A stretch of DNA of 64,000 bases from NCBI GenBank assembly GCA_017993835.1, contig JAGOLX010000009.1, positions 1-64,000 of the forward strand, written 5' to 3'. Under the pieces are notes generated by a model. That model did not search any database, was not told the DNA's origin, and saw only the letters and a program-made list of their open reading frames with translations. Source of the stretch: Phycisphaerae bacterium. GTDB taxonomy: Bacteria > Planctomycetota > Phycisphaerae > Sedimentisphaerales > Anaerobacaceae. Shown piece by piece: positions 1-64,000 of this stretch. A program made the translations under genes and the position numbers. How positions within the stretch are numbered: position 1 is the stretch's first letter; the number at the start of each line of letters is the position of its first letter.

Positions 1-1272
1 CCGCTGATCGACACGCACGAGCATCTGCCGGAGGAGAAGGAGCGTCTGGAGGCGGCATCGCGCCCTCGCGGCGAAGCGGACGACTGGAGCTTGCTGCTGA
101 GCCATTACCTGGACTCCGACCTGGCTGTGGCGGGAATGTCGGGAGAGACGTACGACCGATTCTTCTCAGCGCAGACCGACCCGGCGGACAAGTGGAAGCT
201 CCTGGCGCCGTACTGGCCCGCGGTGAAGAACACCGGTTACGGCCAGGCGGTCCGAATCGCGATGCGCCGGCTCTACGACGTGGACGACCTGTCCGCCGAC
301 ACGGTCAAGAAGGTGCAGGCGGGCTTCGAAAAGACCTGCCGGGCGGGATTCTATCGGCGCATCCTGTGCGAGATGGGCAAGATCGAGTCGTGCCAGGTGA
401 ATAACCTGGGCGAGCCGTTCCGCGAGACCGAGATGCCCGCGCTGCTGATGCAGGACCTCAGCATTCTGGGCATGTATGCAGGTCCGAATCTCGACGCGTA
501 CGCCAAGCCTGCGGAGATCGAGGTCGGCTCGCTGGCGGACTGGCACCGTGTCATGGACTGGTGGTTCGCCAAGTACGGCAAGTACGCGGTTGCGGTCAAA
601 TCCCAGGATGCATACCACCGGGACATCGACTACGAGCAGGTCCCCGCGGAGAAGGTCGAAGCGATCTTCAAGAAGCGCCTTGCCAAGGAGTCCCTGACCG
701 GCGCGGAAAAAAAGAGTCTCGAAGACCACCTGTTCTGGCAGGCGGTGCAGAGGGCGACCGAGCACAAGCTGCCGGTGAAACTGCACACAGGGTACTACGC
801 AGGCCACAACTACATGCCGCTTGGCCGGCTCCAGCACAACGCCGGCTCGGTGACGGACCTGTGCCGCAGGGCCCACGAGACGCGGTTCGTCTTCATGCAC
901 ATCTGCTATCCATACTACGAGGAACTGCTCGCGGCCGCCAAGCACTACGCCAACGCCTACGTCGATATGTGCTGGGCCTGGATCATCAATCCGGTGGCGG
1001 CCAAGGACTTCCTGAAGAAGTCCCTGGTCACCGCCCCGGCCAACAAGATCCTCACTTTCGGCGGCGACTATATCCCGGTCGAACCGGTTTTGGGGCACGC
1101 GACGATGGCTCGACAGGGCATCGCGCTGGCTCTGAGCGAGCTGGTGGAAGAAGGCTGGCTGAGCCTGTCGGACGCGATGGACCTGATCGACCCGATCATG
1201 CACGGAAACGCCCGGACGATCTTCAACCTCGCCGAGAAGACCCGCGTTCTGCAGAATGTACCTTGGACCTGA
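1..1272 (+). CDS. Amidohydrolase-family metal-dependent hydrolase, 5' end cut by window
   Basis: The frame is open from base 1, so the start codon lies upstream of the window; 423 codons are visible. It looks like a TIM-barrel amidohydrolase. The visible N-terminus reads L-I-D-T-H-E-H, giving the H-x-H pair (H6, H8 of the fragment). It is followed by candidate metal ligands in KLHTGYY (H262), FMHICYP (H300) and FGGDYIP (D356), the usual order H-x-H, H, H, D. The C-terminal half, with an LGHATMARQG stretch and a terminal NARTIFNL helix, is typical of Amidohydro_2/uronate-isomerase-like proteins in planctomycetes. The substrate cannot be told from sequence. No signal peptide can be judged because the start is missing. 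The stop is followed 66 bases later by the FRG-domain gene. Confidence 0.8.
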   Translation, partial: PLIDTHEHLPEEKERLEAASRPRGEADDWSLLLSHYLDSDLAVAGMSGETYDRFFSAQTDPADKWKLLAPYWPAVKNTGYGQAVRIAMRRLYDVDDLSADTVKKVQAGFEKTCRAGFYRRILCEMGKIESCQVNNLGEPFRETEMPALLMQDLSILGMYAGPNLDAYAKPAEIEVGSLADWHRVMDWWFAKYGKYAVAVKSQDAYHRDIDYEQVPAEKVEAIFKKRLAKESLTGAEKKSLEDHLFWQAVQRATEHKLPVKLHTGYYAGHNYMPLGRLQHNAGSVTDLCRRAHETRFVFMHICYPYYEELLAAAKHYANAYVDMCWAWIINPVAAKDFLKKSLVTAPANKILTFGGDYIPVEPVLGHATMARQGIALALSELVEEGWLSLSDAMDLIDPIMHGNARTIFNLAEKTRVLQNVPWT

Positions 1273-1338
1273 CGACCCGCGAAGAGTTGTGCACCATTAC
1301 TGAAGACCACGAAACAGAGCCGCGATCTCCGAGAATGG

Positions 1339-2535
1339 GTGCCCAGTACTTTCGGTAATTACCTTCGAGAAATAGAACATCTTTCGCGACAGCGCGATGG
1401 CGATGATCCCGTCCTCTTGTTCAGAGGGCACGTGGACAGCAATTGGCTTCTTGACTGCACGTTGGCCAGGTCGCTCCTGAAGAGCGAGGCCTTTCCACCG
1501 AATCGATGCCCCCGCTCTCTGCAGTTCCATACGCAGGTAGTGGATACCCTATTGACGAAATTCGAGAAGTTCTGCGAGGCAAGTCAGAAAGTCACCAGCG
1601 ACAAGCCTTCCGATGGAACCGACGAATTGTCTGGGCGGATGAAGATGTTCCAGCAATACGAAGAAGAGGATGTAATCCCACCCAAAGGGACATTCCTTGT
1701 TGACTGGACACTTGACCCGAATGTGGCGCTCTACTGTGCCACATATGATGGAAAGGGCAGTTACCGTCATTGCCGTCAGACCCCTGGTGCGGTGTGGGTC
1801 TGCGACCCTGTGGCCACAGGGAAAGTGCTACAGATCCAAACGGTTGCGGATCTCCTCATGTTGATGCAGAATGACAACTTCCGCCTCGATGCGGAACATA
1901 CCCTTCCCCTCATCCTCCATCCGCAGACGCAGAGACCAATGGCCCGCGCCCTCGTGCAAAAGCCCGTGTATGTCTCCCAAATAGATTTCAGATACGACCT
2001 GGCGGATAATTGGGGTTCCATCGAAGATCATGGTGGCTCATCCGTGTCCAAGAAGCTCATGCTTAGGCCGCTCCAAGAAAGCAGGAACCCACGCCGCCGG
2101 AGATGCCAGATCGCATGGTCCGTGGGTATCCAACCGGACGATCGTGACATAGCCGGTTACGGACGACGCTCGAACGAATGCCGGCCGGGGGGCACGCCGT
2201 CGATTGCGACAAAATCGCCGTCCAGGGTGCCTGTGACGATCTTGCCGTCCATTCGGATGTCGCGGTTGCCGCTCCCGAGACGAGGCAGATACAGGATCGC
2301 CTCGACATTGGCCGGGAGCGCCACGTTCAGCACGAACGACTTGCCTGACTCCGAGACTACGTCAGCATGGATCGTGCCGCGGATGGTGGACAGGTCCAGG
2401 CTGGCGGTTCTGATACTGCCGACCTGCGGCTTGATTCGCACCTTGGCGAACCCCGGCGAAAGGGGCTGTACTCCCATCAGGCATCGCGGGATGATGTTCG
2501 CGGGGGCGGCGCCCCAGGCGTGGTTCCAGTCCTGA
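1339..2535 (+). CDS. FRG-domain protein with doubtful C-terminus
   Basis: The N-terminal two thirds match the FRG domain, named for its F-R-G motif: LLFRGHVDSNW lies near residue 27, followed by LVDWTLDPNVALYCA and PVYVSQIDFRYDL. FRG proteins are uncharacterised and often sit in defence or mobile contexts. The start is a GTG; no in-frame ATG lies near it, and a purine-rich GAGA is just upstream. Similarity in this frame ends at about base 2065. The last 125 or so codons are antisense to the rhamnosidase gene and look like noise. In the -1 frame the sequence after about 2065 reads RKQEPTPPEMPDRM and stops at 2145-2147, which resembles a normal FRG C-terminus. A 1-base frameshift near 2060 is therefore likely, and the true product probably ends near 2147. 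Confidence 0.6.
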   Translation: MPSTFGNYLREIEHLSRQRDGDDPVLLFRGHVDSNWLLDCTLARSLLKSEAFPPNRCPRSLQFHTQVVDTLLTKFEKFCEASQKVTSDKPSDGTDELSGRMKMFQQYEEEDVIPPKGTFLVDWTLDPNVALYCATYDGKGSYRHCRQTPGAVWVCDPVATGKVLQIQTVADLLMLMQNDNFRLDAEHTLPLILHPQTQRPMARALVQKPVYVSQIDFRYDLADNWGSIEDHGGSSVSKKLMLRPLQESRNPRRRRCQIAWSVGIQPDDRDIAGYGRRSNECRPGGTPSIATKSPSRVPVTILPSIRMSRLPLPRRGRYRIASTLAGSATFSTNDLPDSETTSAWIVPRMVDRSRLAVLILPTCGLIRTLANPGERGCTPIRHRGMMFAGAAPQAWFQS

Positions 2536-4412
2536 TTTGGCTTGTACTTGTTGTCCCAGGCTTCCAGCGTGATCGTCGTGCCAACGTTGTAGATCATGTG
2601 CGGCCAACTGCGATCCGTCTTGCGGTCCGTCATGAGCTGCAGGGCGAAATCATCCTCACCGGCTTCGTAGAGGGCTTCGAGCAGGTACTGGGAGCCATAG
2701 ACGCTGCAAACCATCCCCCGGCTCTTGATGAAGTCCGCAACCGATGTCACATATTCCGGCGGCACGAGTCCGAAGGCCAGCGGGAACATATTCGCGTGCA
2801 GGGCGCTGTGCGTGCTGCCTTCGCCATCGACGTAGATGCCCTCGGTCCTGTCGAGCAGTCTGTCGTTGAAGGACCGCCTGACTTTGTCCGCTGCCTGGGT
2901 GAAGTGGGTCGCATCGTCCGTCCTGCCGATTGCCTGGGCGATCCGGCTCATCAGGACCAGCGCGCGGTAGTGAAACGCATTCACGACGGTGTTGATCGGC
3001 TTGAACTCGAAGTCGTCCGTCTCGCCGTAACCGCCCTGGAGGCCGAGGATGTTCCCGTGTGGCCAGTCCACGATGTCACGCAGGTTGCCGTTGAGGTGGA
3101 TTGACGCGAGCACGTCCTTCGTGACCAGGCCGGTCTGTGTGCTGATCAGGCCGTCCTCGCGGGCAAGAGCCAGGAGCGTCTTGGCCTTCAGATCGTCGTA
3201 GAAGTGCGAGAGGGAGTCGGCGTCGCCCGTGTAGAGGTAGTCGGCCCAGGCCATGAAGACCGAGTGCAGGCTCCACTCCGTCGGCCAGGTCGGGTGCGTG
3301 ATGAGGTACTCGTGCGTGTAGCGGGCCATCGTGTACTCGCGGTCCACGCAGTAGTGGCAGAGCTGGTTGATGTAGGCGTCGCCCTCATAGGGGATTCGCT
3401 CGCGGTCGCCATCGACGTACACGCCGCAGAAGCTCGTCGCCTTGATGCTGTACTTGCAGAGTTCCCACACGTCGTTGAGCACAGGATCGGAGCACGTGAA
3501 ATAGGATGCCGAGTCGTCGAAAGGGTAGTGAACCGCGAGTTGGCGAATCGACAGTGCGTCGATCTCGCAAGGGCTGTTCACAATCTCGCAGTAGCGGAAG
3601 GGCATTACCTCGCCCACGGCTTGCGGCATCCTGACGGCCTGGGGTCCGGTATTTCGCTTGTCCGGCGCGATGGCCACCCGGTACGTCCGCTTGCCTTGGT
3701 CCGGCGTCAGAGTCATCATCCGGTACCGTCGGGAGCCGCCGGGATTGCGGTCGATGGCGTCGGCGCCCGCGGGGACCTCGCCCAGATGCACTTCGACCTG
3801 CCGACCTGCCTCGGGGCTCGTCAGGGTCAGTTCGACGGTGCCGAAGGCTGCCTTGCCGAAATCGATGAAGTAGCTACTGTCGGTCTTCTTGACGACTCTG
3901 GTCGGCTGGATTGCCGTCGTGACGAGCGGATATCGCGTCGTCTCGTAGGGAGCGTTCAGCTCGCCCGTGCGGAACATCTGTGCTTGCGAGAAGGGACCAG
4001 CCTGGCCGTCCGCGTTCCAGGTTCGCACCTTCCAGAAATACGCGGCGTTGGGCGAGAGGGGTTTGCCGCCGTACTCGACGCCGGCGGATCGGGCGGACGC
4101 GATTCTGCCGCTGTCCCAGAGATCGCCTTCGTCCCGGTCGAGATTCGTCCGATTCGACGCCAAGAGGATCTGATAAGCCGTCTGCCTGCCTCCCTGGTCC
4201 GCGGCGCCCACGATCCAACTGAAGTCGGGAGTGGAGTCGCCGATCGAAGCCAGCTCTGGGCGGGCCATCAACTCGCACATCAGTCCGCCGGGGGCTGCCG
4301 GTCCCTGGGCGACGGCGGTTGCACCGAGGAGCAGAATCGCGAGCACGGGTCCCGCCGGCAGCGCTCTGACTGCATCAAAGTCCCAGATTGTGTTCGTTCT
4401 TGTGTTGTTCAT
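2157..4412 (-). CDS. Secreted alpha-L-rhamnosidase-like glycoside hydrolase (GH78 type)
   Basis: A protein of about 751 residues. An N-terminal signal sequence (VLAILLLGATAVAQG) precedes a fibronectin-like region (TPDFSWIV, AYQILLASN, AAYFWKVRTWN) of the kind found at the front of GH78 enzymes. The (alpha/alpha)6-barrel contains DGDRERIPYEGD, the family's acidic catalytic segment, then a terminal beta domain (WDNKYKPNQDWNHAWGAAP, IRGTIHADV). It should release rhamnose from plant or algal polysaccharides outside the cytoplasm. The start at 4412 is preferred over one 20 codons upstream because AGGAA stands before it and the signal peptide then lies near the N-terminus. Its 3' end overlaps antisense with the doubtful tail of the FRG gene. 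Confidence 0.85.
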   Translation of the reverse strand: MNNTRTNTIWDFDAVRALPAGPVLAILLLGATAVAQGPAAPGGLMCELMARPELASIGDSTPDFSWIVGAADQGGRQTAYQILLASNRTNLDRDEGDLWDSGRIASARSAGVEYGGKPLSPNAAYFWKVRTWNADGQAGPFSQAQMFRTGELNAPYETTRYPLVTTAIQPTRVVKKTDSSYFIDFGKAAFGTVELTLTSPEAGRQVEVHLGEVPAGADAIDRNPGGSRRYRMMTLTPDQGKRTYRVAIAPDKRNTGPQAVRMPQAVGEVMPFRYCEIVNSPCEIDALSIRQLAVHYPFDDSASYFTCSDPVLNDVWELCKYSIKATSFCGVYVDGDRERIPYEGDAYINQLCHYCVDREYTMARYTHEYLITHPTWPTEWSLHSVFMAWADYLYTGDADSLSHFYDDLKAKTLLALAREDGLISTQTGLVTKDVLASIHLNGNLRDIVDWPHGNILGLQGGYGETDDFEFKPINTVVNAFHYRALVLMSRIAQAIGRTDDATHFTQAADKVRRSFNDRLLDRTEGIYVDGEGSTHSALHANMFPLAFGLVPPEYVTSVADFIKSRGMVCSVYGSQYLLEALYEAGEDDFALQLMTDRKTDRSWPHMIYNVGTTITLEAWDNKYKPNQDWNHAWGAAPANIIPRCLMGVQPLSPGFAKVRIKPQVGSIRTASLDLSTIRGTIHADVVSESGKSFVLNVALPANVEAILYLPRLGSGNRDIRMDGKIVTGTLDGDFVAIDGVPPGRHSFERRP

Positions 4413-4453
4413 AATCCCGGTTCCTATTGGCGACGATGCATTGGACCGACTCT

Positions 4454-4543
4454 GTCGTCCTGAGCGCAGCAAAGGATCTGGCCCGCGAACGGGAGAGGCG
4501 TCCTATTCGTCGCCCAGATGCTTCGGCTTCGCCTCAGCATGAC
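4454..4543. repeat. Interspersed inverted repeat between divergent genes
   Basis: Two imperfect inverted arms of about 28 bases (GTCCTGAGCGCAGCAAAGGA at 4457-4476, and CAGATGCTTCGGCTTCGCCT at 4515-4534) flank a 30-base spacer. The arms carry the CTGAGCGNAGC/GCTTCGCTCAG-like core seen as a dispersed element in many environmental bacterial genomes. It lies between the divergent rhamnosidase and radical SAM genes and could form a hairpin in RNA. Confidence 0.5.
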
Positions 4544-4651
4544 AAGCTAACAGGCCCTGTCAGAGGATTCCGTCACCCCTGTCGGCGCGACCACACGGTT
4601 TTCGGCTTGCGTCCTGGCCGCGTGGCAGCCATAATACGGTCTGGAGTTCGA

Positions 4652-5845
4652 ATGTTCAATCACGTCAGGCTGGCAAAACGACTGGTTTGCGAGGTTTCGC
4701 CGCGTCCGCTGCTCAAGGCGATGGCGTTCGGCGTCAAGGGCGTCTGCGCGGTCCGGCGTTTCGATCGGCGTCTCGAACAGGACAAGCAGTTTCCCGCTTT
4801 CATGATGATCTCCGTCACGAACCGCTGCAATCTGCGGTGCCAGGGTTGCTGGGTCACGGCGACGCCGCCGACGGATATGGAACCCGCGATGCTCGAGCGG
4901 ATCATCCGCGAGTGTCAAAGCCAGGGCGGACGCTTCTTCGGCATCCTTGGGGGTGAGCCCCTGCTGCACGACGGCCTGCTCGACGTGCTGGCCAAGTTCC
5001 CAGGCGAGTACTTTCAGCTCTTCACGAACGGGCATAGGCTCGATGCCCGCGTCGCGAAGCGATTGCGAAGTCTGGGCAACGTGACCCCCTTGATTAGCAT
5101 CGAGGGCCTGGAGACGGTGGCCGACGAGCGGCGGGGGGCTCGCGATGTGGCCGCCAAGAGCCTGGAGGCCATCGACCACTGCCGGCGACAGAAGCTCCTG
5201 ACCGGCGTCGCCACCAGCGTGTGCCGGTCCAACTTCGATCAGGTGGTCCGGCGGGAGTTCCTGATGGACATGGTCGCTCGGGGCGTGCAGTATGCGTGGT
5301 ACTACATCTATCGCCCGGTCGGGCCGAACCCGACGCCGGAGCTGTGTCTGACGAGCGACCAGATTCGCCAGTTGCGCCGGTTCCTCGTCGATGCCAGGAT
5401 GTGGGCGCCGATCATCGTCGTGGATACCTACTGGGACGCGGACGGCAGGGCGGTCTGTCCCGCCGCGACCGGGATCAGCTACCACATCATGCCCGCCGGT
5501 TGGGTCGAACCGTGCCCGATCATTCAGTGCAGTTGCGACCGGGTCGATTCGGATGCGCCGCTCGTCGATCGCGTGGAAGCGTCGGGCTATCTGAGGCGCT
5601 TCCGCTCGCTGGCGGCCGGTCGGACGCGAGGCTGCATCCTGATGGAAGACCCGGCGTTGTTCCGCCGGTTTGCCGTCGAGGAGAAGGCGGTCGATTCCAG
5701 CGGGCGGGAACGGGTCTTCGACGAACTGGCGGCCATGCGGCGTTGTCCGAGCCATGACATGGGCGACGACGCCATACCGGAACGCAGTGCCCTGTACCGG
5801 TTCGCAAAGAAGCACTGGTTCTTCGGCTTCGGGGCCTACGGATAA
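4652..5845 (+). CDS. Radical SAM protein with C-terminal auxiliary-cysteine region
   Basis: 397 residues. The radical SAM CX3CX2C motif is complete (C59-NLR-C63-QG-C66), followed by the glycine-rich SAM-binding segment GILGGEPLLHDGLL. The C-terminal part has several cysteines (VCPAATGI, VEPCPIIQCSC, RGCILMEDP) that may ligate auxiliary clusters as in SPASM-type enzymes. A conserved basic leader of about 45 residues precedes the motif. The start at 4652 is chosen because the upstream frame runs through the inverted repeat and has no protein character. The reaction is unknown. It is divergent from the rhamnosidase gene and shows no operon partner. Confidence 0.8.
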   Translation: MFNHVRLAKRLVCEVSPRPLLKAMAFGVKGVCAVRRFDRRLEQDKQFPAFMMISVTNRCNLRCQGCWVTATPPTDMEPAMLERIIRECQSQGGRFFGILGGEPLLHDGLLDVLAKFPGEYFQLFTNGHRLDARVAKRLRSLGNVTPLISIEGLETVADERRGARDVAAKSLEAIDHCRRQKLLTGVATSVCRSNFDQVVRREFLMDMVARGVQYAWYYIYRPVGPNPTPELCLTSDQIRQLRRFLVDARMWAPIIVVDTYWDADGRAVCPAATGISYHIMPAGWVEPCPIIQCSCDRVDSDAPLVDRVEASGYLRRFRSLAAGRTRGCILMEDPALFRRFAVEEKAVDSSGRERVFDELAAMRRCPSHDMGDDAIPERSALYRFAKKHWFFGFGAYG

Positions 5846-5865
5846 CGGTTTCTGCTTGAGGGTTC

Positions 5866-5950
5866 TGTCATTCCTGCGCACGCAGGAATCCAGGAATCAT
5901 GGGACTGGGTGCGACCGAGTGAGTGGATTCCCGCTTGCGCGGGAATGACA
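5866..5950. repeat. Nested palindromic element (two hairpins as inverted arms)
   Basis: Left arm 5866-5891 contains ATTCCTGCGCACGCAGGAAT, itself a palindrome. Right arm 5925-5950 contains ATTCCCGCTTGCGCGGGAAT, also a hairpin. The outer flanks TGTCATTCC and GGAATGACA pair with each other, so either two hairpins or one long stem can form. The gene-free stretch 5846-6155 otherwise holds only the promoter-like sequence near 6047-6076. Confidence 0.6.
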
Positions 5951-6046
5951 ATCCAAGGGGGAGAGACACGGGCTGGGGTCCATCCTCGCGCGGACCTGGC
6001 GGGGAATCCGAGCACGCCCTGGCATTCGAGCCTATCAAGTTGCTGT

Positions 6047-6076
6047 TTGTTTCGAGGCGGGGTAATCTGGTATAAT
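6047..6076 (+). promoter_or_regulatory. Sigma-70-type promoter with extended -10 for the first HAF gene
   Basis: TTGTTT at 6047-6052 and a perfect TATAAT at 6071-6076 are separated by 18 bases, and the -10 is preceded by TGG (extended -10). The start codon is about 80 bases downstream. Confidence 0.5.
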
Positions 6077-6155
6077 CATACAAGGAATTTGGTGTCGTTG
6101 TGTCTGATCGAGAGTGCCGATGCCCAGGGAAGGAGAGGAACAAGGAGATTCGAAC

Positions 6156-7286
6156 ATGGAGCATGTCACGCCGGACCACAAGGATGCACGGCGCAGGCGA
6201 TTGCGACGCTTGGTCGTGGTGTTCTGTGTCGTGGGTTTGGCGACTGCGAGTGCCGTCTTCTTGTTGAAACTCGCAGGACCCAAGTTCTACAGGGCGGTCA
6301 CCTTGCCCTTGTACGGCGGCCAGCCTTTCCGTCCATTCGCCATGAACGATCACGGTCAGATCGTGGGCCTTGTGACAAGGGCGGCAGGCGGATCGGGCGT
6401 CGCTCTCTGGGATCGCGAACAGGGAATGCGGGAATTGGGAATCGCCTGCGACGACGGTCCGTTGTCGATCAACAATCTCGGTCAGATCGCGGGAGTCATG
6501 ATCGATCCGAACGGGGGGACGCGGGCCTTTCGGTGGGATCCCCAGGCAGGCCTGACTCCACTCGGTCAACAGGGATGTCGCGCCTTCGCCATCAACAACC
6601 GTGGACAGGTGGTGGGCGATTCCGGCATCAACACGGGGCAGTGCCACGCGCACATCTGGGAGAGGACGGGCGACGTGCGGGATCTGAACCCGCCGGATGC
6701 GTGGGGAAGCCTGGCCCAACACGTCAACGATTCCTCACAGGTTCTTGGCCTCTTCGGGCTTGAAGGCCGCCCATGCCTCTGGGACCTGGCGGACCCCAAC
6801 TCCCCGGATTGGATGGCTTTGCCGGACGAGGGCGACCCCTACTACAGCGACTTGAACAACGGTGGGTACGTGCTGTGCGAGATGTTTCGCCCGGTTCCGG
6901 CGGAGGTGTCCGGCGCGTGGCCTCAGAAGTACGCCGTGCTCTGGCACAAGGACCGGGACCTGACCTGGCTCTTCCCGCTGGCGGATACGGACTGCGGTCT
7001 TGTCCATCTGAACGATGCGAACCAGGTCGTCTATTTCGAGACCCACCGCCCGCGCCTTACAAATTGGTTTCCGCGGTGGTTTCCTCCCTCCGAACGCCTC
7101 TTTCTTTGGGACCCGGTCCGCGGCAGCATGTCCCTGGATGGATACCTGAACCTGAGCAGAGGGGACAACTTCCTGTCTAGAGACTTGAACAACAAAGGAT
7201 GCCTCGTAGGGGTCGTGATGTCCGCCAAGGGCAACCAAAAACGCGCCGTCCTCCTGGAGCCAATCCCGGGCAAGTGGCGAAAATGA
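6156..7286 (+). CDS. HAF-repeat membrane-anchored protein (copy 1)
   Basis: 376 residues. A short basic cytoplasmic leader (DARRRRLRRL) is followed by one transmembrane helix at about residues 20-40. An exported domain built of HAF repeats then follows, with recurring A-I-N-N-x-G-Q-V-V-G units such as FAMNDHGQIVG, LSINNLGQIAG, FAINNRGQVVG and LNDANQVVY. These repeats are thought to fold as a beta-propeller-like structure; their function is unknown. The start at 6156 is backed by AAGGAGA nine bases upstream; the upstream in-frame ATG lacks such a site. The next gene is a tandem paralogue with the same layout and the same KWRK C-terminus. Confidence 0.8.
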   Translation: MEHVTPDHKDARRRRLRRLVVVFCVVGLATASAVFLLKLAGPKFYRAVTLPLYGGQPFRPFAMNDHGQIVGLVTRAAGGSGVALWDREQGMRELGIACDDGPLSINNLGQIAGVMIDPNGGTRAFRWDPQAGLTPLGQQGCRAFAINNRGQVVGDSGINTGQCHAHIWERTGDVRDLNPPDAWGSLAQHVNDSSQVLGLFGLEGRPCLWDLADPNSPDWMALPDEGDPYYSDLNNGGYVLCEMFRPVPAEVSGAWPQKYAVLWHKDRDLTWLFPLADTDCGLVHLNDANQVVYFETHRPRLTNWFPRWFPPSERLFLWDPVRGSMSLDGYLNLSRGDNFLSRDLNNKGCLVGVVMSAKGNQKRAVLLEPIPGKWRK

Positions 7287-7309
7287 TCGCATGGAACGGA
7301 GGGGGAATA

Positions 7310-7318
7310 TGGTAGAAT
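7310..7318 (+). promoter_or_regulatory. Extended -10-like element before second HAF gene
   Basis: TGGTAGAAT stands at the same relative place as TGGTATAAT before the first HAF gene, which suggests that the promoter was duplicated with the gene. No clear -35 is seen. Confidence 0.3.
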
Positions 7319-7382
7319 GAGGTAGGGAATGCAGATCTCATGGGCAACGTGAATGGCCGGAGAATCGAAAGGGTGGGTCCAG

Positions 7383-8519
7383 ATGAATACGGAGGATATG
7401 AGACACGACAGCGATGCGCGTCGCAGGTGGCTGCGACGTCCGGTCATGTGGCTTTGCGTCGTGGGACTGACAGCCGCGATTGTTATTGTCCTATTGGCTG
7501 GGACGATGCCTGCGTACTATGGAGTGGTGACTCTCCCGTCATACGGAGGAAAGCCCTTCCATCCCCATGCGATAAACGACCACAACCAGATCGTAGGTCG
7601 TGTGACCACCGCAGGCGGCAAGTCGGGTGTCGCTCTCTGGGATCGCGAACACGGAATACGAGAGCTGGGAATAGTCGCTGGCGAAGGTCCTCTCATGATT
7701 AACAACCGTGGCCAAGTTGCAGGACCTGCGGTTGATCCCAATGGTGGGACGAGGGTCTTTCTCTGGGATCCCCAGACGGGTCTGACCCTGCTCGGCCAGC
7801 GCGGCAGTCGCGCCGTTGCGATCAACAACCGAGGGCAGGTGGCAGGCGATTCCGGCATGGAGCCCGGGCCGCCACATGCGATTCTGTGGGAGGGCGCGAA
7901 TGGCATGAGGGACCTGAACCCGCCTGACTCGCAGGGAAGCATAGCACTGCACCTCAACGATTCCGGGCAGATCCTTGGCAGCGGCTCCTTCGGGGCGAGG
8001 GGCCTCACGCAGCGATGTTTCTGGGATTTGGCCGATCCCAATTTCATGGACTGGATGTCTTTCCCGGACAAGACCCACGGGTATCGTGATTTGAACAATG
8101 GCGGGTATGTGCTGGACGAGGAGTTCCGCCCGGAAGAGCGTCCCGGCATGTGGCCGCAGAGGTACGCGATGCTCTGGCACAAGGACCGAGAGCCGACTTG
8201 GCTCTTCCCGCTGGTGGATCTCGACGCGCATGTCGCCATTTTGAATGACGTGAATCAGGTTGTCTACTACGAGAAGCATCGCCCGAGGCTCTCGAAGTGG
8301 TTTCCCCACTGGTTCCCTCCCTGCCAACGTCCATTCCTCTGGGACCCGGTCCACGGCAGCATATCTCTCGAAAGGGGTTTGCGCCTGGGCAAGGCGGACG
8401 ATTTCGCGGTCTGCGATCTGAACAACGAAGGGTGCATCGTGGGCGTTGTGTCGTCCGCCAAGGGCCGCCAAAAACGCGTCATCCTCCTCGATCCGATCGC
8501 CCGCAAGTGGCGAAAATGA
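7383..8519 (+). CDS. HAF-repeat membrane-anchored protein (copy 2)
   Basis: 378 residues, a close paralogue of the preceding gene. Both share the basic leader (DARRRWLRRP), the single membrane helix (about residues 20-40) and the same order of HAF units (HAINDHNQIVG, LMINNRGQVAG, VAINNRGQVAG, LNDVNQVVY), and both end in KWRK. The start at 7383 aligns with the start of copy 1 and has AAAGGGTGGG upstream. Divergence is spread over the exported domain, so the duplication is not recent. Role unknown; the protein should be anchored in the inner membrane with the repeats outside. Confidence 0.8.
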   Translation: MNTEDMRHDSDARRRWLRRPVMWLCVVGLTAAIVIVLLAGTMPAYYGVVTLPSYGGKPFHPHAINDHNQIVGRVTTAGGKSGVALWDREHGIRELGIVAGEGPLMINNRGQVAGPAVDPNGGTRVFLWDPQTGLTLLGQRGSRAVAINNRGQVAGDSGMEPGPPHAILWEGANGMRDLNPPDSQGSIALHLNDSGQILGSGSFGARGLTQRCFWDLADPNFMDWMSFPDKTHGYRDLNNGGYVLDEEFRPEERPGMWPQRYAMLWHKDREPTWLFPLVDLDAHVAILNDVNQVVYYEKHRPRLSKWFPHWFPPCQRPFLWDPVHGSISLERGLRLGKADDFAVCDLNNEGCIVGVVSSAKGRQKRVILLDPIARKWRK

Positions 8520-8580
8520 CCGGAAGCCGCAGCACTGGCGTACCCCGTCCGCGTTCCCACGAGAAATTGAGGAAGCCCGG

Positions 8581-8629
8581 TTGCGTGCTGCGCCAAGTTA
8601 CTATATTATCACCGATTCATTAAATGAAT
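8581..8629 (+). promoter_or_regulatory. Promoter with palindromic operator before the GH57 gene
   Basis: TTGCGT (8581-8586) and TATTAT (8604-8609) are 17 bases apart. A perfect 7-bp inverted repeat, ATTCATTAAATGAAT, lies at 8615-8629 over the expected transcription start. A repressor could bind there; the alpha-glucan genes follow. Confidence 0.4.
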
Positions 8630-8687
8630 AAGACAGGTATTGGCAATCGGCCCACTTACCCGGTGGGCAGGACAGAAAGGTTGCTGG

Positions 8688-11120
8688 ATGGATAAATACG
8701 TTTGCATACACGGGCACTTCTATCAACCGCCGAGGGAGAACCCGTGGCTGGAATACGTCGAGCTGCAGGATTCGGCCTATCCGTATCACGACTGGAACGC
8801 GAGAATCACGGAAGAATGTTACAGGCAAAACGCCGTATCGAGGATTTTGGGACCCGACCGGCGGATCATTGAGATCGTCAGCAATTACGAGAGCATCAGT
8901 TTCGATTTCGGCCCGACGCTGATGTACTGGCTGGAATCGCACGCCCCGGACGTGTATGAAATGGTCCTGGACGCCGACCGGCGCAGCCAGCAGCGGTTCT
9001 CCGGCCACGGCTGTGCGGTCGCCCAGGGGTACAACCACATGGTGATGCCCCTGGCGAATGCGAAAGACAAGCAGACCCAGACCTTCTGGGGCGTCGAGGA
9101 TTTCAAAATGCGGTTCGGCAGGGCCCCGGAGGGGATGTGGCTGCCCGAGACCGCGGTGGATCTGGCCACGCTCGAGATCCTGGTCGATCACGGGATCAAG
9201 TTCACGATCCTGGCGCCTCGCCAGGCCAAGCGGGTTCGCCGGCTCACCGGGGCGCGCCGCTGGCGGGACGTGAACGAGGGGGATCTGGACACGACAGTGC
9301 CGTACCTCTGCAACCTGCCCTCCGGACGGCAGATCGCCATATTTTTCTACAATGGTCCGGTCTCGCACGGCATCGCCTACGGCGGACTGCTCCATAGCGG
9401 CGAGAACTTCGCCATGCGGATGGTCAATTCCTTCCCGAACGACGGCGAACAGGCCCGCCTGGTGCATGTGGCCACCGATGGCGAGTCCTTCGGCCACCAC
9501 CATCATCACGGCGACATGGCGCTGGCCTACTGCCTGCACCATATCGACGCGAGTCGCATGGCCCGGATCACGATCTATGCGGAGTACCTGGAGAGATATC
9601 CGCCGGACAACGAAGTGGAGATCTGGGAGAACAGCTCCTGGAGCTGTGCGCACGGCGTCGAACGATGGCGCAGCAACTGCGGGTGCGCCGCCGACCAGGG
9701 CCGTTCGGGCCAGCAGCAGTGGCGGGCGCCCCTGCGCGAGGCCATGGACTGGCTCCGCGACCGCATGGTGTCCGTGTACCAGGACCGGATGTCCGCCTAC
9801 AACGCCGACCCCTGGCGGGTCCGCAACGAGTACATCCGAGTCGTCAACGACCGATGCGCGAAGAACGTGAACGGCTTCATCACGGAAATGGCCGGTCGGG
9901 AACTGGCGCAGCACGACAAAGTGACCTTCCTGAAGCTGCTCGAGATGCAGCGCAACGCCATGCTCATGTACACGAGCTGCGGTTGGTTCTTCGACAACAT
10001 CTCGGGCATCGAGACGGTGCAGGTGATGATGTACGCCTCGCGGGCGATGCAGTTGTGCCACGAGGTGCAGAACTGGAACCTGGAGCCGGACTTCAAGAAC
10101 ATGCTGGAGAACGCGCCGACGAATCGCCGGCCGTTCGCCAACGGCAGAGAGGTGTACGAGGCCTACGTCGAGCCGGCCCGGGTGGATCTGCACCGCGTCG
10201 GGGCGCACTTCGCGCTGAGCTCCGTGTTCGAGGAGTCGTCGGAAGAGAAACGGGCGATCTACTGCTACACCGCGACGATCGAGGATTTCGAGCACGTCGA
10301 GGCCGGCGTCCAGGTCCTCACGATGAATCGCGCGACGATCCGCTCGAACATCACGCTGGAGGAGTACGCGGTCGATTCCGCAGTGCTCTATCTGGGCGAT
10401 CACCACCTGTTCGCCTCGGTCCAGGGGCGCATGCCGGGCGAGCAGTTCAACCGGATTCGCCAGGAGCTGGTCAAGGCCTTCCGCAAGGGCGACAGCAACG
10501 AGGTTATGCGCCTGATGAACGTGGCCTTCGACAGCAAGAACTACTCGCTGACCCACCTGTTCAAAGACCAGCAGCGACAGATCCTCAACGGGCTGCTCGA
10601 AAGCACGTGGGAGGAGATCGAGAGTTCGTTCCGGCACATCTACGAGCACAACTACGCGATCATGGCGATGATCCGGAACATGAACATGCCGTTGCCGAAG
10701 GCCCTGTCGGCGCCGGCCGAGTTCATCCTGAACGAGGACATCTGCTCCGCGATCCAGGCGGACCGCATCGACCTGAACCGGCTGCGGGATCTCGCGGACG
10801 AGGCGGAGCGCCTGTCGTTGACGCTGGATCGGGAGCGACTGAGCTTCGAGGCCAGCCACAAGATCAATAATATGGCCAGCATCTGGGAGGGCTCGCCGGA
10901 GGATATCGACCTGCTGTGGTCGATGGAGAAGGGCCTGGAGATCCTCCGCGTGCTCACGCCGGACATGGACTTGCAGCACGCCCAGAACGTGTTCTTCACG
11001 ATCTCGCGGAGCAAATACCCCGAGATGAAGCGAAAGGCCGCTGCGGCGGACGAGAAGGCCGCGAGCTGGGTCGAGCATTTCGGGCACTTGGCCCAGCGTC
11101 TCGGACTGGCGATACCCTAA
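8688..11120 (+). CDS. Glycoside hydrolase family 57 protein with DUF3536
   Basis: 810 residues. The N-terminus has the GH57 signature HGHFYQPPRENPW. The expected nucleophile glutamate is in the segment MWLPETAVD, and the acid/base aspartate probably lies in ATDGESFGHHHHH. The C-terminal half is the DUF3536 helical region (QLCHEVQNWNLEPDF, SLTHLFKDQQRQIL). No signal peptide is visible, so it should act on cytoplasmic alpha-glucan, probably as an amylase or branching/debranching activity in glycogen turnover. The start at 8688 follows AGAAAGG. It leads a group of alpha-glucan genes with malQ directly downstream; an AT-rich inverted repeat separates the two. Confidence 0.88.
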   Translation: MDKYVCIHGHFYQPPRENPWLEYVELQDSAYPYHDWNARITEECYRQNAVSRILGPDRRIIEIVSNYESISFDFGPTLMYWLESHAPDVYEMVLDADRRSQQRFSGHGCAVAQGYNHMVMPLANAKDKQTQTFWGVEDFKMRFGRAPEGMWLPETAVDLATLEILVDHGIKFTILAPRQAKRVRRLTGARRWRDVNEGDLDTTVPYLCNLPSGRQIAIFFYNGPVSHGIAYGGLLHSGENFAMRMVNSFPNDGEQARLVHVATDGESFGHHHHHGDMALAYCLHHIDASRMARITIYAEYLERYPPDNEVEIWENSSWSCAHGVERWRSNCGCAADQGRSGQQQWRAPLREAMDWLRDRMVSVYQDRMSAYNADPWRVRNEYIRVVNDRCAKNVNGFITEMAGRELAQHDKVTFLKLLEMQRNAMLMYTSCGWFFDNISGIETVQVMMYASRAMQLCHEVQNWNLEPDFKNMLENAPTNRRPFANGREVYEAYVEPARVDLHRVGAHFALSSVFEESSEEKRAIYCYTATIEDFEHVEAGVQVLTMNRATIRSNITLEEYAVDSAVLYLGDHHLFASVQGRMPGEQFNRIRQELVKAFRKGDSNEVMRLMNVAFDSKNYSLTHLFKDQQRQILNGLLESTWEEIESSFRHIYEHNYAIMAMIRNMNMPLPKALSAPAEFILNEDICSAIQADRIDLNRLRDLADEAERLSLTLDRERLSFEASHKINNMASIWEGSPEDIDLLWSMEKGLEILRVLTPDMDLQHAQNVFFTISRSKYPEMKRKAAAADEKAASWVEHFGHLAQRLGLAIP

Positions 11121-11122
11121 GG

Positions 11123-11240
11123 CATTTACTATTTGCGATTTACGATTTACAATTTGCGGCAGCCCTGTGGCGTGTTCTCGTTCTGGTGGGATCGTCCGGG
11201 CTGGTGGAAAATCGTAAATAGTAAATCATAAATAGGAAAT
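11123..11240. repeat. AT-rich inverted-repeat element between GH57 gene and malQ
   Basis: ATTTACTATTTGCGATTT (11124-11141) recurs inverted as AAATCGTAAATAGTAAAT (11208-11225). Both lie in an AT-rich block that contrasts with the GC-rich neighbours; the middle of the element is GC-rich. It looks like a miniature dispersed element or a stable RNA hairpin inside the operon. Confidence 0.5.
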
Positions 11241-11246
11241 CTGCCT

Positions 11247-12746
11247 GTGCTCACACGACGATCCAGCGGCATTCTGATGCATGTCACGTCCCTGCCCGCG
11301 AAGTATGGGGTGGGGGACTTCGGCCCCGCGGCGTACCAGTTCGCCGACTTCCTCCAGGCGGCGGGCCAGAACTATTGGCAGATGCTCCCGTTGAATCACA
11401 CGACGGCCAAGACGGGCTACTCGCCTTACAACTGCTTCTCGGCCTTCGCGGGCCACTCGCTGCTGATCAGTCCGGACCTGCTGTGCGAGGACGGCCTGCT
11501 GCGCCGGGCGGAACTCTCGGATTTGCCGGCGTTTCCCGCCGAGACGGTGGACTACGACAGGGCGGCCGCGTGCAAGGGCCCGCTGTTCGACGCGGCCTTC
11601 GCGCGGTTCCAGAGCCGCGCCAAGCCGGCAGACTACGAGGAGTTCCTTCACCGCCACCATGCGTGGCTGGAACCCTATGCCCTCTTTGTGGCCCTGCGCA
11701 AGCGGTTCCGGAATCGGCTCTGGTGCGACTGGCCGGCGGCCCTGCGGGATGGCAAGGGCCGGGCCCTGGAGGCGGCCGGCAGCGAATTGCGCGAGCCGAT
11801 CGAACGGGAGCGCTTCCTGCAGTACGTCTTCTACCGGCAGTATCTCCGTCTGAAGCGGTACTGCAACGAGCGGGGCATCCAGGTGGCCGGCGATATCCCG
11901 ATCTACGTCGCCCACGACAGCGCCGACGTCTGGTCGCATCCGGACCTGTTCAAGCTGACGCGGGACAAGAGACCGCGTCTGGTGGCGGGCGTGCCGCCGG
12001 ACTACTTCAGCAAAACCGGCCAGCTCTGGGGCAATCCCGTCTACAACTGGGACCGGCTCGAAGAGACCCGCTTCGACTGGTGGATTCGCCGGCTCAAGCA
12101 CAATCTGACGTTGTTCGACTTCGTCCGGGTCGATCACTTCCGCGGCTTCGTCGATTTCTGGGAAGTGCCTGCCGGTCACAAGACCGCGATTCGCGGGCGG
12201 TGGGCACAGGCGCCGCACGCGCAGTTCTTCCGCGAACTGTTCCGCCAGATCCCGTTCGCCGCGATCTTCGCGGAGGACCTGGGCTTCATCACGGCCGACG
12301 TGAGGGAGGTCGTATCGACGTACGGATTCCCGCGGATGGCGGTGCTGCAGTTCGCGTTCGACGGGGACCCCGCCCGCAACGTGCACATGCCGCACAACTA
12401 CAGCGAGAACTTGATCGTCTACACGGGCACCCACGACAACAACACGACGCGAGGCTGGTTCGAGAAGGACCTCGCGAAAGCGACCCGGCAAAGGCTGTTC
12501 GACTACCTTGGGCGCAAGGTCCCGGCCTCCGACGTCTCGTGGGAGCTGATGCGGATCGCGATGGCCTCGGTGGCGAAGATCGCCATCGTTCCGATGCAGG
12601 ACGTGCTCGGACTGGGCTCCGCGGCCCGGATGAACTTCCCCGCCAAATCGCAGGGCAACTGGCGATGGCGGATGCGCTCGGGCCAGACCACGTCCCTAGT
12701 GGCCGAGCGGCTGCGGAAACTCACGGTAGCCTACGCGCGAGCGTGA
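11247..12746 (+). CDS. malQ: 4-alpha-glucanotransferase (amylomaltase, GH77)
   Basis: 499 residues, the normal length for bacterial MalQ. It transfers alpha-1,4-glucan segments between malto-oligosaccharides in the cytoplasm. GH77 signatures are present: GILMHVTSLPAKYGVGDFG near the N-terminus, the 250-loop region with GVPPDYFSKTGQLWGNPVYNW, the catalytic aspartate in FVRVDHFRGF, the acid/base glutamate in FAEDLGFIT and the third acid in TGTHDNNTTRGW. The start is GTG with AGGAA upstream. It converges on glgB with an 18-base gap, and its neighbours are all enzymes of glycogen or trehalose metabolism. Confidence 0.93.
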   Translation: MLTRRSSGILMHVTSLPAKYGVGDFGPAAYQFADFLQAAGQNYWQMLPLNHTTAKTGYSPYNCFSAFAGHSLLISPDLLCEDGLLRRAELSDLPAFPAETVDYDRAAACKGPLFDAAFARFQSRAKPADYEEFLHRHHAWLEPYALFVALRKRFRNRLWCDWPAALRDGKGRALEAAGSELREPIERERFLQYVFYRQYLRLKRYCNERGIQVAGDIPIYVAHDSADVWSHPDLFKLTRDKRPRLVAGVPPDYFSKTGQLWGNPVYNWDRLEETRFDWWIRRLKHNLTLFDFVRVDHFRGFVDFWEVPAGHKTAIRGRWAQAPHAQFFRELFRQIPFAAIFAEDLGFITADVREVVSTYGFPRMAVLQFAFDGDPARNVHMPHNYSENLIVYTGTHDNNTTRGWFEKDLAKATRQRLFDYLGRKVPASDVSWELMRIAMASVAKIAIVPMQDVLGLGSAARMNFPAKSQGNWRWRMRSGQTTSLVAERLRKLTVAYARA

Positions 12747-12764
12747 CAGAAGCGACCGGCCGGA

Positions 12765-14729
12765 TCACTCGATCTGGATGGGCACGGAGGTCTCCGCGGG
12801 CGGCAGTTGCCTTCGGAACACGACAATCCCCAGCGGGGGAAGCGTCGCCGAGAGCGTGTAGTCGAATTTCCCGTAGAAGGATGTTTGCATGGCCTCGACG
12901 CCGCCTTTGTTGCCTTGGCCGCTGCCGCAGTATTCCTGTGCGTCGCTGTTGAGGATCTCCTGCCAGAATCCGCCGCGAGGGACCCCGATCCGGTAGTTGG
13001 GTCGGACCACCGGCGTGAAGTTGCAGGCGACGGCCAGGAAGGTGTCCGCCGCCCGGTTCTTGCGGATATAGGTAATCACGCTGTCATCCGCGTCGCAATA
13101 GTCGATCCACTCGAAGCCCTGGCCGTGGAAGTCCGTCTCGTACAGGGCCGGCTCGTTGCGGTACAGGTGGTTGAGGTCGCGGACCCACTGCTGGATGGCC
13201 GCGTGCTTCGGATCGTCGAGCAGGTGCCAGTCGAGACTGTGGTCGTGCTGCCACTCCGCGTACTGGGCGAACTCGCCGCCCATGAACAGGAGCTTCTTGC
13301 CCGGATGGGTGTACATGTAGCCCAGGAGCAGGCGGAGATTGGCACGCTTCTGCCAGTCGTCGCCCGGCATCTTGTTATAGAGCGAGCACTTGCCGTGAAC
13401 GACTTCGTCGTGCGACAGCGGCAGGATGAAGTTCTCGGAGAACGCGTACACGCTGGAGAATGTCAGACTGCCCTGGTGGAATTTCCGATAGATGCAGTCC
13501 TTTGTGAAATACTCGAGGGTGTCGTGCATCCAGCCCATGTTCCACTTCATGCCGAAGCCGAGTCCGCCGGTCTCGACGGGCTTGGTCACCATGGGCCAGG
13601 CCGTCGATTCCTCCGCGATCGACTGGATGTGCGGAAAATCGCGATAGACCATTTCGTTGAAGCGCCGGAGGAAGTTGATGGCCTCGATGTTCTCCCGACC
13701 GCCGTACTGGTTGGGAATCCACTCGCCTTCCTTGCGGGAGTAGTCCAGGTACAGCATGGAGGCGACCGCGTCGACCCGCAGGGCGTCCGCGTGGTACTTG
13801 TCGAGCCAGAACATGGCACTGCTGATGAGATAGGAGCGGACTTCGTGCCGGCCGTAGTTGAACACGGCGCTTTTCCAGTCCGGGTGGAAGCCCAGACGCG
13901 GATCGCAATGCTCGTAGAGGTGCGTGCCGTCGAAGTAGCCCAGGCCGTACTCGTCGGTGGGGAAATGCGACGGGACCCAGTCAAGGATCACACCGATCCC
14001 GTTGCGATGCAGGTAGTCGATGAGGTACATCAGGTCCTGCGGAGACCCATACCGGCTCGTCGGCGCGAAGTAGCCCAACGTCTGATAACCCCACGACGGG
14101 TAGAACGGATGCTCCATGACCGGCAGGAACTCCACGTGCGTGAAGCCCATGTCCTTTACGTATCTGGCGAGCGGCTCGGCGATTTCGTTGTAGCTGAGCA
14201 GCCGGCCCGGATTGCCGGGGTCGCGCCGCCAGGAGCCCAGATGGACCTCGTAGATGCTCACCGGCGAATGGAGCGAATTGCGCTGGGCCTGTTGCTGAAT
14301 CCAGGCGTCATCGCCCCAGCGATACTCCAGGTCCCAGACCATCGACGCCGTCCGAGGCGGCGTCTCCCAGAAGAAGGCGAACGGATCGCCCTTGTCTACG
14401 GAGTAGTGGTTGTGACTCGAGACGATGTGGTACTTGTATAGAGCGCCTCTGCCGAGGTCGGGGATAAAGCCTTCCCAGATTCCCGAATTATCCCATCTTG
14501 CCGAGAGCGGGTGCCTCTGCGGATTCCACTGGTTGAAGTCGCCGACGACGGAGACTCTCCTGGCGTTCGGCGCCCAGACGGCGAACTGCGTCCCTCGCAC
14601 GCCGTCCTTCTCCACGACATGAGCGCCCATCTTCTCGTAGAGCCGGAAGTGATTGCCTTCCTTGTATAGGTAGATGTCGTGATCCGTCAGCAGGCTGGCG
14701 TCTGTCAGCACCAGGTTCTGATCCTTCAT
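12765..14729 (-). CDS. glgB: 1,4-alpha-glucan branching enzyme (GH13)
   Basis: 654 residues. It forms alpha-1,6 branches in glycogen. An N-terminal CBM48 domain ([21 protein letters not shown]) is followed by the GH13 barrel with the conserved regions [22 protein letters not shown] (nucleophile Asp), [10 protein letters not shown] (acid/base Glu) and [11 protein letters not shown] (third Asp), then an all-beta C-terminal domain. The start at 14729 is set by GGAGG five bases before the ATG and because the CBM48 follows directly. The treS-maltokinase gene lies 75 bases upstream on the same strand, so the two are probably co-transcribed. Confidence 0.94.
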
Positions 14730-14804
14730 GAAGCCTCCATGCACCGTCTTGAAACACCGCGAGGGACCTGCAAAGCGCAAAAGAGACGCTTTGCGCCCGA
14801 CGCG

Positions 14805-18116
<3,312 letters not shown>

Positions 18117-18382
18117 CTGTCGTAACCTCCCCTATCCGAGCGCATCCGGGTTGTTCGGCTCCGAAGTTCCCCTTCTCTGGGTCCTCAACGGGCGGACCTC
18201 AGCGGACCTTTCTCGCGAGCATACCAAATACGGTCCCGGCCCGCAAAGGTTTTGACAGATTCGCTCGGGCCCCGGCGCAGGGGGATTTCGTGTCGGCCCG
18301 TTGCCACGACCGCCGATGCGCGGTACAACCTCCCACGTGTACGCAGCAGGATCGGTCGGGTGAAATGTGGGAGGATCTACGG

Positions 18383-19834
18383 ATGGCGTCGCATTCACGA
18401 GACAGGAGAGTACAAATCGCATGGATGGTTGGCGCGCTCGCGATTCTCGGTCAGACCGGGACGGATGCTGCTGCCGAGGAATGCCGGTTCGAAGCGGCAG
18501 CCAAACAGCGGGTTATCGTCTTGACGGACATCACAAACGAGCCGGATGACGAGGAATCCATGGTCCGCTTCCTGGTCTACGCCAACGAGTACGATGTGGA
18601 AGGCTTGATCGCGACGACCTCCGTATGGTTGAGAGACAAGGTCCGACCCGACAAGATCCGCGAGCGAGTGGAAGCCTACGGCCAGGTCCGCGAGAACCTG
18701 TTGAAGCATGCTCCTGATTACCCGCCTGCTGAAGCCCTCCTGAACCTCATCAAGGCTGGCCTGCCTGAGTTCGGGATGCAGGGCGTTGGTCCCGGCAAGC
18801 AGTCGGAGGGCTCGCGTCACATCATCGAGGTCGTGGACCGGGCGGACGAGCGACCCGTGTGGATCTGTGTCTGGGGTGGAGCCAACTGTCTGGCACAAGC
18901 CCTGTGGGACGTGAAGAGCACTCGCAGCGAGGGCCAACTCGACGCCTTCGTCTCGAAGCTCCGCGTCTACACCATCTCCGATCAGGATGACGCGGGTCGG
19001 TGGATGCGCGCGACCTTCGCGAGGCTCTTCTACATCGTCACGCCCAGCAGCGTGGACAACCGGGAGTACTATCGGGCCACCTGGACGGGTATTTCAGGAG
19101 ATCGGAGATACCAAAACGGTCCGATGCACCGGTTCGAACTGGTGGACAATCCCTGGCTCCAGGCCAACATCATCGAGGGCCACGGGCCCCTGGGCGCCCT
19201 GTATCCTCGATTCGTCTACATCATGGAAGGAGACACACCATCGTTTCTGGGCTTGATCGACAACGGTTTGGGCAGCTCCATGAGCCCTTCCCACGGGGGA
19301 TGGGGCGGGCGCTATGTCCTCCATCCGTGCTACGGGGAGATCCGCCCGATCTGGACGAATGTGAACGACGCCCGCGACACGGTCGTGGCCGAGAATGGCG
19401 TCGCGTGCACGTCGGCGCAGGCGACGATTTGGCGATGGCGGGAGGCCTATCAGCACGATTTCGCGGCCCGCATGGATTGGTGCGTGGCAGACGCCTACGA
19501 GAAGGCGAATCACAATCCCGCGGCCGTTGTGCGGGGCGACAAGACCAAGGCCGTGGTCAACCTGACGGTGCGCCCCGGTCAGATCGTTACTTTGGACGCC
19601 TCTGGGAGCTACGACCCCGATGGCGACGAGATCTCCTGTCGGTGGTTTGTCTATGCGGAAGCCGGCACGTACCGGGGCACGGTGGAAATCGAGCGGCCTG
19701 CCATGGCGTTGGCGCGGGTGGCCGTACCGAAGACTGACGTTGCCCGGACGATTCATGTGATTCTGGAGGTCCGGGACAACGGGATTCCATCTCTCTTCAG
19801 CTATCGTCGTGTGATTCTCTGCGTCCAACCCTAG
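18383..19834 (+). CDS. Secreted DUF1593 (nucleoside-hydrolase-like) protein
   Basis: 483 residues. A signal sequence (IAWMVGALAILGQTGTDAAA) precedes a DUF1593 domain. It begins with RVIVLTDITNEPDDEESMVR, an Asp-rich metal-binding segment like that of inosine-uridine nucleoside hydrolases, and continues with FLVYANEYDVEGLIATTS and VWICVWGGANCLAQAL. The last 100 residues form the companion beta-sandwich (LTVRPGQIVTLDASGSYDPDGDE). In other bacteria such proteins accompany polysaccharide degradation; the substrate is unknown. The start at 18383 has GGGAGGA upstream and puts the signal peptide at the N-terminus. It is divergent from treS. Confidence 0.85.
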   Translation: MASHSRDRRVQIAWMVGALAILGQTGTDAAAEECRFEAAAKQRVIVLTDITNEPDDEESMVRFLVYANEYDVEGLIATTSVWLRDKVRPDKIRERVEAYGQVRENLLKHAPDYPPAEALLNLIKAGLPEFGMQGVGPGKQSEGSRHIIEVVDRADERPVWICVWGGANCLAQALWDVKSTRSEGQLDAFVSKLRVYTISDQDDAGRWMRATFARLFYIVTPSSVDNREYYRATWTGISGDRRYQNGPMHRFELVDNPWLQANIIEGHGPLGALYPRFVYIMEGDTPSFLGLIDNGLGSSMSPSHGGWGGRYVLHPCYGEIRPIWTNVNDARDTVVAENGVACTSAQATIWRWREAYQHDFAARMDWCVADAYEKANHNPAAVVRGDKTKAVVNLTVRPGQIVTLDASGSYDPDGDEISCRWFVYAEAGTYRGTVEIERPAMALARVAVPKTDVARTIHVILEVRDNGIPSLFSYRRVILCVQP

Positions 19835-19840
19835 CGGACT

Positions 19841-19866
19841 CAGTCCTATAACTCAGGTCAGGACTG
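19841..19866 (+). terminator. Short inverted repeat after the DUF1593 gene
   Basis: CAGTCCT (19841-19847) pairs with AGGACTG (19860-19866) across a 12-base loop. No T-run follows, so it may be a processing or weak termination hairpin rather than a classical terminator. Confidence 0.25.
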
Positions 19867-19923
19867 AAGTCGACCCGGTTTGTGGCCGATATGCCGATGT
19901 GTCCCAAGTGCAGGGGTGGATTC

Positions 19924-20403
19924 ATGTTACGAGATTATTGGGGACCGTCACCTGTGGCAAGAGCGTTCTCTCTCACTGAGTTGGTGATCGTGGTCGCGAT
20001 CCTGGGGATCATGGCGGCGATCGTACTCCCCTATTTCAATGGGGAGGCGACGCAGGCCAAAAGCGCAGCAGTCAAGGACAACCTGCGTGTTCTCCGGGAG
20101 GCGATCGAATTGTACACCACCAAGCATGGCGGGGTCGCACCGGGGTACACCGGCGGCAGTCCCAGCGGCACGCCGGACGCGGACTGCTTTGTCCAGCAAC
20201 TCATCGTCGAGGAAGAGTGCCTGCGACGGATGCCGGAGAATCCGTTCAACGATCTCGCCACAATTCTGATGGTCGCCGACGGCGACGCTTTTCCTTCGCC
20301 CGCTACAGGCGACTATGGATGGATCTACCAGCCGGCCACAAGAACTCTGCGCATCGACTGGCCCGGCTGCGACTTGGACGACGTCCCGTACTTGGATTAT
20401 TGA
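19924..20403 (+). CDS. GspG-like type II secretion/type IV pseudopilin
   Basis: 159 residues. It starts with a 14-residue leader followed by the class III prepilin motif A-FSLTELVIVVAILGIMAAI, with Glu at position 5 of the mature protein. A helix (QAKSAAVKDNLRVLREAIELYTTKHGG) and a small C-terminal beta domain follow. The protein should be cleaved and methylated by a prepilin peptidase and assembled into a pseudopilus. The start at 19924 has AGGGGTGG upstream; starting 14 codons earlier would add an unlikely CPKC stretch to the leader. No other secretion gene is adjacent, which is usual for the dispersed pseudopilins of planctomycetes. Confidence 0.8.
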   Translation: MLRDYWGPSPVARAFSLTELVIVVAILGIMAAIVLPYFNGEATQAKSAAVKDNLRVLREAIELYTTKHGGVAPGYTGGSPSGTPDADCFVQQLIVEEECLRRMPENPFNDLATILMVADGDAFPSPATGDYGWIYQPATRTLRIDWPGCDLDDVPYLDY

Positions 20404-20510
20404 CCTTGCTGCCGACGCCTCGTCGTGTCTCAGGGCCTTCATCCGCTTGTTCTCATCCGAGTTCCCGGCTATACTCCGCTTTTGCCTGTACCGTTAGGAA
20501 TGCTTTGCCC

Positions 20511-22733
20511 ATGGGTAAACTCAAGGAATCTGCACGGATGCTGGTGCCGACCGCGACGGTCTTCTTTTCCGCCGGCTGCATCCTGGTGCTGGGGTTGACT
20601 GCCTCCCGACTGGTCGCACGGGATCTGGGGTCGTCCCTGTACACCTGGACTTCTCTGTTGGCCGTTGCGCTGGCGGGAGTCTCCGGCGGCGCCTATCTCG
20701 GCGGGCGGATCGCGGATCGCCACGATGCCCGGCGGGCCTTGGCGGTTCTGTTCGGACTGGCCTCCGCTGCCTGTGTGGGCATTGTCGTTGTGAACAATGC
20801 CATCGGCGACTGGGCCTGGCTGTGGCGCCTGGGCTGGCCGGCTCATGTCTTGCTTCATGTGCTCCTGGTCTTTCTCGTGCCTTCCATACTCCTGGGCGTC
20901 GTCGGACCCGTAGCGGTCAAGATGGCCCTCGACCAGGGCCGCCCGGCCGGTCGCACGATCGGCGTTCTGTGCGCCTGGGCGGCCGCAGGCTGTATCGTCG
21001 GGACCCTTCTCGCGGGCTTCTACCTGATTCCGGTGTTCAGCACCCCTGCGATCATCTGGGGCATTGCTGCGGTGCTGTTGGCCGCGGGCGTTCTGTACTG
21101 GGTCAGTTGCTGGGTGATGTACCTGTGGGCGATGATCTTTGCCGCCCTGATCACGATGGGCATGGCGCCGGCCGATTGGGCACAGGACTCCGGCACCGCC
21201 GCCAGGCTCAGAAGGCCCGCCGACCCGAACGTGATCTACGAGGATGAAACCGCCTGCCGGCACATCGCAGTGCGACAGACCTCCAGGCGTCCCGACCGTC
21301 GGGTCCTCCTGCACGACCCGTTCGCTCGAAGCGAAACGATCTGTGGCGATGAGACCTATCTGCAATCATTCCACACGAGGGTTTATGCCGCTTTGACGCA
21401 GGGGCTCCACAGGGACGACAAAGCCCCCTCGATGATGGTCGTCGGGGCAGGGGGATACGTGTTCCCGCGATATCTCCGGGCCGCATGGCCGGGCAGTTCC
21501 GTGGAAGTGATCGAGGATGACCCCGGCGTGACGGCTGCTGCGGCCGCTGCGCTCGGCCTGGATAGGAACACCCCCATCCGGACCGTCTGCCAGGACGCCC
21601 GATGTCACGTCGAGCAGCTTGTGTGGGAGGGGGGCGAGAAGGGGCCGCAACGCCGCTACGATTTCATCTACATGGACGCCCTTGACGGATACGCCGTGCC
21701 GTTCCAGCTTCTGACGCGGGAGTTCAACGACAAGATTGCCCGCCTGCTGGACGACGACGGCGCATACCTGCTCCGCCTGACCGACGTCCAGGACAACGGG
21801 CGGCTCCTGGGCGCGGTCGTCAACACGGTCAAGCAGACGTTCCCGCACGTATATGTCATTACCGTGCAGGCTGGTCTGCCCTTGCTGCGGGACCCGTTCG
21901 TGGTCGTCGCGACGAGGCGGCGAATTGATCCTCGCGAAATCCTCAGCAGCTCCAACAGGCGCCTGGAGTTCCGGCTTGTGGACGATGCGGAACTGGACCG
22001 CGCGACAGAACAGAGCGGCTGCATCATCCTCACGGATGACTTCGCGCCGGTCGAGCAGTTATCGTCGCCGGTCGTGCGGCGCGGCGCCGCCGAGATCCTC
22101 GCACACAAACGCCTTCGCGAAGCGGCCTCGCTCCAGGCAAGCCGCAAATGCGAGCAGAGCGTCGCGAAGTATCGAGAGGTCATCCGTCTCGATCCTTCAC
22201 TGGCCGTCGATGCGTACAGGGAGATTGGCCTGATTCACCTGGATCGAGGGCAGTCGGAGCAGGCTATCGCGGCCTTCCAGGACGCCATCAAGGCCCACGC
22301 TGAAACGGGGGGCCGGCCCGCAGCCGTCGGTGAGGTCCACGTGCACCTCGGTGTTTTTCTGGATCGGATGGGCAGATCCCAGCAGTCCAGGGAGCATCTG
22401 GCGCGGGCCGTCGAGTGGTTCCGGATCGAGCTGGCGGAGAATCCGGGTTTCGTCGTCGTCTGGGACTGGCTGGGGGAGTCGCTGGCCATGACGGGCGATT
22501 TCAAGGAGGCGTCCGACGCGTTCGAGCGAGCGCTGAACCTGGAGCCGTCGAACCCCGAGCACTATCGCAAGCTGGCCCGTGCGCTGGAGCGACAGAAGCG
22601 TTATAGCGAGGCGATTGCCGTCGCGAAGAAGCACATCCAGCTCATGCAAGAGAAGGGCGACCGCGACATGGCCAACCAGCTCCGCGACTACCTGAACCTC
22701 CTCGAATACAACAGGGTCAAGCAGCGTCGGTGA
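20511..22733 (+). CDS. Membrane protein with spermidine-synthase-like domain and TPRs
   Basis: 740 residues in three parts. The first 220 residues contain about six transmembrane helices (VFFSAGCILVLGLTASRLVA, LLAVALAGVSGGAYLGGRIA and others), as in fused MFS/spermidine synthases. Residues 220-510 are a Rossmann methyltransferase-like aminopropyltransferase domain with MMVVGAGGYVFPRYL and RYDFIYMDALDGYAVP. The C-terminal 200 residues are tetratricopeptide repeats (AYREIGLIHLDRGQSEQAI, EASDAFERALNLEPSNPEHY). Whether it makes polyamines is open, since such fusions are uncharacterised. The start at 20511 follows TAGGAA and places the first helix near the N-terminus. Confidence 0.75.
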   Translation: MGKLKESARMLVPTATVFFSAGCILVLGLTASRLVARDLGSSLYTWTSLLAVALAGVSGGAYLGGRIADRHDARRALAVLFGLASAACVGIVVVNNAIGDWAWLWRLGWPAHVLLHVLLVFLVPSILLGVVGPVAVKMALDQGRPAGRTIGVLCAWAAAGCIVGTLLAGFYLIPVFSTPAIIWGIAAVLLAAGVLYWVSCWVMYLWAMIFAALITMGMAPADWAQDSGTAARLRRPADPNVIYEDETACRHIAVRQTSRRPDRRVLLHDPFARSETICGDETYLQSFHTRVYAALTQGLHRDDKAPSMMVVGAGGYVFPRYLRAAWPGSSVEVIEDDPGVTAAAAAALGLDRNTPIRTVCQDARCHVEQLVWEGGEKGPQRRYDFIYMDALDGYAVPFQLLTREFNDKIARLLDDDGAYLLRLTDVQDNGRLLGAVVNTVKQTFPHVYVITVQAGLPLLRDPFVVVATRRRIDPREILSSSNRRLEFRLVDDAELDRATEQSGCIILTDDFAPVEQLSSPVVRRGAAEILAHKRLREAASLQASRKCEQSVAKYREVIRLDPSLAVDAYREIGLIHLDRGQSEQAIAAFQDAIKAHAETGGRPAAVGEVHVHLGVFLDRMGRSQQSREHLARAVEWFRIELAENPGFVVVWDWLGESLAMTGDFKEASDAFERALNLEPSNPEHYRKLARALERQKRYSEAIAVAKKHIQLMQEKGDRDMANQLRDYLNLLEYNRVKQRR

Positions 22734-22744
22734 ACTGCCACCGC

Positions 22745-23466
22745 TTATTCGTATGGTCCGAGGAACCGCTCCCCATTGAAGTGGACAAGATGGGTAGGCG
22801 ACTCAGCGATCCAGACTTCGGTCTCCCACGAGATCTCATCGAGGTACCTGACCATGGTTCGTCGATCCGCGAAGGCCGTCACATAGACCAACCCCGCCTT
22901 CGAGGTGGTGAACAACTCACTCAATTCCTTCCGGCGTTTCGGATTGACGGGGCCATGGCTGGTCACGGCCTCAATCAGCACGAGCCAGTTCTTTGACGTG
23001 AAATGGACGACCACGTCGGGCATCTTGCCGTGCCCACCGACGCCAAGTAATCCGGCAACCGCGCGACCCATTCTGATGTCCCAAACACGCGGAGAATCTC
23101 CAATGCCGACGGTTCGATCTGGTAGACGGCCTTCGGACTGTTCGTGGGCCTCGATGGCTCGTCCGGATTTGCTGCGACCAGGCCGGCTTGCACAAACTGA
23201 TGAACGGAGTGTCGGCGGACAGTCTCTCGAGTGTTTGGAGCATAATGCCTTCCGTAGTGGTTGGCGAAGAACTCCATCATCGGAGTAATACCCATCAATG
23301 GGGCGCAAGCATCCGACCAACGGTCATTGGGTTTCAGATCGAGCAACGAGAGCAGGGTCAAGGCGGACCGCTCGTTCAACTGAGCGCGAGGAAGCCCCAG
23401 TTCTCGAAGAGCCTGGATAGCCTCCAGAATTCTCCTTGTAGTCGTGGTGCTGGAACGTCTACTCAT
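22745..23466 (-). pseudogene. BsuBI/PstI-type restriction endonuclease, internally deleted and frameshifted
   Basis: The 5' part (23466 to about 23045) encodes the family's N-terminal helix-turn-helix domain: RSALTLLSLLDLKPNDRWSD, GITPMMEFFANHYG, YAPNTRETVRRHSVHQFV, SPKAVYQIEPSALEILR. The 3' part (about 23045 to 22745) lies in another frame and encodes the end of the catalytic domain: GHGKMPDVVVHF, NWLVLIEAVTSHGPV, TEVWIAESPTHLVHFNGERF. From memory of the family, intact proteins are about 310-320 residues; only about 240 codons remain. The missing piece lies between LPDYLA and HGKMPDVV and includes the central GDT-containing strand. Both a deletion and a frame change are present, so this gene should be dead. 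Its start overlaps the end of the methylase gene by 8 bases, the usual coupled R-M layout. Confidence 0.8.
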
Positions 23467-25024
23467 GCTTTGTGCATGCCCTCTCCATTGCGGCGTCTAT
23501 TCTCTCCTGGTTCGGCAGACTCGTCTTCATTTCTCGGCTGAGTTGAATCATCTGTTCTCGGGACGGGTATCGCATCTTGCGCAGGTCCGCGGCGTTCACT
23601 TGCGTATGGCCACTGAACAGGCGAAAGTAGCGATCCAGCAAGGAGGAATTCAGGAAGACCACGAGCCCTCGCGCCAAGTCCGGGGACAACCCTCGTCCTT
23701 GGGAATGGAAGTAGTTGAGGTGGTTCTCGAAGCCGACCAAGGGGGCGTCAATCCGTGTTGGGTCGTAGACCGCGCCCACAATCCGACGGGGTTCCTCTTT
23801 TGCTGTGAATCGTTTGGCGAGAACGTAGTAGCCGGCGGGAACAAACAACTCCTGCGTTTGCTTGGAGCAAACGATGGCATTCGGCTTCTTTGCGCCGGGG
23901 ATGGGCCAGCGCACGAATCCGTTCTCGAAATGACACGGGTACACAAGCGGTGCGGTACCGGCCTCCGGATCTTGCCGAAGGAATCCGCGGGCGCGGAAAT
24001 CGACCACGCGTCCCGTGGACACCTCCAAACCCAAGTCGGCGAGGGTCGTAGTGAACCGCGACATGTGCTCCATCACCTGTTTGCCCTCATCCTCCTCAAT
24101 CAGGTGAATGAACGCGTCAGGGTCATCCGGGACAACCACGTCCCGGAATGGGGTATCTCGCGCCGGCGTCTTGCCGAAAACGGGGCCTCTCGATACCGAT
24201 ATCCTGACTGTCGGTTTCTGGGGTTCATTTCGAATGCCGTGGAAGATGACGTTCTCCTGTAGGACACAATCGTCGGCAAACGCTTCTTTTCTCGATCCGA
24301 ACGTGTGAATATGCCGGAGATCGATGAGTCCCAAAAGAGCTTTGCGGAAGCGACGGAAGTAGGGGCCATTACAGAAACTGCGCGGTGTGATGGCCACAAT
24401 CTCGCCGCCCGGTCGTATGAAGTGAGCAGCCAGCCACACGAATGCTGAATAGAGGTTCGACGTCTCCATGCCAGCCGAACTCAGCATCCGGCGTGTCGGA
24501 GTCGCTCCGTTGATCTTCTTGTAGGGGGGATTGAGAATCGCGTGGGTACAGCCGTCGCCCGCCGGTGAAAACAAGTTGTCACGGACCTGGGCAACTGCGG
24601 CAGAAATGAAGTCCTCACGACGCACCGCCCCCTGAAAGGCCACACCTGCTCGTCCGCACAGTTCCCGACACAGTTCCATCGTGTTCTTCAGGTGCGGTAT
24701 GATGTTTGGATCGGTCTCGTAGGCGACAACATCGATGGACTCGGGGCGATGAGGCCTGGAGAGTAAGTGCTCCGTCAGGGCTGCGAAGAGCGTGCCGGTT
24801 CCCGCGCCGGGGTCGAGAATCCTTGCAGTCGCCACGTCCTTCTCGAACAGTGATGCCATGAACCTCGCGATCGGCGCAGGCGTCAGGAACTGCCCGATTG
24901 CCGAACGCACTGCCCGCGAGGTGGCCTTGCTGAACGCCTGCTGCGTCTTTTCTATGTGCGACAAGGCATCTGCTTGGGCCAATGTGGAGAGCCCGCCGGG
25001 CTCAACTGCCTCACTTTCATCCAT
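23459..25024 (-). CDS. N6-adenine DNA methyltransferase of a BsuBI/PstI-type R-M system
   Basis: 521 residues from the chosen start. SAM motif I is ILDPGAGTGTLFAAL, the catalytic motif IV is ILNPPYKK, and an N-terminal GQFLTPAPIARFMASLF is typical of Eco57I-class gamma/N6-adenine methylases that precede BsuBI/PstI endonucleases. The C-terminal region (FENHLNYFHSQGRGL, LVVFLNSSLLDRYFRLFSGH, VNAADLRKMRYPS) resembles their target-recognition part. Possible starts are 25084, 25051, 25042 and 25024; the last gives an acidic N-terminus MDESEAV with AAGGA just ahead. The gene looks intact although its endonuclease partner is broken, so it may persist as an orphan methylase. Confidence 0.85.
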   Translation of the reverse strand: MDESEAVEPGGLSTLAQADALSHIEKTQQAFSKATSRAVRSAIGQFLTPAPIARFMASLFEKDVATARILDPGAGTGTLFAALTEHLLSRPHRPESIDVVAYETDPNIIPHLKNTMELCRELCGRAGVAFQGAVRREDFISAAVAQVRDNLFSPAGDGCTHAILNPPYKKINGATPTRRMLSSAGMETSNLYSAFVWLAAHFIRPGGEIVAITPRSFCNGPYFRRFRKALLGLIDLRHIHTFGSRKEAFADDCVLQENVIFHGIRNEPQKPTVRISVSRGPVFGKTPARDTPFRDVVVPDDPDAFIHLIEEDEGKQVMEHMSRFTTTLADLGLEVSTGRVVDFRARGFLRQDPEAGTAPLVYPCHFENGFVRWPIPGAKKPNAIVCSKQTQELFVPAGYYVLAKRFTAKEEPRRIVGAVYDPTRIDAPLVGFENHLNYFHSQGRGLSPDLARGLVVFLNSSLLDRYFRLFSGHTQVNAADLRKMRYPSREQMIQLSREMKTSLPNQERIDAAMERACTKHE

Positions 25025-25320
25025 GTTCCTTCGCCTGACCATCAAAATCATAGTAACCTGTGCCTCAGATCCACGCAAACGCAAAAAGCTCCGTCATGTG
25101 CCCCTCAACTCCACTGTCCGAGCTTCGGCGAAACCCTCCGCCAGCGCAGATGATGGAGGGCTGTTCCTCCACATGTTCTGTGGTTTCCCTGGAAAATCCT
25201 TGCGTGGGGTGGCGAAAACCCTGTAACATGGGCGCAAGAAATGCGTCTTTACTGCGAGAGTGCCGTCCGCGAGGGCGGGTGTGCGCTTTGGTTGTCTTTC
25301 CCTGTTTGGGAGGCGCGATC

Positions 25321-26505
25321 ATGAGAGTGCGGATTCAGACGGGAATTGTGCAAGTCTTTGTTCTCGCGACTGTTATGGCCACAACGGCCTGGGCTCAGGG
25401 CGAGCAGTGGCTCCAATACCGCTCGGCTCGGGAGGCCCGCCAGATCGTCGGTGATGTGGGGTATGTCTACCGCCAGCTCGTCACTGCGAAGCCGGAGGGG
25501 GTCAAGCTGCCCGAATTCAAGGCTTCGCAGGTTTGGTTCCTGGACTGGAAGACGCCGATGACAGCTTCGGGCACCGTCTGGCTGGTCTTCGACAAGAGCA
25601 GTCCGAGCGGCCAGTACGACCGGCTGTACATCGACGGCAACGCCAACGGCGACCTGTCGGATGATTCGGTGCTCGAGCCGTACCAGCAGGATGGCAGCAG
25701 ATGCCTCTTCGGACCGGTGAAGGTCGTCTTCGACACCGCCGACGGCCCGATTACCTACCATTTGTCCATCGACTTCCGCGCATACAATTCGCAGCAGACC
25801 TATTGCCTGCTGTACTCGGCCGGATGGTACGAAGGCCCGGTCACGCTCGACGGCGTCAAGAAACACTGCACGCTGATCGACTACAACGTCAACGGGGTCT
25901 TCAACGACAAGTCCGTCGATGCCGAGCAGTGCGACCGCATTCGGATCGGCGAGGCCGGCGGGCGCGATACCCGCTACGTCGGCAACTTCATCGAGGTGGG
26001 GGACAAGCTGTATCGGCCCGAGATCGCCAAGGACGGCGCGTTCGTCATTCTGACGGAGGCCAAGGACGTGGCGTTCAGCACGGTCCGTGTGGCGGAGAAC
26101 ATCACGTCCCTCGGCGCCGGGGGCGTCAACGGCCTGTTCCTCTGCAAGCCGGACAAGGGGGTCGTGAAGCTGCCGATCGGCGACTATCGGATCGAACACT
26201 GGAGCATCACGAGGAATGACGACAAGGGAGGCCGCTGGGAATTGCGGGCTGATTCCTCCGCTTCGAGCACGGCCTTCACGGTCGCGACCGACGGGCAGAA
26301 GGAACTCCCGTTCGGCGAGCCGATCTACTCGGTGGCCGAGTACACGCAGAGCGGCTCATTCTACAACTTCCGGCAGAGCCTCGAAGGTCGTCATGGGGAG
26401 CGGATCACGCTGACCCGCAACGGATCGCAGCCGGCGGCGCCGAAGTTGCGAATCCGCAGTCGCGACGGAGCTTACGATCGGGCGCTAAGCTTCGAGTATG
26501 GGTGA
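25321..26505 (+). CDS. Secreted protein, N-terminal part of a UGA-interrupted frame
   Basis: 394 residues up to the UGA at 26503-26505. A signal peptide (IVQVFVLATVMATTAWAQG) is followed by an all-beta secreted region of unknown family. Two Asp/Asn-rich loops, DGNANGDLSDD and DYNVNGVFNDKS, resemble calcium-binding loops. The last residues, LRIRSRDGAYDRALSFEYG, stop in the middle of what looks like a beta domain. The same frame continues after the UGA as GGTCSLRWPEPKDVSKPF and stays open to 28308. The start at 25321 has GGAGG upstream. I therefore read this as the first 394 residues of one 995-residue protein with selenocysteine at 395, or a gene with a nonsense mutation. Function unknown. Confidence 0.75.
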   Translation: MRVRIQTGIVQVFVLATVMATTAWAQGEQWLQYRSAREARQIVGDVGYVYRQLVTAKPEGVKLPEFKASQVWFLDWKTPMTASGTVWLVFDKSSPSGQYDRLYIDGNANGDLSDDSVLEPYQQDGSRCLFGPVKVVFDTADGPITYHLSIDFRAYNSQQTYCLLYSAGWYEGPVTLDGVKKHCTLIDYNVNGVFNDKSVDAEQCDRIRIGEAGGRDTRYVGNFIEVGDKLYRPEIAKDGAFVILTEAKDVAFSTVRVAENITSLGAGGVNGLFLCKPDKGVVKLPIGDYRIEHWSITRNDDKGGRWELRADSSASSTAFTVATDGQKELPFGEPIYSVAEYTQSGSFYNFRQSLEGRHGERITLTRNGSQPAAPKLRIRSRDGAYDRALSFEYG

Positions 26506-26536
26506 GGCGGCACCTGCTCGCTCCGGTGGCCGGAGC
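26503..26536 (+). promoter_or_regulatory. Candidate bacterial SECIS: in-frame UGA with downstream hairpin
   Basis: The UGA is followed 14 bases later by a perfect 7-bp stem GCTCCGG/CCGGAGC (26520-26526 and 26530-26536) with loop TGG. Loop bases are 22-24 nucleotides after the UGA. Bacterial SECIS elements lie directly downstream of UGA with an apical loop at about 16-37 nucleotides and a G in its first two positions; this hairpin meets these rules. Confidence 0.5.
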
Positions 26537-28308
26537 CCAAAGATGTCAGCAAACCGTTCATCGCAACCGTCGAGTTGACCGGTCCGTTCAGGATTCTGGC
26601 TCGGCAGGTGTGGATCAAGGGGGACGACCGCAGAGCGCCCACGACAGGCGGCGAGATCCCGTCCAAGGCTGTCCAGGCCAGCAGCAGTGACGAAGGATCC
26701 GATGTCGCCAATCTGACCAATCACAGCGGCCTGGCCAACCGCGATGCGGATGGGCTCGAAGAGCACAGCGTGAATCCCGCCCATATGTGGCGCTGTGCCA
26801 AGGGCGATGCCAATCGCTGGATCGAGTTCGATCTCGGCCAGGTCCAATCGGTCGGCGTGATCTGCCTGTTCAACTACAATGACGGTTGGCTCACGAGCCG
26901 TGGCGTCGGCAAGATGGATATCTCCGTCTGGACGCAGGAAGCCGGCTGGCAGAAGATCCGCGACGATCTGCCCATCGAGCAGGCTCAGGGCAGCGACGAC
27001 TATGACGAGCCCATGTTCGTGAAGCTCGATGGAGTCAAGGCGCAGAAGGTCCGCTTCGACGATCTCGCGAGTTCCGGCGATCCTGACTTCGTCGGTCTGA
27101 GCGAGGTTCAGTTCTTCCGGCCTCGCGGTCCGCAGGCAAGCCGACCCGGACCGTCGGATGGCGCGACGGGCGTGGCGGCCGGTGTTCTGGAGTTGACTTG
27201 GATTGCCGGCGAGGGCGCGCAGACCCACCGAGTCTACCTGGGCACGAGTCCCGACGCCCTTGCGTCGCTCGGCAGAATCGACCGTGTCGGCGCCAAGGTC
27301 TCGCAACTGGACCATAACAAGAAGTACTTCTGGCGTATTGACGAGGTCCTCGCGGATGGCTCCGTCGCAGGCGGCCAGGTGTGGAACTTCAGCACGGGCG
27401 GTTTCGAAGCCTGGTGGAAGCTGGACGAGGCGGACGGGACGAGGATCGCGGACAGCTCGGGCAATGGGCGCGATGCCACGATTCACGGGAATCCCGTCTG
27501 GCAACCTGCGGGCGGCCGGGTCCGCGGTGCGTTGCAGTTCGACGGTGTGGACGACTTCGCGGACACCGGCTGGACGCCCAACCTGCCGGTTTGGACTGTG
27601 GCCGCATGGGTCAAGAGTCCTGCGGCGCCGACCAGGCCGGTGGCAAGCGGCCCGGTGCACGCCGAGAGGAATTTCCAGATCAACTGGAACCACGGCAGCG
27701 ACGGGTGGCTTGGCGCCGTCGGGATCTGCGTTGCGGGCGAGTGGTATTCCGCGCCCTTCGGCGACTTGCAGGCCGACACCTGGTATCACCTCGCGGGCAC
27801 CTATGACGGCGAGAACCTGAAAGCCTACCGGGATGGCGTCCTGATCACGGACAATTCCAATCCCTCGGGCAGTCCCGACGTGGAATCTGCGACACTGATA
27901 TTCGGCAGGCACGCCACGGCGGAAAATGCCTTTTTCGCAGGCACGATTGACGAGGTCTGCATCTTTGCCTATGCCCTGGACGCCGACGAGGTGAAAATCC
28001 TCGCCTCCGGAAAGGAGCCGTCGGCGGTGGCCGGGCACGTGGCGCCGGGGACGCCGCACCTGTTGCAGGCGACGCTGGCGGAGCCGACCCAGCCCGCACC
28101 CCAGACGCCATCTGCGGCGCAGGCCCAAGCCGCGACGCAGACTTCGCCTGTCGATTCGACCGCCAGCGGTCCCGTTTCTGCGAAACCGGATGATCCGCCG
28201 CGAGCGTCGCTCCGCGTGGGCGTCAGCCTGATTTCGATCGTGGTCATTCTCGCAGTGGTGGGCGCGATCGTGTGGGTTTCGACCGTGGGCGGGCGGAGAG
28301 TGGTGTAG
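26506..28308 (+). CDS. LamG-domain protein, C-terminal part of a UGA-interrupted frame
   Basis: 600 codons open in the same frame as the preceding gene. It begins GGTCSLRWPEP directly after the UGA and finishes the beta domain (FIATVELTGPFRI). A discoidin-like domain follows (GLEEHSVNPAHMWRC, NRWIEFDLGQVQSVGVICLF, LSEVQFFRP). Next come a fibronectin-like segment (HRVYLGTSPDALASL, KYFWRIDEV), a LamG/concanavalin-like domain (WWKLDEADGTRIADSSGNGR, FDGVDDFAD, YHLAGTYDGENLKAYRDG, GTIDEVCIFAYAL), a Pro/Ala/Thr-rich linker and a final membrane helix (SLISIVVILAVVGAIVWVS). If translated alone it could begin at TTG 26575, but that site has no Shine-Dalgarno and no signal peptide follows, although the domains are of secreted type. 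This argues for UGA decoding or a recent nonsense mutation. Confidence 0.7.
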   Translation, partial: GGTCSLRWPEPKDVSKPFIATVELTGPFRILARQVWIKGDDRRAPTTGGEIPSKAVQASSSDEGSDVANLTNHSGLANRDADGLEEHSVNPAHMWRCAKGDANRWIEFDLGQVQSVGVICLFNYNDGWLTSRGVGKMDISVWTQEAGWQKIRDDLPIEQAQGSDDYDEPMFVKLDGVKAQKVRFDDLASSGDPDFVGLSEVQFFRPRGPQASRPGPSDGATGVAAGVLELTWIAGEGAQTHRVYLGTSPDALASLGRIDRVGAKVSQLDHNKKYFWRIDEVLADGSVAGGQVWNFSTGGFEAWWKLDEADGTRIADSSGNGRDATIHGNPVWQPAGGRVRGALQFDGVDDFADTGWTPNLPVWTVAAWVKSPAAPTRPVASGPVHAERNFQINWNHGSDGWLGAVGICVAGEWYSAPFGDLQADTWYHLAGTYDGENLKAYRDGVLITDNSNPSGSPDVESATLIFGRHATAENAFFAGTIDEVCIFAYALDADEVKILASGKEPSAVAGHVAPGTPHLLQATLAEPTQPAPQTPSAAQAQAATQTSPVDSTASGPVSAKPDDPPRASLRVGVSLISIVVILAVVGAIVWVSTVGGRRVV

Positions 28309-28360
28309 TTTGGCACTGATGTGGGCTGTCTGCCGTTTCTGTATTGCCAGAGGAATCAGT

Positions 28361-30871
28361 ATGCGCACGAAGAACCTCCTGGTGCTTTCGTTGGTTACGT
28401 TCTCCTTGCTGGTCCTGAGCGGCGCGGTCCTCGCCAACGAGAGTTCCGTCCCGGGAGTCCCCCAGATCTCCTTCAAGGGCAGGGTGCTCGACCACCAGGG
28501 CCAACCCCTCTCGGACGTGAAGGTGGCATTGTACGAGTTGCGGTTTGCGCGGGGTGAGGATTTGCCCAGAGCGGAACTTGTCCGAGAGGCGACGACCGGG
28601 TCGGACGGCGCATTTGGGTTCACGCGCGACAAGGAGTCGCCGGGCGAGAGGCAGGGTTCGATTGTCGCCTGGAAGAAAGGGCTGGCTTTGGGCTGGACTG
28701 TCTGGGAGATGCAGGAGGGCGACCAGCAGTCCGACATCATGCTGGGCGAGCCCAGGGAACTGTCGGGCGTTATCGTCGATGAAGGCGGCACGCCCATCAT
28801 CGACGCGGAGGTCTCCATTGCGATCTCGATCGTCGGGACGCCACAGGACCGCAGGTACATAACGTATTTCGTGGCACCTCACCTGCTGACGGTCAGGACC
28901 GACAGCGCGGGACGTTTTGTCTTTCCGAATCTTCCGGGGGAGGCGACGTGCGAACTGCTTGCCAGCAAGCCCGGGCGGGCGACCACCTGCACCCTCGACC
29001 CCACAAACAATCGCGGTGAGAAGTTCCAGTTCTCCCCAGGCCAGAGCGGCATCAGAGTCACTCTGCCCGTCGAGTCGAGGATCGAGGGGATGGTGATCGA
29101 GAAGGCCGGCGGTAAGCCCATCGCGGGCGTGACCGTCACTGCCCAGCCTGCCCAGCGGGGTTTTCCGTTCACCATCGAGCCCGGTACGTCGGCCCAGGAT
29201 GGCACGTTCTTCATGGGCGGCCTGTCGACGGACAGTTACACGCTGCAACTGGCGTCCCGCGAGGACAAGGTCGCGGAATGGGTGGCCGAGCCGGTGAGAG
29301 TGAGTCTCAAGGCGGGGGAGACGGTACGCGATGTCCGCCTGGCCCTCTCGAAAGGGGCCTTCGTCGAGGTCGCCGTCAAGGAACAGGCCGGCGGCAAGCC
29401 CGTCGGGCAGGTCAACATCAATGTCCATGACCCAGCGAGCGGCCAACGATTCAGCGGAGTGACCGACGAGAACGGGTCTGTCCGCATCCGCCTTCCCGCG
29501 GGCAGCTATCAGATCAACAGTCTCTACAAGGAAGGGTACACTCGTTCCGAGGAGAGTGTCGAGTTCACCGTTGCCGATGGCCAGACGAAGCAGGTCGAAC
29601 TAACGCTCAGCGGCCTGCCGTCCGTCCGCGGCGTGGTGTGCGACGATGCGGGCCAGCCACTGGGGGGCGCGACCGTGCAGATCCTCCCCGGCGGGTGGGG
29701 CAAGGACGTGGTCTCCGATGCCGGAGGGAAATTTGAAGCCAGTTGGGACCCGCAGGGGCGGTCTTCAGACAGGACGGTCTTCTACATCCTTGGACGGCAT
29801 GTGGATCGCAATCTCGCTGTAGCCCAGCCTGTGGAGGAGCAGGGCACGCAGATCACGCTGAAGCTCCAGCCGGCCGCCACGCTGGCAGGGCGGGTCGTGG
29901 ACCCCAATGGCAAGGGGATCGAGAACGCCCAGTTGCTCGTCATGCTCCGCGCCTCCAGTTGGGGCGCATCCTTCCTGCCGCGCAATAGCAGTGTCCGGAC
30001 GAATGCCCAGGGACAGTTCGAGGTGAGTGCGATCCCGCCGGAACAGCGGTACAACCTCACTGCCATGGCAGACGGTTACGGCCAGACGCAGAACAACCTC
30101 AATGAGGATCAGGTCGTCGCCGGTCGGGTCCAGACGGGAACGTTCACGCTGCCTGTCGCGAATCTGTCCGTGTCGGGCGTCGTCGTCGATTCGGAGGGCG
30201 AGCCGGTATCCGGCGCCAGTGTCTACTGCTATGGTGGCAACCAGGACAACCAGCCGAACCGCAATGTCCAGACAAGCGCGGACGGCAAGTTCACTCTCGA
30301 TCGCGTCTGCGCCGGACGCATTAGCATCAGCGCCAACACGCAGAGCGGCGGCGCCTACCTCCGCGGCTCGGTCCAGACCGAGGGCGGCGCCAAGGACGTG
30401 CAGATCGTTGTAAGCGAACGAAGTTCGGCCACCCGATATGTTCCACGATCGCCGACCAGGCTGATCGGCAAGCCCCTGCCCGATTTGAAGAGCGTGGGGA
30501 TCGATCTGCCTGCCGACGCGAACGACCGCATGATGCTGGTGTGCCTGTGGGACATGAACCAGAGACCCTCGCGTCACTGCATTGGGGAGATGATCCGTCG
30601 AGCTGCGGCGCTGAGCGAAAAGGGTGTGACGATCGTCGCGGTCCACGCCGCCAAGGCCGAAGAGGGGGCTCTGGAGAAATGGGTCGAGCAGAACAAGCCC
30701 CCGTTCCCGGTGGGATGCTTCACCGGCGACATTGAGAAGACGCTTCTCGATTGGGGAGCGGCCTCGCTGCCCCATCTGATCTTGACCGACAGGAAGCACA
30801 CGGTCGTTGCGGAAGGCTTCGGCTTGTCCGAGGAACTGGACCGGAAGGTCGAACAGGCATTGGCACGCTGA
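28361..30871 (+). CDS. Secreted carboxypeptidase-regulatory-repeat protein with redoxin-like C-terminus
   Basis: 836 residues. The signal peptide is LLVLSLVTFSLLVLSGAVLA. About seven carboxypeptidase-D-regulatory-like beta-sandwich repeats follow, each with a G-x-V-x-D-x-x-G-x-P core: KGRVLDHQGQPLSDV, SGVIVDEGGTPIIDA, RGVVCDDAGQPLGGA, AGRVVDPNGKGIENA, SGVVVDSEGEPVSGA and others. The last 130 residues form a thioredoxin/peroxiredoxin-like fold with WDMNQRPSRHCIGEM, KGVTIVAVHA and ASLPHLILTDRKH. Only one cysteine is left in the active-site helix (R-P-S-R-H-C), so classic CXXC chemistry is not expected. The start at 28361 has AGAGGA upstream. It lies 52 bases after the UGA-interrupted gene on the same strand, probably in one operon. 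Confidence 0.8.
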   Translation: MRTKNLLVLSLVTFSLLVLSGAVLANESSVPGVPQISFKGRVLDHQGQPLSDVKVALYELRFARGEDLPRAELVREATTGSDGAFGFTRDKESPGERQGSIVAWKKGLALGWTVWEMQEGDQQSDIMLGEPRELSGVIVDEGGTPIIDAEVSIAISIVGTPQDRRYITYFVAPHLLTVRTDSAGRFVFPNLPGEATCELLASKPGRATTCTLDPTNNRGEKFQFSPGQSGIRVTLPVESRIEGMVIEKAGGKPIAGVTVTAQPAQRGFPFTIEPGTSAQDGTFFMGGLSTDSYTLQLASREDKVAEWVAEPVRVSLKAGETVRDVRLALSKGAFVEVAVKEQAGGKPVGQVNINVHDPASGQRFSGVTDENGSVRIRLPAGSYQINSLYKEGYTRSEESVEFTVADGQTKQVELTLSGLPSVRGVVCDDAGQPLGGATVQILPGGWGKDVVSDAGGKFEASWDPQGRSSDRTVFYILGRHVDRNLAVAQPVEEQGTQITLKLQPAATLAGRVVDPNGKGIENAQLLVMLRASSWGASFLPRNSSVRTNAQGQFEVSAIPPEQRYNLTAMADGYGQTQNNLNEDQVVAGRVQTGTFTLPVANLSVSGVVVDSEGEPVSGASVYCYGGNQDNQPNRNVQTSADGKFTLDRVCAGRISISANTQSGGAYLRGSVQTEGGAKDVQIVVSERSSATRYVPRSPTRLIGKPLPDLKSVGIDLPADANDRMMLVCLWDMNQRPSRHCIGEMIRRAAALSEKGVTIVAVHAAKAEEGALEKWVEQNKPPFPVGCFTGDIEKTLLDWGAASLPHLILTDRKHTVVAEGFGLSEELDRKVEQALAR

Positions 30872-31059
30872 CGGCCGGCGGCTAGGCATTTCCCCTAATT
30901 GACGTCTCCCGCTCGCGAGGATAGAAAGAACGAATCGATGAGCCGCAGGCTGGTTGGGCGCTTTCGCGACGTTCCGGTTCGGCGGATCTCCGTGAGACTA
31001 CCCGAATGTCCAAGTCCTGCAGCGATGTCAAGACCGTAGACGTCTGGGGGAGCGCAGCC

Positions 31060-31350
31060 ATGGAATCGGTCATGGAGAAGCACATGTTCTCGCCGCAGGA
31101 ATGGGTCGAGATGAAGCAGGACCTCGCCTTGCCGCCCCGGCAGGCGGATGTCGTCGAGCATCTGCTCATGGGGCACTCCGACAAGCAGATTGCCCGGGAC
31201 TTGGGCATGTCCGTGCCGACGGTGCGGACGCACCTGTGCCGGCTCTTCTCGCGTCTCGGTGTTCAGGACCGATGTGAGCTGATCGTGTACGTCTACGCCC
31301 GTTTCCGCGAGAAGTGCCAGGCCTATGGCTGTCCTCGCGCCTTCCAGTAG
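31060..31350 (+). CDS. Small LuxR-family helix-turn-helix protein
   Basis: 96 residues from the preferred start (GGGGGA eight bases upstream; an ATG at 31006 would add 18 residues). Most of the protein is a LuxR/GerE-type HTH: LPPRQADVVEHLLMGHSDKQ, IARDLGMSVPTVRTHLCRLF, SRLGVQDRCELIVYV. There is no receiver or ligand domain, so it is a stand-alone DNA-binding module like GerE. It sits just upstream of the sigma-54 response regulator/histidine kinase pair on the same strand and may act with it. Target genes are unknown. Confidence 0.75.
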   Translation: MESVMEKHMFSPQEWVEMKQDLALPPRQADVVEHLLMGHSDKQIARDLGMSVPTVRTHLCRLFSRLGVQDRCELIVYVYARFREKCQAYGCPRAFQ

Positions 31351-31527
31351 GCAAGTCCGGTCTTTCTCCCTGCCGCCTCCGCAGAACGACGCGAGGGGAC
31401 GCGCGATTCCCCTGTCCTTCACCGCGGGCCGTCTGGACCGTGGAGTCGCCCGCCTGTAGAATGAACCCGAGTGCCGATTCCCGTGAGAGGCCCGTTCCCG
31501 GTTTGGAAGAAGGACGCACAAGCAGAG

Positions 31528-32904
31528 ATGGAGACGACCGAGCACAACCGACCGCCGCGAGTCTTGCTGGCGGACGACCAGATCAGCATGCTCAAGGCTC
31601 TTCGCCTGTTGCTCAAGGGCGAGGGTTACGAGATCGAGACGGTCGCCTCGGCGCCGGCGATTGTCGAAGCAATCGGGCGACAGGACTTCGACGTGGTCTT
31701 GATGGACCTCAACTACGTGCGAGGCAGCACCTCCGGCCAAGAGGGTCTGGATCTGCTCTCGAAGATCCAGCAGATCGACAGCACGTTGCCCGTCGTGGTG
31801 ATGACCGCCTGGGGCAGCGTGGAGCTTGCGGTCGAGGCGATGCGCCGGGGGGCCAGGGACTTTCTGACCAAGCCGTGGAAGAACGAACGTCTGCTGGCCA
31901 TCCTGCGGACCCAGGTGGAACTGGGGCGGGCGCTGCGCAGAGGACGCCAGCTCGAACAGGAGAACCTCCTGCTGCGCGGCGAGGACCGCCCCTCCTTCAT
32001 CGCCGAGTCCCGAGCGATGCAGCCGGTGCTCGATGTGATTGCCCGCGTCGGGCCTTCCCATGCCAACGTCCTCATCACCGGCGAGAACGGCGTCGGCAAA
32101 GGTGTTGTCGCCCAGGCCGTTCACGGTGCCTCCATGAGAAAGGACAAGCCCTTGGTCAGCGTGAACACCGCGAGCATTCCGGCCACGCTGTTCGAGAGCG
32201 AGCTGTTCGGCCACGTGGCCGGCGCGTTCACGGACGCCCGGTCCGACCGCATCGGGCGGTTCAAGCTGGCCGACGGCGGGACCCTGTTCCTCGACGAGAT
32301 CGCCAGCATTCCCGCGAACCTGCAATCGAAGCTGCTTCGCGTGCTGGAGAGCGGGGAGTTCGAGCCGGTGGGGTCGTCGAAGACCCACCGCGTGGACGTG
32401 CGGATTCTCTCGGCGACCAACGCCAATCTCGCGGACGAGGTGGCGGCCTCGCGGTTCCGTCAGGACCTCCTGTACCGGCTCAAGACGGTCGAGATTCGCA
32501 TCCCGCCGCTGCGGGAGCGGAGGGAAGACATCCCGCTGCTGGCGGCGCACTTCTTGCAGAGACACGCGGGACGCTACCGCAAGAACCTGACGGGCTTCGA
32601 CCCCGCGTCGCTGCAGGTGCTCCTGGACTACCCCTGGCCCGGCAATGTCCGCGAACTCGATCACACCGTCGAGCGGGCGGTGTTGATGTCGCGCGGCGCC
32701 GTCGTGCAGGCCAGCAATCTTGGGATCGAGCCGAGACGCGAGGCGGGACCGGCCATCGAGAATATGACCCTCGATCAGGTCGAACAGGTGATGATCCGCA
32801 GCGCGCTGTCCCGCTTTCAGGGCGACGTCAGCAAGGCGGCCGACGCGCTCGGCCTGAGTCGCGGGGCCCTCTACCGACGACTGGAGAAGCACGGGATCGA
32901 ATGA
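31528..32904 (+). CDS. Sigma-54-dependent response regulator (NtrC class) with GAFTDA loop
   Basis: 458 residues in three domains. The receiver domain has acidic residues D16/D17, phospho-acceptor D60 (VVLMDLNYV) and a terminal TKPW lysine. The AAA+ sigma-54 activation domain has Walker A GENGVGKG, Walker B GGTLFLDEIA, and a sigma-54 contact loop that reads GAFTDA rather than the canonical GAFTGA. The Fis-type HTH is GDVSKAADALGLSRGALYRR. It should activate sigma-54 promoters when phosphorylated by the kinase encoded by the next gene, whose ATG overlaps its stop (ATGA). Two near-consensus sigma-54 promoters stand before the ABC permease and adaptor genes 5-8 kb downstream. The start at 31528 keeps the receiver near the N-terminus. 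Confidence 0.9.
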   Translation: METTEHNRPPRVLLADDQISMLKALRLLLKGEGYEIETVASAPAIVEAIGRQDFDVVLMDLNYVRGSTSGQEGLDLLSKIQQIDSTLPVVVMTAWGSVELAVEAMRRGARDFLTKPWKNERLLAILRTQVELGRALRRGRQLEQENLLLRGEDRPSFIAESRAMQPVLDVIARVGPSHANVLITGENGVGKGVVAQAVHGASMRKDKPLVSVNTASIPATLFESELFGHVAGAFTDARSDRIGRFKLADGGTLFLDEIASIPANLQSKLLRVLESGEFEPVGSSKTHRVDVRILSATNANLADEVAASRFRQDLLYRLKTVEIRIPPLRERREDIPLLAAHFLQRHAGRYRKNLTGFDPASLQVLLDYPWPGNVRELDHTVERAVLMSRGAVVQASNLGIEPRREAGPAIENMTLDQVEQVMIRSALSRFQGDVSKAADALGLSRGALYRRLEKHGIE

Positions 32905-34223
32905 AGTACGAGCGTCGCATTCTGGTCCTGGGTTTCGCGGCGGGACTGCCCGGCGTCGTTACATCGCTGGTTCTGCTGTGCTGGCTTGACTTTGCGGTTG
33001 GGACCCGCGTGACGCTGGTGGTTCTGATCGTCTTTGCCTGGCTGGCCACGGTCCTGGCTCTGCACCGTCGGGTCGCGTTTCCCCTGCGGACCTTGTCCAA
33101 CCTCCTCGGGGCCATCCGCGAAGGCGACTACTCCCTGCGAGCGCGGGGCGCACGGCTGGACGACGCGATGGGCGAACTGGTCTGGGAGGCGAACGCATTG
33201 GCCCAATCGCTTCGCGAGCAGCGACTCCACGCCATCGAGGCGACGGCCCTGCTCCGCAAGATCCTCGCCGAGGTCGATGTCGTGCTGTTCGGCTTCGACA
33301 GCGAGGGCCGCCTGCACCTGGTCAACGACAGCGGCAAGCGTCTGCTCGGAGGGACGGACGAAGAGCTTCTGGGGCGTCGGGCCCAGGAACTGGGTCTGGC
33401 CGAGTGCCTGGCGGGTGAGACGCCTCGTGTGGTGGATGTCTCTTTCCCCGGTGCCGCCGGGCGATGGGAACTGCGGCGAGGCAGCTACCGCGAGAAGGGG
33501 GCGTCCCACAACCTGATTCTCCTGTCCGATCTGACGCGGACCTTGCACGAGGAGGAGCGACGGGCCTGGAAGCGCCTGATCCGCACCGTCCGTCACGAGG
33601 TGAACAACTCGCTGACTCCGATCCAGTCGGTGGCGGACAGCCTGCGGGTGTTGATCGGCCGCAAGCCCCTCGCCGACGACTGGGAGGCGGACCTCAAGGG
33701 GGGCCTGGAGCTGATCTCCGAGCGGGCGGAGGCCCTCGACCGGTTCATCGGCGCTTACTCCCGCCTGATGCACCTTCCGCAGCCGAGCTTCGCCCAGGTG
33801 GACGTCGCCCAACTGCTCCGACGGGTCGCGGGTTTGGAGACGCGGATGGGAGTCACCATCATGGCCGGTCGCGACATCCAGATCCGAGGCGACCGCGACC
33901 AACTGGAGCAACTGCTCATCAACGTGATCTCCAACGCGGTCGAAGCGAGCCTGCAAAGCCGACCGCAGGGCGACGGAACCGTCAGCATCGGCTGGCAGGC
34001 CGACGACCAGGCGGTTCAGATTCACATCGATGACGATGGGCCGGGACTGGCCGAGGGCGTGGATGTCTTCGTGCCGTTCTACACGACGAAGGACCGAGGC
34101 TCCGGCATCGGTCTGACCCTGAGTCGCCAGATCGCAGAAGCTCACGGCGGCACCCTGACGCTCGAAAACCACGCAGCCCAGCCCGGCTGCCGCGCCTGCC
34201 TGCGATTGCCACTCGGTAATTGA
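32901..34223 (+). CDS. Sensor histidine kinase, partner of the sigma-54 regulator
   Basis: 440 residues. Two transmembrane helices (about 8-29 and 38-55) are separated by only about eight residues (LDFAVGTR), so there is no external sensor domain. A HAMP-like linker (RTLSNLLGAIREGDYSLRAR), a PAS-like region (VLFGFDSEGRLHLVNDSG), the H-box RHEVNNSLTPIQSVADSL and an HATPase domain (N-box NVISNAVEAS, G1 DDDGPGL, G2 GSGIGLTLSR) follow. It overlaps the response regulator gene by 4 bases. This layout is shared with intramembrane-sensing kinases that read the state of a partner ABC transporter, which fits the export cluster downstream. It ends 7 bases before the convergent MNT gene. Confidence 0.9.
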   Translation: MKYERRILVLGFAAGLPGVVTSLVLLCWLDFAVGTRVTLVVLIVFAWLATVLALHRRVAFPLRTLSNLLGAIREGDYSLRARGARLDDAMGELVWEANALAQSLREQRLHAIEATALLRKILAEVDVVLFGFDSEGRLHLVNDSGKRLLGGTDEELLGRRAQELGLAECLAGETPRVVDVSFPGAAGRWELRRGSYREKGASHNLILLSDLTRTLHEEERRAWKRLIRTVRHEVNNSLTPIQSVADSLRVLIGRKPLADDWEADLKGGLELISERAEALDRFIGAYSRLMHLPQPSFAQVDVAQLLRRVAGLETRMGVTIMAGRDIQIRGDRDQLEQLLINVISNAVEASLQSRPQGDGTVSIGWQADDQAVQIHIDDDGPGLAEGVDVFVPFYTTKDRGSGIGLTLSRQIAEAHGGTLTLENHAAQPGCRACLRLPLGN

Positions 34224-34229
34224 CGTCTG

Positions 34230-34568
34230 CTACCGACCGAGGTTCTCGGGTGTCACCTGCACCCCTTCGCGGCGGGCGACTTCGATGATGGGCGTTACGG
34301 TATCCTCTTCCCATTGGCGCTCTCCGCATGGGATTGGTTCAATCCGGCTATCTGTGCGGGCCGCCACGCGCCACAGGCAGTTGACGGCCTCTCGTGAGAA
34401 TGCACCGTCGAATGTGGAAGACACGACGAGCAGATCGATGTCGCTCCACTCGTGGGGATGGCCTGATGCATGAGAACCGAAGAGTATCCCCATGCGAGGC
34501 AGAATGCCCTGATCTGCGAGATTCCGCAGGTATCGTCGGACCACCTCTATAACTGACTGATCAGCCAT
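34230..34568 (-). CDS. MNT-type nucleotidyltransferase (antitoxin-like)
   Basis: 112 residues. The minimal nucleotidyltransferase motif G-S-x10-D-x-D is clear: ILFGSHASGHPHEWSDIDLL. A third acidic residue may lie in SRIEPIPCG. Such MNT proteins pair with HEPN proteins in type VII toxin-antitoxin systems, where the MNT protein can AMPylate the HEPN toxin. AGGAGG stands eight bases before the ATG. It overlaps the end of the upstream HEPN gene by 22 bases, so the two are translationally coupled. Confidence 0.82.
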   Translation of the reverse strand: MADQSVIEVVRRYLRNLADQGILPRMGILFGSHASGHPHEWSDIDLLVVSSTFDGAFSREAVNCLWRVAARTDSRIEPIPCGERQWEEDTVTPIIEVARREGVQVTPENLGR

Positions 34569-34927
34569 GCCAGAACCTCCTGAGACCTCGCCATGTATTC
34601 CATCGCCTCCTGGGGGCTGGGTGGGGGCGTTTGAGATTCGGGATAACGTCCCTCTAGGTTGAACTGGTTCAGGTCGGCCAGGACATCGGCCTGACGATTG
34701 TCCGGCGTCACACCCGCCAGTTTGCTCAGACGGGTCAAATTGTGGATTCGAGGCGGTACGTCCTGCGTATGCCGGCAGACAAGCGCCTTCAGCACTTTCT
34801 CGAGAGCCAGATGTGCAAAGAACAGACCATGTCGGCTCTTGCCGTCTTTGACTAATCTGACAGCGACATCCCAATCCTCAGCAGAGCCCTGACGCCAATA
34901 CTCAATTTGTTTCTCAACGTCCATCAT
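34547..34927 (-). CDS. HEPN-domain protein (toxin-like partner of MNT)
   Basis: 126 residues, all-helical. The segment SAEDWDVAVRLVKDGKSRHG followed by LFFAHLALEKVLKAL is typical of HEPN proteins encoded beside MNT nucleotidyltransferases. An R-x6-H spacing is present in RHGLFFAH, but I cannot say whether it is the catalytic RNase motif of active HEPN toxins or only the family's helix 2. The gene order is HEPN then MNT with a 22-base overlap. Possible roles are a toxin-antitoxin pair or a non-toxic HEPN/MNT enzyme. Starts at 34927 and 34924 are both possible. Confidence 0.8.
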   Translation of the reverse strand: MMDVEKQIEYWRQGSAEDWDVAVRLVKDGKSRHGLFFAHLALEKVLKALVCRHTQDVPPRIHNLTRLSKLAGVTPDNRQADVLADLNQFNLEGRYPESQTPPPSPQEAMEYMARSQEVLAWLISQL

Positions 34928-34996
34928 GATCGAGTATTCTATCGGAACAGGTATGGTTCATCAACATTCTGACGAAGACAGGTATAGGAGCGGCGG

Positions 34997-37612
34997 ATGA
35001 GAGCACTGCGCCGGGACGTCGGGGACGGCGTCTGCCAAAGGCTGAGAGATCTTGGATTCGACGCTGTGGTGGCGTTCGTACTCCTCGCGAATACGGGGAT
35101 GGAGCGGGTATTCGGCGAGGGGAGTGTGCTGCCGGGACAGGCGCAGGGGTGGCAGGCCGCGGTGCTGGACGCGCAGGACCAAGCCGCATCGCTCGACCCA
35201 AGGAGCGACGCGTTCTCCGCGGCGGTGGAGGAGTTGTCGGCCCGGATGGAACGCGAATTCCCCATGTGCTGGGACTGGTGCCTGCAGGACGTGGGGTCGA
35301 ACTTCGAGTGTTGGCTGTCCCAGGCCGCGATGCGGACCGCGATCGAGAGGGCGACTGCCAACGCGCTGGACGAGCTTGGCGAGGCCGGTCAGGATCTCCG
35401 AAGCGAACTCGACCGCCTCGCGAACGATCTGTCGCCCGCTGATCCGAGTCGCTGGCTTGCGCTGTACGTACGTGCCTGCGAACTCCGGCGCGAGGTTCGT
35501 CTGCGGGATCTGCGCCGGCAGTATCCGCACTGGATCTTCACGAAGCATCACATCCTGGGCGGATCGCACTACGCCTACACGGAAGGGCAGTCCGACGCCC
35601 AGCACGAACGCCAGTTCGATCCCGGTGCGTCCCTGTGCCGGCTCGACCTCGATGGCGACGAAATCCGCGTGCAGACGCTCATTGAGGATACCGACGGCGT
35701 GATTCGCGATCCGGATGTCTCGTGGGACGGTCGGCGCGTGCTCTTCGCCTGGAAGAAGTCCGACCGCGAGGATGACTACCATCTCTACGAGATGACTGTC
35801 GCGGACGGCGAAGTGAGACAGTTGACCCGCGGCCTGGGCTTCGCCGACTACGAGGGCGTCTATCTGCCAAATGATGACATCCTGTTCAACTCGACCCGCT
35901 GTGTCCAGACGGTGGACTGCTGGTGGACGGAGGTCAGCAACCTGTACACGTGCGGCCCGGACGGCCGATATCTGCGCCGGCTCAGCTTCGACCAGGTCCA
36001 CGACAACTACCCGACGGTGATGCCCGACGGGCGGGTAGTCTACACCCGCTGGGAATACAGCGACCGGGGCCAGCTCTTCGTGCAGGGCCTGTTCCAGATG
36101 AACCCCGACGGCACCGCCCAGACCGAACTCTACGGCAACGACTCCTGGTTTCCGACCTCGCTGCTGCACGCCCGCGGCATCCCGGGCACCCACAAGGTGG
36201 TTGCGACCTTCTCTGGTCACCACACGCAGCAGGTGGGCAAGCTCGGGATCGTGGACCCCGCCAAGGGCCGACAGGAGAACAGCGGCACGCAGTTGATCGC
36301 CCCGGTCCGCGAGACGCCTGCCGAGCGGATCGACTTCTACGGCCAGGACGGCGAGCTGTTCCAGTATCCCTATCCGCTCTCGGAGTCGCAGTTCGTGGTG
36401 GCGTACACACCCTTGGGCTGGTCCCGCTCGCCCACTCGCTTCAAGCTGTACTGGATCGCGGCGGATGGCCGGCGGGAGCTGTTGGCTGCCGATCCGGACA
36501 TCTCGTGCGGCCAGCCCGTGCCGCTGGCCGCGAGGCCCAGGCCGCCTATCCGCCCGAGTCTGGTGGATTATCGTCAGACCTCCGGCACGTGCTACCTCCA
36601 AGATATCTACGTGGGTCCGGGTCTGGCCGGCATCCCTCGCGGCACGGTGAAGAGACTGCGAGCGATTGCGCTCGCGTATCGTGCCGCGGGTGTCGGCTGG
36701 AGCTATAACGCGGGGCCGGCGGGCGATGCCCTGGTCTGCACGCCCGTATCTATCGGCAACGGGAGCTGGGATGCCAAGACGGTTCTCGGCGAGGCGACCG
36801 TCCATGCCGACGGCTCGGCGTTCTTCACGTTGCCGGCGCGGACCCCGATCTACTTCCAGGCCATCGACGAGCGAGGCTATGCGGTCCAGACGATGCGGAG
36901 CTGGCTGACCCTGCAGCCGGGAGAGGCGGTTTCGTGCGTCGGGTGTCACGAGTCGAAGAACGACGCGCCGCCGGGAGTCGGGGCCGGACCCAGCCTGGCA
37001 CTGAAGGCCGGACCCCGGGAGCTGGCTCCTTTCCACGACCCGACTCGAGGGTTCAGCTTCGCTCGCGAGATCCAGCCCATCCTGGATCACCATTGCGTCA
37101 GTTGTCACAATGAGCCTCGCAAGGGGGATTACGCCCGCCGTTCGCCGGTGAAGACTGGCGTCTCCGGGGACAAGAGCACCGCCTTCAGCCTGCTGGGCAC
37201 GCCTGTGGTGGAGAACCTGGCGAAGCGGCGGTGGAGCGAGAGCTACCTGGTCCTTGTCGGGGCTGCCGAAAGGACCCTGGAGAACAATCCATACCTGGCG
37301 GGCGTGTCGGATGACCTCGTGAACTGGATCAGCGCCCAGTCGGCGCCGACGATGTTGCCGCCGTATGACGCCGGAGCGGCCCGCAGCCGCCTGCTCTCGC
37401 TCCTCGTCGAGGGCCATTACGATGTGAAACTCGCAAGGGAGGAGGTCGAGCGGATCGCCTGTTGGATCGACTTGCAGGTTCCCTTCTGCGGCGACTACGA
37501 GGAAGCAAACACATGGGACGCCGGGGACAGGGACAAGTACCATCACTTCCTGGAGAAGCGTCGCCGCATGGAAGAGCTGGAGCGACAAAATATTGCAGAG
37601 TGGCTCAAGTAG
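34997..37612 (+). CDS. Hydrazine-synthase-alpha-like dihaem protein with PD40 repeats
   Basis: 871 residues. The centre is a PD40/WD40-like propeller (DPDVSWDGRRVLFAW, LPNDDILFNSTRC, YPTVMPDGRVVYTRWEYSDR) followed by the segment SGTCYLQDIYVGPGLAGIPR seen in hydrazine synthase alpha subunits and their relatives. Two c-type haem sites follow, C647-VG-CH and C700-VS-CH, in the order seen in these proteins. An alpha-helical region of 200 residues stands in front. Haem attachment requires export, yet the N-terminus has only a weak hydrophobic stretch (AVVAFVLLANTG). Outside anammox bacteria such homologues have no known reaction, so hydrazine synthesis is not implied. TAGGAG precedes the start. 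The stop codon lies inside a palindromic repeat. Confidence 0.78.
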   Translation: MRALRRDVGDGVCQRLRDLGFDAVVAFVLLANTGMERVFGEGSVLPGQAQGWQAAVLDAQDQAASLDPRSDAFSAAVEELSARMEREFPMCWDWCLQDVGSNFECWLSQAAMRTAIERATANALDELGEAGQDLRSELDRLANDLSPADPSRWLALYVRACELRREVRLRDLRRQYPHWIFTKHHILGGSHYAYTEGQSDAQHERQFDPGASLCRLDLDGDEIRVQTLIEDTDGVIRDPDVSWDGRRVLFAWKKSDREDDYHLYEMTVADGEVRQLTRGLGFADYEGVYLPNDDILFNSTRCVQTVDCWWTEVSNLYTCGPDGRYLRRLSFDQVHDNYPTVMPDGRVVYTRWEYSDRGQLFVQGLFQMNPDGTAQTELYGNDSWFPTSLLHARGIPGTHKVVATFSGHHTQQVGKLGIVDPAKGRQENSGTQLIAPVRETPAERIDFYGQDGELFQYPYPLSESQFVVAYTPLGWSRSPTRFKLYWIAADGRRELLAADPDISCGQPVPLAARPRPPIRPSLVDYRQTSGTCYLQDIYVGPGLAGIPRGTVKRLRAIALAYRAAGVGWSYNAGPAGDALVCTPVSIGNGSWDAKTVLGEATVHADGSAFFTLPARTPIYFQAIDERGYAVQTMRSWLTLQPGEAVSCVGCHESKNDAPPGVGAGPSLALKAGPRELAPFHDPTRGFSFAREIQPILDHHCVSCHNEPRKGDYARRSPVKTGVSGDKSTAFSLLGTPVVENLAKRRWSESYLVLVGAAERTLENNPYLAGVSDDLVNWISAQSAPTMLPPYDAGAARSRLLSLLVEGHYDVKLAREEVERIACWIDLQVPFCGDYEEANTWDAGDRDKYHHFLEKRRRMEELERQNIAEWLK

Positions 37613-37721
37613 CACGGGCATCTTGCCCGTGAGGAGCCTCAGTAGCATGGGTGTCCCGCCCATGTCTTCAAGATCACAGGCACGATGCCCGTGATACTCC
37701 CGGCCGGGACGGCCGTGCTAC
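37609..37721. repeat. Cluster of four small palindromes bounded by GTAGCAC/GTGCTAC
   Basis: Units: CACGGGCATCTTGCCCGTG (37613-37631), CATGGGTGTCCCGCCCATG (37646-37664), CACAGGCACGATGCCCGTG (37675-37693) and CGGCCGGGACGGCCG (about 37701-37715). The first two follow GTAG; the last ends in GTGCTAC, the complement of the first flank. The first unit contains the stop codon of the preceding gene. Confidence 0.65.
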
Positions 37722-37768
37722 GCAAGTGTCCGGAATCGGGCGCGCCGGTCCAAAAGCGGACACTTGCG
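37721..37768. promoter_or_regulatory. Perfect 12-bp inverted repeat, candidate enhancer site
   Basis: CGCAAGTGTCCG (37721-37732) and CGGACACTTGCG (37757-37768) are exact complements. The right half contains AAGCGGACA, which recurs before the second sigma-54 promoter at 40439-40447, 56-57 bases upstream of the -24 GG in both cases. A response regulator dimer could bind here. Confidence 0.5.
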
Positions 37769-37812
37769 GAAGCTCCGGCCCTCGGCGTGATGTCCCCCGA
37801 GGGGTCGTTTCC

Positions 37813-37828
37813 CGGCACGCTGTTTGCA
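37813..37828 (+). promoter_or_regulatory. Sigma-54 promoter of the first permease gene
   Basis: CGGCACG-CTGT-TTGCA matches the TGGCACG-N4-TTGCW consensus except for the first base. Transcription would begin near 37839, giving a 28-base leader that contains AGGAG before the ATG at 37867. Confidence 0.65.
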
Positions 37829-37866
37829 TCGCCTTGGGTGCGAAGAAGGTGCAGATAGGAGTAACC

Positions 37867-40365
37867 ATGGGAACGTTGCTGCAGGACATCTGTTATGGCC
37901 TGCGAATGCTGAGGAAATCACCGGGCTTCACTGTGATTGCCCTGGTCACTCTGGCCCTCGGCATCGGGGCCAACACCATCATGTTCAGCCTGTCCGACCT
38001 GCTGCTGTTGCGGCCGCGGAACGTGCAAGACGCTGAGCAGTTGGCGTGTTGCGAGACGCGGGACGCCGTCTTCGGGGGCATTCCCTATTCCGGCTATCTC
38101 AGCCTCCGCGACAGCGGGCTGGCCTTCAGTGAGGTCATGGCCCAGGCCGACGATCCGCGGCCTGTCACCCTGGTTCACGGTGACTCGGTCACCCAGGAGC
38201 GCGCGACGTTCGTCTCGGCGAACTACTTCCCATTTCTGGGAGCCGCCCCGGCGCGGGGACGGGGTTTCCTGCCGGCGGAGGAGCGGGTGGGCGGTGCTCC
38301 CGTCGTGGTCCTGAGCCATCGGCTCTGGCGTCGGCTCGGCGCCGATCCGACGCTCGTCGGCGAGGTGTTGAGCGTCAACGGCGTCCGCTGCGAGGTTGTC
38401 GGGGTGGCGCCGGAGGGCTTCACCGGCGTCGCCCTCATCGGGCCCGACCTTTGGCTGCCGCTGGGGAGCTATCTCCCGGTGGCCGAGCTGGCCCGAGGGG
38501 CGACGCGACACCCGAACGCCTCGCCGGATCGCGACTATCCCTGGCTCCACGTCCTGGGACGGCTTCAGCCGGGATCGAGCATGTCGGTCGCCCAGGCCCA
38601 ACTGCAAGCGCTGGTCCCGCGCTTCAAAGCGGAGTACCCCAGACAATGGCGGGAGAACACTTCGCTCGCCCTCCGTCGGCCGGGGCGGTTCCTCATCGAT
38701 ATCGACATCGAACAGGAGCGGCTGTCGACGGCCATCTTCAGTGCGATCCTGATGGCCGCGTCCGCCATTATCCTGGGCATCGCCTGCCTGAACCTGGCGA
38801 ACATGCTGGTGGTTCAGGGGACCGGTCGCCAGCGGGAGATTGCCGTCCGGATGGCGATGGGCGGGGGCCGGTTGCGGATCATTCGACAGTTGCTCATCGA
38901 GTCTTCCTTATTGGCGCTGCTGGGAGGGGCCTTGGGTGTTCTGCTGGCCTTCTGGGGCGTGAAAGTCCTCAACGCATGCATCGCCACCGTGCAGGACGCC
39001 GAACTGAGAAGTTTCACGCCCGGACTCAACGGGCGTGTGCTCGTCGCGACCCTGGGTTTCTGTCTGCTCGCCACGCTGTCATTCGGCTTGCGACCGGCCC
39101 TGTACCTGTCCAGACGTGACATCGCCGGGGAGATGAAGGCCTCGGGCGGCAGCGTGCTCGGCGCGGGTCGGAGGAGGCGGGGCAGTCTCTCGGTGGGCGG
39201 GCAGATTGCTCTGGCCGTGGTGCTGGTGATGAGCGCGACCCTGCTGACGCGGAGCGCCCTGCAATGGGCACGTCCCGATCCGGGGTTCAACCTGCACGAC
39301 AAGCTGGTCATCCAGGTCGATCCGCTCTCCGCCGGGTACGACCCGACCCGGAGCGTCCAGGCCTGCGAAGCCCTGGCCGACCATCTGGCGTCCCTGCCGG
39401 AGGTGAAGGCCGTGGGGACGTCCCCTCGATTTTTCTTCGGTGGTCGCGGCCCGATGTCCATCTACGAGTACACGCCGGGGGCCCAAGAGGACGGGTCGAG
39501 AAAACACCTTGCCCGGTGGGCCGCCGTGACCGATGTCGGTCGCGATTACTTCACGGCGCTGGAGATTCCTCTGCTGCAGGGACGTCTGTTCGACCGCCTG
39601 GACAGCGCTCCCGGCGCCGAGAAGGTGGTGATCATCGACGAATACCTGGCGCGGAGACTCCGGCCCGACGGCAACGCGCTCGGCTGTTTCATCCAGTCCG
39701 GATTCAACACGGATTACTCGGACCCCCGCCGGGTGGTCGGGATCGTCGCCAATGTGCCGGGCATCGGCGAGCGGGAGGTCTTTGCCCAAACCTATACGCC
39801 GGCCGAATCCGACCAGTTGTCCCCGTACCTCTATCTCCACGTCCGGGACGGCGGGTCGGCGGCTCTGACGCAGCGGGTCTGCGATGCCGTCCATCAGGTC
39901 GACGCACGGCTACCGATCCTCTCGGTGGCCACGCTGGCCCAAAGGCATCGCGACGACGCCTCGCTCTGGTTCGCACGATTCGGCGCCCGGCTGGCGTCGG
40001 CCGCCGGGGCGGCCGCCCTGTTCCTCGCGGCGCTGGGCATCTACGCGATCAAGGCCTACCTGGTCGCCTCACGCACGTCGGAGATCGGCGTCCGCAAGGC
40101 CCTCGGCGCCACCCAGGGGAGCATCGCGGGCATGGTCCTGCGCGAGGGGCTGGCGTCGACGGTCGTGGGACTGCTTGTCGGCCTGTTGTTGGGATCGGGC
40201 GTGGCCACGGTATCCGCCAGCCTCCTTTACGGCGTGAGCCCCGTCGATCCGGTCAGCATCCTGGTGACGGCGGCGCTGTTGGGCGTCGCCTCGCTGTTGG
40301 CCGGCTATCTCCCGGCTCGCCGGGCGGCGCGGGTGGATCCGATGATGGCGTTGCGATGCGAATAG
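37867..40365 (+). CDS. ADOP/MacB-type ABC transporter permease 1
   Basis: 832 residues with the double MacB_PCD-FtsX layout of the acidobacterial duplicated orphan permease (ADOP) family. The start is MGTLLQDICYGLRMLRKSPG, then a first helix (about 21-43), a periplasmic core domain (NYFPFLGAAPARGRGF), three helices, a further helix (QIALAVVLVMSATLL) with a second core domain, and three final helices ending ARRAARVDPMMALRCE. It is most like the permease at 52152 (shared GFTG-x-x-L-x-GPD-x-WLPLG and LVQG-x-x-R). It has its own sigma-54 promoter. The adaptor gene follows 157 bases later behind a second such promoter. No ATPase is fused, so it must rely on the separate ATPases downstream. Confidence 0.88.
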   Translation: MGTLLQDICYGLRMLRKSPGFTVIALVTLALGIGANTIMFSLSDLLLLRPRNVQDAEQLACCETRDAVFGGIPYSGYLSLRDSGLAFSEVMAQADDPRPVTLVHGDSVTQERATFVSANYFPFLGAAPARGRGFLPAEERVGGAPVVVLSHRLWRRLGADPTLVGEVLSVNGVRCEVVGVAPEGFTGVALIGPDLWLPLGSYLPVAELARGATRHPNASPDRDYPWLHVLGRLQPGSSMSVAQAQLQALVPRFKAEYPRQWRENTSLALRRPGRFLIDIDIEQERLSTAIFSAILMAASAIILGIACLNLANMLVVQGTGRQREIAVRMAMGGGRLRIIRQLLIESSLLALLGGALGVLLAFWGVKVLNACIATVQDAELRSFTPGLNGRVLVATLGFCLLATLSFGLRPALYLSRRDIAGEMKASGGSVLGAGRRRRGSLSVGGQIALAVVLVMSATLLTRSALQWARPDPGFNLHDKLVIQVDPLSAGYDPTRSVQACEALADHLASLPEVKAVGTSPRFFFGGRGPMSIYEYTPGAQEDGSRKHLARWAAVTDVGRDYFTALEIPLLQGRLFDRLDSAPGAEKVVIIDEYLARRLRPDGNALGCFIQSGFNTDYSDPRRVVGIVANVPGIGEREVFAQTYTPAESDQLSPYLYLHVRDGGSAALTQRVCDAVHQVDARLPILSVATLAQRHRDDASLWFARFGARLASAAGAAALFLAALGIYAIKAYLVASRTSEIGVRKALGATQGSIAGMVLREGLASTVVGLLVGLLLGSGVATVSASLLYGVSPVDPVSILVTAALLGVASLLAGYLPARRAARVDPMMALRCE

Positions 40366-40440
40366 CAGTAGGCCGTTGTCCCCAGAATGCGTGCCCATGC
40401 GCGGCGCTGCGCCCGGATTTGGGCGCGACAATCGCAGAAG

Positions 40441-40511
40441 CGGACAAATCAAAGGACGCCGTCGTCACGCCGTGCGTCCCAAGCATCTTGTTCTCTGGCA
40501 CGCTGATTGCT
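40441..40511 (+). promoter_or_regulatory. Sigma-54 promoter and upstream element of the adaptor/ABC operon
   Basis: TGGCACG-CTGA-TTGCT (40496-40511) is a full match to the sigma-54 consensus. CGGACA at 40441 and GTCCC at 40476 are 35 bases apart, exactly as before the first promoter (37757 and 37792). The expected start of transcription, near 40522, is next to the annotated ATG at 40523. Confidence 0.7.
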
Positions 40512-40522
40512 GAGGATGAGTC

Positions 40523-41785
40523 ATGGACATACCGCGAAAATCGGCAAAACGGATGAAACTGATTCGACGGGGTCTGATCGCGATGACCGGGTTGATCGTG
40601 ATCGCTGTGATTACGGTCGTGGTCTCACGACTGGAACCTGCAGCTCCCTCCGTGGACCGCAGGACCCTCTGGCTGGACAAGGCCAAACGAGGTCCCATGC
40701 TCCGCCAGGTGCGAGGCGTTGGGACGCTCGTATCCGAAGATATCCTCTGGGTGCCGGCGGGCGTGGCAGGGCGGGTCGTGCGGATCCTCGTCGAGCCGGG
40801 CGCCGTCGTCGAGCCGAACACCGTGCTCCTGGAACTGCACAATCCCGAACTGGAGCTGGAATTGTTCAACGCGGAGTCGGAATGGAAGATGGCCCTGGCC
40901 CGGCAGACCGTACAGAAGGCGGAGCTCCAGGGCCAGTTGCTGCAGACGGAGGGGAGTGTCGCCGGGCATCAGGCGAGCTACGATGAAGCGGTGCTCCAGG
41001 CGGAAGTGGACCAGAAGGAATATGAGAACGATCTGATCTCCGAGCAGCAGATCAAGCTCTCCAAAGCCAGAGTCGAGCAGAGGAAGAGGGTCCTGGAGAT
41101 CAACAAGCAGTGTCTGGAGATGTCCCGCTATCAGACGATCCCCGCTCAACTGGCGGAGACGGATGCGACCGTGCTCAAGGCCAAATCGTTGTATGAGCTG
41201 AAGAAGGCCCAGGTTGAGTCTCTTCGCGTTCGAGCCGGCACGGCGGGGGTTCTGGCCCAGGTCAAAGAGAAGATCGAGCCGGGACAATCGGTTTCCCCGA
41301 GCACGATCGTCGCCAAGATCACCAATCCGAAAAAGCTCAAGGCGCAGTTGAAGGTCCCCGAGGCGCAGGCCCGCGACCTGCTCCTGGGCCTGCCGGCGGA
41401 GGTGGACACGCACCACGGGACGGTCATGGGTAAGGTTTCCCGGATCGACCCGACGGTTATGGAGGGCAACGTGACGGTCGATGTCTCGCTCGATGGCGAG
41501 CTGCCCCTCGGGGCCCGGCCGGACCTGTCCGTCGTCGGCACGGTTGAGATCGAGCGGCTGGATGATGTCCTGAGCGTGGGCCGGCCGGTCTATGCCTCCA
41601 CGGAAGGGGCCACCGAGCTGTTCAAGGTCGTCGAGGACGGCCGGTTCGCGGTGCGGAGCCGTGTCCAATTCGGCCGAAGCTCCGTCAGCACGATCGAGAT
41701 TCTTGACGGCCTCCAGGTGGGCGACGAGATTATCCTGAGCGACATGTCCCAGTGGGACGGTCAGGACCGGATCAGACTGAAGTGA
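40523..41785 (+). CDS. Periplasmic adaptor (HlyD/RND-type membrane fusion protein)
   Basis: 420 residues. A basic leader and one membrane anchor (LIAMTGLIVIAVITVVV) are followed by the first barrel/lipoyl half (WVPAGVAGRVVRILVEPGAV, TVLLELHNPELE). A long coiled-coil hairpin comes next (about residues 110-230, rich in Glu, Lys and Gln), then the second lipoyl half (LRVRAGTAGVLAQVKEKIEP) and beta-barrel region (LPAEVDTHHGTVMGKVSRID). It should bridge the inner-membrane ABC complex and the TolC-type protein encoded at 57214. An ATG at 40553 would leave a 30-base leader behind the sigma-54 promoter, whereas the ATG at 40523, with GAGGA upstream, would be almost leaderless. Confidence 0.88.
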   Translation: MDIPRKSAKRMKLIRRGLIAMTGLIVIAVITVVVSRLEPAAPSVDRRTLWLDKAKRGPMLRQVRGVGTLVSEDILWVPAGVAGRVVRILVEPGAVVEPNTVLLELHNPELELELFNAESEWKMALARQTVQKAELQGQLLQTEGSVAGHQASYDEAVLQAEVDQKEYENDLISEQQIKLSKARVEQRKRVLEINKQCLEMSRYQTIPAQLAETDATVLKAKSLYELKKAQVESLRVRAGTAGVLAQVKEKIEPGQSVSPSTIVAKITNPKKLKAQLKVPEAQARDLLLGLPAEVDTHHGTVMGKVSRIDPTVMEGNVTVDVSLDGELPLGARPDLSVVGTVEIERLDDVLSVGRPVYASTEGATELFKVVEDGRFAVRSRVQFGRSSVSTIEILDGLQVGDEIILSDMSQWDGQDRIRLK

Positions 41786-41965
41786 GAAACTCGAATATCG
41801 AAACTCGAAATTCAAAACAAGCACGAATGATCGAAACCCAGATGTTCCAAACGGACCATCGGGCGGGCGACAGTGTTTCCGCCATTTGGATTGCGTGCTC
41901 AGGATCTGTTTCGGATTTCGCGCTTCGAATTTCGGCTTTGTTCTTTGTATTGGACTTCTGAATAG
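41786..41965. repeat. AT-rich dispersed element between adaptor and ATPase genes
   Basis: The left end is rich in CGAA repeats (CTCGAATATCGAAACTCGAA); the right end carries their complements (TTTCGGATTTCGCGCTTCGA, then AATTTCGGCTTTG). The composition is unlike the GC-rich genes on both sides. The two ends can pair imperfectly, leaving a central GC-richer part. No coding potential is seen. Confidence 0.4.
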
Positions 41966-41975
41966 GAACTGACAT

Positions 41976-42724
<749 letters not shown>

Positions 42725-42725
<1 letters not shown>

Positions 42726-45121
42726 TGACAACACTCTGGCAGGATGTTCGTTATGCCTCCCGCATGTTCCTCAAGGCCCCGGGCTTTGCCGTGATGGTCC
42801 TGGGGATTCTGGCAGTCGGCATGGGCGGCAGCATGATGATCTTCAGCATCTACAACGAGATGAATCTGCGGCCGTTCCCCGTGCCCGATCAGGAACGGCT
42901 CGCGGACCTGGACGAGCGGGCGCCCGAGTGGAACCTGGAATACACCGGCATGGCATACCGGGACTTCCACGATTGGCGCCGGTTGAATCAGACGTTCGAC
43001 TGCATGACCGTGTGGGAACACATGGGATGGAACCTCTCGCTGGACGGCCGCACCGAGCGGGTCGACGGTGTCCGCGTGACACACGACTACTTTGATGTCT
43101 TGCAGATCAGACCCGTCTTGGGCCGGCGCTTCGTCGAAGAGGATGACCGGCCGGGCGCTGCCCGCGTGGCCATCCTCAGCGCCAATCTCTGGCAACAGAT
43201 GTACGGCGAGGCCGCGGACGTCATCGGCCGTTCACTACGTCTCGACGGCGAACCGCACACGATCGTGGGCGTGCTGCCGCGTGACACGGCGTTCCCGGTG
43301 CGAACCGACTTGTGGGTGCCGCTGGCCCTGGACCCGGCTTCACCCGGCGGCTGGTATCTGCGGGGGATTGGAAAGCTCAAGGCCGGAGTGGGGCTCGCCG
43401 GCGCGCAGGCCGATTTGGAGCACGTCCATCGGGGAATGATCGACGAGCGACCTGTCAACAAGAGCACGATCCCGCGGCTGACCCCGCTGCGGGTTCGATT
43501 CATGGGAGAGTCTCGACACGTCACGTCCCTGCTGCTGGCGGCGGCGGGCATGGTCCTGCTGCTGGCGTGCTGCAACATCGCCGGGATGATGTTGGCCCGC
43601 GGTATGACGCGAAGCAAGGAACTGGCGGTTCGTCTTGCCCTGGGGGCTCCACGCAGCCGCATCGTTCGTCAGGTGCTCACGGAGACTCTCGTGCTGTGTA
43701 TCCCCGGCGCTCTCCTGGGCGCACTGCTGAGCCGCGTTGGCCTGGGGTTCCTGCTGCGGAGTGTGTCGGAGCACTTGGCGCCGTGGATGACGTTCGCCCT
43801 GGACGGGCGGGTGATTGCATTCTGCGCCGGGGTTGTCGGTCTGGCGACGATCTTGTCGGGTATCATCCCCGCGATACACGCCGCCTCCGGTGGGAACGCC
43901 GACACGACTCTGCGGGCGACCGCCTCGCGATCCACTGTGTCGCTGCCCGGACGGCGCAGCCTCAGTGGGATTGTGGCGGGGGAAATTGCGCTGGCCATGA
44001 CCCTTTCGGTGGGTGCGGTCCTGTTGCTCCAGGCGTTTTGGAAGGTCTGTCGGGTGGAACCCGGGTTTCGGACGCAGGGGATCCTGACCTATCGGATCAG
44101 TCTGCCCCTCGATCAGTACAAGGACCACAGCTCGCGACAGGCGTTCTTCGAGAGCCATCTGGAGCGAATTCGGGCGTTGCCGCCCGTCCAGCGGGCCTCG
44201 TTCTCCGATCTCAGCCCACTGGCCGGGCACAGCGGCAACTTCCTCGATGTCGAAGGTGTCACGCGAGCCCCCGGCGAGATCAACCCGGTCGTCCTCACGC
44301 AAATCGTGACGACTGACTACTTCGAGACTTTGGGGATCGAGTTGCTGGTCGGTCGGCCCTTCAGTGCGGAGGACTGCGTCCCGGATGCCGAACGGACGGC
44401 CATTGTCAGCGAGATGTTCGCAAAGCGGTTCGCCTCGAACGAGGCTGCGCTGGGCAAGCGAATTGCATTCCAGGGGTCCGACAAGTGGATGCGCGTGATC
44501 GCAGTCGCGAAGGACGTTCGGCACTACGGGCTGGATCAGGCCATACGTCCGGCGGTCTATCTGCCTGCGAGCGATCCCCGTTCTTCCATGGCGGCCACCG
44601 TGCGCACCACGGGCGATCCGCTGGCCCTCGTGCCGGCGGTGCGCGAGATCGTCCGGTCCGCCGATCCGATGCTGTCCGTCCATGACGTTCAGACCCTGTG
44701 CGATCGCGTGCATGACTCCCTGTGGATCCGGCGCACCTATTCCTGGTTGATCGGCGTATTTGCGGCCGTGGCGGCGATCATGGCCGTGGGCGGGGTCTAC
44801 GGCATGATGAGCTACTCCGTGAGTCGGAGAATCCGGGAGACGGGCATTCGCCTGGCCCTGGGAGCAGGAACCGGCGACATCATCCGACACCTCCTTGCCC
44901 AGGGCGGTCGCGTCATCGGCGTCGGTCTGGCTGCGGGGCTGGTTGGCGCGATGGTCATGGGACGGCTTCTATCCCGACTCTTGTTTGGTGTCAGCATGGT
45001 GGATCTCAGGGCCATGCTCGGGGTCATCGCGCTGCTTCTGTTCGTCACGTTGTTGGCCTGCTACGTCCCTGCCCGGCGGGCGGCGAAGATCGATCCGATG
45101 GTGGCGCTGCGATGTGAATGA
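42725..45121 (+). CDS. ADOP/MacB-type ABC transporter permease 2
   Basis: 798 residues, the shortest of the six permeases here. It begins MTTLWQDVRYASRMFLKAPG and has the first helix (VMVLGILAVGMGGSMMIFSI), a periplasmic core (DYFDVLQIRPVLGRRF), helices around 270-400 (LLAAAGMVLLLACCNIAGMM), a second core with PGFRTQGILTYRISLPL, and final helices ending ARRAAKIDPMVALRCE. An alternative GTG start lies one codon upstream. It is coupled to the ATPase gene in front and its last bases overlap a possible ATG (45118) of the second ATPase gene, so the ATPase-permease-ATPase order is tight. Confidence 0.88.
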
Positions 45122-45177
45122 GACAGAGGGTATATCAACAACCGATGACCTGGAATTGGAGATTGAAGAACGTGGCT

Positions 45178-45843
45178 ATGATTCAACTGAGAAACATCGA
45201 GAAGTGCTATGAAACCCGCGCGGGCAAGAACTACGTCCTGCGACAGATCAACCTGGACATCGAGGAGGGCGACTTCGTCACGTTCATGGGACCCTCCGCG
45301 GCGGGCAAGACCACGCTACTGAACATCCTCGGCATGCTCGACGGCGACTGGCAAGGGGAGTACTGCCTCTTCGAGCACGCGATCCACAAGCTCAAGCCCA
45401 AGGAGCGACTGGCCCTGAACAAGCAGTACATCGGCTTCGTGTTCCAGAACTTCAACCTGCTCGACACGCTGACGGTCTACGAGAACCTGGACATCCCTCT
45501 GTCCTATCGAAATGTCAAAGGCTCCGAGCGGGCGTCCATCGTCTGCGACACGCTCGACCGCTTCGGGATCGTGGGCAAGAAGGACCTGTTCCCCAGCCAG
45601 CTCTCCGGCGGCCAGCAGCAGCTCGTCGGCGTCGCCCGCGCCGTGATCGCCAACCCCAAGCTCCTCTTGGCCGACGAGCCGACCGGCAACCTGCACTCCT
45701 CGCAGGGCGACGAGATCATGAACCTGTTCAAGAGGCTCAACAGCGAGGGCACGACGATCATCCAGGTCACGCACAACGAGAAGTACGCCGCCTACGGCAA
45801 GCGAATCATCCGACTCAAAGACGGCTGGATGGAGAAGGAATGA
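45178..45843 (+). CDS. ABC transporter ATP-binding protein 2 with variant Walker A
   Basis: 221 residues from MIQLRNIEKCYE; a coupled start at 45118 (ATGA overlap with the permease stop) would add 20 residues of no domain character. It has the Q-loop IGFVFQNFNLL, signature LSGGQQQLVGVARA, Walker B LLLADEPTGNLHS and H-switch VTHNE. The Walker A reads GPSAAGKTT, with two alanines where LolD/MacB proteins have G-S/C-G; the lysine and threonine are kept, so ATP binding is likely retained. Together with the first ATPase it may form a heterodimer or serve the other permeases. Confidence 0.9.
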   Translation: MIQLRNIEKCYETRAGKNYVLRQINLDIEEGDFVTFMGPSAAGKTTLLNILGMLDGDWQGEYCLFEHAIHKLKPKERLALNKQYIGFVFQNFNLLDTLTVYENLDIPLSYRNVKGSERASIVCDTLDRFGIVGKKDLFPSQLSGGQQQLVGVARAVIANPKLLLADEPTGNLHSSQGDEIMNLFKRLNSEGTTIIQVTHNEKYAAYGKRIIRLKDGWMEKE

Positions 45844-45846
45844 GTC

Positions 45847-45912
45847 GTCAGTTCACGGTGGACAGTTGGCAGCAAGGGCCGACGTCTGGGAACTGAGAAC
45901 CGAGAACCGGAG
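45847..45912. repeat. Short repeat-like intergenic segment before the GH5 gene
   Basis: Contains CAGTTCACGGTGGACAGTTG and GGGAACTGAGAACCGAGAAC, internally repetitive units with partially complementary cores (CAGTT/AACTG). It resembles a dispersed non-coding repeat. It marks the point where the GH5 gene interrupts the row of ABC genes. Confidence 0.3.
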
Positions 45913-45920
45913 GTCATGCG

Positions 45921-47192
45921 ATGAGAACGATTGGGCAGGACATTCGTCGAGGATTCCGAATGGAGGGCAAGGATCTCGCTGTTGCCGCCATGGCTGCGTG
46001 CATGCTCCTGCTGCACAGCCTCGCCGCAGGGGCACAGCCCAGGATGGCGTTTTGGGATTCGCCGCGGTGTGGAGCCAACTTCTTCAATCAGGTTGAACTC
46101 AAGGAACGTCTGACGGCGGCTCGCCAGGCCGGGGTGGAATTCGTCCGTCTGGCTCCGAACAAATGGCTCAATGGCCGCCCGGAATCCCGACGCGGCGATC
46201 TCCTGCTGGGTCGTCCGGAGGCATTCACAACTCTGGATGCGAACGATCTCGCGTTGCTGATTCGCGTCCTGGACGATGCGCAAGCAGCGGATCTCAAGGT
46301 CGTTCTCACCATGCTCAGTCTGCCGGGCAGCCGCTGGAGACAGCACAATGGCGGTGTCCAGGAATTCTCGCTGTGGCAGGACTTCGCCTGGCAGCAGCGC
46401 GCGATCGAATGTTGGCGTCAACTTGCGACGGCACTCAAGGATCATCCTGCCGTGGTGGGCTACAATCTGCTGAACGAACCTTGTCCCGAGCGGGCCACCC
46501 GACCACGTCTGGGGGACTGGTACACCGGCGACTATGAAGCCTGGCAGGCCAAGGCGAGGAATACTCCCGCCGACCTGTCCCTGTTCTACGCAAAGGCGGT
46601 GCAGGCTATTCGCAAGACCGACCGCGAGACGCCCATCGTTCTCGACATCGGCTTCTACGCGACGCCGTGGGCCTTCAAGGTGTTCGAGCCCGTGAACGAC
46701 GCCAATACGCTCTACTCGTTTCATCTCTACGAGCCGTACGCCTTCACCAGCCGCCAGAACAAGGGCCGTTTCGTGTATCCAGGAATGATCCCGACTGGCG
46801 AATGCGATGAGCCGCCTGTGGAGCAATGGGATCAAGCACGCATGGAGTCGTTCCTGGAACCGGTCAGACAATGGCAGGCGCGTTGGCAGATCCCGGCCAA
46901 GCGAGTTCTCGTGGGCGAGGTGGGGGTGTGTCGGCTCAACGAAGGCGCCGCCCGCTATCTGGATGACGCGTTGACGATCTTCTCCGAGCAGGGCTGGCAC
47001 TGGGCCTTCTATTCGTTTCGCGAGGACAACTGGGATCTCATGGACTACGAGCTGGGCACAGGCAAACCCACCGCGGCCTATTGGCAGGCCATTGAGGCCG
47101 GCCGGATGCCCGGCCCCGACGTCTATTGTGGCAGTGCGATCTTCGACATGATTCAGCGGCATCTTCGCGCCGGAACTGGAGTAGTGCGATGA
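45921..47192 (+). CDS. Secreted GH5-type glycoside hydrolase inside the ABC operon
   Basis: 423 residues. The GH5 (cellulase-like TIM-barrel) catalytic pair is visible: acid/base glutamate in YNLLNEPCPE and nucleophile in VLVGEVGVCR; HLYEPYAFTSRQ and WHWAFYSFRED fit the other active-site strands. A signal-like segment (LAVAAMAACMLLLHSLAAGA) lies at residues 19-38. The first 13 codons, MRTIGQDIRRGFR, match the start of the ABC permease at 49697 (MRTIWQDIRNGVR) in protein and DNA, so the gene appears to carry the leader of a lost permease. GGAGG precedes the start; an internal ATG at 45960 would also give a normal signal peptide. Its stop overlaps the next permease by 4 bases. Confidence 0.85.
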   Translation: MRTIGQDIRRGFRMEGKDLAVAAMAACMLLLHSLAAGAQPRMAFWDSPRCGANFFNQVELKERLTAARQAGVEFVRLAPNKWLNGRPESRRGDLLLGRPEAFTTLDANDLALLIRVLDDAQAADLKVVLTMLSLPGSRWRQHNGGVQEFSLWQDFAWQQRAIECWRQLATALKDHPAVVGYNLLNEPCPERATRPRLGDWYTGDYEAWQAKARNTPADLSLFYAKAVQAIRKTDRETPIVLDIGFYATPWAFKVFEPVNDANTLYSFHLYEPYAFTSRQNKGRFVYPGMIPTGECDEPPVEQWDQARMESFLEPVRQWQARWQIPAKRVLVGEVGVCRLNEGAARYLDDALTIFSEQGWHWAFYSFREDNWDLMDYELGTGKPTAAYWQAIEAGRMPGPDVYCGSAIFDMIQRHLRAGTGVVR

Positions 47193-49687
47193 CGACCTTA
47201 TGGCAAGACCTCAGGTACGGCGTGCGTGGGCTGGGCAGGAATCCTGGCTTCATGTCGCTGGCCGTGCTGACGCTGGCGCTCGGAATCGGAGCCAATACCG
47301 GGATCTTCACGATCTTCGAGCAGGTACTCCTGCGGTCGCTTCCCGTCAAAGACCCCGAAGCCCTGGTCCTCGTTGAGACCGAAGGTAGACACATTGGTTC
47401 CCGGTGGGGGGATGCCACGATGCTCTCCTACCTCCGGTTCAAGGATTACCAAGAGACGACGGCTCTGTTTGCAGGGGTCTTGTGCCGCCGGGGAGAGACG
47501 GCGGTCTTGGATGACGGGCGCAGAACCGAACGGGTGGAGATCGAGCTGGCTTCGGCAAGCTACTTCGACGTGCTGGGTGTGCCGCCCGCTCTGGGGCGCA
47601 CGTTCATCGCCGAGGATGAGGCTCTGTCGGGCGGCAATGCGGTGGTCGTGTTGAGCCATGAGTTCTGGCGGACGCGTTTTGGTGAGGATCCATCCGTCCT
47701 CGGCAGAACGCTGCTCGTCAACCGTGTTCCGGTGGTCGTGGTTGGCGTCGCTGCATCGGGTTTCAAGGGGCTCAGCCTGGATGCACAGCCCGGACTGTTC
47801 CTCCCTGTCACGATGATGAGACAGATATCGCCAGCGTGGCGTCCGCTGGACGACCGAAAAAACGCGTGGGTGCAGATCTTCTGTCGACTCCGGAAGGGTC
47901 TGTCTCGCGAGCAGGCCGCCGTGGCCGTCCAGGCTCGCCATGCGGAGATCGTCGAAACGGAGATCCGAAGCCCCGGGTTCGAGGGCTTGTCGGACTCGGA
48001 CCGCGAGCAGTTTCGCCAATCACGGGCGGTCCTGCTGCCGGCGGGCCGGGGTGTCTCGGGCTTGTCGTCCCGCCTGGGGGCCACACTGCGGTTGCTCATG
48101 GGGCTGGCCGCGTTGATTCTCTTGGCCGCCTCCGCGAGCGTGTCGAGCCTGCTGGTCGCGCGGGCCGCGAGCCGTCAGAAGGAGGTCACAGTACGACTGG
48201 CGATTGGAGCAGGACGTTGGCGCATCTTCCGCCAACTCCTGGCGGAGACCTTGTTGCTGGCGATTGCGGGCGGAATAGCGGCTCTGGCGGTCGCCTTGTG
48301 GACCACTCGTGCCATTCTGTTGTTTGCCCCAGAGTCGATGAAAACGGTCGTTTCCCCCTCGCTGAACGGACGGATGCTGACCTTCAACCTTGTTGTTTCA
48401 GGGGTGGCGGCACTTCTGTTCGGCCTGTTCCCCGCCTGGTGGGCGGCACGAACCGATCTGGCTTCCACGCTCAAGGAACAGACGGTAGCCGTGCTGGGCG
48501 GCTCCCGCGCGCGTTTGCGCCGGGTCCTCATCGTTGTACAGGTGACTCTGTCACTGGTTCTCCTCATTGGCTCAGGATTGTCTCTTCGCAGTCTTTCAGC
48601 GTTGTATCGCGTGGACCCCGGCTTCCGCACCACGAACCTGATTTCCTTTCACCTGGATCTGCAGTTGACCGGATACGACTGGCCGCGTGCCTTGGCGTTC
48701 TACCTGCAGTTGCAGACGCAACTGCGGTCCGTGCCAGGGGTCGAGTCGATCGCCGTGGCTCAGACGTCGCTTCTGGGTCGGGTTCAGAACTACAACAGAG
48801 TCGTTGTCGAGGGGTATCCATCCGGGGAAGATGAGGAGCCGAGCGTGTGCTGCGATACCATTTCGCATGACTACTGCAAAACTCTGGGCATCCCGTTGAG
48901 ACTGGGCCGCGACTTCGACGAACACGATGAGTTGTCGGGGGCGAAGCAGGCGGTGCTTGTCAACGAGGCCTTTGTGCACAGGTTCTTCGAAGGCCGTGAT
49001 CCCATTGGCTCCCACCTGGGCTTTCGCTGGAGTGCGGACGCACAGCCGGACCGAGAAATCGTCGGCGTGGTAGGTGATTCCCGGATCACCGGCCCTCGCG
49101 GTGTCGCGGAACCGCAAGTGTACGTGCCCTATCCGCAGATCGATCTGGCCGCCGCGACGATCTACGTGCGGACGAATCTCGGCTCCGCGCAGGTCTTCCG
49201 TGCCGTTCACGAGCAGGTGCGCAGGCTCGATTCAGGCATCCCCATCGTGGATATGATGACGATGGAGGATCGCTTGGACCGCGTCCTTGCCAACGAGCGG
49301 TTGCTTGGTCTTCTATCGAGTTTGTTCGGGGTTTTGGCTACGGCCCTGGCGCTGGTGGGCCTGTACGCCGTGACCGCGTATAGCGTGACGCGTCGGGTGC
49401 AGGAGATCGGGATTCGTGTGGCTCTGGGGGCACAGCGATGGAATGTGTTGGTTCTGGTCCTACGGGAAGGACTGGTTTTGACCGGCCTGGGCATCGGGGC
49501 TGGTTTCGTCGTCGCGGTACCGCTGACACGGATACTGCGCAGCCAGCTCTTCGAGATCACGCCGACCGACCCGGTGACATTCGCATCGGCGGCGTTCTCG
49601 TTGGGTATAGTCGCACTGCTGGCCTGCTATCTTCCCGCCCGGCGGGCGGCGAGGATCGATCCGATGGCGGCGCTCAGGCACGAGTAG
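47189..49687 (+). CDS. ADOP/MacB-type ABC transporter permease 3
   Basis: 832 residues. It starts MTTLWQDLRYGVRGLGRNPG with the ATG overlapping the GH5 stop. The first helix is LAVLTLALGIGANTGIFTIF. The first core contains SYFDVLGVPPALGRTF and the second GFRTTNLISFHLDLQLTGYD. The C-terminal helices include VLATALALVGLYAVTAYSV and end ARRAARIDPMAALRHE. Between the halves the membrane segment LMGLAALILLAASASVSSLL replaces the more usual LLIACLNLANML. Export of an unknown substrate, or work on lipids or peptides at the membrane, is all that can be inferred. The next permease begins nine bases after its stop. Confidence 0.88.
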   Translation: MTTLWQDLRYGVRGLGRNPGFMSLAVLTLALGIGANTGIFTIFEQVLLRSLPVKDPEALVLVETEGRHIGSRWGDATMLSYLRFKDYQETTALFAGVLCRRGETAVLDDGRRTERVEIELASASYFDVLGVPPALGRTFIAEDEALSGGNAVVVLSHEFWRTRFGEDPSVLGRTLLVNRVPVVVVGVAASGFKGLSLDAQPGLFLPVTMMRQISPAWRPLDDRKNAWVQIFCRLRKGLSREQAAVAVQARHAEIVETEIRSPGFEGLSDSDREQFRQSRAVLLPAGRGVSGLSSRLGATLRLLMGLAALILLAASASVSSLLVARAASRQKEVTVRLAIGAGRWRIFRQLLAETLLLAIAGGIAALAVALWTTRAILLFAPESMKTVVSPSLNGRMLTFNLVVSGVAALLFGLFPAWWAARTDLASTLKEQTVAVLGGSRARLRRVLIVVQVTLSLVLLIGSGLSLRSLSALYRVDPGFRTTNLISFHLDLQLTGYDWPRALAFYLQLQTQLRSVPGVESIAVAQTSLLGRVQNYNRVVVEGYPSGEDEEPSVCCDTISHDYCKTLGIPLRLGRDFDEHDELSGAKQAVLVNEAFVHRFFEGRDPIGSHLGFRWSADAQPDREIVGVVGDSRITGPRGVAEPQVYVPYPQIDLAAATIYVRTNLGSAQVFRAVHEQVRRLDSGIPIVDMMTMEDRLDRVLANERLLGLLSSLFGVLATALALVGLYAVTAYSVTRRVQEIGIRVALGAQRWNVLVLVLREGLVLTGLGIGAGFVVAVPLTRILRSQLFEITPTDPVTFASAAFSLGIVALLACYLPARRAARIDPMAALRHE

Positions 49688-49696
49688 GAGAAATCA

Positions 49697-52138
49697 ATGA
49701 GAACGATCTGGCAGGACATTCGAAATGGCGTTCGGACGCTGGCGAGGAGTCCTGGATATGCGGCGGTGATAGTGTTCACGCTCTCACTGGGCGTTGGAGC
49801 GACTACGGCCATCTTCTCCGTGGTGAATGGGGTCTTGTTGCGTCCGTTGTCCTATCCGCAGTCTGATCGGCTCGTGTGCATCCAAGAACGCATTTCCAGC
49901 CTTGCGGACAAGTACCCCGTGCTGCCGGTCGGCGCACGCCATTTCATCGAGTGGCGGCAGCGCTGCACCTCGTTCGAGAGTCTATCGCTCATCGACAATG
50001 ACTTCATGACCTTGACCGGCAGGGGCGACCCCGAGCGGCTGGATGCGCTGCGAGTCTCGGCGAATCTGTTCGAAACTCTGGGGGTCCGCCCGGTGATGGG
50101 CCGGGCCTTCGTTGCGGAGGAGGAAGAGGGGGCGAATCATGTCGCGATCATCAGTGACGGCCTGTGGCGGCGGACGTTCGGGGCCGATTCGTCGATCCTG
50201 GACGCGACGATCACATTGGATGGTCAGCCGTATACCGTGGTCGGCGTGTTGCCGGCTGCATTCCGATTTCCCAACGTCAATCCATGGGGAGCGGTTGAGA
50301 TGCAGACCAGCACGCAGCCCGCGGTCTTCGTGCCGAAGGTCTTCAGATCGTGGGAGCGCGACACCTTGATAGGCGGGCTCAATTTCGCCGTGATCGCCCG
50401 ACTCAAAGAGGGGATCGTTCCTGCACAGGCGACCGCCGAGCTGAATGCCATCGGAGCCCAGATCGTGGACATGGCGGGCCAGAAAGATATTGAACTGACC
50501 GCCATTGTCCAGCCGTTGAAAGACGCCTTGGTGCGAGACTCTCGTCTGGGCCTGTTCGTTGTCCTGGGTGCGATAGGGGCTCTCCTGTTCATCGCGTGTT
50601 TGAACCTGAGCATCCTAGGCCTGGTCCGGGCGGACCGACGCGCAATGGAGTCGGCTGTGCGAGCGGCTCTGGGCGCCACGCGGACGCGACTGCTGCGACA
50701 AGTGTTCACGGAAGCCCTTCTCATCGCGATTCCCGGGACGGCTCTCGGCATGGTGGTCGCGTCCGTGGGCGTGGAGACGCTCGTCCGAGTCATGCCGGCC
50801 GATCTGCCTCGCCTGGGCGAAGTGCACATCGATGCCGGGGCCCTGTTCTTCGCGATCGGATTGACCGGACTGACGACGATCCTGGCGGCTGTGTTGCCCG
50901 CGCTGCGCACGGCGAAGCACGAGGTCTTGTGCGTTCTGAAGGCAGGGGGGCGCACCGCGACAACTGATGTGCTCGCGTTCCACCTGCGCAAAGGGCTTGT
51001 CGTCGCGGAGGTGGGCTTGGCCGTCATGCTCCTGGCGACGGCCGGCCTGCTCCTGGGCAGTTTCGCTCGCGTGATGCGTGCAGACCGAGGATTCGATGCC
51101 CCGACGGTTCTGGCGGCGGACCTTGTGCCTCCTGCGGCAAAATACAGTCGCTGGGAAGCCAGACAGGCTTTCTACGACCGACTCCTCGAGCATCTGGCGT
51201 CATCGCCGGGGGTCCAGTCGGCGGCGATCATCAATACGCTGCCTCTGGAGGGCGAGAATTGGGTGAGCACGGCATGCCTGCCGGGCGATACCCGACCGGA
51301 GTGGGAACGCCCCATGCCCAACGTGCGATTCGCCAGTGCGGATTACTTCCGAACGATGGGCATTGCGCTGTTGGAGGGACGGACGTTTCAGCAGACGGAT
51401 CGGTCGAGGAAGGTGGCGGTCCTTTCTGCCCGGCTGGCGCGGGCACTGTGGCCGGGACAGGAAAGCGTGGTCGGGCGAAAGTTCCTGCACGGGGATCTAG
51501 GCGAGTACGAGGTCATCGGCGTGGTCCAGGACGTCCGTGCCAACGTCGACAAGGAGGCTGTGGCGGTGATCTACGTCCCCTACTGGAATGAAGCGATGGA
51601 TTGTGCGGTCGTTGTGGTCGGCACGACGCGAGATCCGCTCTTGGTCACCGGTGTGGTTCGTGCCGCCATTCACAGTGTGGACTCCGACGTGCCGATTGCC
51701 GAGATGCGGACCATGCGTGAGGTCCTGGAGGAGTCCGTTTCCCAGCGGCGTTTCCAGATGGTCATGGCTTCTGCGTTTGCCCTGTGTGCCGTCTTCTTGG
51801 CGGGTCTTGGCATCTACAGCGTCGTCTCCTACACGGTGACGCGACGAACCAAGGAGATAGGAATCCGAGCGGCGTTCGGGGCTCGTTCCTCCGACCTGCG
51901 CTGGATGGTTCTGCGGCAGGGAATGAAACCCGTCCTGCTCGGCCTGATCTCGGGTATCTGTGGTGCTCTGATCTGTGGCCGGGTTCTCCAGAGTCTCTTG
52001 TATGAAGTGAAAGCGGACGACCCACGGATTCTTGCGGTGGTTGCGGGCGTGGTGATGTCGACCGCCCTGGCCGCCTGCTACATTCCTGCCCGGCGGGCGG
52101 CGAGGGTGGATCCGATGGTGGCGCTGAGGTGCGAGTAG
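49697..52138 (+). CDS. ADOP/MacB-type ABC transporter permease 4
   Basis: 813 residues, start MRTIWQDIRNGVRTLARSPG with TAGGAG upstream. The first helix is VIVFTLSLGVGATTAIFSVV. The first core has NLFETLGVRPVMGRAF, and the domain continues with VNPWGAVEMQTSTQPAVFVP. Central helices include GAIGALLFIACLNLSILGLV. The second half begins GLVVAEVGLAVMLLATAGLL, and the end is ARRAARVDPMVALRCE. The first 13 codons are shared with the upstream GH5 gene, the sign of a duplicated permease start. Spacing to the next permease gene is 13 bases. Confidence 0.88.
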   Translation: MRTIWQDIRNGVRTLARSPGYAAVIVFTLSLGVGATTAIFSVVNGVLLRPLSYPQSDRLVCIQERISSLADKYPVLPVGARHFIEWRQRCTSFESLSLIDNDFMTLTGRGDPERLDALRVSANLFETLGVRPVMGRAFVAEEEEGANHVAIISDGLWRRTFGADSSILDATITLDGQPYTVVGVLPAAFRFPNVNPWGAVEMQTSTQPAVFVPKVFRSWERDTLIGGLNFAVIARLKEGIVPAQATAELNAIGAQIVDMAGQKDIELTAIVQPLKDALVRDSRLGLFVVLGAIGALLFIACLNLSILGLVRADRRAMESAVRAALGATRTRLLRQVFTEALLIAIPGTALGMVVASVGVETLVRVMPADLPRLGEVHIDAGALFFAIGLTGLTTILAAVLPALRTAKHEVLCVLKAGGRTATTDVLAFHLRKGLVVAEVGLAVMLLATAGLLLGSFARVMRADRGFDAPTVLAADLVPPAAKYSRWEARQAFYDRLLEHLASSPGVQSAAIINTLPLEGENWVSTACLPGDTRPEWERPMPNVRFASADYFRTMGIALLEGRTFQQTDRSRKVAVLSARLARALWPGQESVVGRKFLHGDLGEYEVIGVVQDVRANVDKEAVAVIYVPYWNEAMDCAVVVVGTTRDPLLVTGVVRAAIHSVDSDVPIAEMRTMREVLEESVSQRRFQMVMASAFALCAVFLAGLGIYSVVSYTVTRRTKEIGIRAAFGARSSDLRWMVLRQGMKPVLLGLISGICGALICGRVLQSLLYEVKADDPRILAVVAGVVMSTALAACYIPARRAARVDPMVALRCE

Positions 52139-52151
52139 AAGGAGTTGCACA

Positions 52152-54638
52152 ATGACGACCTCATGGCAGGACGTTCGGTATGCCCTACGAATACTGAGCA
52201 AGTCGCCCGGTTTCACGGCCATCGCGCTGGTCACCCTGGCTATCGGCATCGGTGCCAACACGATCATGTTCAGCGTGGTCAACGGTCTGCTGTTGCTGCG
52301 ACCTGCGAACGTGAAAGACCCCGATCGACTGGTCGGTTGCTGCGTGCGTCCGACGTACATGAGTTCGTTCTGGCATTCACAATATCTGGCCATGCGCGAC
52401 GACAATCCGGTCTTCAGCGACCTCACAGGTTTCAGCGCGGACGAAGTGAACCTGCGATATGGAGAGGAGTCGAAACGAGCGGAAGGGTTCTTCGTTCCGA
52501 GCAACTACTTCTCGACCCTCGGCGCAGCGCCCCTGCTAGGGCGGGATTTTCTGGCGGGAGAGGATGAGCTGGATGCTCAGGCGGTTGCGGTGCTCGCCCA
52601 TCAGTGCTGGGAACGATATGGCGCCGATCCGGACATCCTGGGAAAAGAGCTGTACGTGGATGGCTGGCCCTGCCGGGTTGTCGGCGTGATGCCGAAAGGG
52701 TTCACCGGCACGAGCCTGGTGGGTCCGGATGTCTGGCTCCCTCTCGGTGTTCGATACCAAACGGTGCCGGCCGACGATCGAATGAAGCGATGGCCCGAGC
52801 GGTTCGATCTGGACTGCAAATACCCTTTGATGAAGCTGATCGGTCGGCTCAAACCCGGCTTGGATCTGGACGCTGCCCAGGCACAATTGGCTCCTCTGGC
52901 GGCTCGCTGGTCTGTCAAAAGACCCCTGTATTTGGATCATCTGCCCAGGTTGTCGTTCGGGGTATCGGACGATCGACTTTGGCTGGTCGGTGTCTCGGCG
53001 TTCCTCCTGGGCGCGTCGTTGTTCATCCTGCTGATTGCCTGTCTGAACCTGGCCAACATGCATCTGGTCCAGGGGGCTTCGCGCCGGCGGGAACTGGCCA
53101 TCCGCATGGCGATGGGCGGCAGCCGCTGGCGGGTCATGCGGCAATTGCTTGTCGAGTCTCTACTCTTGGCTGTTCTGGGGGGGACGGCCGGCCTGCTCCT
53201 GGCCTTCTGGGGCATGAGGGTTCTCAATGTCTCGCTGGGGACGCTCCGTCTGCCTGCGGCGGTGGGCCTGGCGCTGCAGGCGGGATTCGACCTTCGTGTG
53301 TTCGGCGCGACGCTGGCGTTTACCACGATCGCAGCGCTGCTATCCGGCTTGTGGCCTGCTGTTCGGCTTTCGCGACGTTGTGTAGCTGCTGACCTGAAAG
53401 AGGTGCGAGGCAGCGTGTTCCGATCTTCCGGCAGGACCCGGCGGGTGGTTCCTGCAGGGCTGTCGGTGGCTGGGCAGATCGCCTTGTCCGTCGTCCTGGT
53501 CCTCGGAGCGAGTCTCTTCGCGCACAGTGCCGTGAGGGCGGCTTACGTCACCCCTGGCTACAGTCTCGACGCCAAGCTGCTCATCAGCATGGACCTCGAC
53601 GGAACTCGATCGGGCGATATGGAACGTCTGCAATTGTGTCAGCGTCTGATCGATCGCGTGTCGGCGCTGCCGGGCGTTCAGACCTGTGGCCTGTCGAACG
53701 TGGTTCCCTTCGGGGATTTCCATGGGATCGATTACGTTGCCCTCGTGGGTCAGGAGACGCCGGACGAGGATGACGATTTCGAGACCATGACGCGACGAGG
53801 GAAGAAGGTGCTCGCCCAAGCCGTCGCGGGCGACTACTTCCAGTCGGTGGGATTGCCTCTGTTGCAGGGTCGGTACTTCACGCCGTTGGAGTGCGATACG
53901 GGTGCGCCGGTTGTCATCGTCGACGAGATGCTGGCCCGCCAACTCCGACCCGACGGGGACGTTCTCGGCTGCCTGGTCTCCGGGGCTCGCGAGATCGTTG
54001 GCATCGTGCCGAGCGTCCGCCAGGGCGTGCTCAAGAAAGACAAGGAACCATATGTCTACAGACCCCTCGGGGCCAAGGTGAGTTCCGCTTTTCTCTGCGT
54101 CCGTCTGGCGAACACGACGCGGGCGGTCGAGACCTCGCTGCTCCAGCAGATCCCCAAGGAAATCCGCGCCGTCGATCCGCAGATCTCAGTGCTCTCAGCC
54201 GCGAGGCTGGCGGATCATCATCGCAATGGACCCGATATGTGGATTGTGGGCATGTTGGCGAAACTCTCCATCGCATCCGGGATTGTGGCCCTGTTTCTGG
54301 CGGGCTTGGGTATCTATGGCGTCAAGGGCTACATGGTGGCTTCCCGGACGCCGGAGATCGGTATTCGCATGGCTCTCGGCGCCACGAGCAGGGGGGTTCT
54401 TGCGATGGTTCTGTGCGACGGTGCGGTGCTGACAATCGTGGGGCTGGCCGTCGGTATGTCAGTGGCTCTAACCGTGACGCGCTTCGTACGCAGCGTCCTG
54501 TGCGGCGTGGACCCCATCGATCCGCTGAGCATCACCGCGACGGTGATCCTGCTGGCAGGGACCTCGCTGCTGGCCAGCTACGTCCCCGCTCGAAAGGCGG
54601 CGAAGACCGATCCCATGGTGGCATTGAGATGCGAATGA
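52152..54638 (+). CDS. ADOP/MacB-type ABC transporter permease 5
   Basis: 828 residues, start MTTSWQDVRYALRILSKSPG with AAGGAG upstream. It is the closest relative of permease 1: both have IALVTLA-x-GIGANTIMFS-x, LLLLRP-x-NV, GFTG-x-x-L-x-GPDVWLPLG-like and LVQG-x-x-R-x-RE segments. Central helices (FLLGASLFILLIACLNLANM) and C-terminal helices (KLSIASGIVALFLAGLGIYG) are normal, and the end is ARKAAKTDPMVALRCE. Permease 1 lies outside the main operon behind its own promoter, so the pair probably arose by duplication and relocation. The next permease follows 86 bases later. Confidence 0.88.
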   Translation: MTTSWQDVRYALRILSKSPGFTAIALVTLAIGIGANTIMFSVVNGLLLLRPANVKDPDRLVGCCVRPTYMSSFWHSQYLAMRDDNPVFSDLTGFSADEVNLRYGEESKRAEGFFVPSNYFSTLGAAPLLGRDFLAGEDELDAQAVAVLAHQCWERYGADPDILGKELYVDGWPCRVVGVMPKGFTGTSLVGPDVWLPLGVRYQTVPADDRMKRWPERFDLDCKYPLMKLIGRLKPGLDLDAAQAQLAPLAARWSVKRPLYLDHLPRLSFGVSDDRLWLVGVSAFLLGASLFILLIACLNLANMHLVQGASRRRELAIRMAMGGSRWRVMRQLLVESLLLAVLGGTAGLLLAFWGMRVLNVSLGTLRLPAAVGLALQAGFDLRVFGATLAFTTIAALLSGLWPAVRLSRRCVAADLKEVRGSVFRSSGRTRRVVPAGLSVAGQIALSVVLVLGASLFAHSAVRAAYVTPGYSLDAKLLISMDLDGTRSGDMERLQLCQRLIDRVSALPGVQTCGLSNVVPFGDFHGIDYVALVGQETPDEDDDFETMTRRGKKVLAQAVAGDYFQSVGLPLLQGRYFTPLECDTGAPVVIVDEMLARQLRPDGDVLGCLVSGAREIVGIVPSVRQGVLKKDKEPYVYRPLGAKVSSAFLCVRLANTTRAVETSLLQQIPKEIRAVDPQISVLSAARLADHHRNGPDMWIVGMLAKLSIASGIVALFLAGLGIYGVKGYMVASRTPEIGIRMALGATSRGVLAMVLCDGAVLTIVGLAVGMSVALTVTRFVRSVLCGVDPIDPLSITATVILLAGTSLLASYVPARKAAKTDPMVALRCE

Positions 54639-54724
54639 CCAGGGTGCGTACCACGCACCATTTAACCATTGTATGAGGTGAACACAAGATGGTGTGCAGT
54701 GCACACCCTCCAGGGAGTTGCGTA

Positions 54725-57172
54725 ATGGCGACGTTGTGGCAAGACATTCGATACGGCCTTCGCGGATTGGGTAGGAATCCCGGTTTCACGGCAGTTGTCG
54801 TAATCATTCTGGCGTTGGGAATCGGAGTCAACACGGCGATTTTCAGCGTAGTGAACGCCGTGATGCTGAGGCCCTTGCCTTATGAGGATTCGCACGAGTT
54901 GGTGTGGATCAGGCAGCCGGGTGTCGACGCGACCGAGAAGTTCAGTTACCGTCCGAACTTCCTCTATCTTCGGGAACACAGTAACGTGTTCGAATCAGTC
55001 GCCGGCTGTTGTGGTTGTCCGCTGTATGTCCACGGGATAGAGACTCCCCATCAAGTCGTGGGCTGCGACGCCACGGCCAATCTCTTCTCCCTGTTGGGTA
55101 TCCAGCCGATACAGGGACGCGGATTCGGCCCGGAAGACGAGAAGCCTGAAAGTCCTCGCGTGGTGGTCGTCAGTCACGCCTTCTGGCGGGATCATCTGGG
55201 GGCGGACCCGAATGCGATCGGCCGGAATCTGAACCTCACCTCCTGGACGCGAAAAGCGGATTACGACGTCGACATGGTGTCCGAGATTCACACGATCGTC
55301 GGCGTGATGCCTCCCGGTTTCACCTTTCCCTTCGGCAAATCAGCGCAATTCTGGCGAGCGATGATCTTCCCCGAAGGTCCGGCGCAACCTTATGATTTCC
55401 CGGTCATCCCGTTAGCCCGTCTCAAGAAGGGTATCACGCCGGAGCAAGCCAGTGCGGACTTGGCGGTTCTGGCCGGTCGTCTCCGGCGCACCGAGTCTGC
55501 CGACGCCGCACCCAATATCGTTGAGGTATACCGATTTCTGGATGGACTCGTCCGCCATCATCGGAGGCTGCCGTTGCTGTTACTGGGGGCGGCGGGAGTC
55601 GTGTTGTTGATTGCATGTGCGAACGTTGCCAATCTGTTCCTGGCCCGTGCCACCGTGCGGCAGCGCGAGATGGCCATGCGCATGGCGCTCGGGGCTGGGC
55701 GCGGTCGCCTTATGCGCCAGATGCTCACCGAGAGCCTCCTGCTCAGTCTGGCGGCCGGTGTCCTGGGGCTGGTCCTGACGTTCTGCTCGGTCAAGGGGCT
55801 GGTGGCCCTGTGCCCGGCCGAAATCCCGCGTCTGCAGGAGACGAACGTCGACCTGCGGGTTCTCGGCTTCACCTTCGGTGTCTCGCTGCTGACGGCGCTG
55901 CTGCTCGGCCTGGTACCCGCCTGGAGGGCCTCCGACATCGGCGTTAACGAGACCCTCAAGCAAGGGATGGGACGCACTGCGGGCGGTCGACGATGGCGTC
56001 GTCTCCACGATGGCCTGGCGGTCAGTCAGGTGGGTCTCTCGCTGGTCTTGCTGATCGGCGCGGCCCTGTTGATTCGTACGCTGGTGGCGTTGCAGGCGGT
56101 CGATCTGGGATTCCAGCCGCAGAATCTGCTGATCGTGCATATCGAGCTTCCGTACGCGAAATACACCGAAGCCAACCAATGCAACAATTTCTTCGGCCCT
56201 CTCCTCGAACGAATCCGCACCCTTCCTTCTGTTCGTTCGGTGGGAAGTCGCGTCGACGACTATTGCGAGATCGACATCACCAGTTCATCCGGCGCCTACG
56301 AAAAGAACTTCACCCTCACCGGACCGACGGGGTCGGGACAACCCCGGTCCGCCCGCTGGATATCGGTGACGCCGGGCTTCTTCGATGCCGTGGGCATGCG
56401 CTGGCTCGCCGGGCGGGCGTTTGACGACCAGGCCCCAGACGCCATCGTGATTGACGAGACCCTTGCACGCGAGTGTTTCCCCGACAGCGATCCCCTGGGC
56501 CGGACTTTCGTGATGGACGATGGGTCTGGACGGCATGTCCACACCATTGTTGGGGTCGTGGATACGATTCGCAGCTTTGCCGCGCCCGAGCCGGCCATGG
56601 GGACCGTCTACGCACAAGGCACGGAGTACTTGAAATGGGCGACCGTCGTGGTGCGAACGGACGGCGACCCAATGCGTCTGGCGCCCGCCATTCGAGGGAT
56701 CGTTTCCCGACTGGAAAAGGACAAGGTGATTGGTGAAATGGCGTCGATGGAGGCAACGCTGTCGGAGATGCTGGCGCCCCGGCGTTTTGTGATGATCCTG
56801 CTGGGGATCTTCGCGGGCACCGCGTTGGCTTTGGCGACGATTGGTATCTACGGCCTGCTGCAATACAGTACCGCCCGGCAAACGCACGATATCGGCATTC
56901 GCATGGCCCTGGGTGCGCGACGCGTCGATGTCGTTCGAGCAGTGCTGGGGCAGGGATTGAAGCTCATTCTCATCGGCGTCGTGGTCGGCATCGCCGGCGC
57001 GGTGGCGCTGACGCGCGTGTTATCCAGCTTTCTGTTCGACGTGACACCCACAGACCCGGTGACATTGGCATTCGTGTCATGTGTCCTGACGATCGTGGCA
57101 CTGGTGGCCAGTCACGTCCCTGCCCGGCGGGCGGCCAAGATCGACCCGATGGTGACGCTGAGGCACGAGTAG
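54725..57172 (+). CDS. ADOP/MacB-type ABC transporter permease 6
   Basis: 815 residues, start MATLWQDIRYGLRGLGRNPG. The start at 54725 has GGGA ahead; an upstream in-frame ATG would add 12 residues. The first helix is VVVIILALGIGVNTAIFSVV. The first core domain holds a two-cysteine stretch, VAGCCGCPLYVHG, unlike the other five. Central helices include LLLLGAAGVVLLIACANVAN; the second half begins VSQVGLSLVLLIGAALLIRT, and the end is ARRAAKIDPMVTLRHE. The TolC-type gene starts 41 bases downstream, so the permeases and outer-membrane channel are likely one transcript. Confidence 0.88.
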   Translation: MATLWQDIRYGLRGLGRNPGFTAVVVIILALGIGVNTAIFSVVNAVMLRPLPYEDSHELVWIRQPGVDATEKFSYRPNFLYLREHSNVFESVAGCCGCPLYVHGIETPHQVVGCDATANLFSLLGIQPIQGRGFGPEDEKPESPRVVVVSHAFWRDHLGADPNAIGRNLNLTSWTRKADYDVDMVSEIHTIVGVMPPGFTFPFGKSAQFWRAMIFPEGPAQPYDFPVIPLARLKKGITPEQASADLAVLAGRLRRTESADAAPNIVEVYRFLDGLVRHHRRLPLLLLGAAGVVLLIACANVANLFLARATVRQREMAMRMALGAGRGRLMRQMLTESLLLSLAAGVLGLVLTFCSVKGLVALCPAEIPRLQETNVDLRVLGFTFGVSLLTALLLGLVPAWRASDIGVNETLKQGMGRTAGGRRWRRLHDGLAVSQVGLSLVLLIGAALLIRTLVALQAVDLGFQPQNLLIVHIELPYAKYTEANQCNNFFGPLLERIRTLPSVRSVGSRVDDYCEIDITSSSGAYEKNFTLTGPTGSGQPRSARWISVTPGFFDAVGMRWLAGRAFDDQAPDAIVIDETLARECFPDSDPLGRTFVMDDGSGRHVHTIVGVVDTIRSFAAPEPAMGTVYAQGTEYLKWATVVVRTDGDPMRLAPAIRGIVSRLEKDKVIGEMASMEATLSEMLAPRRFVMILLGIFAGTALALATIGIYGLLQYSTARQTHDIGIRMALGARRVDVVRAVLGQGLKLILIGVVVGIAGAVALTRVLSSFLFDVTPTDPVTLAFVSCVLTIVALVASHVPARRAAKIDPMVTLRHE

Positions 57173-57213
57173 AGGGGCGATCAGATTGATGGCGTTAGAG
57201 TGGGAGTATGCCG

Positions 57214-58848
57214 ATGAATACGAGCAATGACGGACTCAGACGAATCGCAGGATTTCGATGCCTGGGTGTGTTGTTCTCTTTGGTTCTCGCAACGGCCGGC
57301 TGCGGGACGCCCCAGGTGCATCGCTCGCCTCAGTTGGCGGCGCTGGGGACGAAGCTGGATGCCATCGAAACGACGCAACTCGCGGAGCAGTCGAAGTCGC
57401 CCCCGGTGAGCATCGGGCAGGCGACGGAGAAGCTGGCGACGCAGATCGTCGAGCCGAACGAAGCGCAGCGAGTCGTCCGACTCTCGCTCGACGAGGTTCG
57501 CGCTGCGGCGCTGGCCAACAACCTGGATCTGAAGGTCGAGAGGATCGATCCTGCGATTGCCCAGCAGTCCTTGGATGCGGAGCGAGCGAAGTTCGAGTCG
57601 ATCTTCTACGGCTCGGCGGGGTACAGTCGGAGCAAGTCGAAGGAGGGGGACACGGACTCCGCGAGGACCTACGAGGCAGGCGTTTCCACGCCATTGCAGA
57701 CCGGCGGGACGATCACTGCGAGCCTGCCGGTGTCGGATTCCGACGGCGTCACCCAGGCGGCAGCCAGCGTCTCGGTCGTCCAGTCGCTGCTGAAGGGCGC
57801 CGGCACCCGCGCGAACCTGTACTCGATTCAGCTCGCGGCGCATCAGAAAGACCGCGTGGACGCCGCCACGAAACTGCGGGCAATCTCCATCCTGAGCACG
57901 GCGGACGTCTATTACTGGTATCTCTACGCGGCCCGCAAGGAACTGGACGTCAGTCGCGAGCAGTACAAGCTGACCCAAAACCAGTTGAAGAACGCCCGGC
58001 ACAAGGTCGAAGCGGGGTCCGCGCCGAAGTACGAGATTATTCTGGCGGAGGCCGGTCTGGCGAGCTGTCTCGACAGCATGATCAGCGCGGAGACCTCGGT
58101 TCGGAACTGCGAACGAGACCTCAAACGCATCATGAATCGGGCGGACCTGCCTCTGGACGGGCAGATCGATCTGATTCCCACGACGGACCCGAACCCCCAG
58201 GGCCTGGATCTGGACAAGGAAGCCCTGGTCGCCGCGGCCCTGGCGAACCGAATGGAACTGGTGGACCTGGAGTATCAGTTGGCGGCGAACGAGATTGGCG
58301 TCGAGGTGGCGAAGAACGACCTGCTGCCGGAACTGGACCTGAGCTACCGGTTGTCCGCCGGGGGACAGGCCGCCGACGAGGAACGTGCCCTGGAGAACAT
58401 CTTCGATGACAACTCGACGGATCACCGCGTTGGTCTCGCGGCCACGATCCCCTTGGGCAATCGGGCGGCCAAAGCCCGTCTGCGGGAGGCTCGCCTCGAA
58501 CGGGTCCGGACCGCCCTCAACCGGGAGCTGCAGGAGCAGCAGATCCGCCAGGAGGTCTACGAGGCGGTCGATGGGCTCGAGCAGAACTGGCGGCGGATTC
58601 TCGCAGCCGAACAAGGTGTCGTTCGGGCCGACCGGTCCTATCGGGTCGAGCAGTTGCGATTCCAGTTGGGCCAACGGACCAGCGTCGAGGTCCTCGACGC
58701 CGCGTCGAATCTGGCCGATGCCCAATTGCGGAAGATCAGTGCCTTCGCGAGTTACGAGATCGCCCAGATCTACCTCGCCCGCGCGACGGGAACGCTTCTC
58801 GGTTACGGCCGCATCTGCCTGGAACCCTACGGCTCCGCGTTGCCATGA
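57214..58848 (+). CDS. TolC-family outer-membrane efflux lipoprotein
   Basis: 544 residues. A lipobox (LVLATAGC) after a hydrophobic signal marks it as a lipoprotein. Two outer-membrane-efflux repeats follow (SLDEVRAAALANNLDLKVER, GVSTPLQTGG, RKELDVSREQYKLTQNQLKN; and ALANRMELVDLEYQLAANEI, RVGLAATIPLGNRAAKARLR, YRVEQLRFQLGQRTSVEVLD), rich in coiled-coil helices. It would form the outer-membrane duct for the ABC/adaptor complex. The ATG at 57214 is preferred over 57208 because GGGAG is seven bases ahead. It closes the export operon. Confidence 0.88.
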   Translation: MNTSNDGLRRIAGFRCLGVLFSLVLATAGCGTPQVHRSPQLAALGTKLDAIETTQLAEQSKSPPVSIGQATEKLATQIVEPNEAQRVVRLSLDEVRAAALANNLDLKVERIDPAIAQQSLDAERAKFESIFYGSAGYSRSKSKEGDTDSARTYEAGVSTPLQTGGTITASLPVSDSDGVTQAAASVSVVQSLLKGAGTRANLYSIQLAAHQKDRVDAATKLRAISILSTADVYYWYLYAARKELDVSREQYKLTQNQLKNARHKVEAGSAPKYEIILAEAGLASCLDSMISAETSVRNCERDLKRIMNRADLPLDGQIDLIPTTDPNPQGLDLDKEALVAAALANRMELVDLEYQLAANEIGVEVAKNDLLPELDLSYRLSAGGQAADEERALENIFDDNSTDHRVGLAATIPLGNRAAKARLREARLERVRTALNRELQEQQIRQEVYEAVDGLEQNWRRILAAEQGVVRADRSYRVEQLRFQLGQRTSVEVLDAASNLADAQLRKISAFASYEIAQIYLARATGTLLGYGRICLEPYGSALP

Positions 58849-59036
58849 GGCAGTTGGCACCTACAGTCCTGTCCCTGGGCAAACCCCCTGTATTTGTCGC
58901 AAGGGGCGATAAAATCCTCCGAATGGAGTAGACACAGACGGGGACAGCGGTACAATTGTGATGTGGCTCGGCAGCGGGCCGGGCGAGTTCAGATGGAAGT
59001 GCCGGATCAGTATCAGTTCAACTTAAGGAGCGGATT

Positions 59037-61679
59037 ATGAAAAGGTCCATTCTGACGGGTCTCATCGTGTTCCATTTCGTCTTGCTGGCCGCGCCGAACG
59101 CGTTCTCGTTGTGGGAGGAGACGCAGCTCACCTTCGACACGGATCGGAATCATCAGTTGGACAACAACCTGAACTGGTCTCCGGACTGCCGATGGATCGC
59201 GTATGACACGCGAGCCTTCTCAGGCGGGATCGGCAACACGCTGACGCTGGAGAAGGTCAATATCGTCAGCCAGGAGATCGTCACGATGTACACGGCGCCG
59301 AATCCGAATCCGACGAACGGGTTCGGACCGGGCACGTCGGCGGTGAGCTTCTTCCCGGCGGGGGACACGGTGATCGCGATTCGCGGGATCGACGACGTGC
59401 AGTACGCCGGGACCGCGCGTTTTGGCGCGATGGTCAGTCCGACGGACGGCAGCGCGGGCAGTTCGGACTACGTGATCTCGGACGCACGGGATGTGACGGA
59501 GCCGTTTACGCCTGGCGCTCTTCGCGGCGGGACGCATCGGCATGAGCCCAGCGGGGACGGGCAGTGGGTCGGTTTCACGTACAACGACAAGATCATGGAG
59601 GGTCTGGGCAAGAATCTCCGCACGATCGGTGTGACGAAGCTGGGCATCCCGGTTGACGTGGACGACGCATTGGGCAATCAGGACGGCGTGGGGTTCACGG
59701 TTCTGGTGGTGAAGGTCAAGCCGCAGGCGGAGATCACGCCGGGCAGCGATGATATCTTCCAGGGTTCGGAGGATGCGTGGGTTGGCGAGAAGGGGTATCA
59801 GAAGGCGGACGGGACGTGGCAGCGTGCTCGGGCCTTCATCGGCAAGACGGTGACGAGCGCGGGTGGGGCTCGCAACGAGGTGTACATCGTGGATATCCCG
59901 GAGGATATCACGGTGGCGGGTCCTGACGGTCCGCTGGAGGGTACCGCGACGACGTTCCCGATGCCGCCTTTGGGCACGGTGCAGCGGAGGTTGACATGGA
60001 GCGACACGGATTGCGGCGGGATCATTCGTTGCAGTCTGGACGGCTCTCGGATTGCATTCACGCGGGGCGGTCAGATCTGGTTGATCTCTCCACTGGGCGG
60101 CGATGCGGTGCAGGCGACGTCTCTGTCGGCGGGTGCGACGAAGCCGTGGTGGGACCCGTCCGGCGACTATATTTACTGCGTCTCGGACAATTCGATTTGG
60201 CGGACGAACGTGATGGCGGGTGATCCGCAGTTTGGGGTTTCGGAGCGGATCACGGATGCCTCGCTGTATCCGGGCAGTTCGCCCGATGCGCTGTGTGTCG
60301 CGCCCAACGGTCGGTGGGTCGCCTTCAACCGGAAGGTGCCCCGCCCAGATGGTGTGTCCGTCAACCAGATCTTTATCGCCGCCGCGCCCGCTACAGAGGA
60401 GACGCGGTTGACGTTCGATACGGACCGGAATCACCAGTTGGACAACAACCTGAACTGGTCTCCGGACTGCCGATGGATCGCGTATGACACGCGAGCCTTC
60501 TCGGGCGGGATCGGCAACACGCTGACGCTGGAGAAGGTCAATATCGTCAGCCAGGAGATCGTCACGATGTACACGGCGCCGAATCCGAATCCGACGAACG
60601 GGTTCGGACCGGGCACGTCGGCGGTGAGCTTCTTCCCGGCGGGGGACACGGTGATCGCGATTCGCGGGATCGACGACGTGCAGTACGCCGGGACCGCGCG
60701 TTTTGGCGCGATGGTCAGTCCGACGGACGGCAGCGCGGGCAGTTCGGACTACGTGATCTCGGACGCACGGGATGTGACGGAGCCGTTTACGCCTGGCGCT
60801 CTTCGCGGCGGGACGCATCGGCATGAGCCCAGCGGGGACGGGCAGTGGGTCGGTTTCACGTACAACGACAAGATCATGGAGGGTCTGGGCAAGAATCTCC
60901 GCACGATCGGTGTGACGAAGCTGGGCATCCCGGTTGACGTGGACGACGCATTGGGCAATCAGGACGGCGTGGGGTTCACGGTTCTGGTGGTGAAGGTCAA
61001 GCCGCAGGCGGAGATCACGCCGGGCAGCGATGATATCTTCCAGGGTTCGGAGGATGCGTGGGTTGGCGAGAAGGGGTATCAGAAGGCGGACGGGACGTGG
61101 CAGCGTGCTCGGGCCTTCATCGGCAAGACGGTGACGAGCGCGGGTGGGGCTCGCAACGAGGTGTACATCGTGGATATCCCGGAGGATATCACGGTGGCGG
61201 GTCCTGACGGTCCGCTGGAGGGTACCGCGACGACGTTCCCGATGCCGCCTTTGGGCACGGTGCAGCGGAGGTTGACATGGAGCGACACGGATTGCGGCGG
61301 GATCATTCGTTGCAGTCTGGACGGCTCTCGGATTGCATTCACGCGGGGCGGTCAGATCTGGTTGATCTCTCCACTGGGCGGCGATGCGGTGCAGGCGACG
61401 TCTCTGTCGGCGGGTGCGACGAAGCCGTGGTGGGACCCGTCCGGCGACTATATTTACTGCGTCTCGGACAATTCGATTTGGCGGACGAACGTGATGGCGG
61501 GTGATCCGCAGTTTGGGGTTTCGGAGCGGATCACGGATGCCTCGCTGTATCCGGGCAGTTCGCCGGATGCCCTGTGCGTCGCGCCCAATGGCCAGTGGGT
61601 CGCCTTCAACCGGAAGGTGAACCGCGCAGATGGCGTGTCCGTCAATCAGATCTTCATCGTCCCGATTCCGCTACCGTAG
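59037..61679 (+). CDS. Secreted PD40 beta-propeller protein, internally duplicated
   Basis: 880 residues. A signal peptide (ILTGLIVFHFVLLAAPNAFS) precedes two tandem copies of a 427-residue propeller. Each copy has TolB/PD40-like blades such as LNWSPDCRWIAYDTRAF, VSFFPAGDTVIAIRGI, HRHEPSGDGQWVGFTYND, IRCSLDGSRIAFTRGGQIWL, KPWWDPSGDYIYCVSDNSIW and APNGRWVAFNRK. Copies differ only near their ends. A protein-binding or surface role is possible; no enzyme signature is seen. AAGGAG precedes the start by eight bases. The 188 bases in front, after the TolC gene, hold no gene. Confidence 0.82.
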   Translation: MKRSILTGLIVFHFVLLAAPNAFSLWEETQLTFDTDRNHQLDNNLNWSPDCRWIAYDTRAFSGGIGNTLTLEKVNIVSQEIVTMYTAPNPNPTNGFGPGTSAVSFFPAGDTVIAIRGIDDVQYAGTARFGAMVSPTDGSAGSSDYVISDARDVTEPFTPGALRGGTHRHEPSGDGQWVGFTYNDKIMEGLGKNLRTIGVTKLGIPVDVDDALGNQDGVGFTVLVVKVKPQAEITPGSDDIFQGSEDAWVGEKGYQKADGTWQRARAFIGKTVTSAGGARNEVYIVDIPEDITVAGPDGPLEGTATTFPMPPLGTVQRRLTWSDTDCGGIIRCSLDGSRIAFTRGGQIWLISPLGGDAVQATSLSAGATKPWWDPSGDYIYCVSDNSIWRTNVMAGDPQFGVSERITDASLYPGSSPDALCVAPNGRWVAFNRKVPRPDGVSVNQIFIAAAPATEETRLTFDTDRNHQLDNNLNWSPDCRWIAYDTRAFSGGIGNTLTLEKVNIVSQEIVTMYTAPNPNPTNGFGPGTSAVSFFPAGDTVIAIRGIDDVQYAGTARFGAMVSPTDGSAGSSDYVISDARDVTEPFTPGALRGGTHRHEPSGDGQWVGFTYNDKIMEGLGKNLRTIGVTKLGIPVDVDDALGNQDGVGFTVLVVKVKPQAEITPGSDDIFQGSEDAWVGEKGYQKADGTWQRARAFIGKTVTSAGGARNEVYIVDIPEDITVAGPDGPLEGTATTFPMPPLGTVQRRLTWSDTDCGGIIRCSLDGSRIAFTRGGQIWLISPLGGDAVQATSLSAGATKPWWDPSGDYIYCVSDNSIWRTNVMAGDPQFGVSERITDASLYPGSSPDALCVAPNGQWVAFNRKVNRADGVSVNQIFIVPIPLP
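59119..61679 (+). repeat. Tandem in-frame duplication, period 1281 bp
   Basis: Copy 1 (59119-60399) and copy 2 (60400-61679) are offset by 1281 bases. By eye, bases 59222-60283 are identical to their counterparts over 1062 bases. By contrast the first 39 bases of the copies differ at seven positions and the last 90 at several. Confidence 0.85.
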
Positions 61680-61702
61680 ACTTTGAGGCCGGCGGATTCA
61701 CC

Positions 61703-61783
61703 GGCGAGGCACAGAGAGCACGCGGAAATCAGCCGATCTCGACGATGTCGAGAGGCTGCGGTAGAAGCTCTTTGTGCCTCGCC
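61703..61783. repeat. 81-bp nested palindrome between convergent genes
   Basis: GGCGAGGCACAGAGA (61703-61717) pairs with TCTTTGTGCCTCGCC (61769-61783) with one mismatch. Inside it, TCTCGACGATGTCGAGA (61737-61753) forms a second hairpin. The element lies between the convergent PD40 and comF genes and may end transcription from both sides. Confidence 0.5.
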
Positions 61784-61865
61784 GGGACAGGGGACGGAGG
61801 GACTTCAATCGTCAGGCAGCATCTGTCCAAGGAACGTATTCGCAGGCAAGCTCCCGACCAGGACG

Positions 61866-62654
61866 TTATGCCGGCCTCTGGCCGGCGACCGCGAGGACGA
61901 GGGCGTAGACCTTTGCTGCTCCGGCTTCTTTGAGGGTCTTGGCGCATTCGTTCAGCGTGGCGCCGCTGGTCTTGATGTCGTCGATGAGGCAGACGGACCT
62001 ACCTGCGAATTCATGGCGATCACGGACGACAAACGCGTCCGCGACGTTTCTGGCCCTCGCTGCGGGTGTCGCAGCCTGCGGCTGAGGCCGGGTCCGGCGG
62101 ATACGGACTAGGTCTGTACTCACCTTCGCACGCGGATGGCGGAGTCGGCGGGCGATGAGATTGGCTTGATTATAGCCTCGCAGAATCCGCCGGGTCCAGT
62201 GAAGGGGGACCGGGACGAACAGATCGACGTCGTCGTGAAAGCCGCTGCCCTCGAGCGCTGCCTGCGCCAAGGGCGCCAGCGTGGAGGCAAGCTCGCTGTG
62301 GTCGTGCTTGAAGGCCAGGATCATCCGCTGGAGGGTGTCAGTATACACGCCCGCGCGGGCGATCCCGTCGAAGTGGAACTCTTCCGACCGGCAGGCGCCA
62401 CAAGCGCCGCCGACGAGGCCGTATCGACTGGCGTCCCGCCCGCAGCGGGGGCAGTAGTCGCCCGCCGTGCAGGTCAGAAGCTCGCTCCAACAGTCCCGGC
62501 AGAGCTCGTTGTCCTCGATGCATATGCCCCGGCCGCAGTCGCGGCAGACGGGCGGCCACAACAGATGGCTGACGCCTTGCCACGTCAGCGCGACGACTCG
62601 CCCGGCCCGGCCGACGACACCATGGACTCGCGGCAATCCCATGGTCGCCATCAT
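61866..62654 (-). CDS. comF: ComF-family phosphoribosyltransferase-like protein
   Basis: 262 residues (starts at 62654, 62651 and 62642 are possible). The N-terminal part holds cysteine pairs of a zinc-ribbon type (CRDCGRG, CRDCW, CPRCGRD, CGACR), followed by a type I phosphoribosyltransferase fold with the PRPP loop VCLIDDIKTSGATLNE. ComF proteins are needed for DNA uptake during natural transformation in several bacteria, although their chemistry is unclear. The prepilin-like gene lies directly upstream on the same strand (16-base gap), which is consistent with a transformation or pilus link but does not prove it. Confidence 0.88.
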   Translation of the reverse strand: MMATMGLPRVHGVVGRAGRVVALTWQGVSHLLWPPVCRDCGRGICIEDNELCRDCWSELLTCTAGDYCPRCGRDASRYGLVGGACGACRSEEFHFDGIARAGVYTDTLQRMILAFKHDHSELASTLAPLAQAALEGSGFHDDVDLFVPVPLHWTRRILRGYNQANLIARRLRHPRAKVSTDLVRIRRTRPQPQAATPAARARNVADAFVVRDRHEFAGRSVCLIDDIKTSGATLNECAKTLKEAGAAKVYALVLAVAGQRPA

Positions 62655-62670
62655 ACGCGAGAACCCAGAC

Positions 62671-63465
62671 TCATTTCAAGTCGTAGAGGCCATTGTCGCA
62701 GGAGAGGAAGCCGATCCGTACGTCGCCTTTCGCATTGTGGGTGTCCAAGATCCCCTTGGCGGAAGAGTCGGTCCTGGTGTGGACCTCGGACCACGGGCCG
62801 GCGTGGCCGTCACAGAACGCGACGTTCGTCTGGCGAAGGTGGCGGTAGCCCTGGGCACCGGCATAGCGGGCCGAGTCGGGCAGGAGCGTGTCGCCTGCGT
62901 GAGAGAAGGGGGCTCGCATGTACTTGTTGGCCCCGCCGGCAGGGCACTGGCCGTCGCCAAACAAGGCGGTCTGGGCCGGACGACCCACGCTGGTAGTCTG
63001 CGCCGAATCCGCAGGCGACAACGTGTCGATCAACCCGATGTAGCTGGTGTTGTAGTTGTATCCTGTGTAGGGGTCGGCCATGGTGTTGCTGGCTCCTTTG
63101 AAGGCAGGGCATTGCTGGACCTTCTCGATGGTCCGGCCCGCCCACAGCAGGCCGGGCTCGGCGTGGATGGTCCCGGTCGTCCCCGACCATACCTTCCATG
63201 TGACGAAATCCCAGCAATAGGATCGCACGATGTCGCCTTCCTGCCGGTTGTAGTAGGCCAGCGGGTAGTGTTCGTCGTAGGTCGAAGCGTAGCCGTGGGC
63301 CGCGATGGCCATCTGTCGCAGATTGCTCAGGCAGGCCGTCTTCTGTGCCTGTTGGCGGGCCGTCTGGAGGGAGGGCAGCAGCAGGCCCAGAAGCAGAGCG
63401 GTCGTGGATACGACGACCAGCGTCTCCACCAGGGTGAAGCCTTCACGATGTGCATGCTGTCCCAT
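62671..63465 (-). CDS. Prepilin-type protein with H-X9-DG motif
   Basis: 264 residues from 63465 (AGGG upstream); an ATG at 63483 would add six residues. After a short basic leader comes the prepilin cleavage motif G-FTLVETLVVVSTTALLLGL with Glu at position 5. A long helix (ARQQAQKTACLSNLRQMAIA) follows, and the signature H-x9-DG appears near the C-terminus (HLRQTNVAFCDG), typical of the large DUF1559-like families of planctomycetes. It should be processed by a prepilin peptidase and may form part of a pseudopilus or of the cell surface. It is followed by comF and preceded by the dockerin-type gene. Confidence 0.85.
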   Translation of the reverse strand: MGQHAHREGFTLVETLVVVSTTALLLGLLLPSLQTARQQAQKTACLSNLRQMAIAAHGYASTYDEHYPLAYYNRQEGDIVRSYCWDFVTWKVWSGTTGTIHAEPGLLWAGRTIEKVQQCPAFKGASNTMADPYTGYNYNTSYIGLIDTLSPADSAQTTSVGRPAQTALFGDGQCPAGGANKYMRAPFSHAGDTLLPDSARYAGAQGYRHLRQTNVAFCDGHAGPWSEVHTRTDSSAKGILDTHNAKGDVRIGFLSCDNGLYDLK

Positions 63466-63561
63466 CGTCTGCCCTATCCGCATCGTTCGAGGCATCGGCG
63501 GACCGGCTCATGGGACCGGCCCGCCGACGCCCACATTCTCTCTTGTGATTCCCCGGGGATG

Positions 63562-64000
63562 TCAGACCTTTCCCCAGGCGATCGTTCCCAGGTTACTGTT
63601 GACGATTCCGAGATCCGTCTCGTCCACGGTCCCATCGGCGTTGAGATCCGCAGCCGCCGGGACCGCCGGATCGCTGACGGACTTGCCCAGATTGGCGTTG
63701 ACGATGTCCACGTCCTTCTGATCGACGCGGAAATCGCCGTTCACGTCGCCAACCGGCGCGGAGTGCCTGTAATCGCCCGGACAACTCACATCCGCGACGG
63801 CGTCGATCTCGGGGTTTATCCCTGCATGACCCAGGACATCATCGATCCGGACGTATTTGAACCACTTGAGCTGCGTGTCGGGATCGACGGGCAGGTCGAG
63901 CCGGGCTATGTCGTAGCCGGTCCCGCCGGCGGAGTCGCCATAGATCTGCGCTACGCGGGCCACCGAATGCCCGGTCAGATCCGCAAGGGTCAGGTTCGGA
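63562..64000 (-). CDS. Dockerin-type secreted protein, 5' end beyond the window
   Basis: 146 codons are visible and the frame stays open to the window edge (reading in with NLTLADLTGHSVARV), so the start lies outside. The C-terminal 60 residues form a type I dockerin-like pair of calcium-binding repeats: GDVNGDFRVDQKDVDIVNAN and ADLNADGTVDETDLGIVNSN. Before them, YVRIDDVLGHAGINPEIDAV is a segment often seen in front of dockerins in planctomycete secreted proteins. No cohesin gene is in the window, so the binding partner is unknown; these domains may act as cell-surface sorting tags. Confidence 0.8.
   Translation of the reverse strand, partial: PNLTLADLTGHSVARVAQIYGDSAGGTGYDIARLDLPVDPDTQLKWFKYVRIDDVLGHAGINPEIDAVADVSCPGDYRHSAPVGDVNGDFRVDQKDVDIVNANLGKSVSDPAVPAAADLNADGTVDETDLGIVNSNLGTIAWGKV

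What the first reader, a model, noticed from the sequence alone, without database searches (positions are those of the whole stretch)
25321..28308. Candidate new selenoprotein: secreted LamG/discoidin protein with in-frame UGA and SECIS-like hairpin
Seen: the reading frame is open from 25321 to 28308 except for one TGA at 26503-26505. Sequence on both sides is protein-like and the TGA falls inside a beta domain (SFEYG-U-GGTCSLRW), placing U at residue 395 and a cysteine four residues on. The downstream half has no signal peptide or Shine-Dalgarno of its own, yet carries secreted-type domains and a C-terminal membrane helix. A 7-bp stem GCTCCGG/CCGGAGC with loop TGG begins 14 bases after the TGA, with loop bases at +22 to +24. 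Known: bacterial SECIS hairpins lie directly after the UGA with a G in the first loop positions at about this distance. The next gene encodes a redoxin-like domain. Inferred: U395 and C399 may form a redox pair. I know of no selenoprotein family of this type.
Basis: partly seen in the sequence, partly recalled or inferred. Interest (0 to 1): 0.88.

Follow-up and report, generated by a model that had tools for sequence, protein, structure and literature searches.

The report
New selenoprotein family in Planctomycetota
A stop codon inside this secreted bacterial protein is read as the selenium amino acid selenocysteine, and it belongs to a previously uncatalogued family with eleven copies in this genome and relatives in many Planctomycetota and some Verrucomicrobiota.

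Summary
Window 25321-28308 is one reading frame of 995 codons with a single TGA at 26503. That TGA is not an error. Among 69 distinct relatives, 67 carry UGA at the same codon. One has Cys, in a near-complete genome without selA, and one has Arg. The genome holds selA, selB, selC and selD on one contig, beside six of its eleven family genes. The hairpin after the UGA is conserved by compensatory change: 92% of cells paired in 43 sites, covariation 0.51 against 0.13 shuffled. It far exceeds what synonymous codon choice gives: 289 pairs against 171, sd 8. Sequence after the UGA is under the same purifying selection as sequence before it.

The selenium-bearing part is not the LamG/discoidin half. 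It is a ~100-residue immunoglobulin/FN3-like domain, (Y/F)G-U-GG(T)C-x-x-(S)W, with no match above a cut-off in Pfam or NCBIfam and no entry seen in a 2026 catalogue of 119 families. Cys homologues are almost absent, which probably explains why it was missed. The function is inferred: most likely an extracytoplasmic selenol/thiol redox module.

The parts
25308..25313 (+). Shine-Dalgarno-like GGGAGG before the ATG
   Evidence: sequence
25321..28308 (+). selenoprotein gene, 995 codons with Sec at 395, stop TAG
   Evidence: same frame with one TGA in relatives
25321..25395 (+). signal-peptide-like N-terminus (residues 1-25)
   Evidence: read from the translation; inference
25396..26262 (+). family-specific all-beta ectodomain with DGNANGDLSDD-type motif
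   Evidence: AF2 pLDDT 92.3; no cut-off match in Pfam or NCBIfam
26305..26613 (+). Sec-bearing Ig/FN3-like domain ('YGU domain', residues 329-431)
   Evidence: alignments A1 and A3; AF2; fold comparison
26503..26505 (+). in-frame UGA, Sec395
   Evidence: 67 of 69 distinct members UGA; 54 of 56 matches phylum-wide
26515..26517 (+). Cys399, possible partner of Sec395
   Evidence: Cys at +4 in 52 of 67 members
26520..26536 (+). bSECIS hairpin, 7-bp stem with UGG loop at 26527-26529
   Evidence: fits the bSECIS rules quoted
26773..27081 (+). F5/8 type C (discoidin) domain
   Evidence: Pfam
27592..27996 (+). Laminin_G_3 domain
   Evidence: Pfam
28213..28280 (+). C-terminal hydrophobic helix (approximate limits)
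   Evidence: read from the translation; inference
28361..30871 (+). conserved downstream neighbour: carboxypeptidase-regulatory repeats plus degenerate redoxin-like domain without CxxC
   Evidence: the same order in G005, G322, G025, G026

Best explanation
25321-28308 encodes a secreted, membrane-tethered selenoprotein. UGA 26503 is decoded as selenocysteine by the genome's own SelA-SelB-tRNA(Sec)-SelD system, directed by a bacterial SECIS hairpin at 26520-26536. It belongs to a new Sec-dependent family whose hallmark is a ~100-residue Ig/FN3-like domain, (Y/F)G-U-GG(T)C-x-x-(S)W. This domain is attached to a family-specific beta ectodomain and, in some members, to LamG/discoidin, leucine-rich, ankyrin-like or multi-helix membrane parts. 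Shown computationally: conserved UGA, covarying hairpin, complete sel machinery, linkage to sel genes, and selection on the part after UGA. Inferred (about 0.45): the exposed selenol, on a tight turn between two strands, acts as an extracytoplasmic redox nucleophile and in most members forms a reversible selenenylsulfide with the Cys four residues on. Substrate and electron donor are unknown. The confidence below is for Sec decoding and the family, not for the redox role.
For: Own genome: selA 544 bits, selC 76 bits, selB 355 and selD 368 bits, all above cut-off on contig C115, with six of the eleven family genes of this genome; all eleven have exactly one TGA. In a sample of 392 genomes of the phylum, 54 of 56 matches have one TGA, although the profile carries Cys there and so favours Cys forms. 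67 of 69 distinct members have U. The one Cys form (G421, 99% complete, no selA) has also lost the hairpin, 2 of 7 pairs. Hairpin: 92% paired, covariation 0.51 against 0.13 shuffled and at most 0.13 slid. It exceeds synonymous recoding, 289 pairs against 171 with sd 8 and maximum 194. Amino acids flanking the invariant W covary as the stem demands: Y-S-W-R-V, L-S-W-R-E, L-R-W-P-E. dN/dS after UGA is about 0.22, before it 0.23. Family genes lie beside or near selA, selB or selD in other genomes. TGA is an ordinary stop for 11 of 18 long window ORFs, so it is not reassigned wholesale. AF2 puts U on a short turn between strands.
Against: No experiment shows selenium in the protein. Four family-bearing assemblies that keep UGA (G024, G090, G209, G325) show no selA, though they are 77-90% complete and fragmented, and G024 has selB near the genes. 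Folded alone, the window hairpin is not unusually stable. For the redox part: 13 of 67 members have no Cys at +3 to +5, and the neighbouring redoxin-like domain has no CxxC.
Confidence: 0.93

Rival explanations
1. The selenium is real, but its role is metal or metalloid binding: the soft selenolate, with Cys399 where present, captures a thiophilic ion such as Hg, Cu, Cd or As at the cell surface. No turnover occurs.
For: U is invariant while the Cys is optional. The domain has an Ig-like fold, not a thioredoxin fold. Secreted location and many paralogues fit a binding role. An ArsM-like methyltransferase lies near the sel genes.
Against: No conserved His or Met or second Cys cluster is seen near U in the alignments. 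No metal-resistance operon is linked consistently. Nothing here tests binding.
Confidence: 0.25
2. The Sec is a covalent cross-linking site: it forms a selenenylsulfide with another surface protein, for example an envelope partner, and so anchors or assembles a cell-surface layer.
For: Adhesin-like partner domains (LamG, discoidin, LRR, dockerin-like motifs) and members without a local Cys.
Against: No partner with a conserved Cys was identified. The conserved neighbour's redoxin-like domain has at most one Cys there, and none in G322.
Confidence: 0.15
3. The UGA is a genuine stop. The two halves are separate polypeptides, or the UGA is a sequencing error or a pseudogene.
For: Mechanical ORF listing splits the frame at the TGA. 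The window hairpin alone is not unusually stable.
Against: UGA at the same codon in 67 of 69 distinct members from dozens of genomes and two phyla. Covarying hairpin. Equal purifying selection on both sides. The Ig-like domain would be split mid-fold.
Confidence: 0.02
4. UGA is read as a standard amino acid (Trp, Gly, Arg or Cys) through a suppressor tRNA or a changed code.
For: One Arg and one Cys form exist.
Against: TGA serves as the stop of most long window ORFs and of several family genes themselves. A full Sec machinery with tRNA(Sec) is present and linked. The SECIS hairpin is lost in the Cys form.
Confidence: 0.02

Closest known systems
Bacterial selenoproteins decoded through bSECIS (as catalogued in PMC13188914)
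   Same: In-frame UGA, hairpin of 7 bp with G in the first two loop positions at +22 to +24, within the 16-37 nt rule; selA, selB, selC, selD present.
   Different: No listed family has this motif. It is nearly Sec-obligate: almost no Cys homologues, whereas most known families have many. It is expanded to 11 paralogues in one genome. Ig/FN3-like domain, not thioredoxin fold.
DUF1573 / OS_HP2 (seleno)protein (PF07610, NF041425)
   Same: Both are Sec families; one member gives a sub-threshold NCBIfam hit across the Sec region (14 bits, cut-off 100). DUF1573 as an extracytoplasmic beta domain is from memory.
   Different: Motif UGC/UxC against U-xxx-C; profile-profile comparison with DUF1573 sequences gives probability 0.3%.
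Hypothetical selenoprotein DG (NF049953, motif GUxG; PMC12013277)
   Same: The G-U-x-G pattern given in the catalogue also fits G-U-G-G here.
   Different: No NCBIfam match at E up to 10 for the window protein. DG was reported with Cys homologues, from Desulfosediminicola.
FN3, macroglobulin MG and other Ig-like sandwiches
   Same: Best structural neighbours of the Sec domain, Z at most 7.9.
   Different: Z under 8 may mean only a common fold; sequence identity is low (1-18% in the rows listed); none of the listed entries is described as a selenoprotein.

Membership tests
Bacterial selenoprotein (UGA/bSECIS-decoded) | In-frame UGA conserved among homologues | tested here: met
   67 of 69 distinct members; 54 of 56 phylum-wide matches; 6 of 6 in a second phylum
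Bacterial selenoprotein (UGA/bSECIS-decoded) | bSECIS hairpin directly downstream, G in first two loop positions, 16-37 nt spacing, conserved | tested here: met
Bacterial selenoprotein (UGA/bSECIS-decoded) | selA, selB, selC, selD in the genome | tested here: met
   other family-bearing genomes
Bacterial selenoprotein (UGA/bSECIS-decoded) | Cys in place of Sec in Sec-less organisms | tested here: met
   one clear case, G421, 99% complete without selA; such forms are very rare
Bacterial selenoprotein (UGA/bSECIS-decoded) | Selenium in the purified protein | not testable with these tools
   needs 75Se labelling or mass spectrometry
DUF1573 / OS_HP2 (seleno)protein | Match to NF041425 above its cut-off, or profile similarity to DUF1573 | tested here: not met
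   14 bits against a cut-off of 100; hhalign probability 0.3%
Hypothetical selenoprotein DG (NF049953) | Match to its NCBIfam model | tested here: not met
   no NCBIfam family at E up to 10 for the window protein; not among the matches of 32 and 46 members. That this model is in the release held was assumed, not checked
Thioredoxin-fold or peroxiredoxin selenoproteins | Thioredoxin fold or Pfam match | tested here: not met
   all-beta model; no such Pfam match
FN3 / macroglobulin-type Ig sandwich | Clear structural or sequence match | tested here: inconclusive
   Z up to 7.9; sub-threshold MG2 and FlgD_ig hits in single members

The most novel reading that the evidence does not exclude
A modular, Sec-obligate Ig-like domain, plugged into many secreted and membrane proteins of Planctomycetota and Verrucomicrobiota, is a main client of the Sec machinery in these lineages and a new class of surface selenol chemistry, invisible to earlier surveys because it has almost no Cys homologues.
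Probability: 0.55. Interest if true: 0.92.

Novelty: new variant of a known kind. Interest (0 to 1): 0.86.

Why it matters
Most known bacterial selenoprotein families were found by pairing Sec with Cys homologues or known redox folds; the 2025 tool deep-Sep says it may miss families without Cys homologues. This family is such a blind spot: 11 copies in one genome and dozens of relatives that gene callers would be expected to truncate at the UGA (inference; public annotations were not inspected). It puts selenocysteine in a secreted Ig-like domain, outside the usual thioredoxin fold. It also gives a clear example of an RNA element shaping protein sequence: residue pairs around the near-invariant Trp covary because the SECIS stem requires it. 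The family is directly testable by proteomics of selenium-grown planctomycetes.

Tried and rejected
Sequencing error, pseudogene and ordinary stop: rejected by conservation, covariation and selection. Wholesale UGA reassignment: TGA is the usual stop. Redox partnership with the next gene: its redoxin-like domain has DMNQRPSR in place of CxxC and no Cys there in G322. DUF1573 kinship: profile comparison negative. Two weaker hairpin tests, whole-segment folding energy and free-register stem length against synonymous codons, gave only modest signals (median z -0.6; mean stem 7.2 against 5.4) because GC-rich codons fold anyway; the fixed-register test is the informative one. A scan of the named genome collection was wasted: the pattern was one N short, and the 12 hits are not in the motif frame; it only supplied entry points to other phyla. 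No match in a 398-genome sample of the phylum of a Clostridia MAG; no positive control exists there. PDB sequence search negative; no Foldseek match with E below 0.001, and a fold not listed there is not excluded. Rfam finds nothing in the window. Literature searches for an earlier description found none, but preprints and most subscription journals are not covered.

Full report
**What is there.** Window 25321-28308 (+) is one frame of 995 codons broken by a single TGA at 26503-26505, residue 395. It starts at an ATG preceded by GGGAGG and begins with a signal-peptide-like segment.

**Organism.** The genome (6.37 Mb, 115 contigs, 99% complete) is unnamed. The phylum of a genome whose record is titled 'Planctomycetota bacterium' returns the same contig positions as the phylum of this genome (for example C97:49270 and C36:2982). 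The window therefore lies in Planctomycetota (inference from matching places).

**The machinery.** selA (544 bits), selB (355), selD (368) and selC/tRNA-Sec (76) are all above their cut-offs and all on contig C115. TGA is also an ordinary stop: 11 of 18 long window ORFs end in TGA.

**The family.** A search of 40 relatives found homologues of the first ~430 residues in several genomes, with one TGA at the same place in the matches that span that codon. A profile of the ~100-residue region around U (20 rows) then rang in 28 of 392 genomes across the phylum; 54 of 56 matches have exactly one TGA. The profile reads U as Cys, so Cys homologues would have been favoured, yet almost none appeared. 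The own genome has 11 members, each with one TGA, and six of them lie on C115 with the sel genes. In a sample of 289 genomes from the phylum of a 'Spartobacteria' record (Verrucomicrobiota), 5 genomes have 6 members, all with one TGA, and all five have selA. A 398-genome sample from the phylum of a Clostridia MAG gave nothing.

Aligning all members at hand gives 69 distinct sequences: 67 U, 1 Cys, 1 Arg. The Cys form is in G421, a 99% complete genome without selA, and it has kept only 2 of 7 hairpin pairs. This is the substitution expected when a lineage lacks Sec. The Arg form lies on the same contig as a UGA-bearing sister. Of 28 family-bearing genomes in the phylum sample, 24 have selA against 17.3 expected (hypergeometric P 0.004). 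Three of the other four are 77-90% complete and fragmented; the fourth is G421.

**The SECIS.** The hairpin at positions 18 to 34, counting the U of UGA as 1, fits the published bacterial rule: a 3-nt loop, G in the first two loop positions, 16-37 nt spacing. Over 43 sites, 92.0% of cells pair (shuffled 70.5%), five of seven pairs show double changes, and covariation is 0.512 against 0.127 shuffled and at most 0.132 when slid. Because the hairpin lies in coding sequence, I recoded each site synonymously with its own gene's codon usage. 45 sites hold 289 stem pairs, against 171 (sd 7.7, maximum 194 of 1000) expected. These sites are related, so the figure is not a strict probability. Ser before the Trp is TCG in 30 of 33, and Arg after it is CGA in 30 of 32, as the stem requires. 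The protein itself covaries across the stem: Y-S-W-R-V, L-S-W-R-E, L-R-W-P-E. Several divergent members that lack the SWR motif carry other perfect stems at about the same place, for example AGTGCGTT-TGG-AACGCACT in G073.

**Translation continues past UGA.** For the window against G005, dN/dS is 0.177/0.757 before and 0.153/0.692 after the UGA; the pairs with G008 behave alike. The UGA lies inside one predicted domain.

**Anatomy.** AlphaFold2 gives mean pLDDT 92.3 for residues 25-431, almost all beta, and 87.5 for the Sec domain alone; Sec was modelled as Cys. The Sec domain resembles FN3, macroglobulin and other Ig-like sandwiches (best Z 7.9 and 6.9), a level that may reflect only a common fold. 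U lies at a short turn between two strands and Cys399 starts the next strand. No Pfam or NCBIfam family matches the first 431 residues above a cut-off, and no PDB sequence does. Members differ in what is attached: LamG/discoidin-like parts (window, G005, and in part G008 and G322), leucine-rich repeats (G010), ankyrin-like repeats (G319), several membrane helices (G024, G015, G025), or nothing. Those attachments outside the window were identified by eye.

**Neighbourhood.** Family genes adjoin selA/selB (G071, G319, G059), lie near selB (G024) or near selD (G025, G026, G319). Downstream of the window gene, and in the same order in G005, G322, G025 and G026, is a carboxypeptidase-regulatory-repeat protein ending in a redoxin-like domain. 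That domain carries DMNQRPSR in place of CxxC, so it is unlikely to be a conventional thiol partner.

**How it most likely works.** Shown by computation: Sec decoding. Inferred: signal-peptide export; an exposed selenol; in the majority of members (52 of 67) a selenenylsulfide with the Cys at +4. I put the redox role at about 0.45, metal or metalloid capture at 0.25 and surface cross-linking at 0.15. That U is kept when the Cys is lost (13 members without Cys at +3 to +5) argues that the selenol itself, not the pair, is the essential element.

**Relation to known families.** The 2026 catalogue of 119 prokaryotic selenoprotein families (PMC13188914) lists none with this motif or domain. The nearest leads, DUF1573/OS_HP2 and hypothetical protein DG, were tested and not met. 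Planctomycete selenoproteins have been described (PMC4807772); its main text names only other families, and its supplementary candidate list could not be read, so overlap with that list is not excluded. The published deep-learning method states that it may miss families without Cys homologues (PMC12013277), a likely reason this one went unnoticed.

Noticed in passing
L038:15965-17232, L052:131-1507, L052:1613-2491, L052:2724-4358 (own genome contig C115): A double-cubane-cluster reductase (420 bits, above cut-off), a second related subunit, its activase and a SelD with Cys-rich N-terminus and AhpD-like C-terminus lie together; a similar-looking order is seen near selD in G025 and G026. A possible link between this reductase and selenium supply.
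   Followed up: partly
L077 / L091 (G421): The only Cys form of the family, QCCGNYRLSW, in a genome without selA: Cys replaces Sec, the +4 Cys is gone and a Cys appears at +1.
   Followed up: partly
L090 (G090 contig 186): Two neighbouring family genes, one with UGA and one with Arg (CGG) at the Sec position.
   Followed up: partly
L133, L119, L120, L080, L075, L083-L086: Members that keep U but have no Cys at +3 to +5; two (L081, L086) have a Cys before U instead.
   Followed up: partly
window 34997-61679: A run of many consecutive ~800-900-codon plus-strand ORFs of similar length, which may be a tandem expansion.
   Followed up: no
window 28361-30871 C-terminus: Redoxin-like domain with a conserved DMNQRPSR-type signature in place of CxxC, shared by the downstream neighbours in four other genomes; function unknown.
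   Followed up: partly
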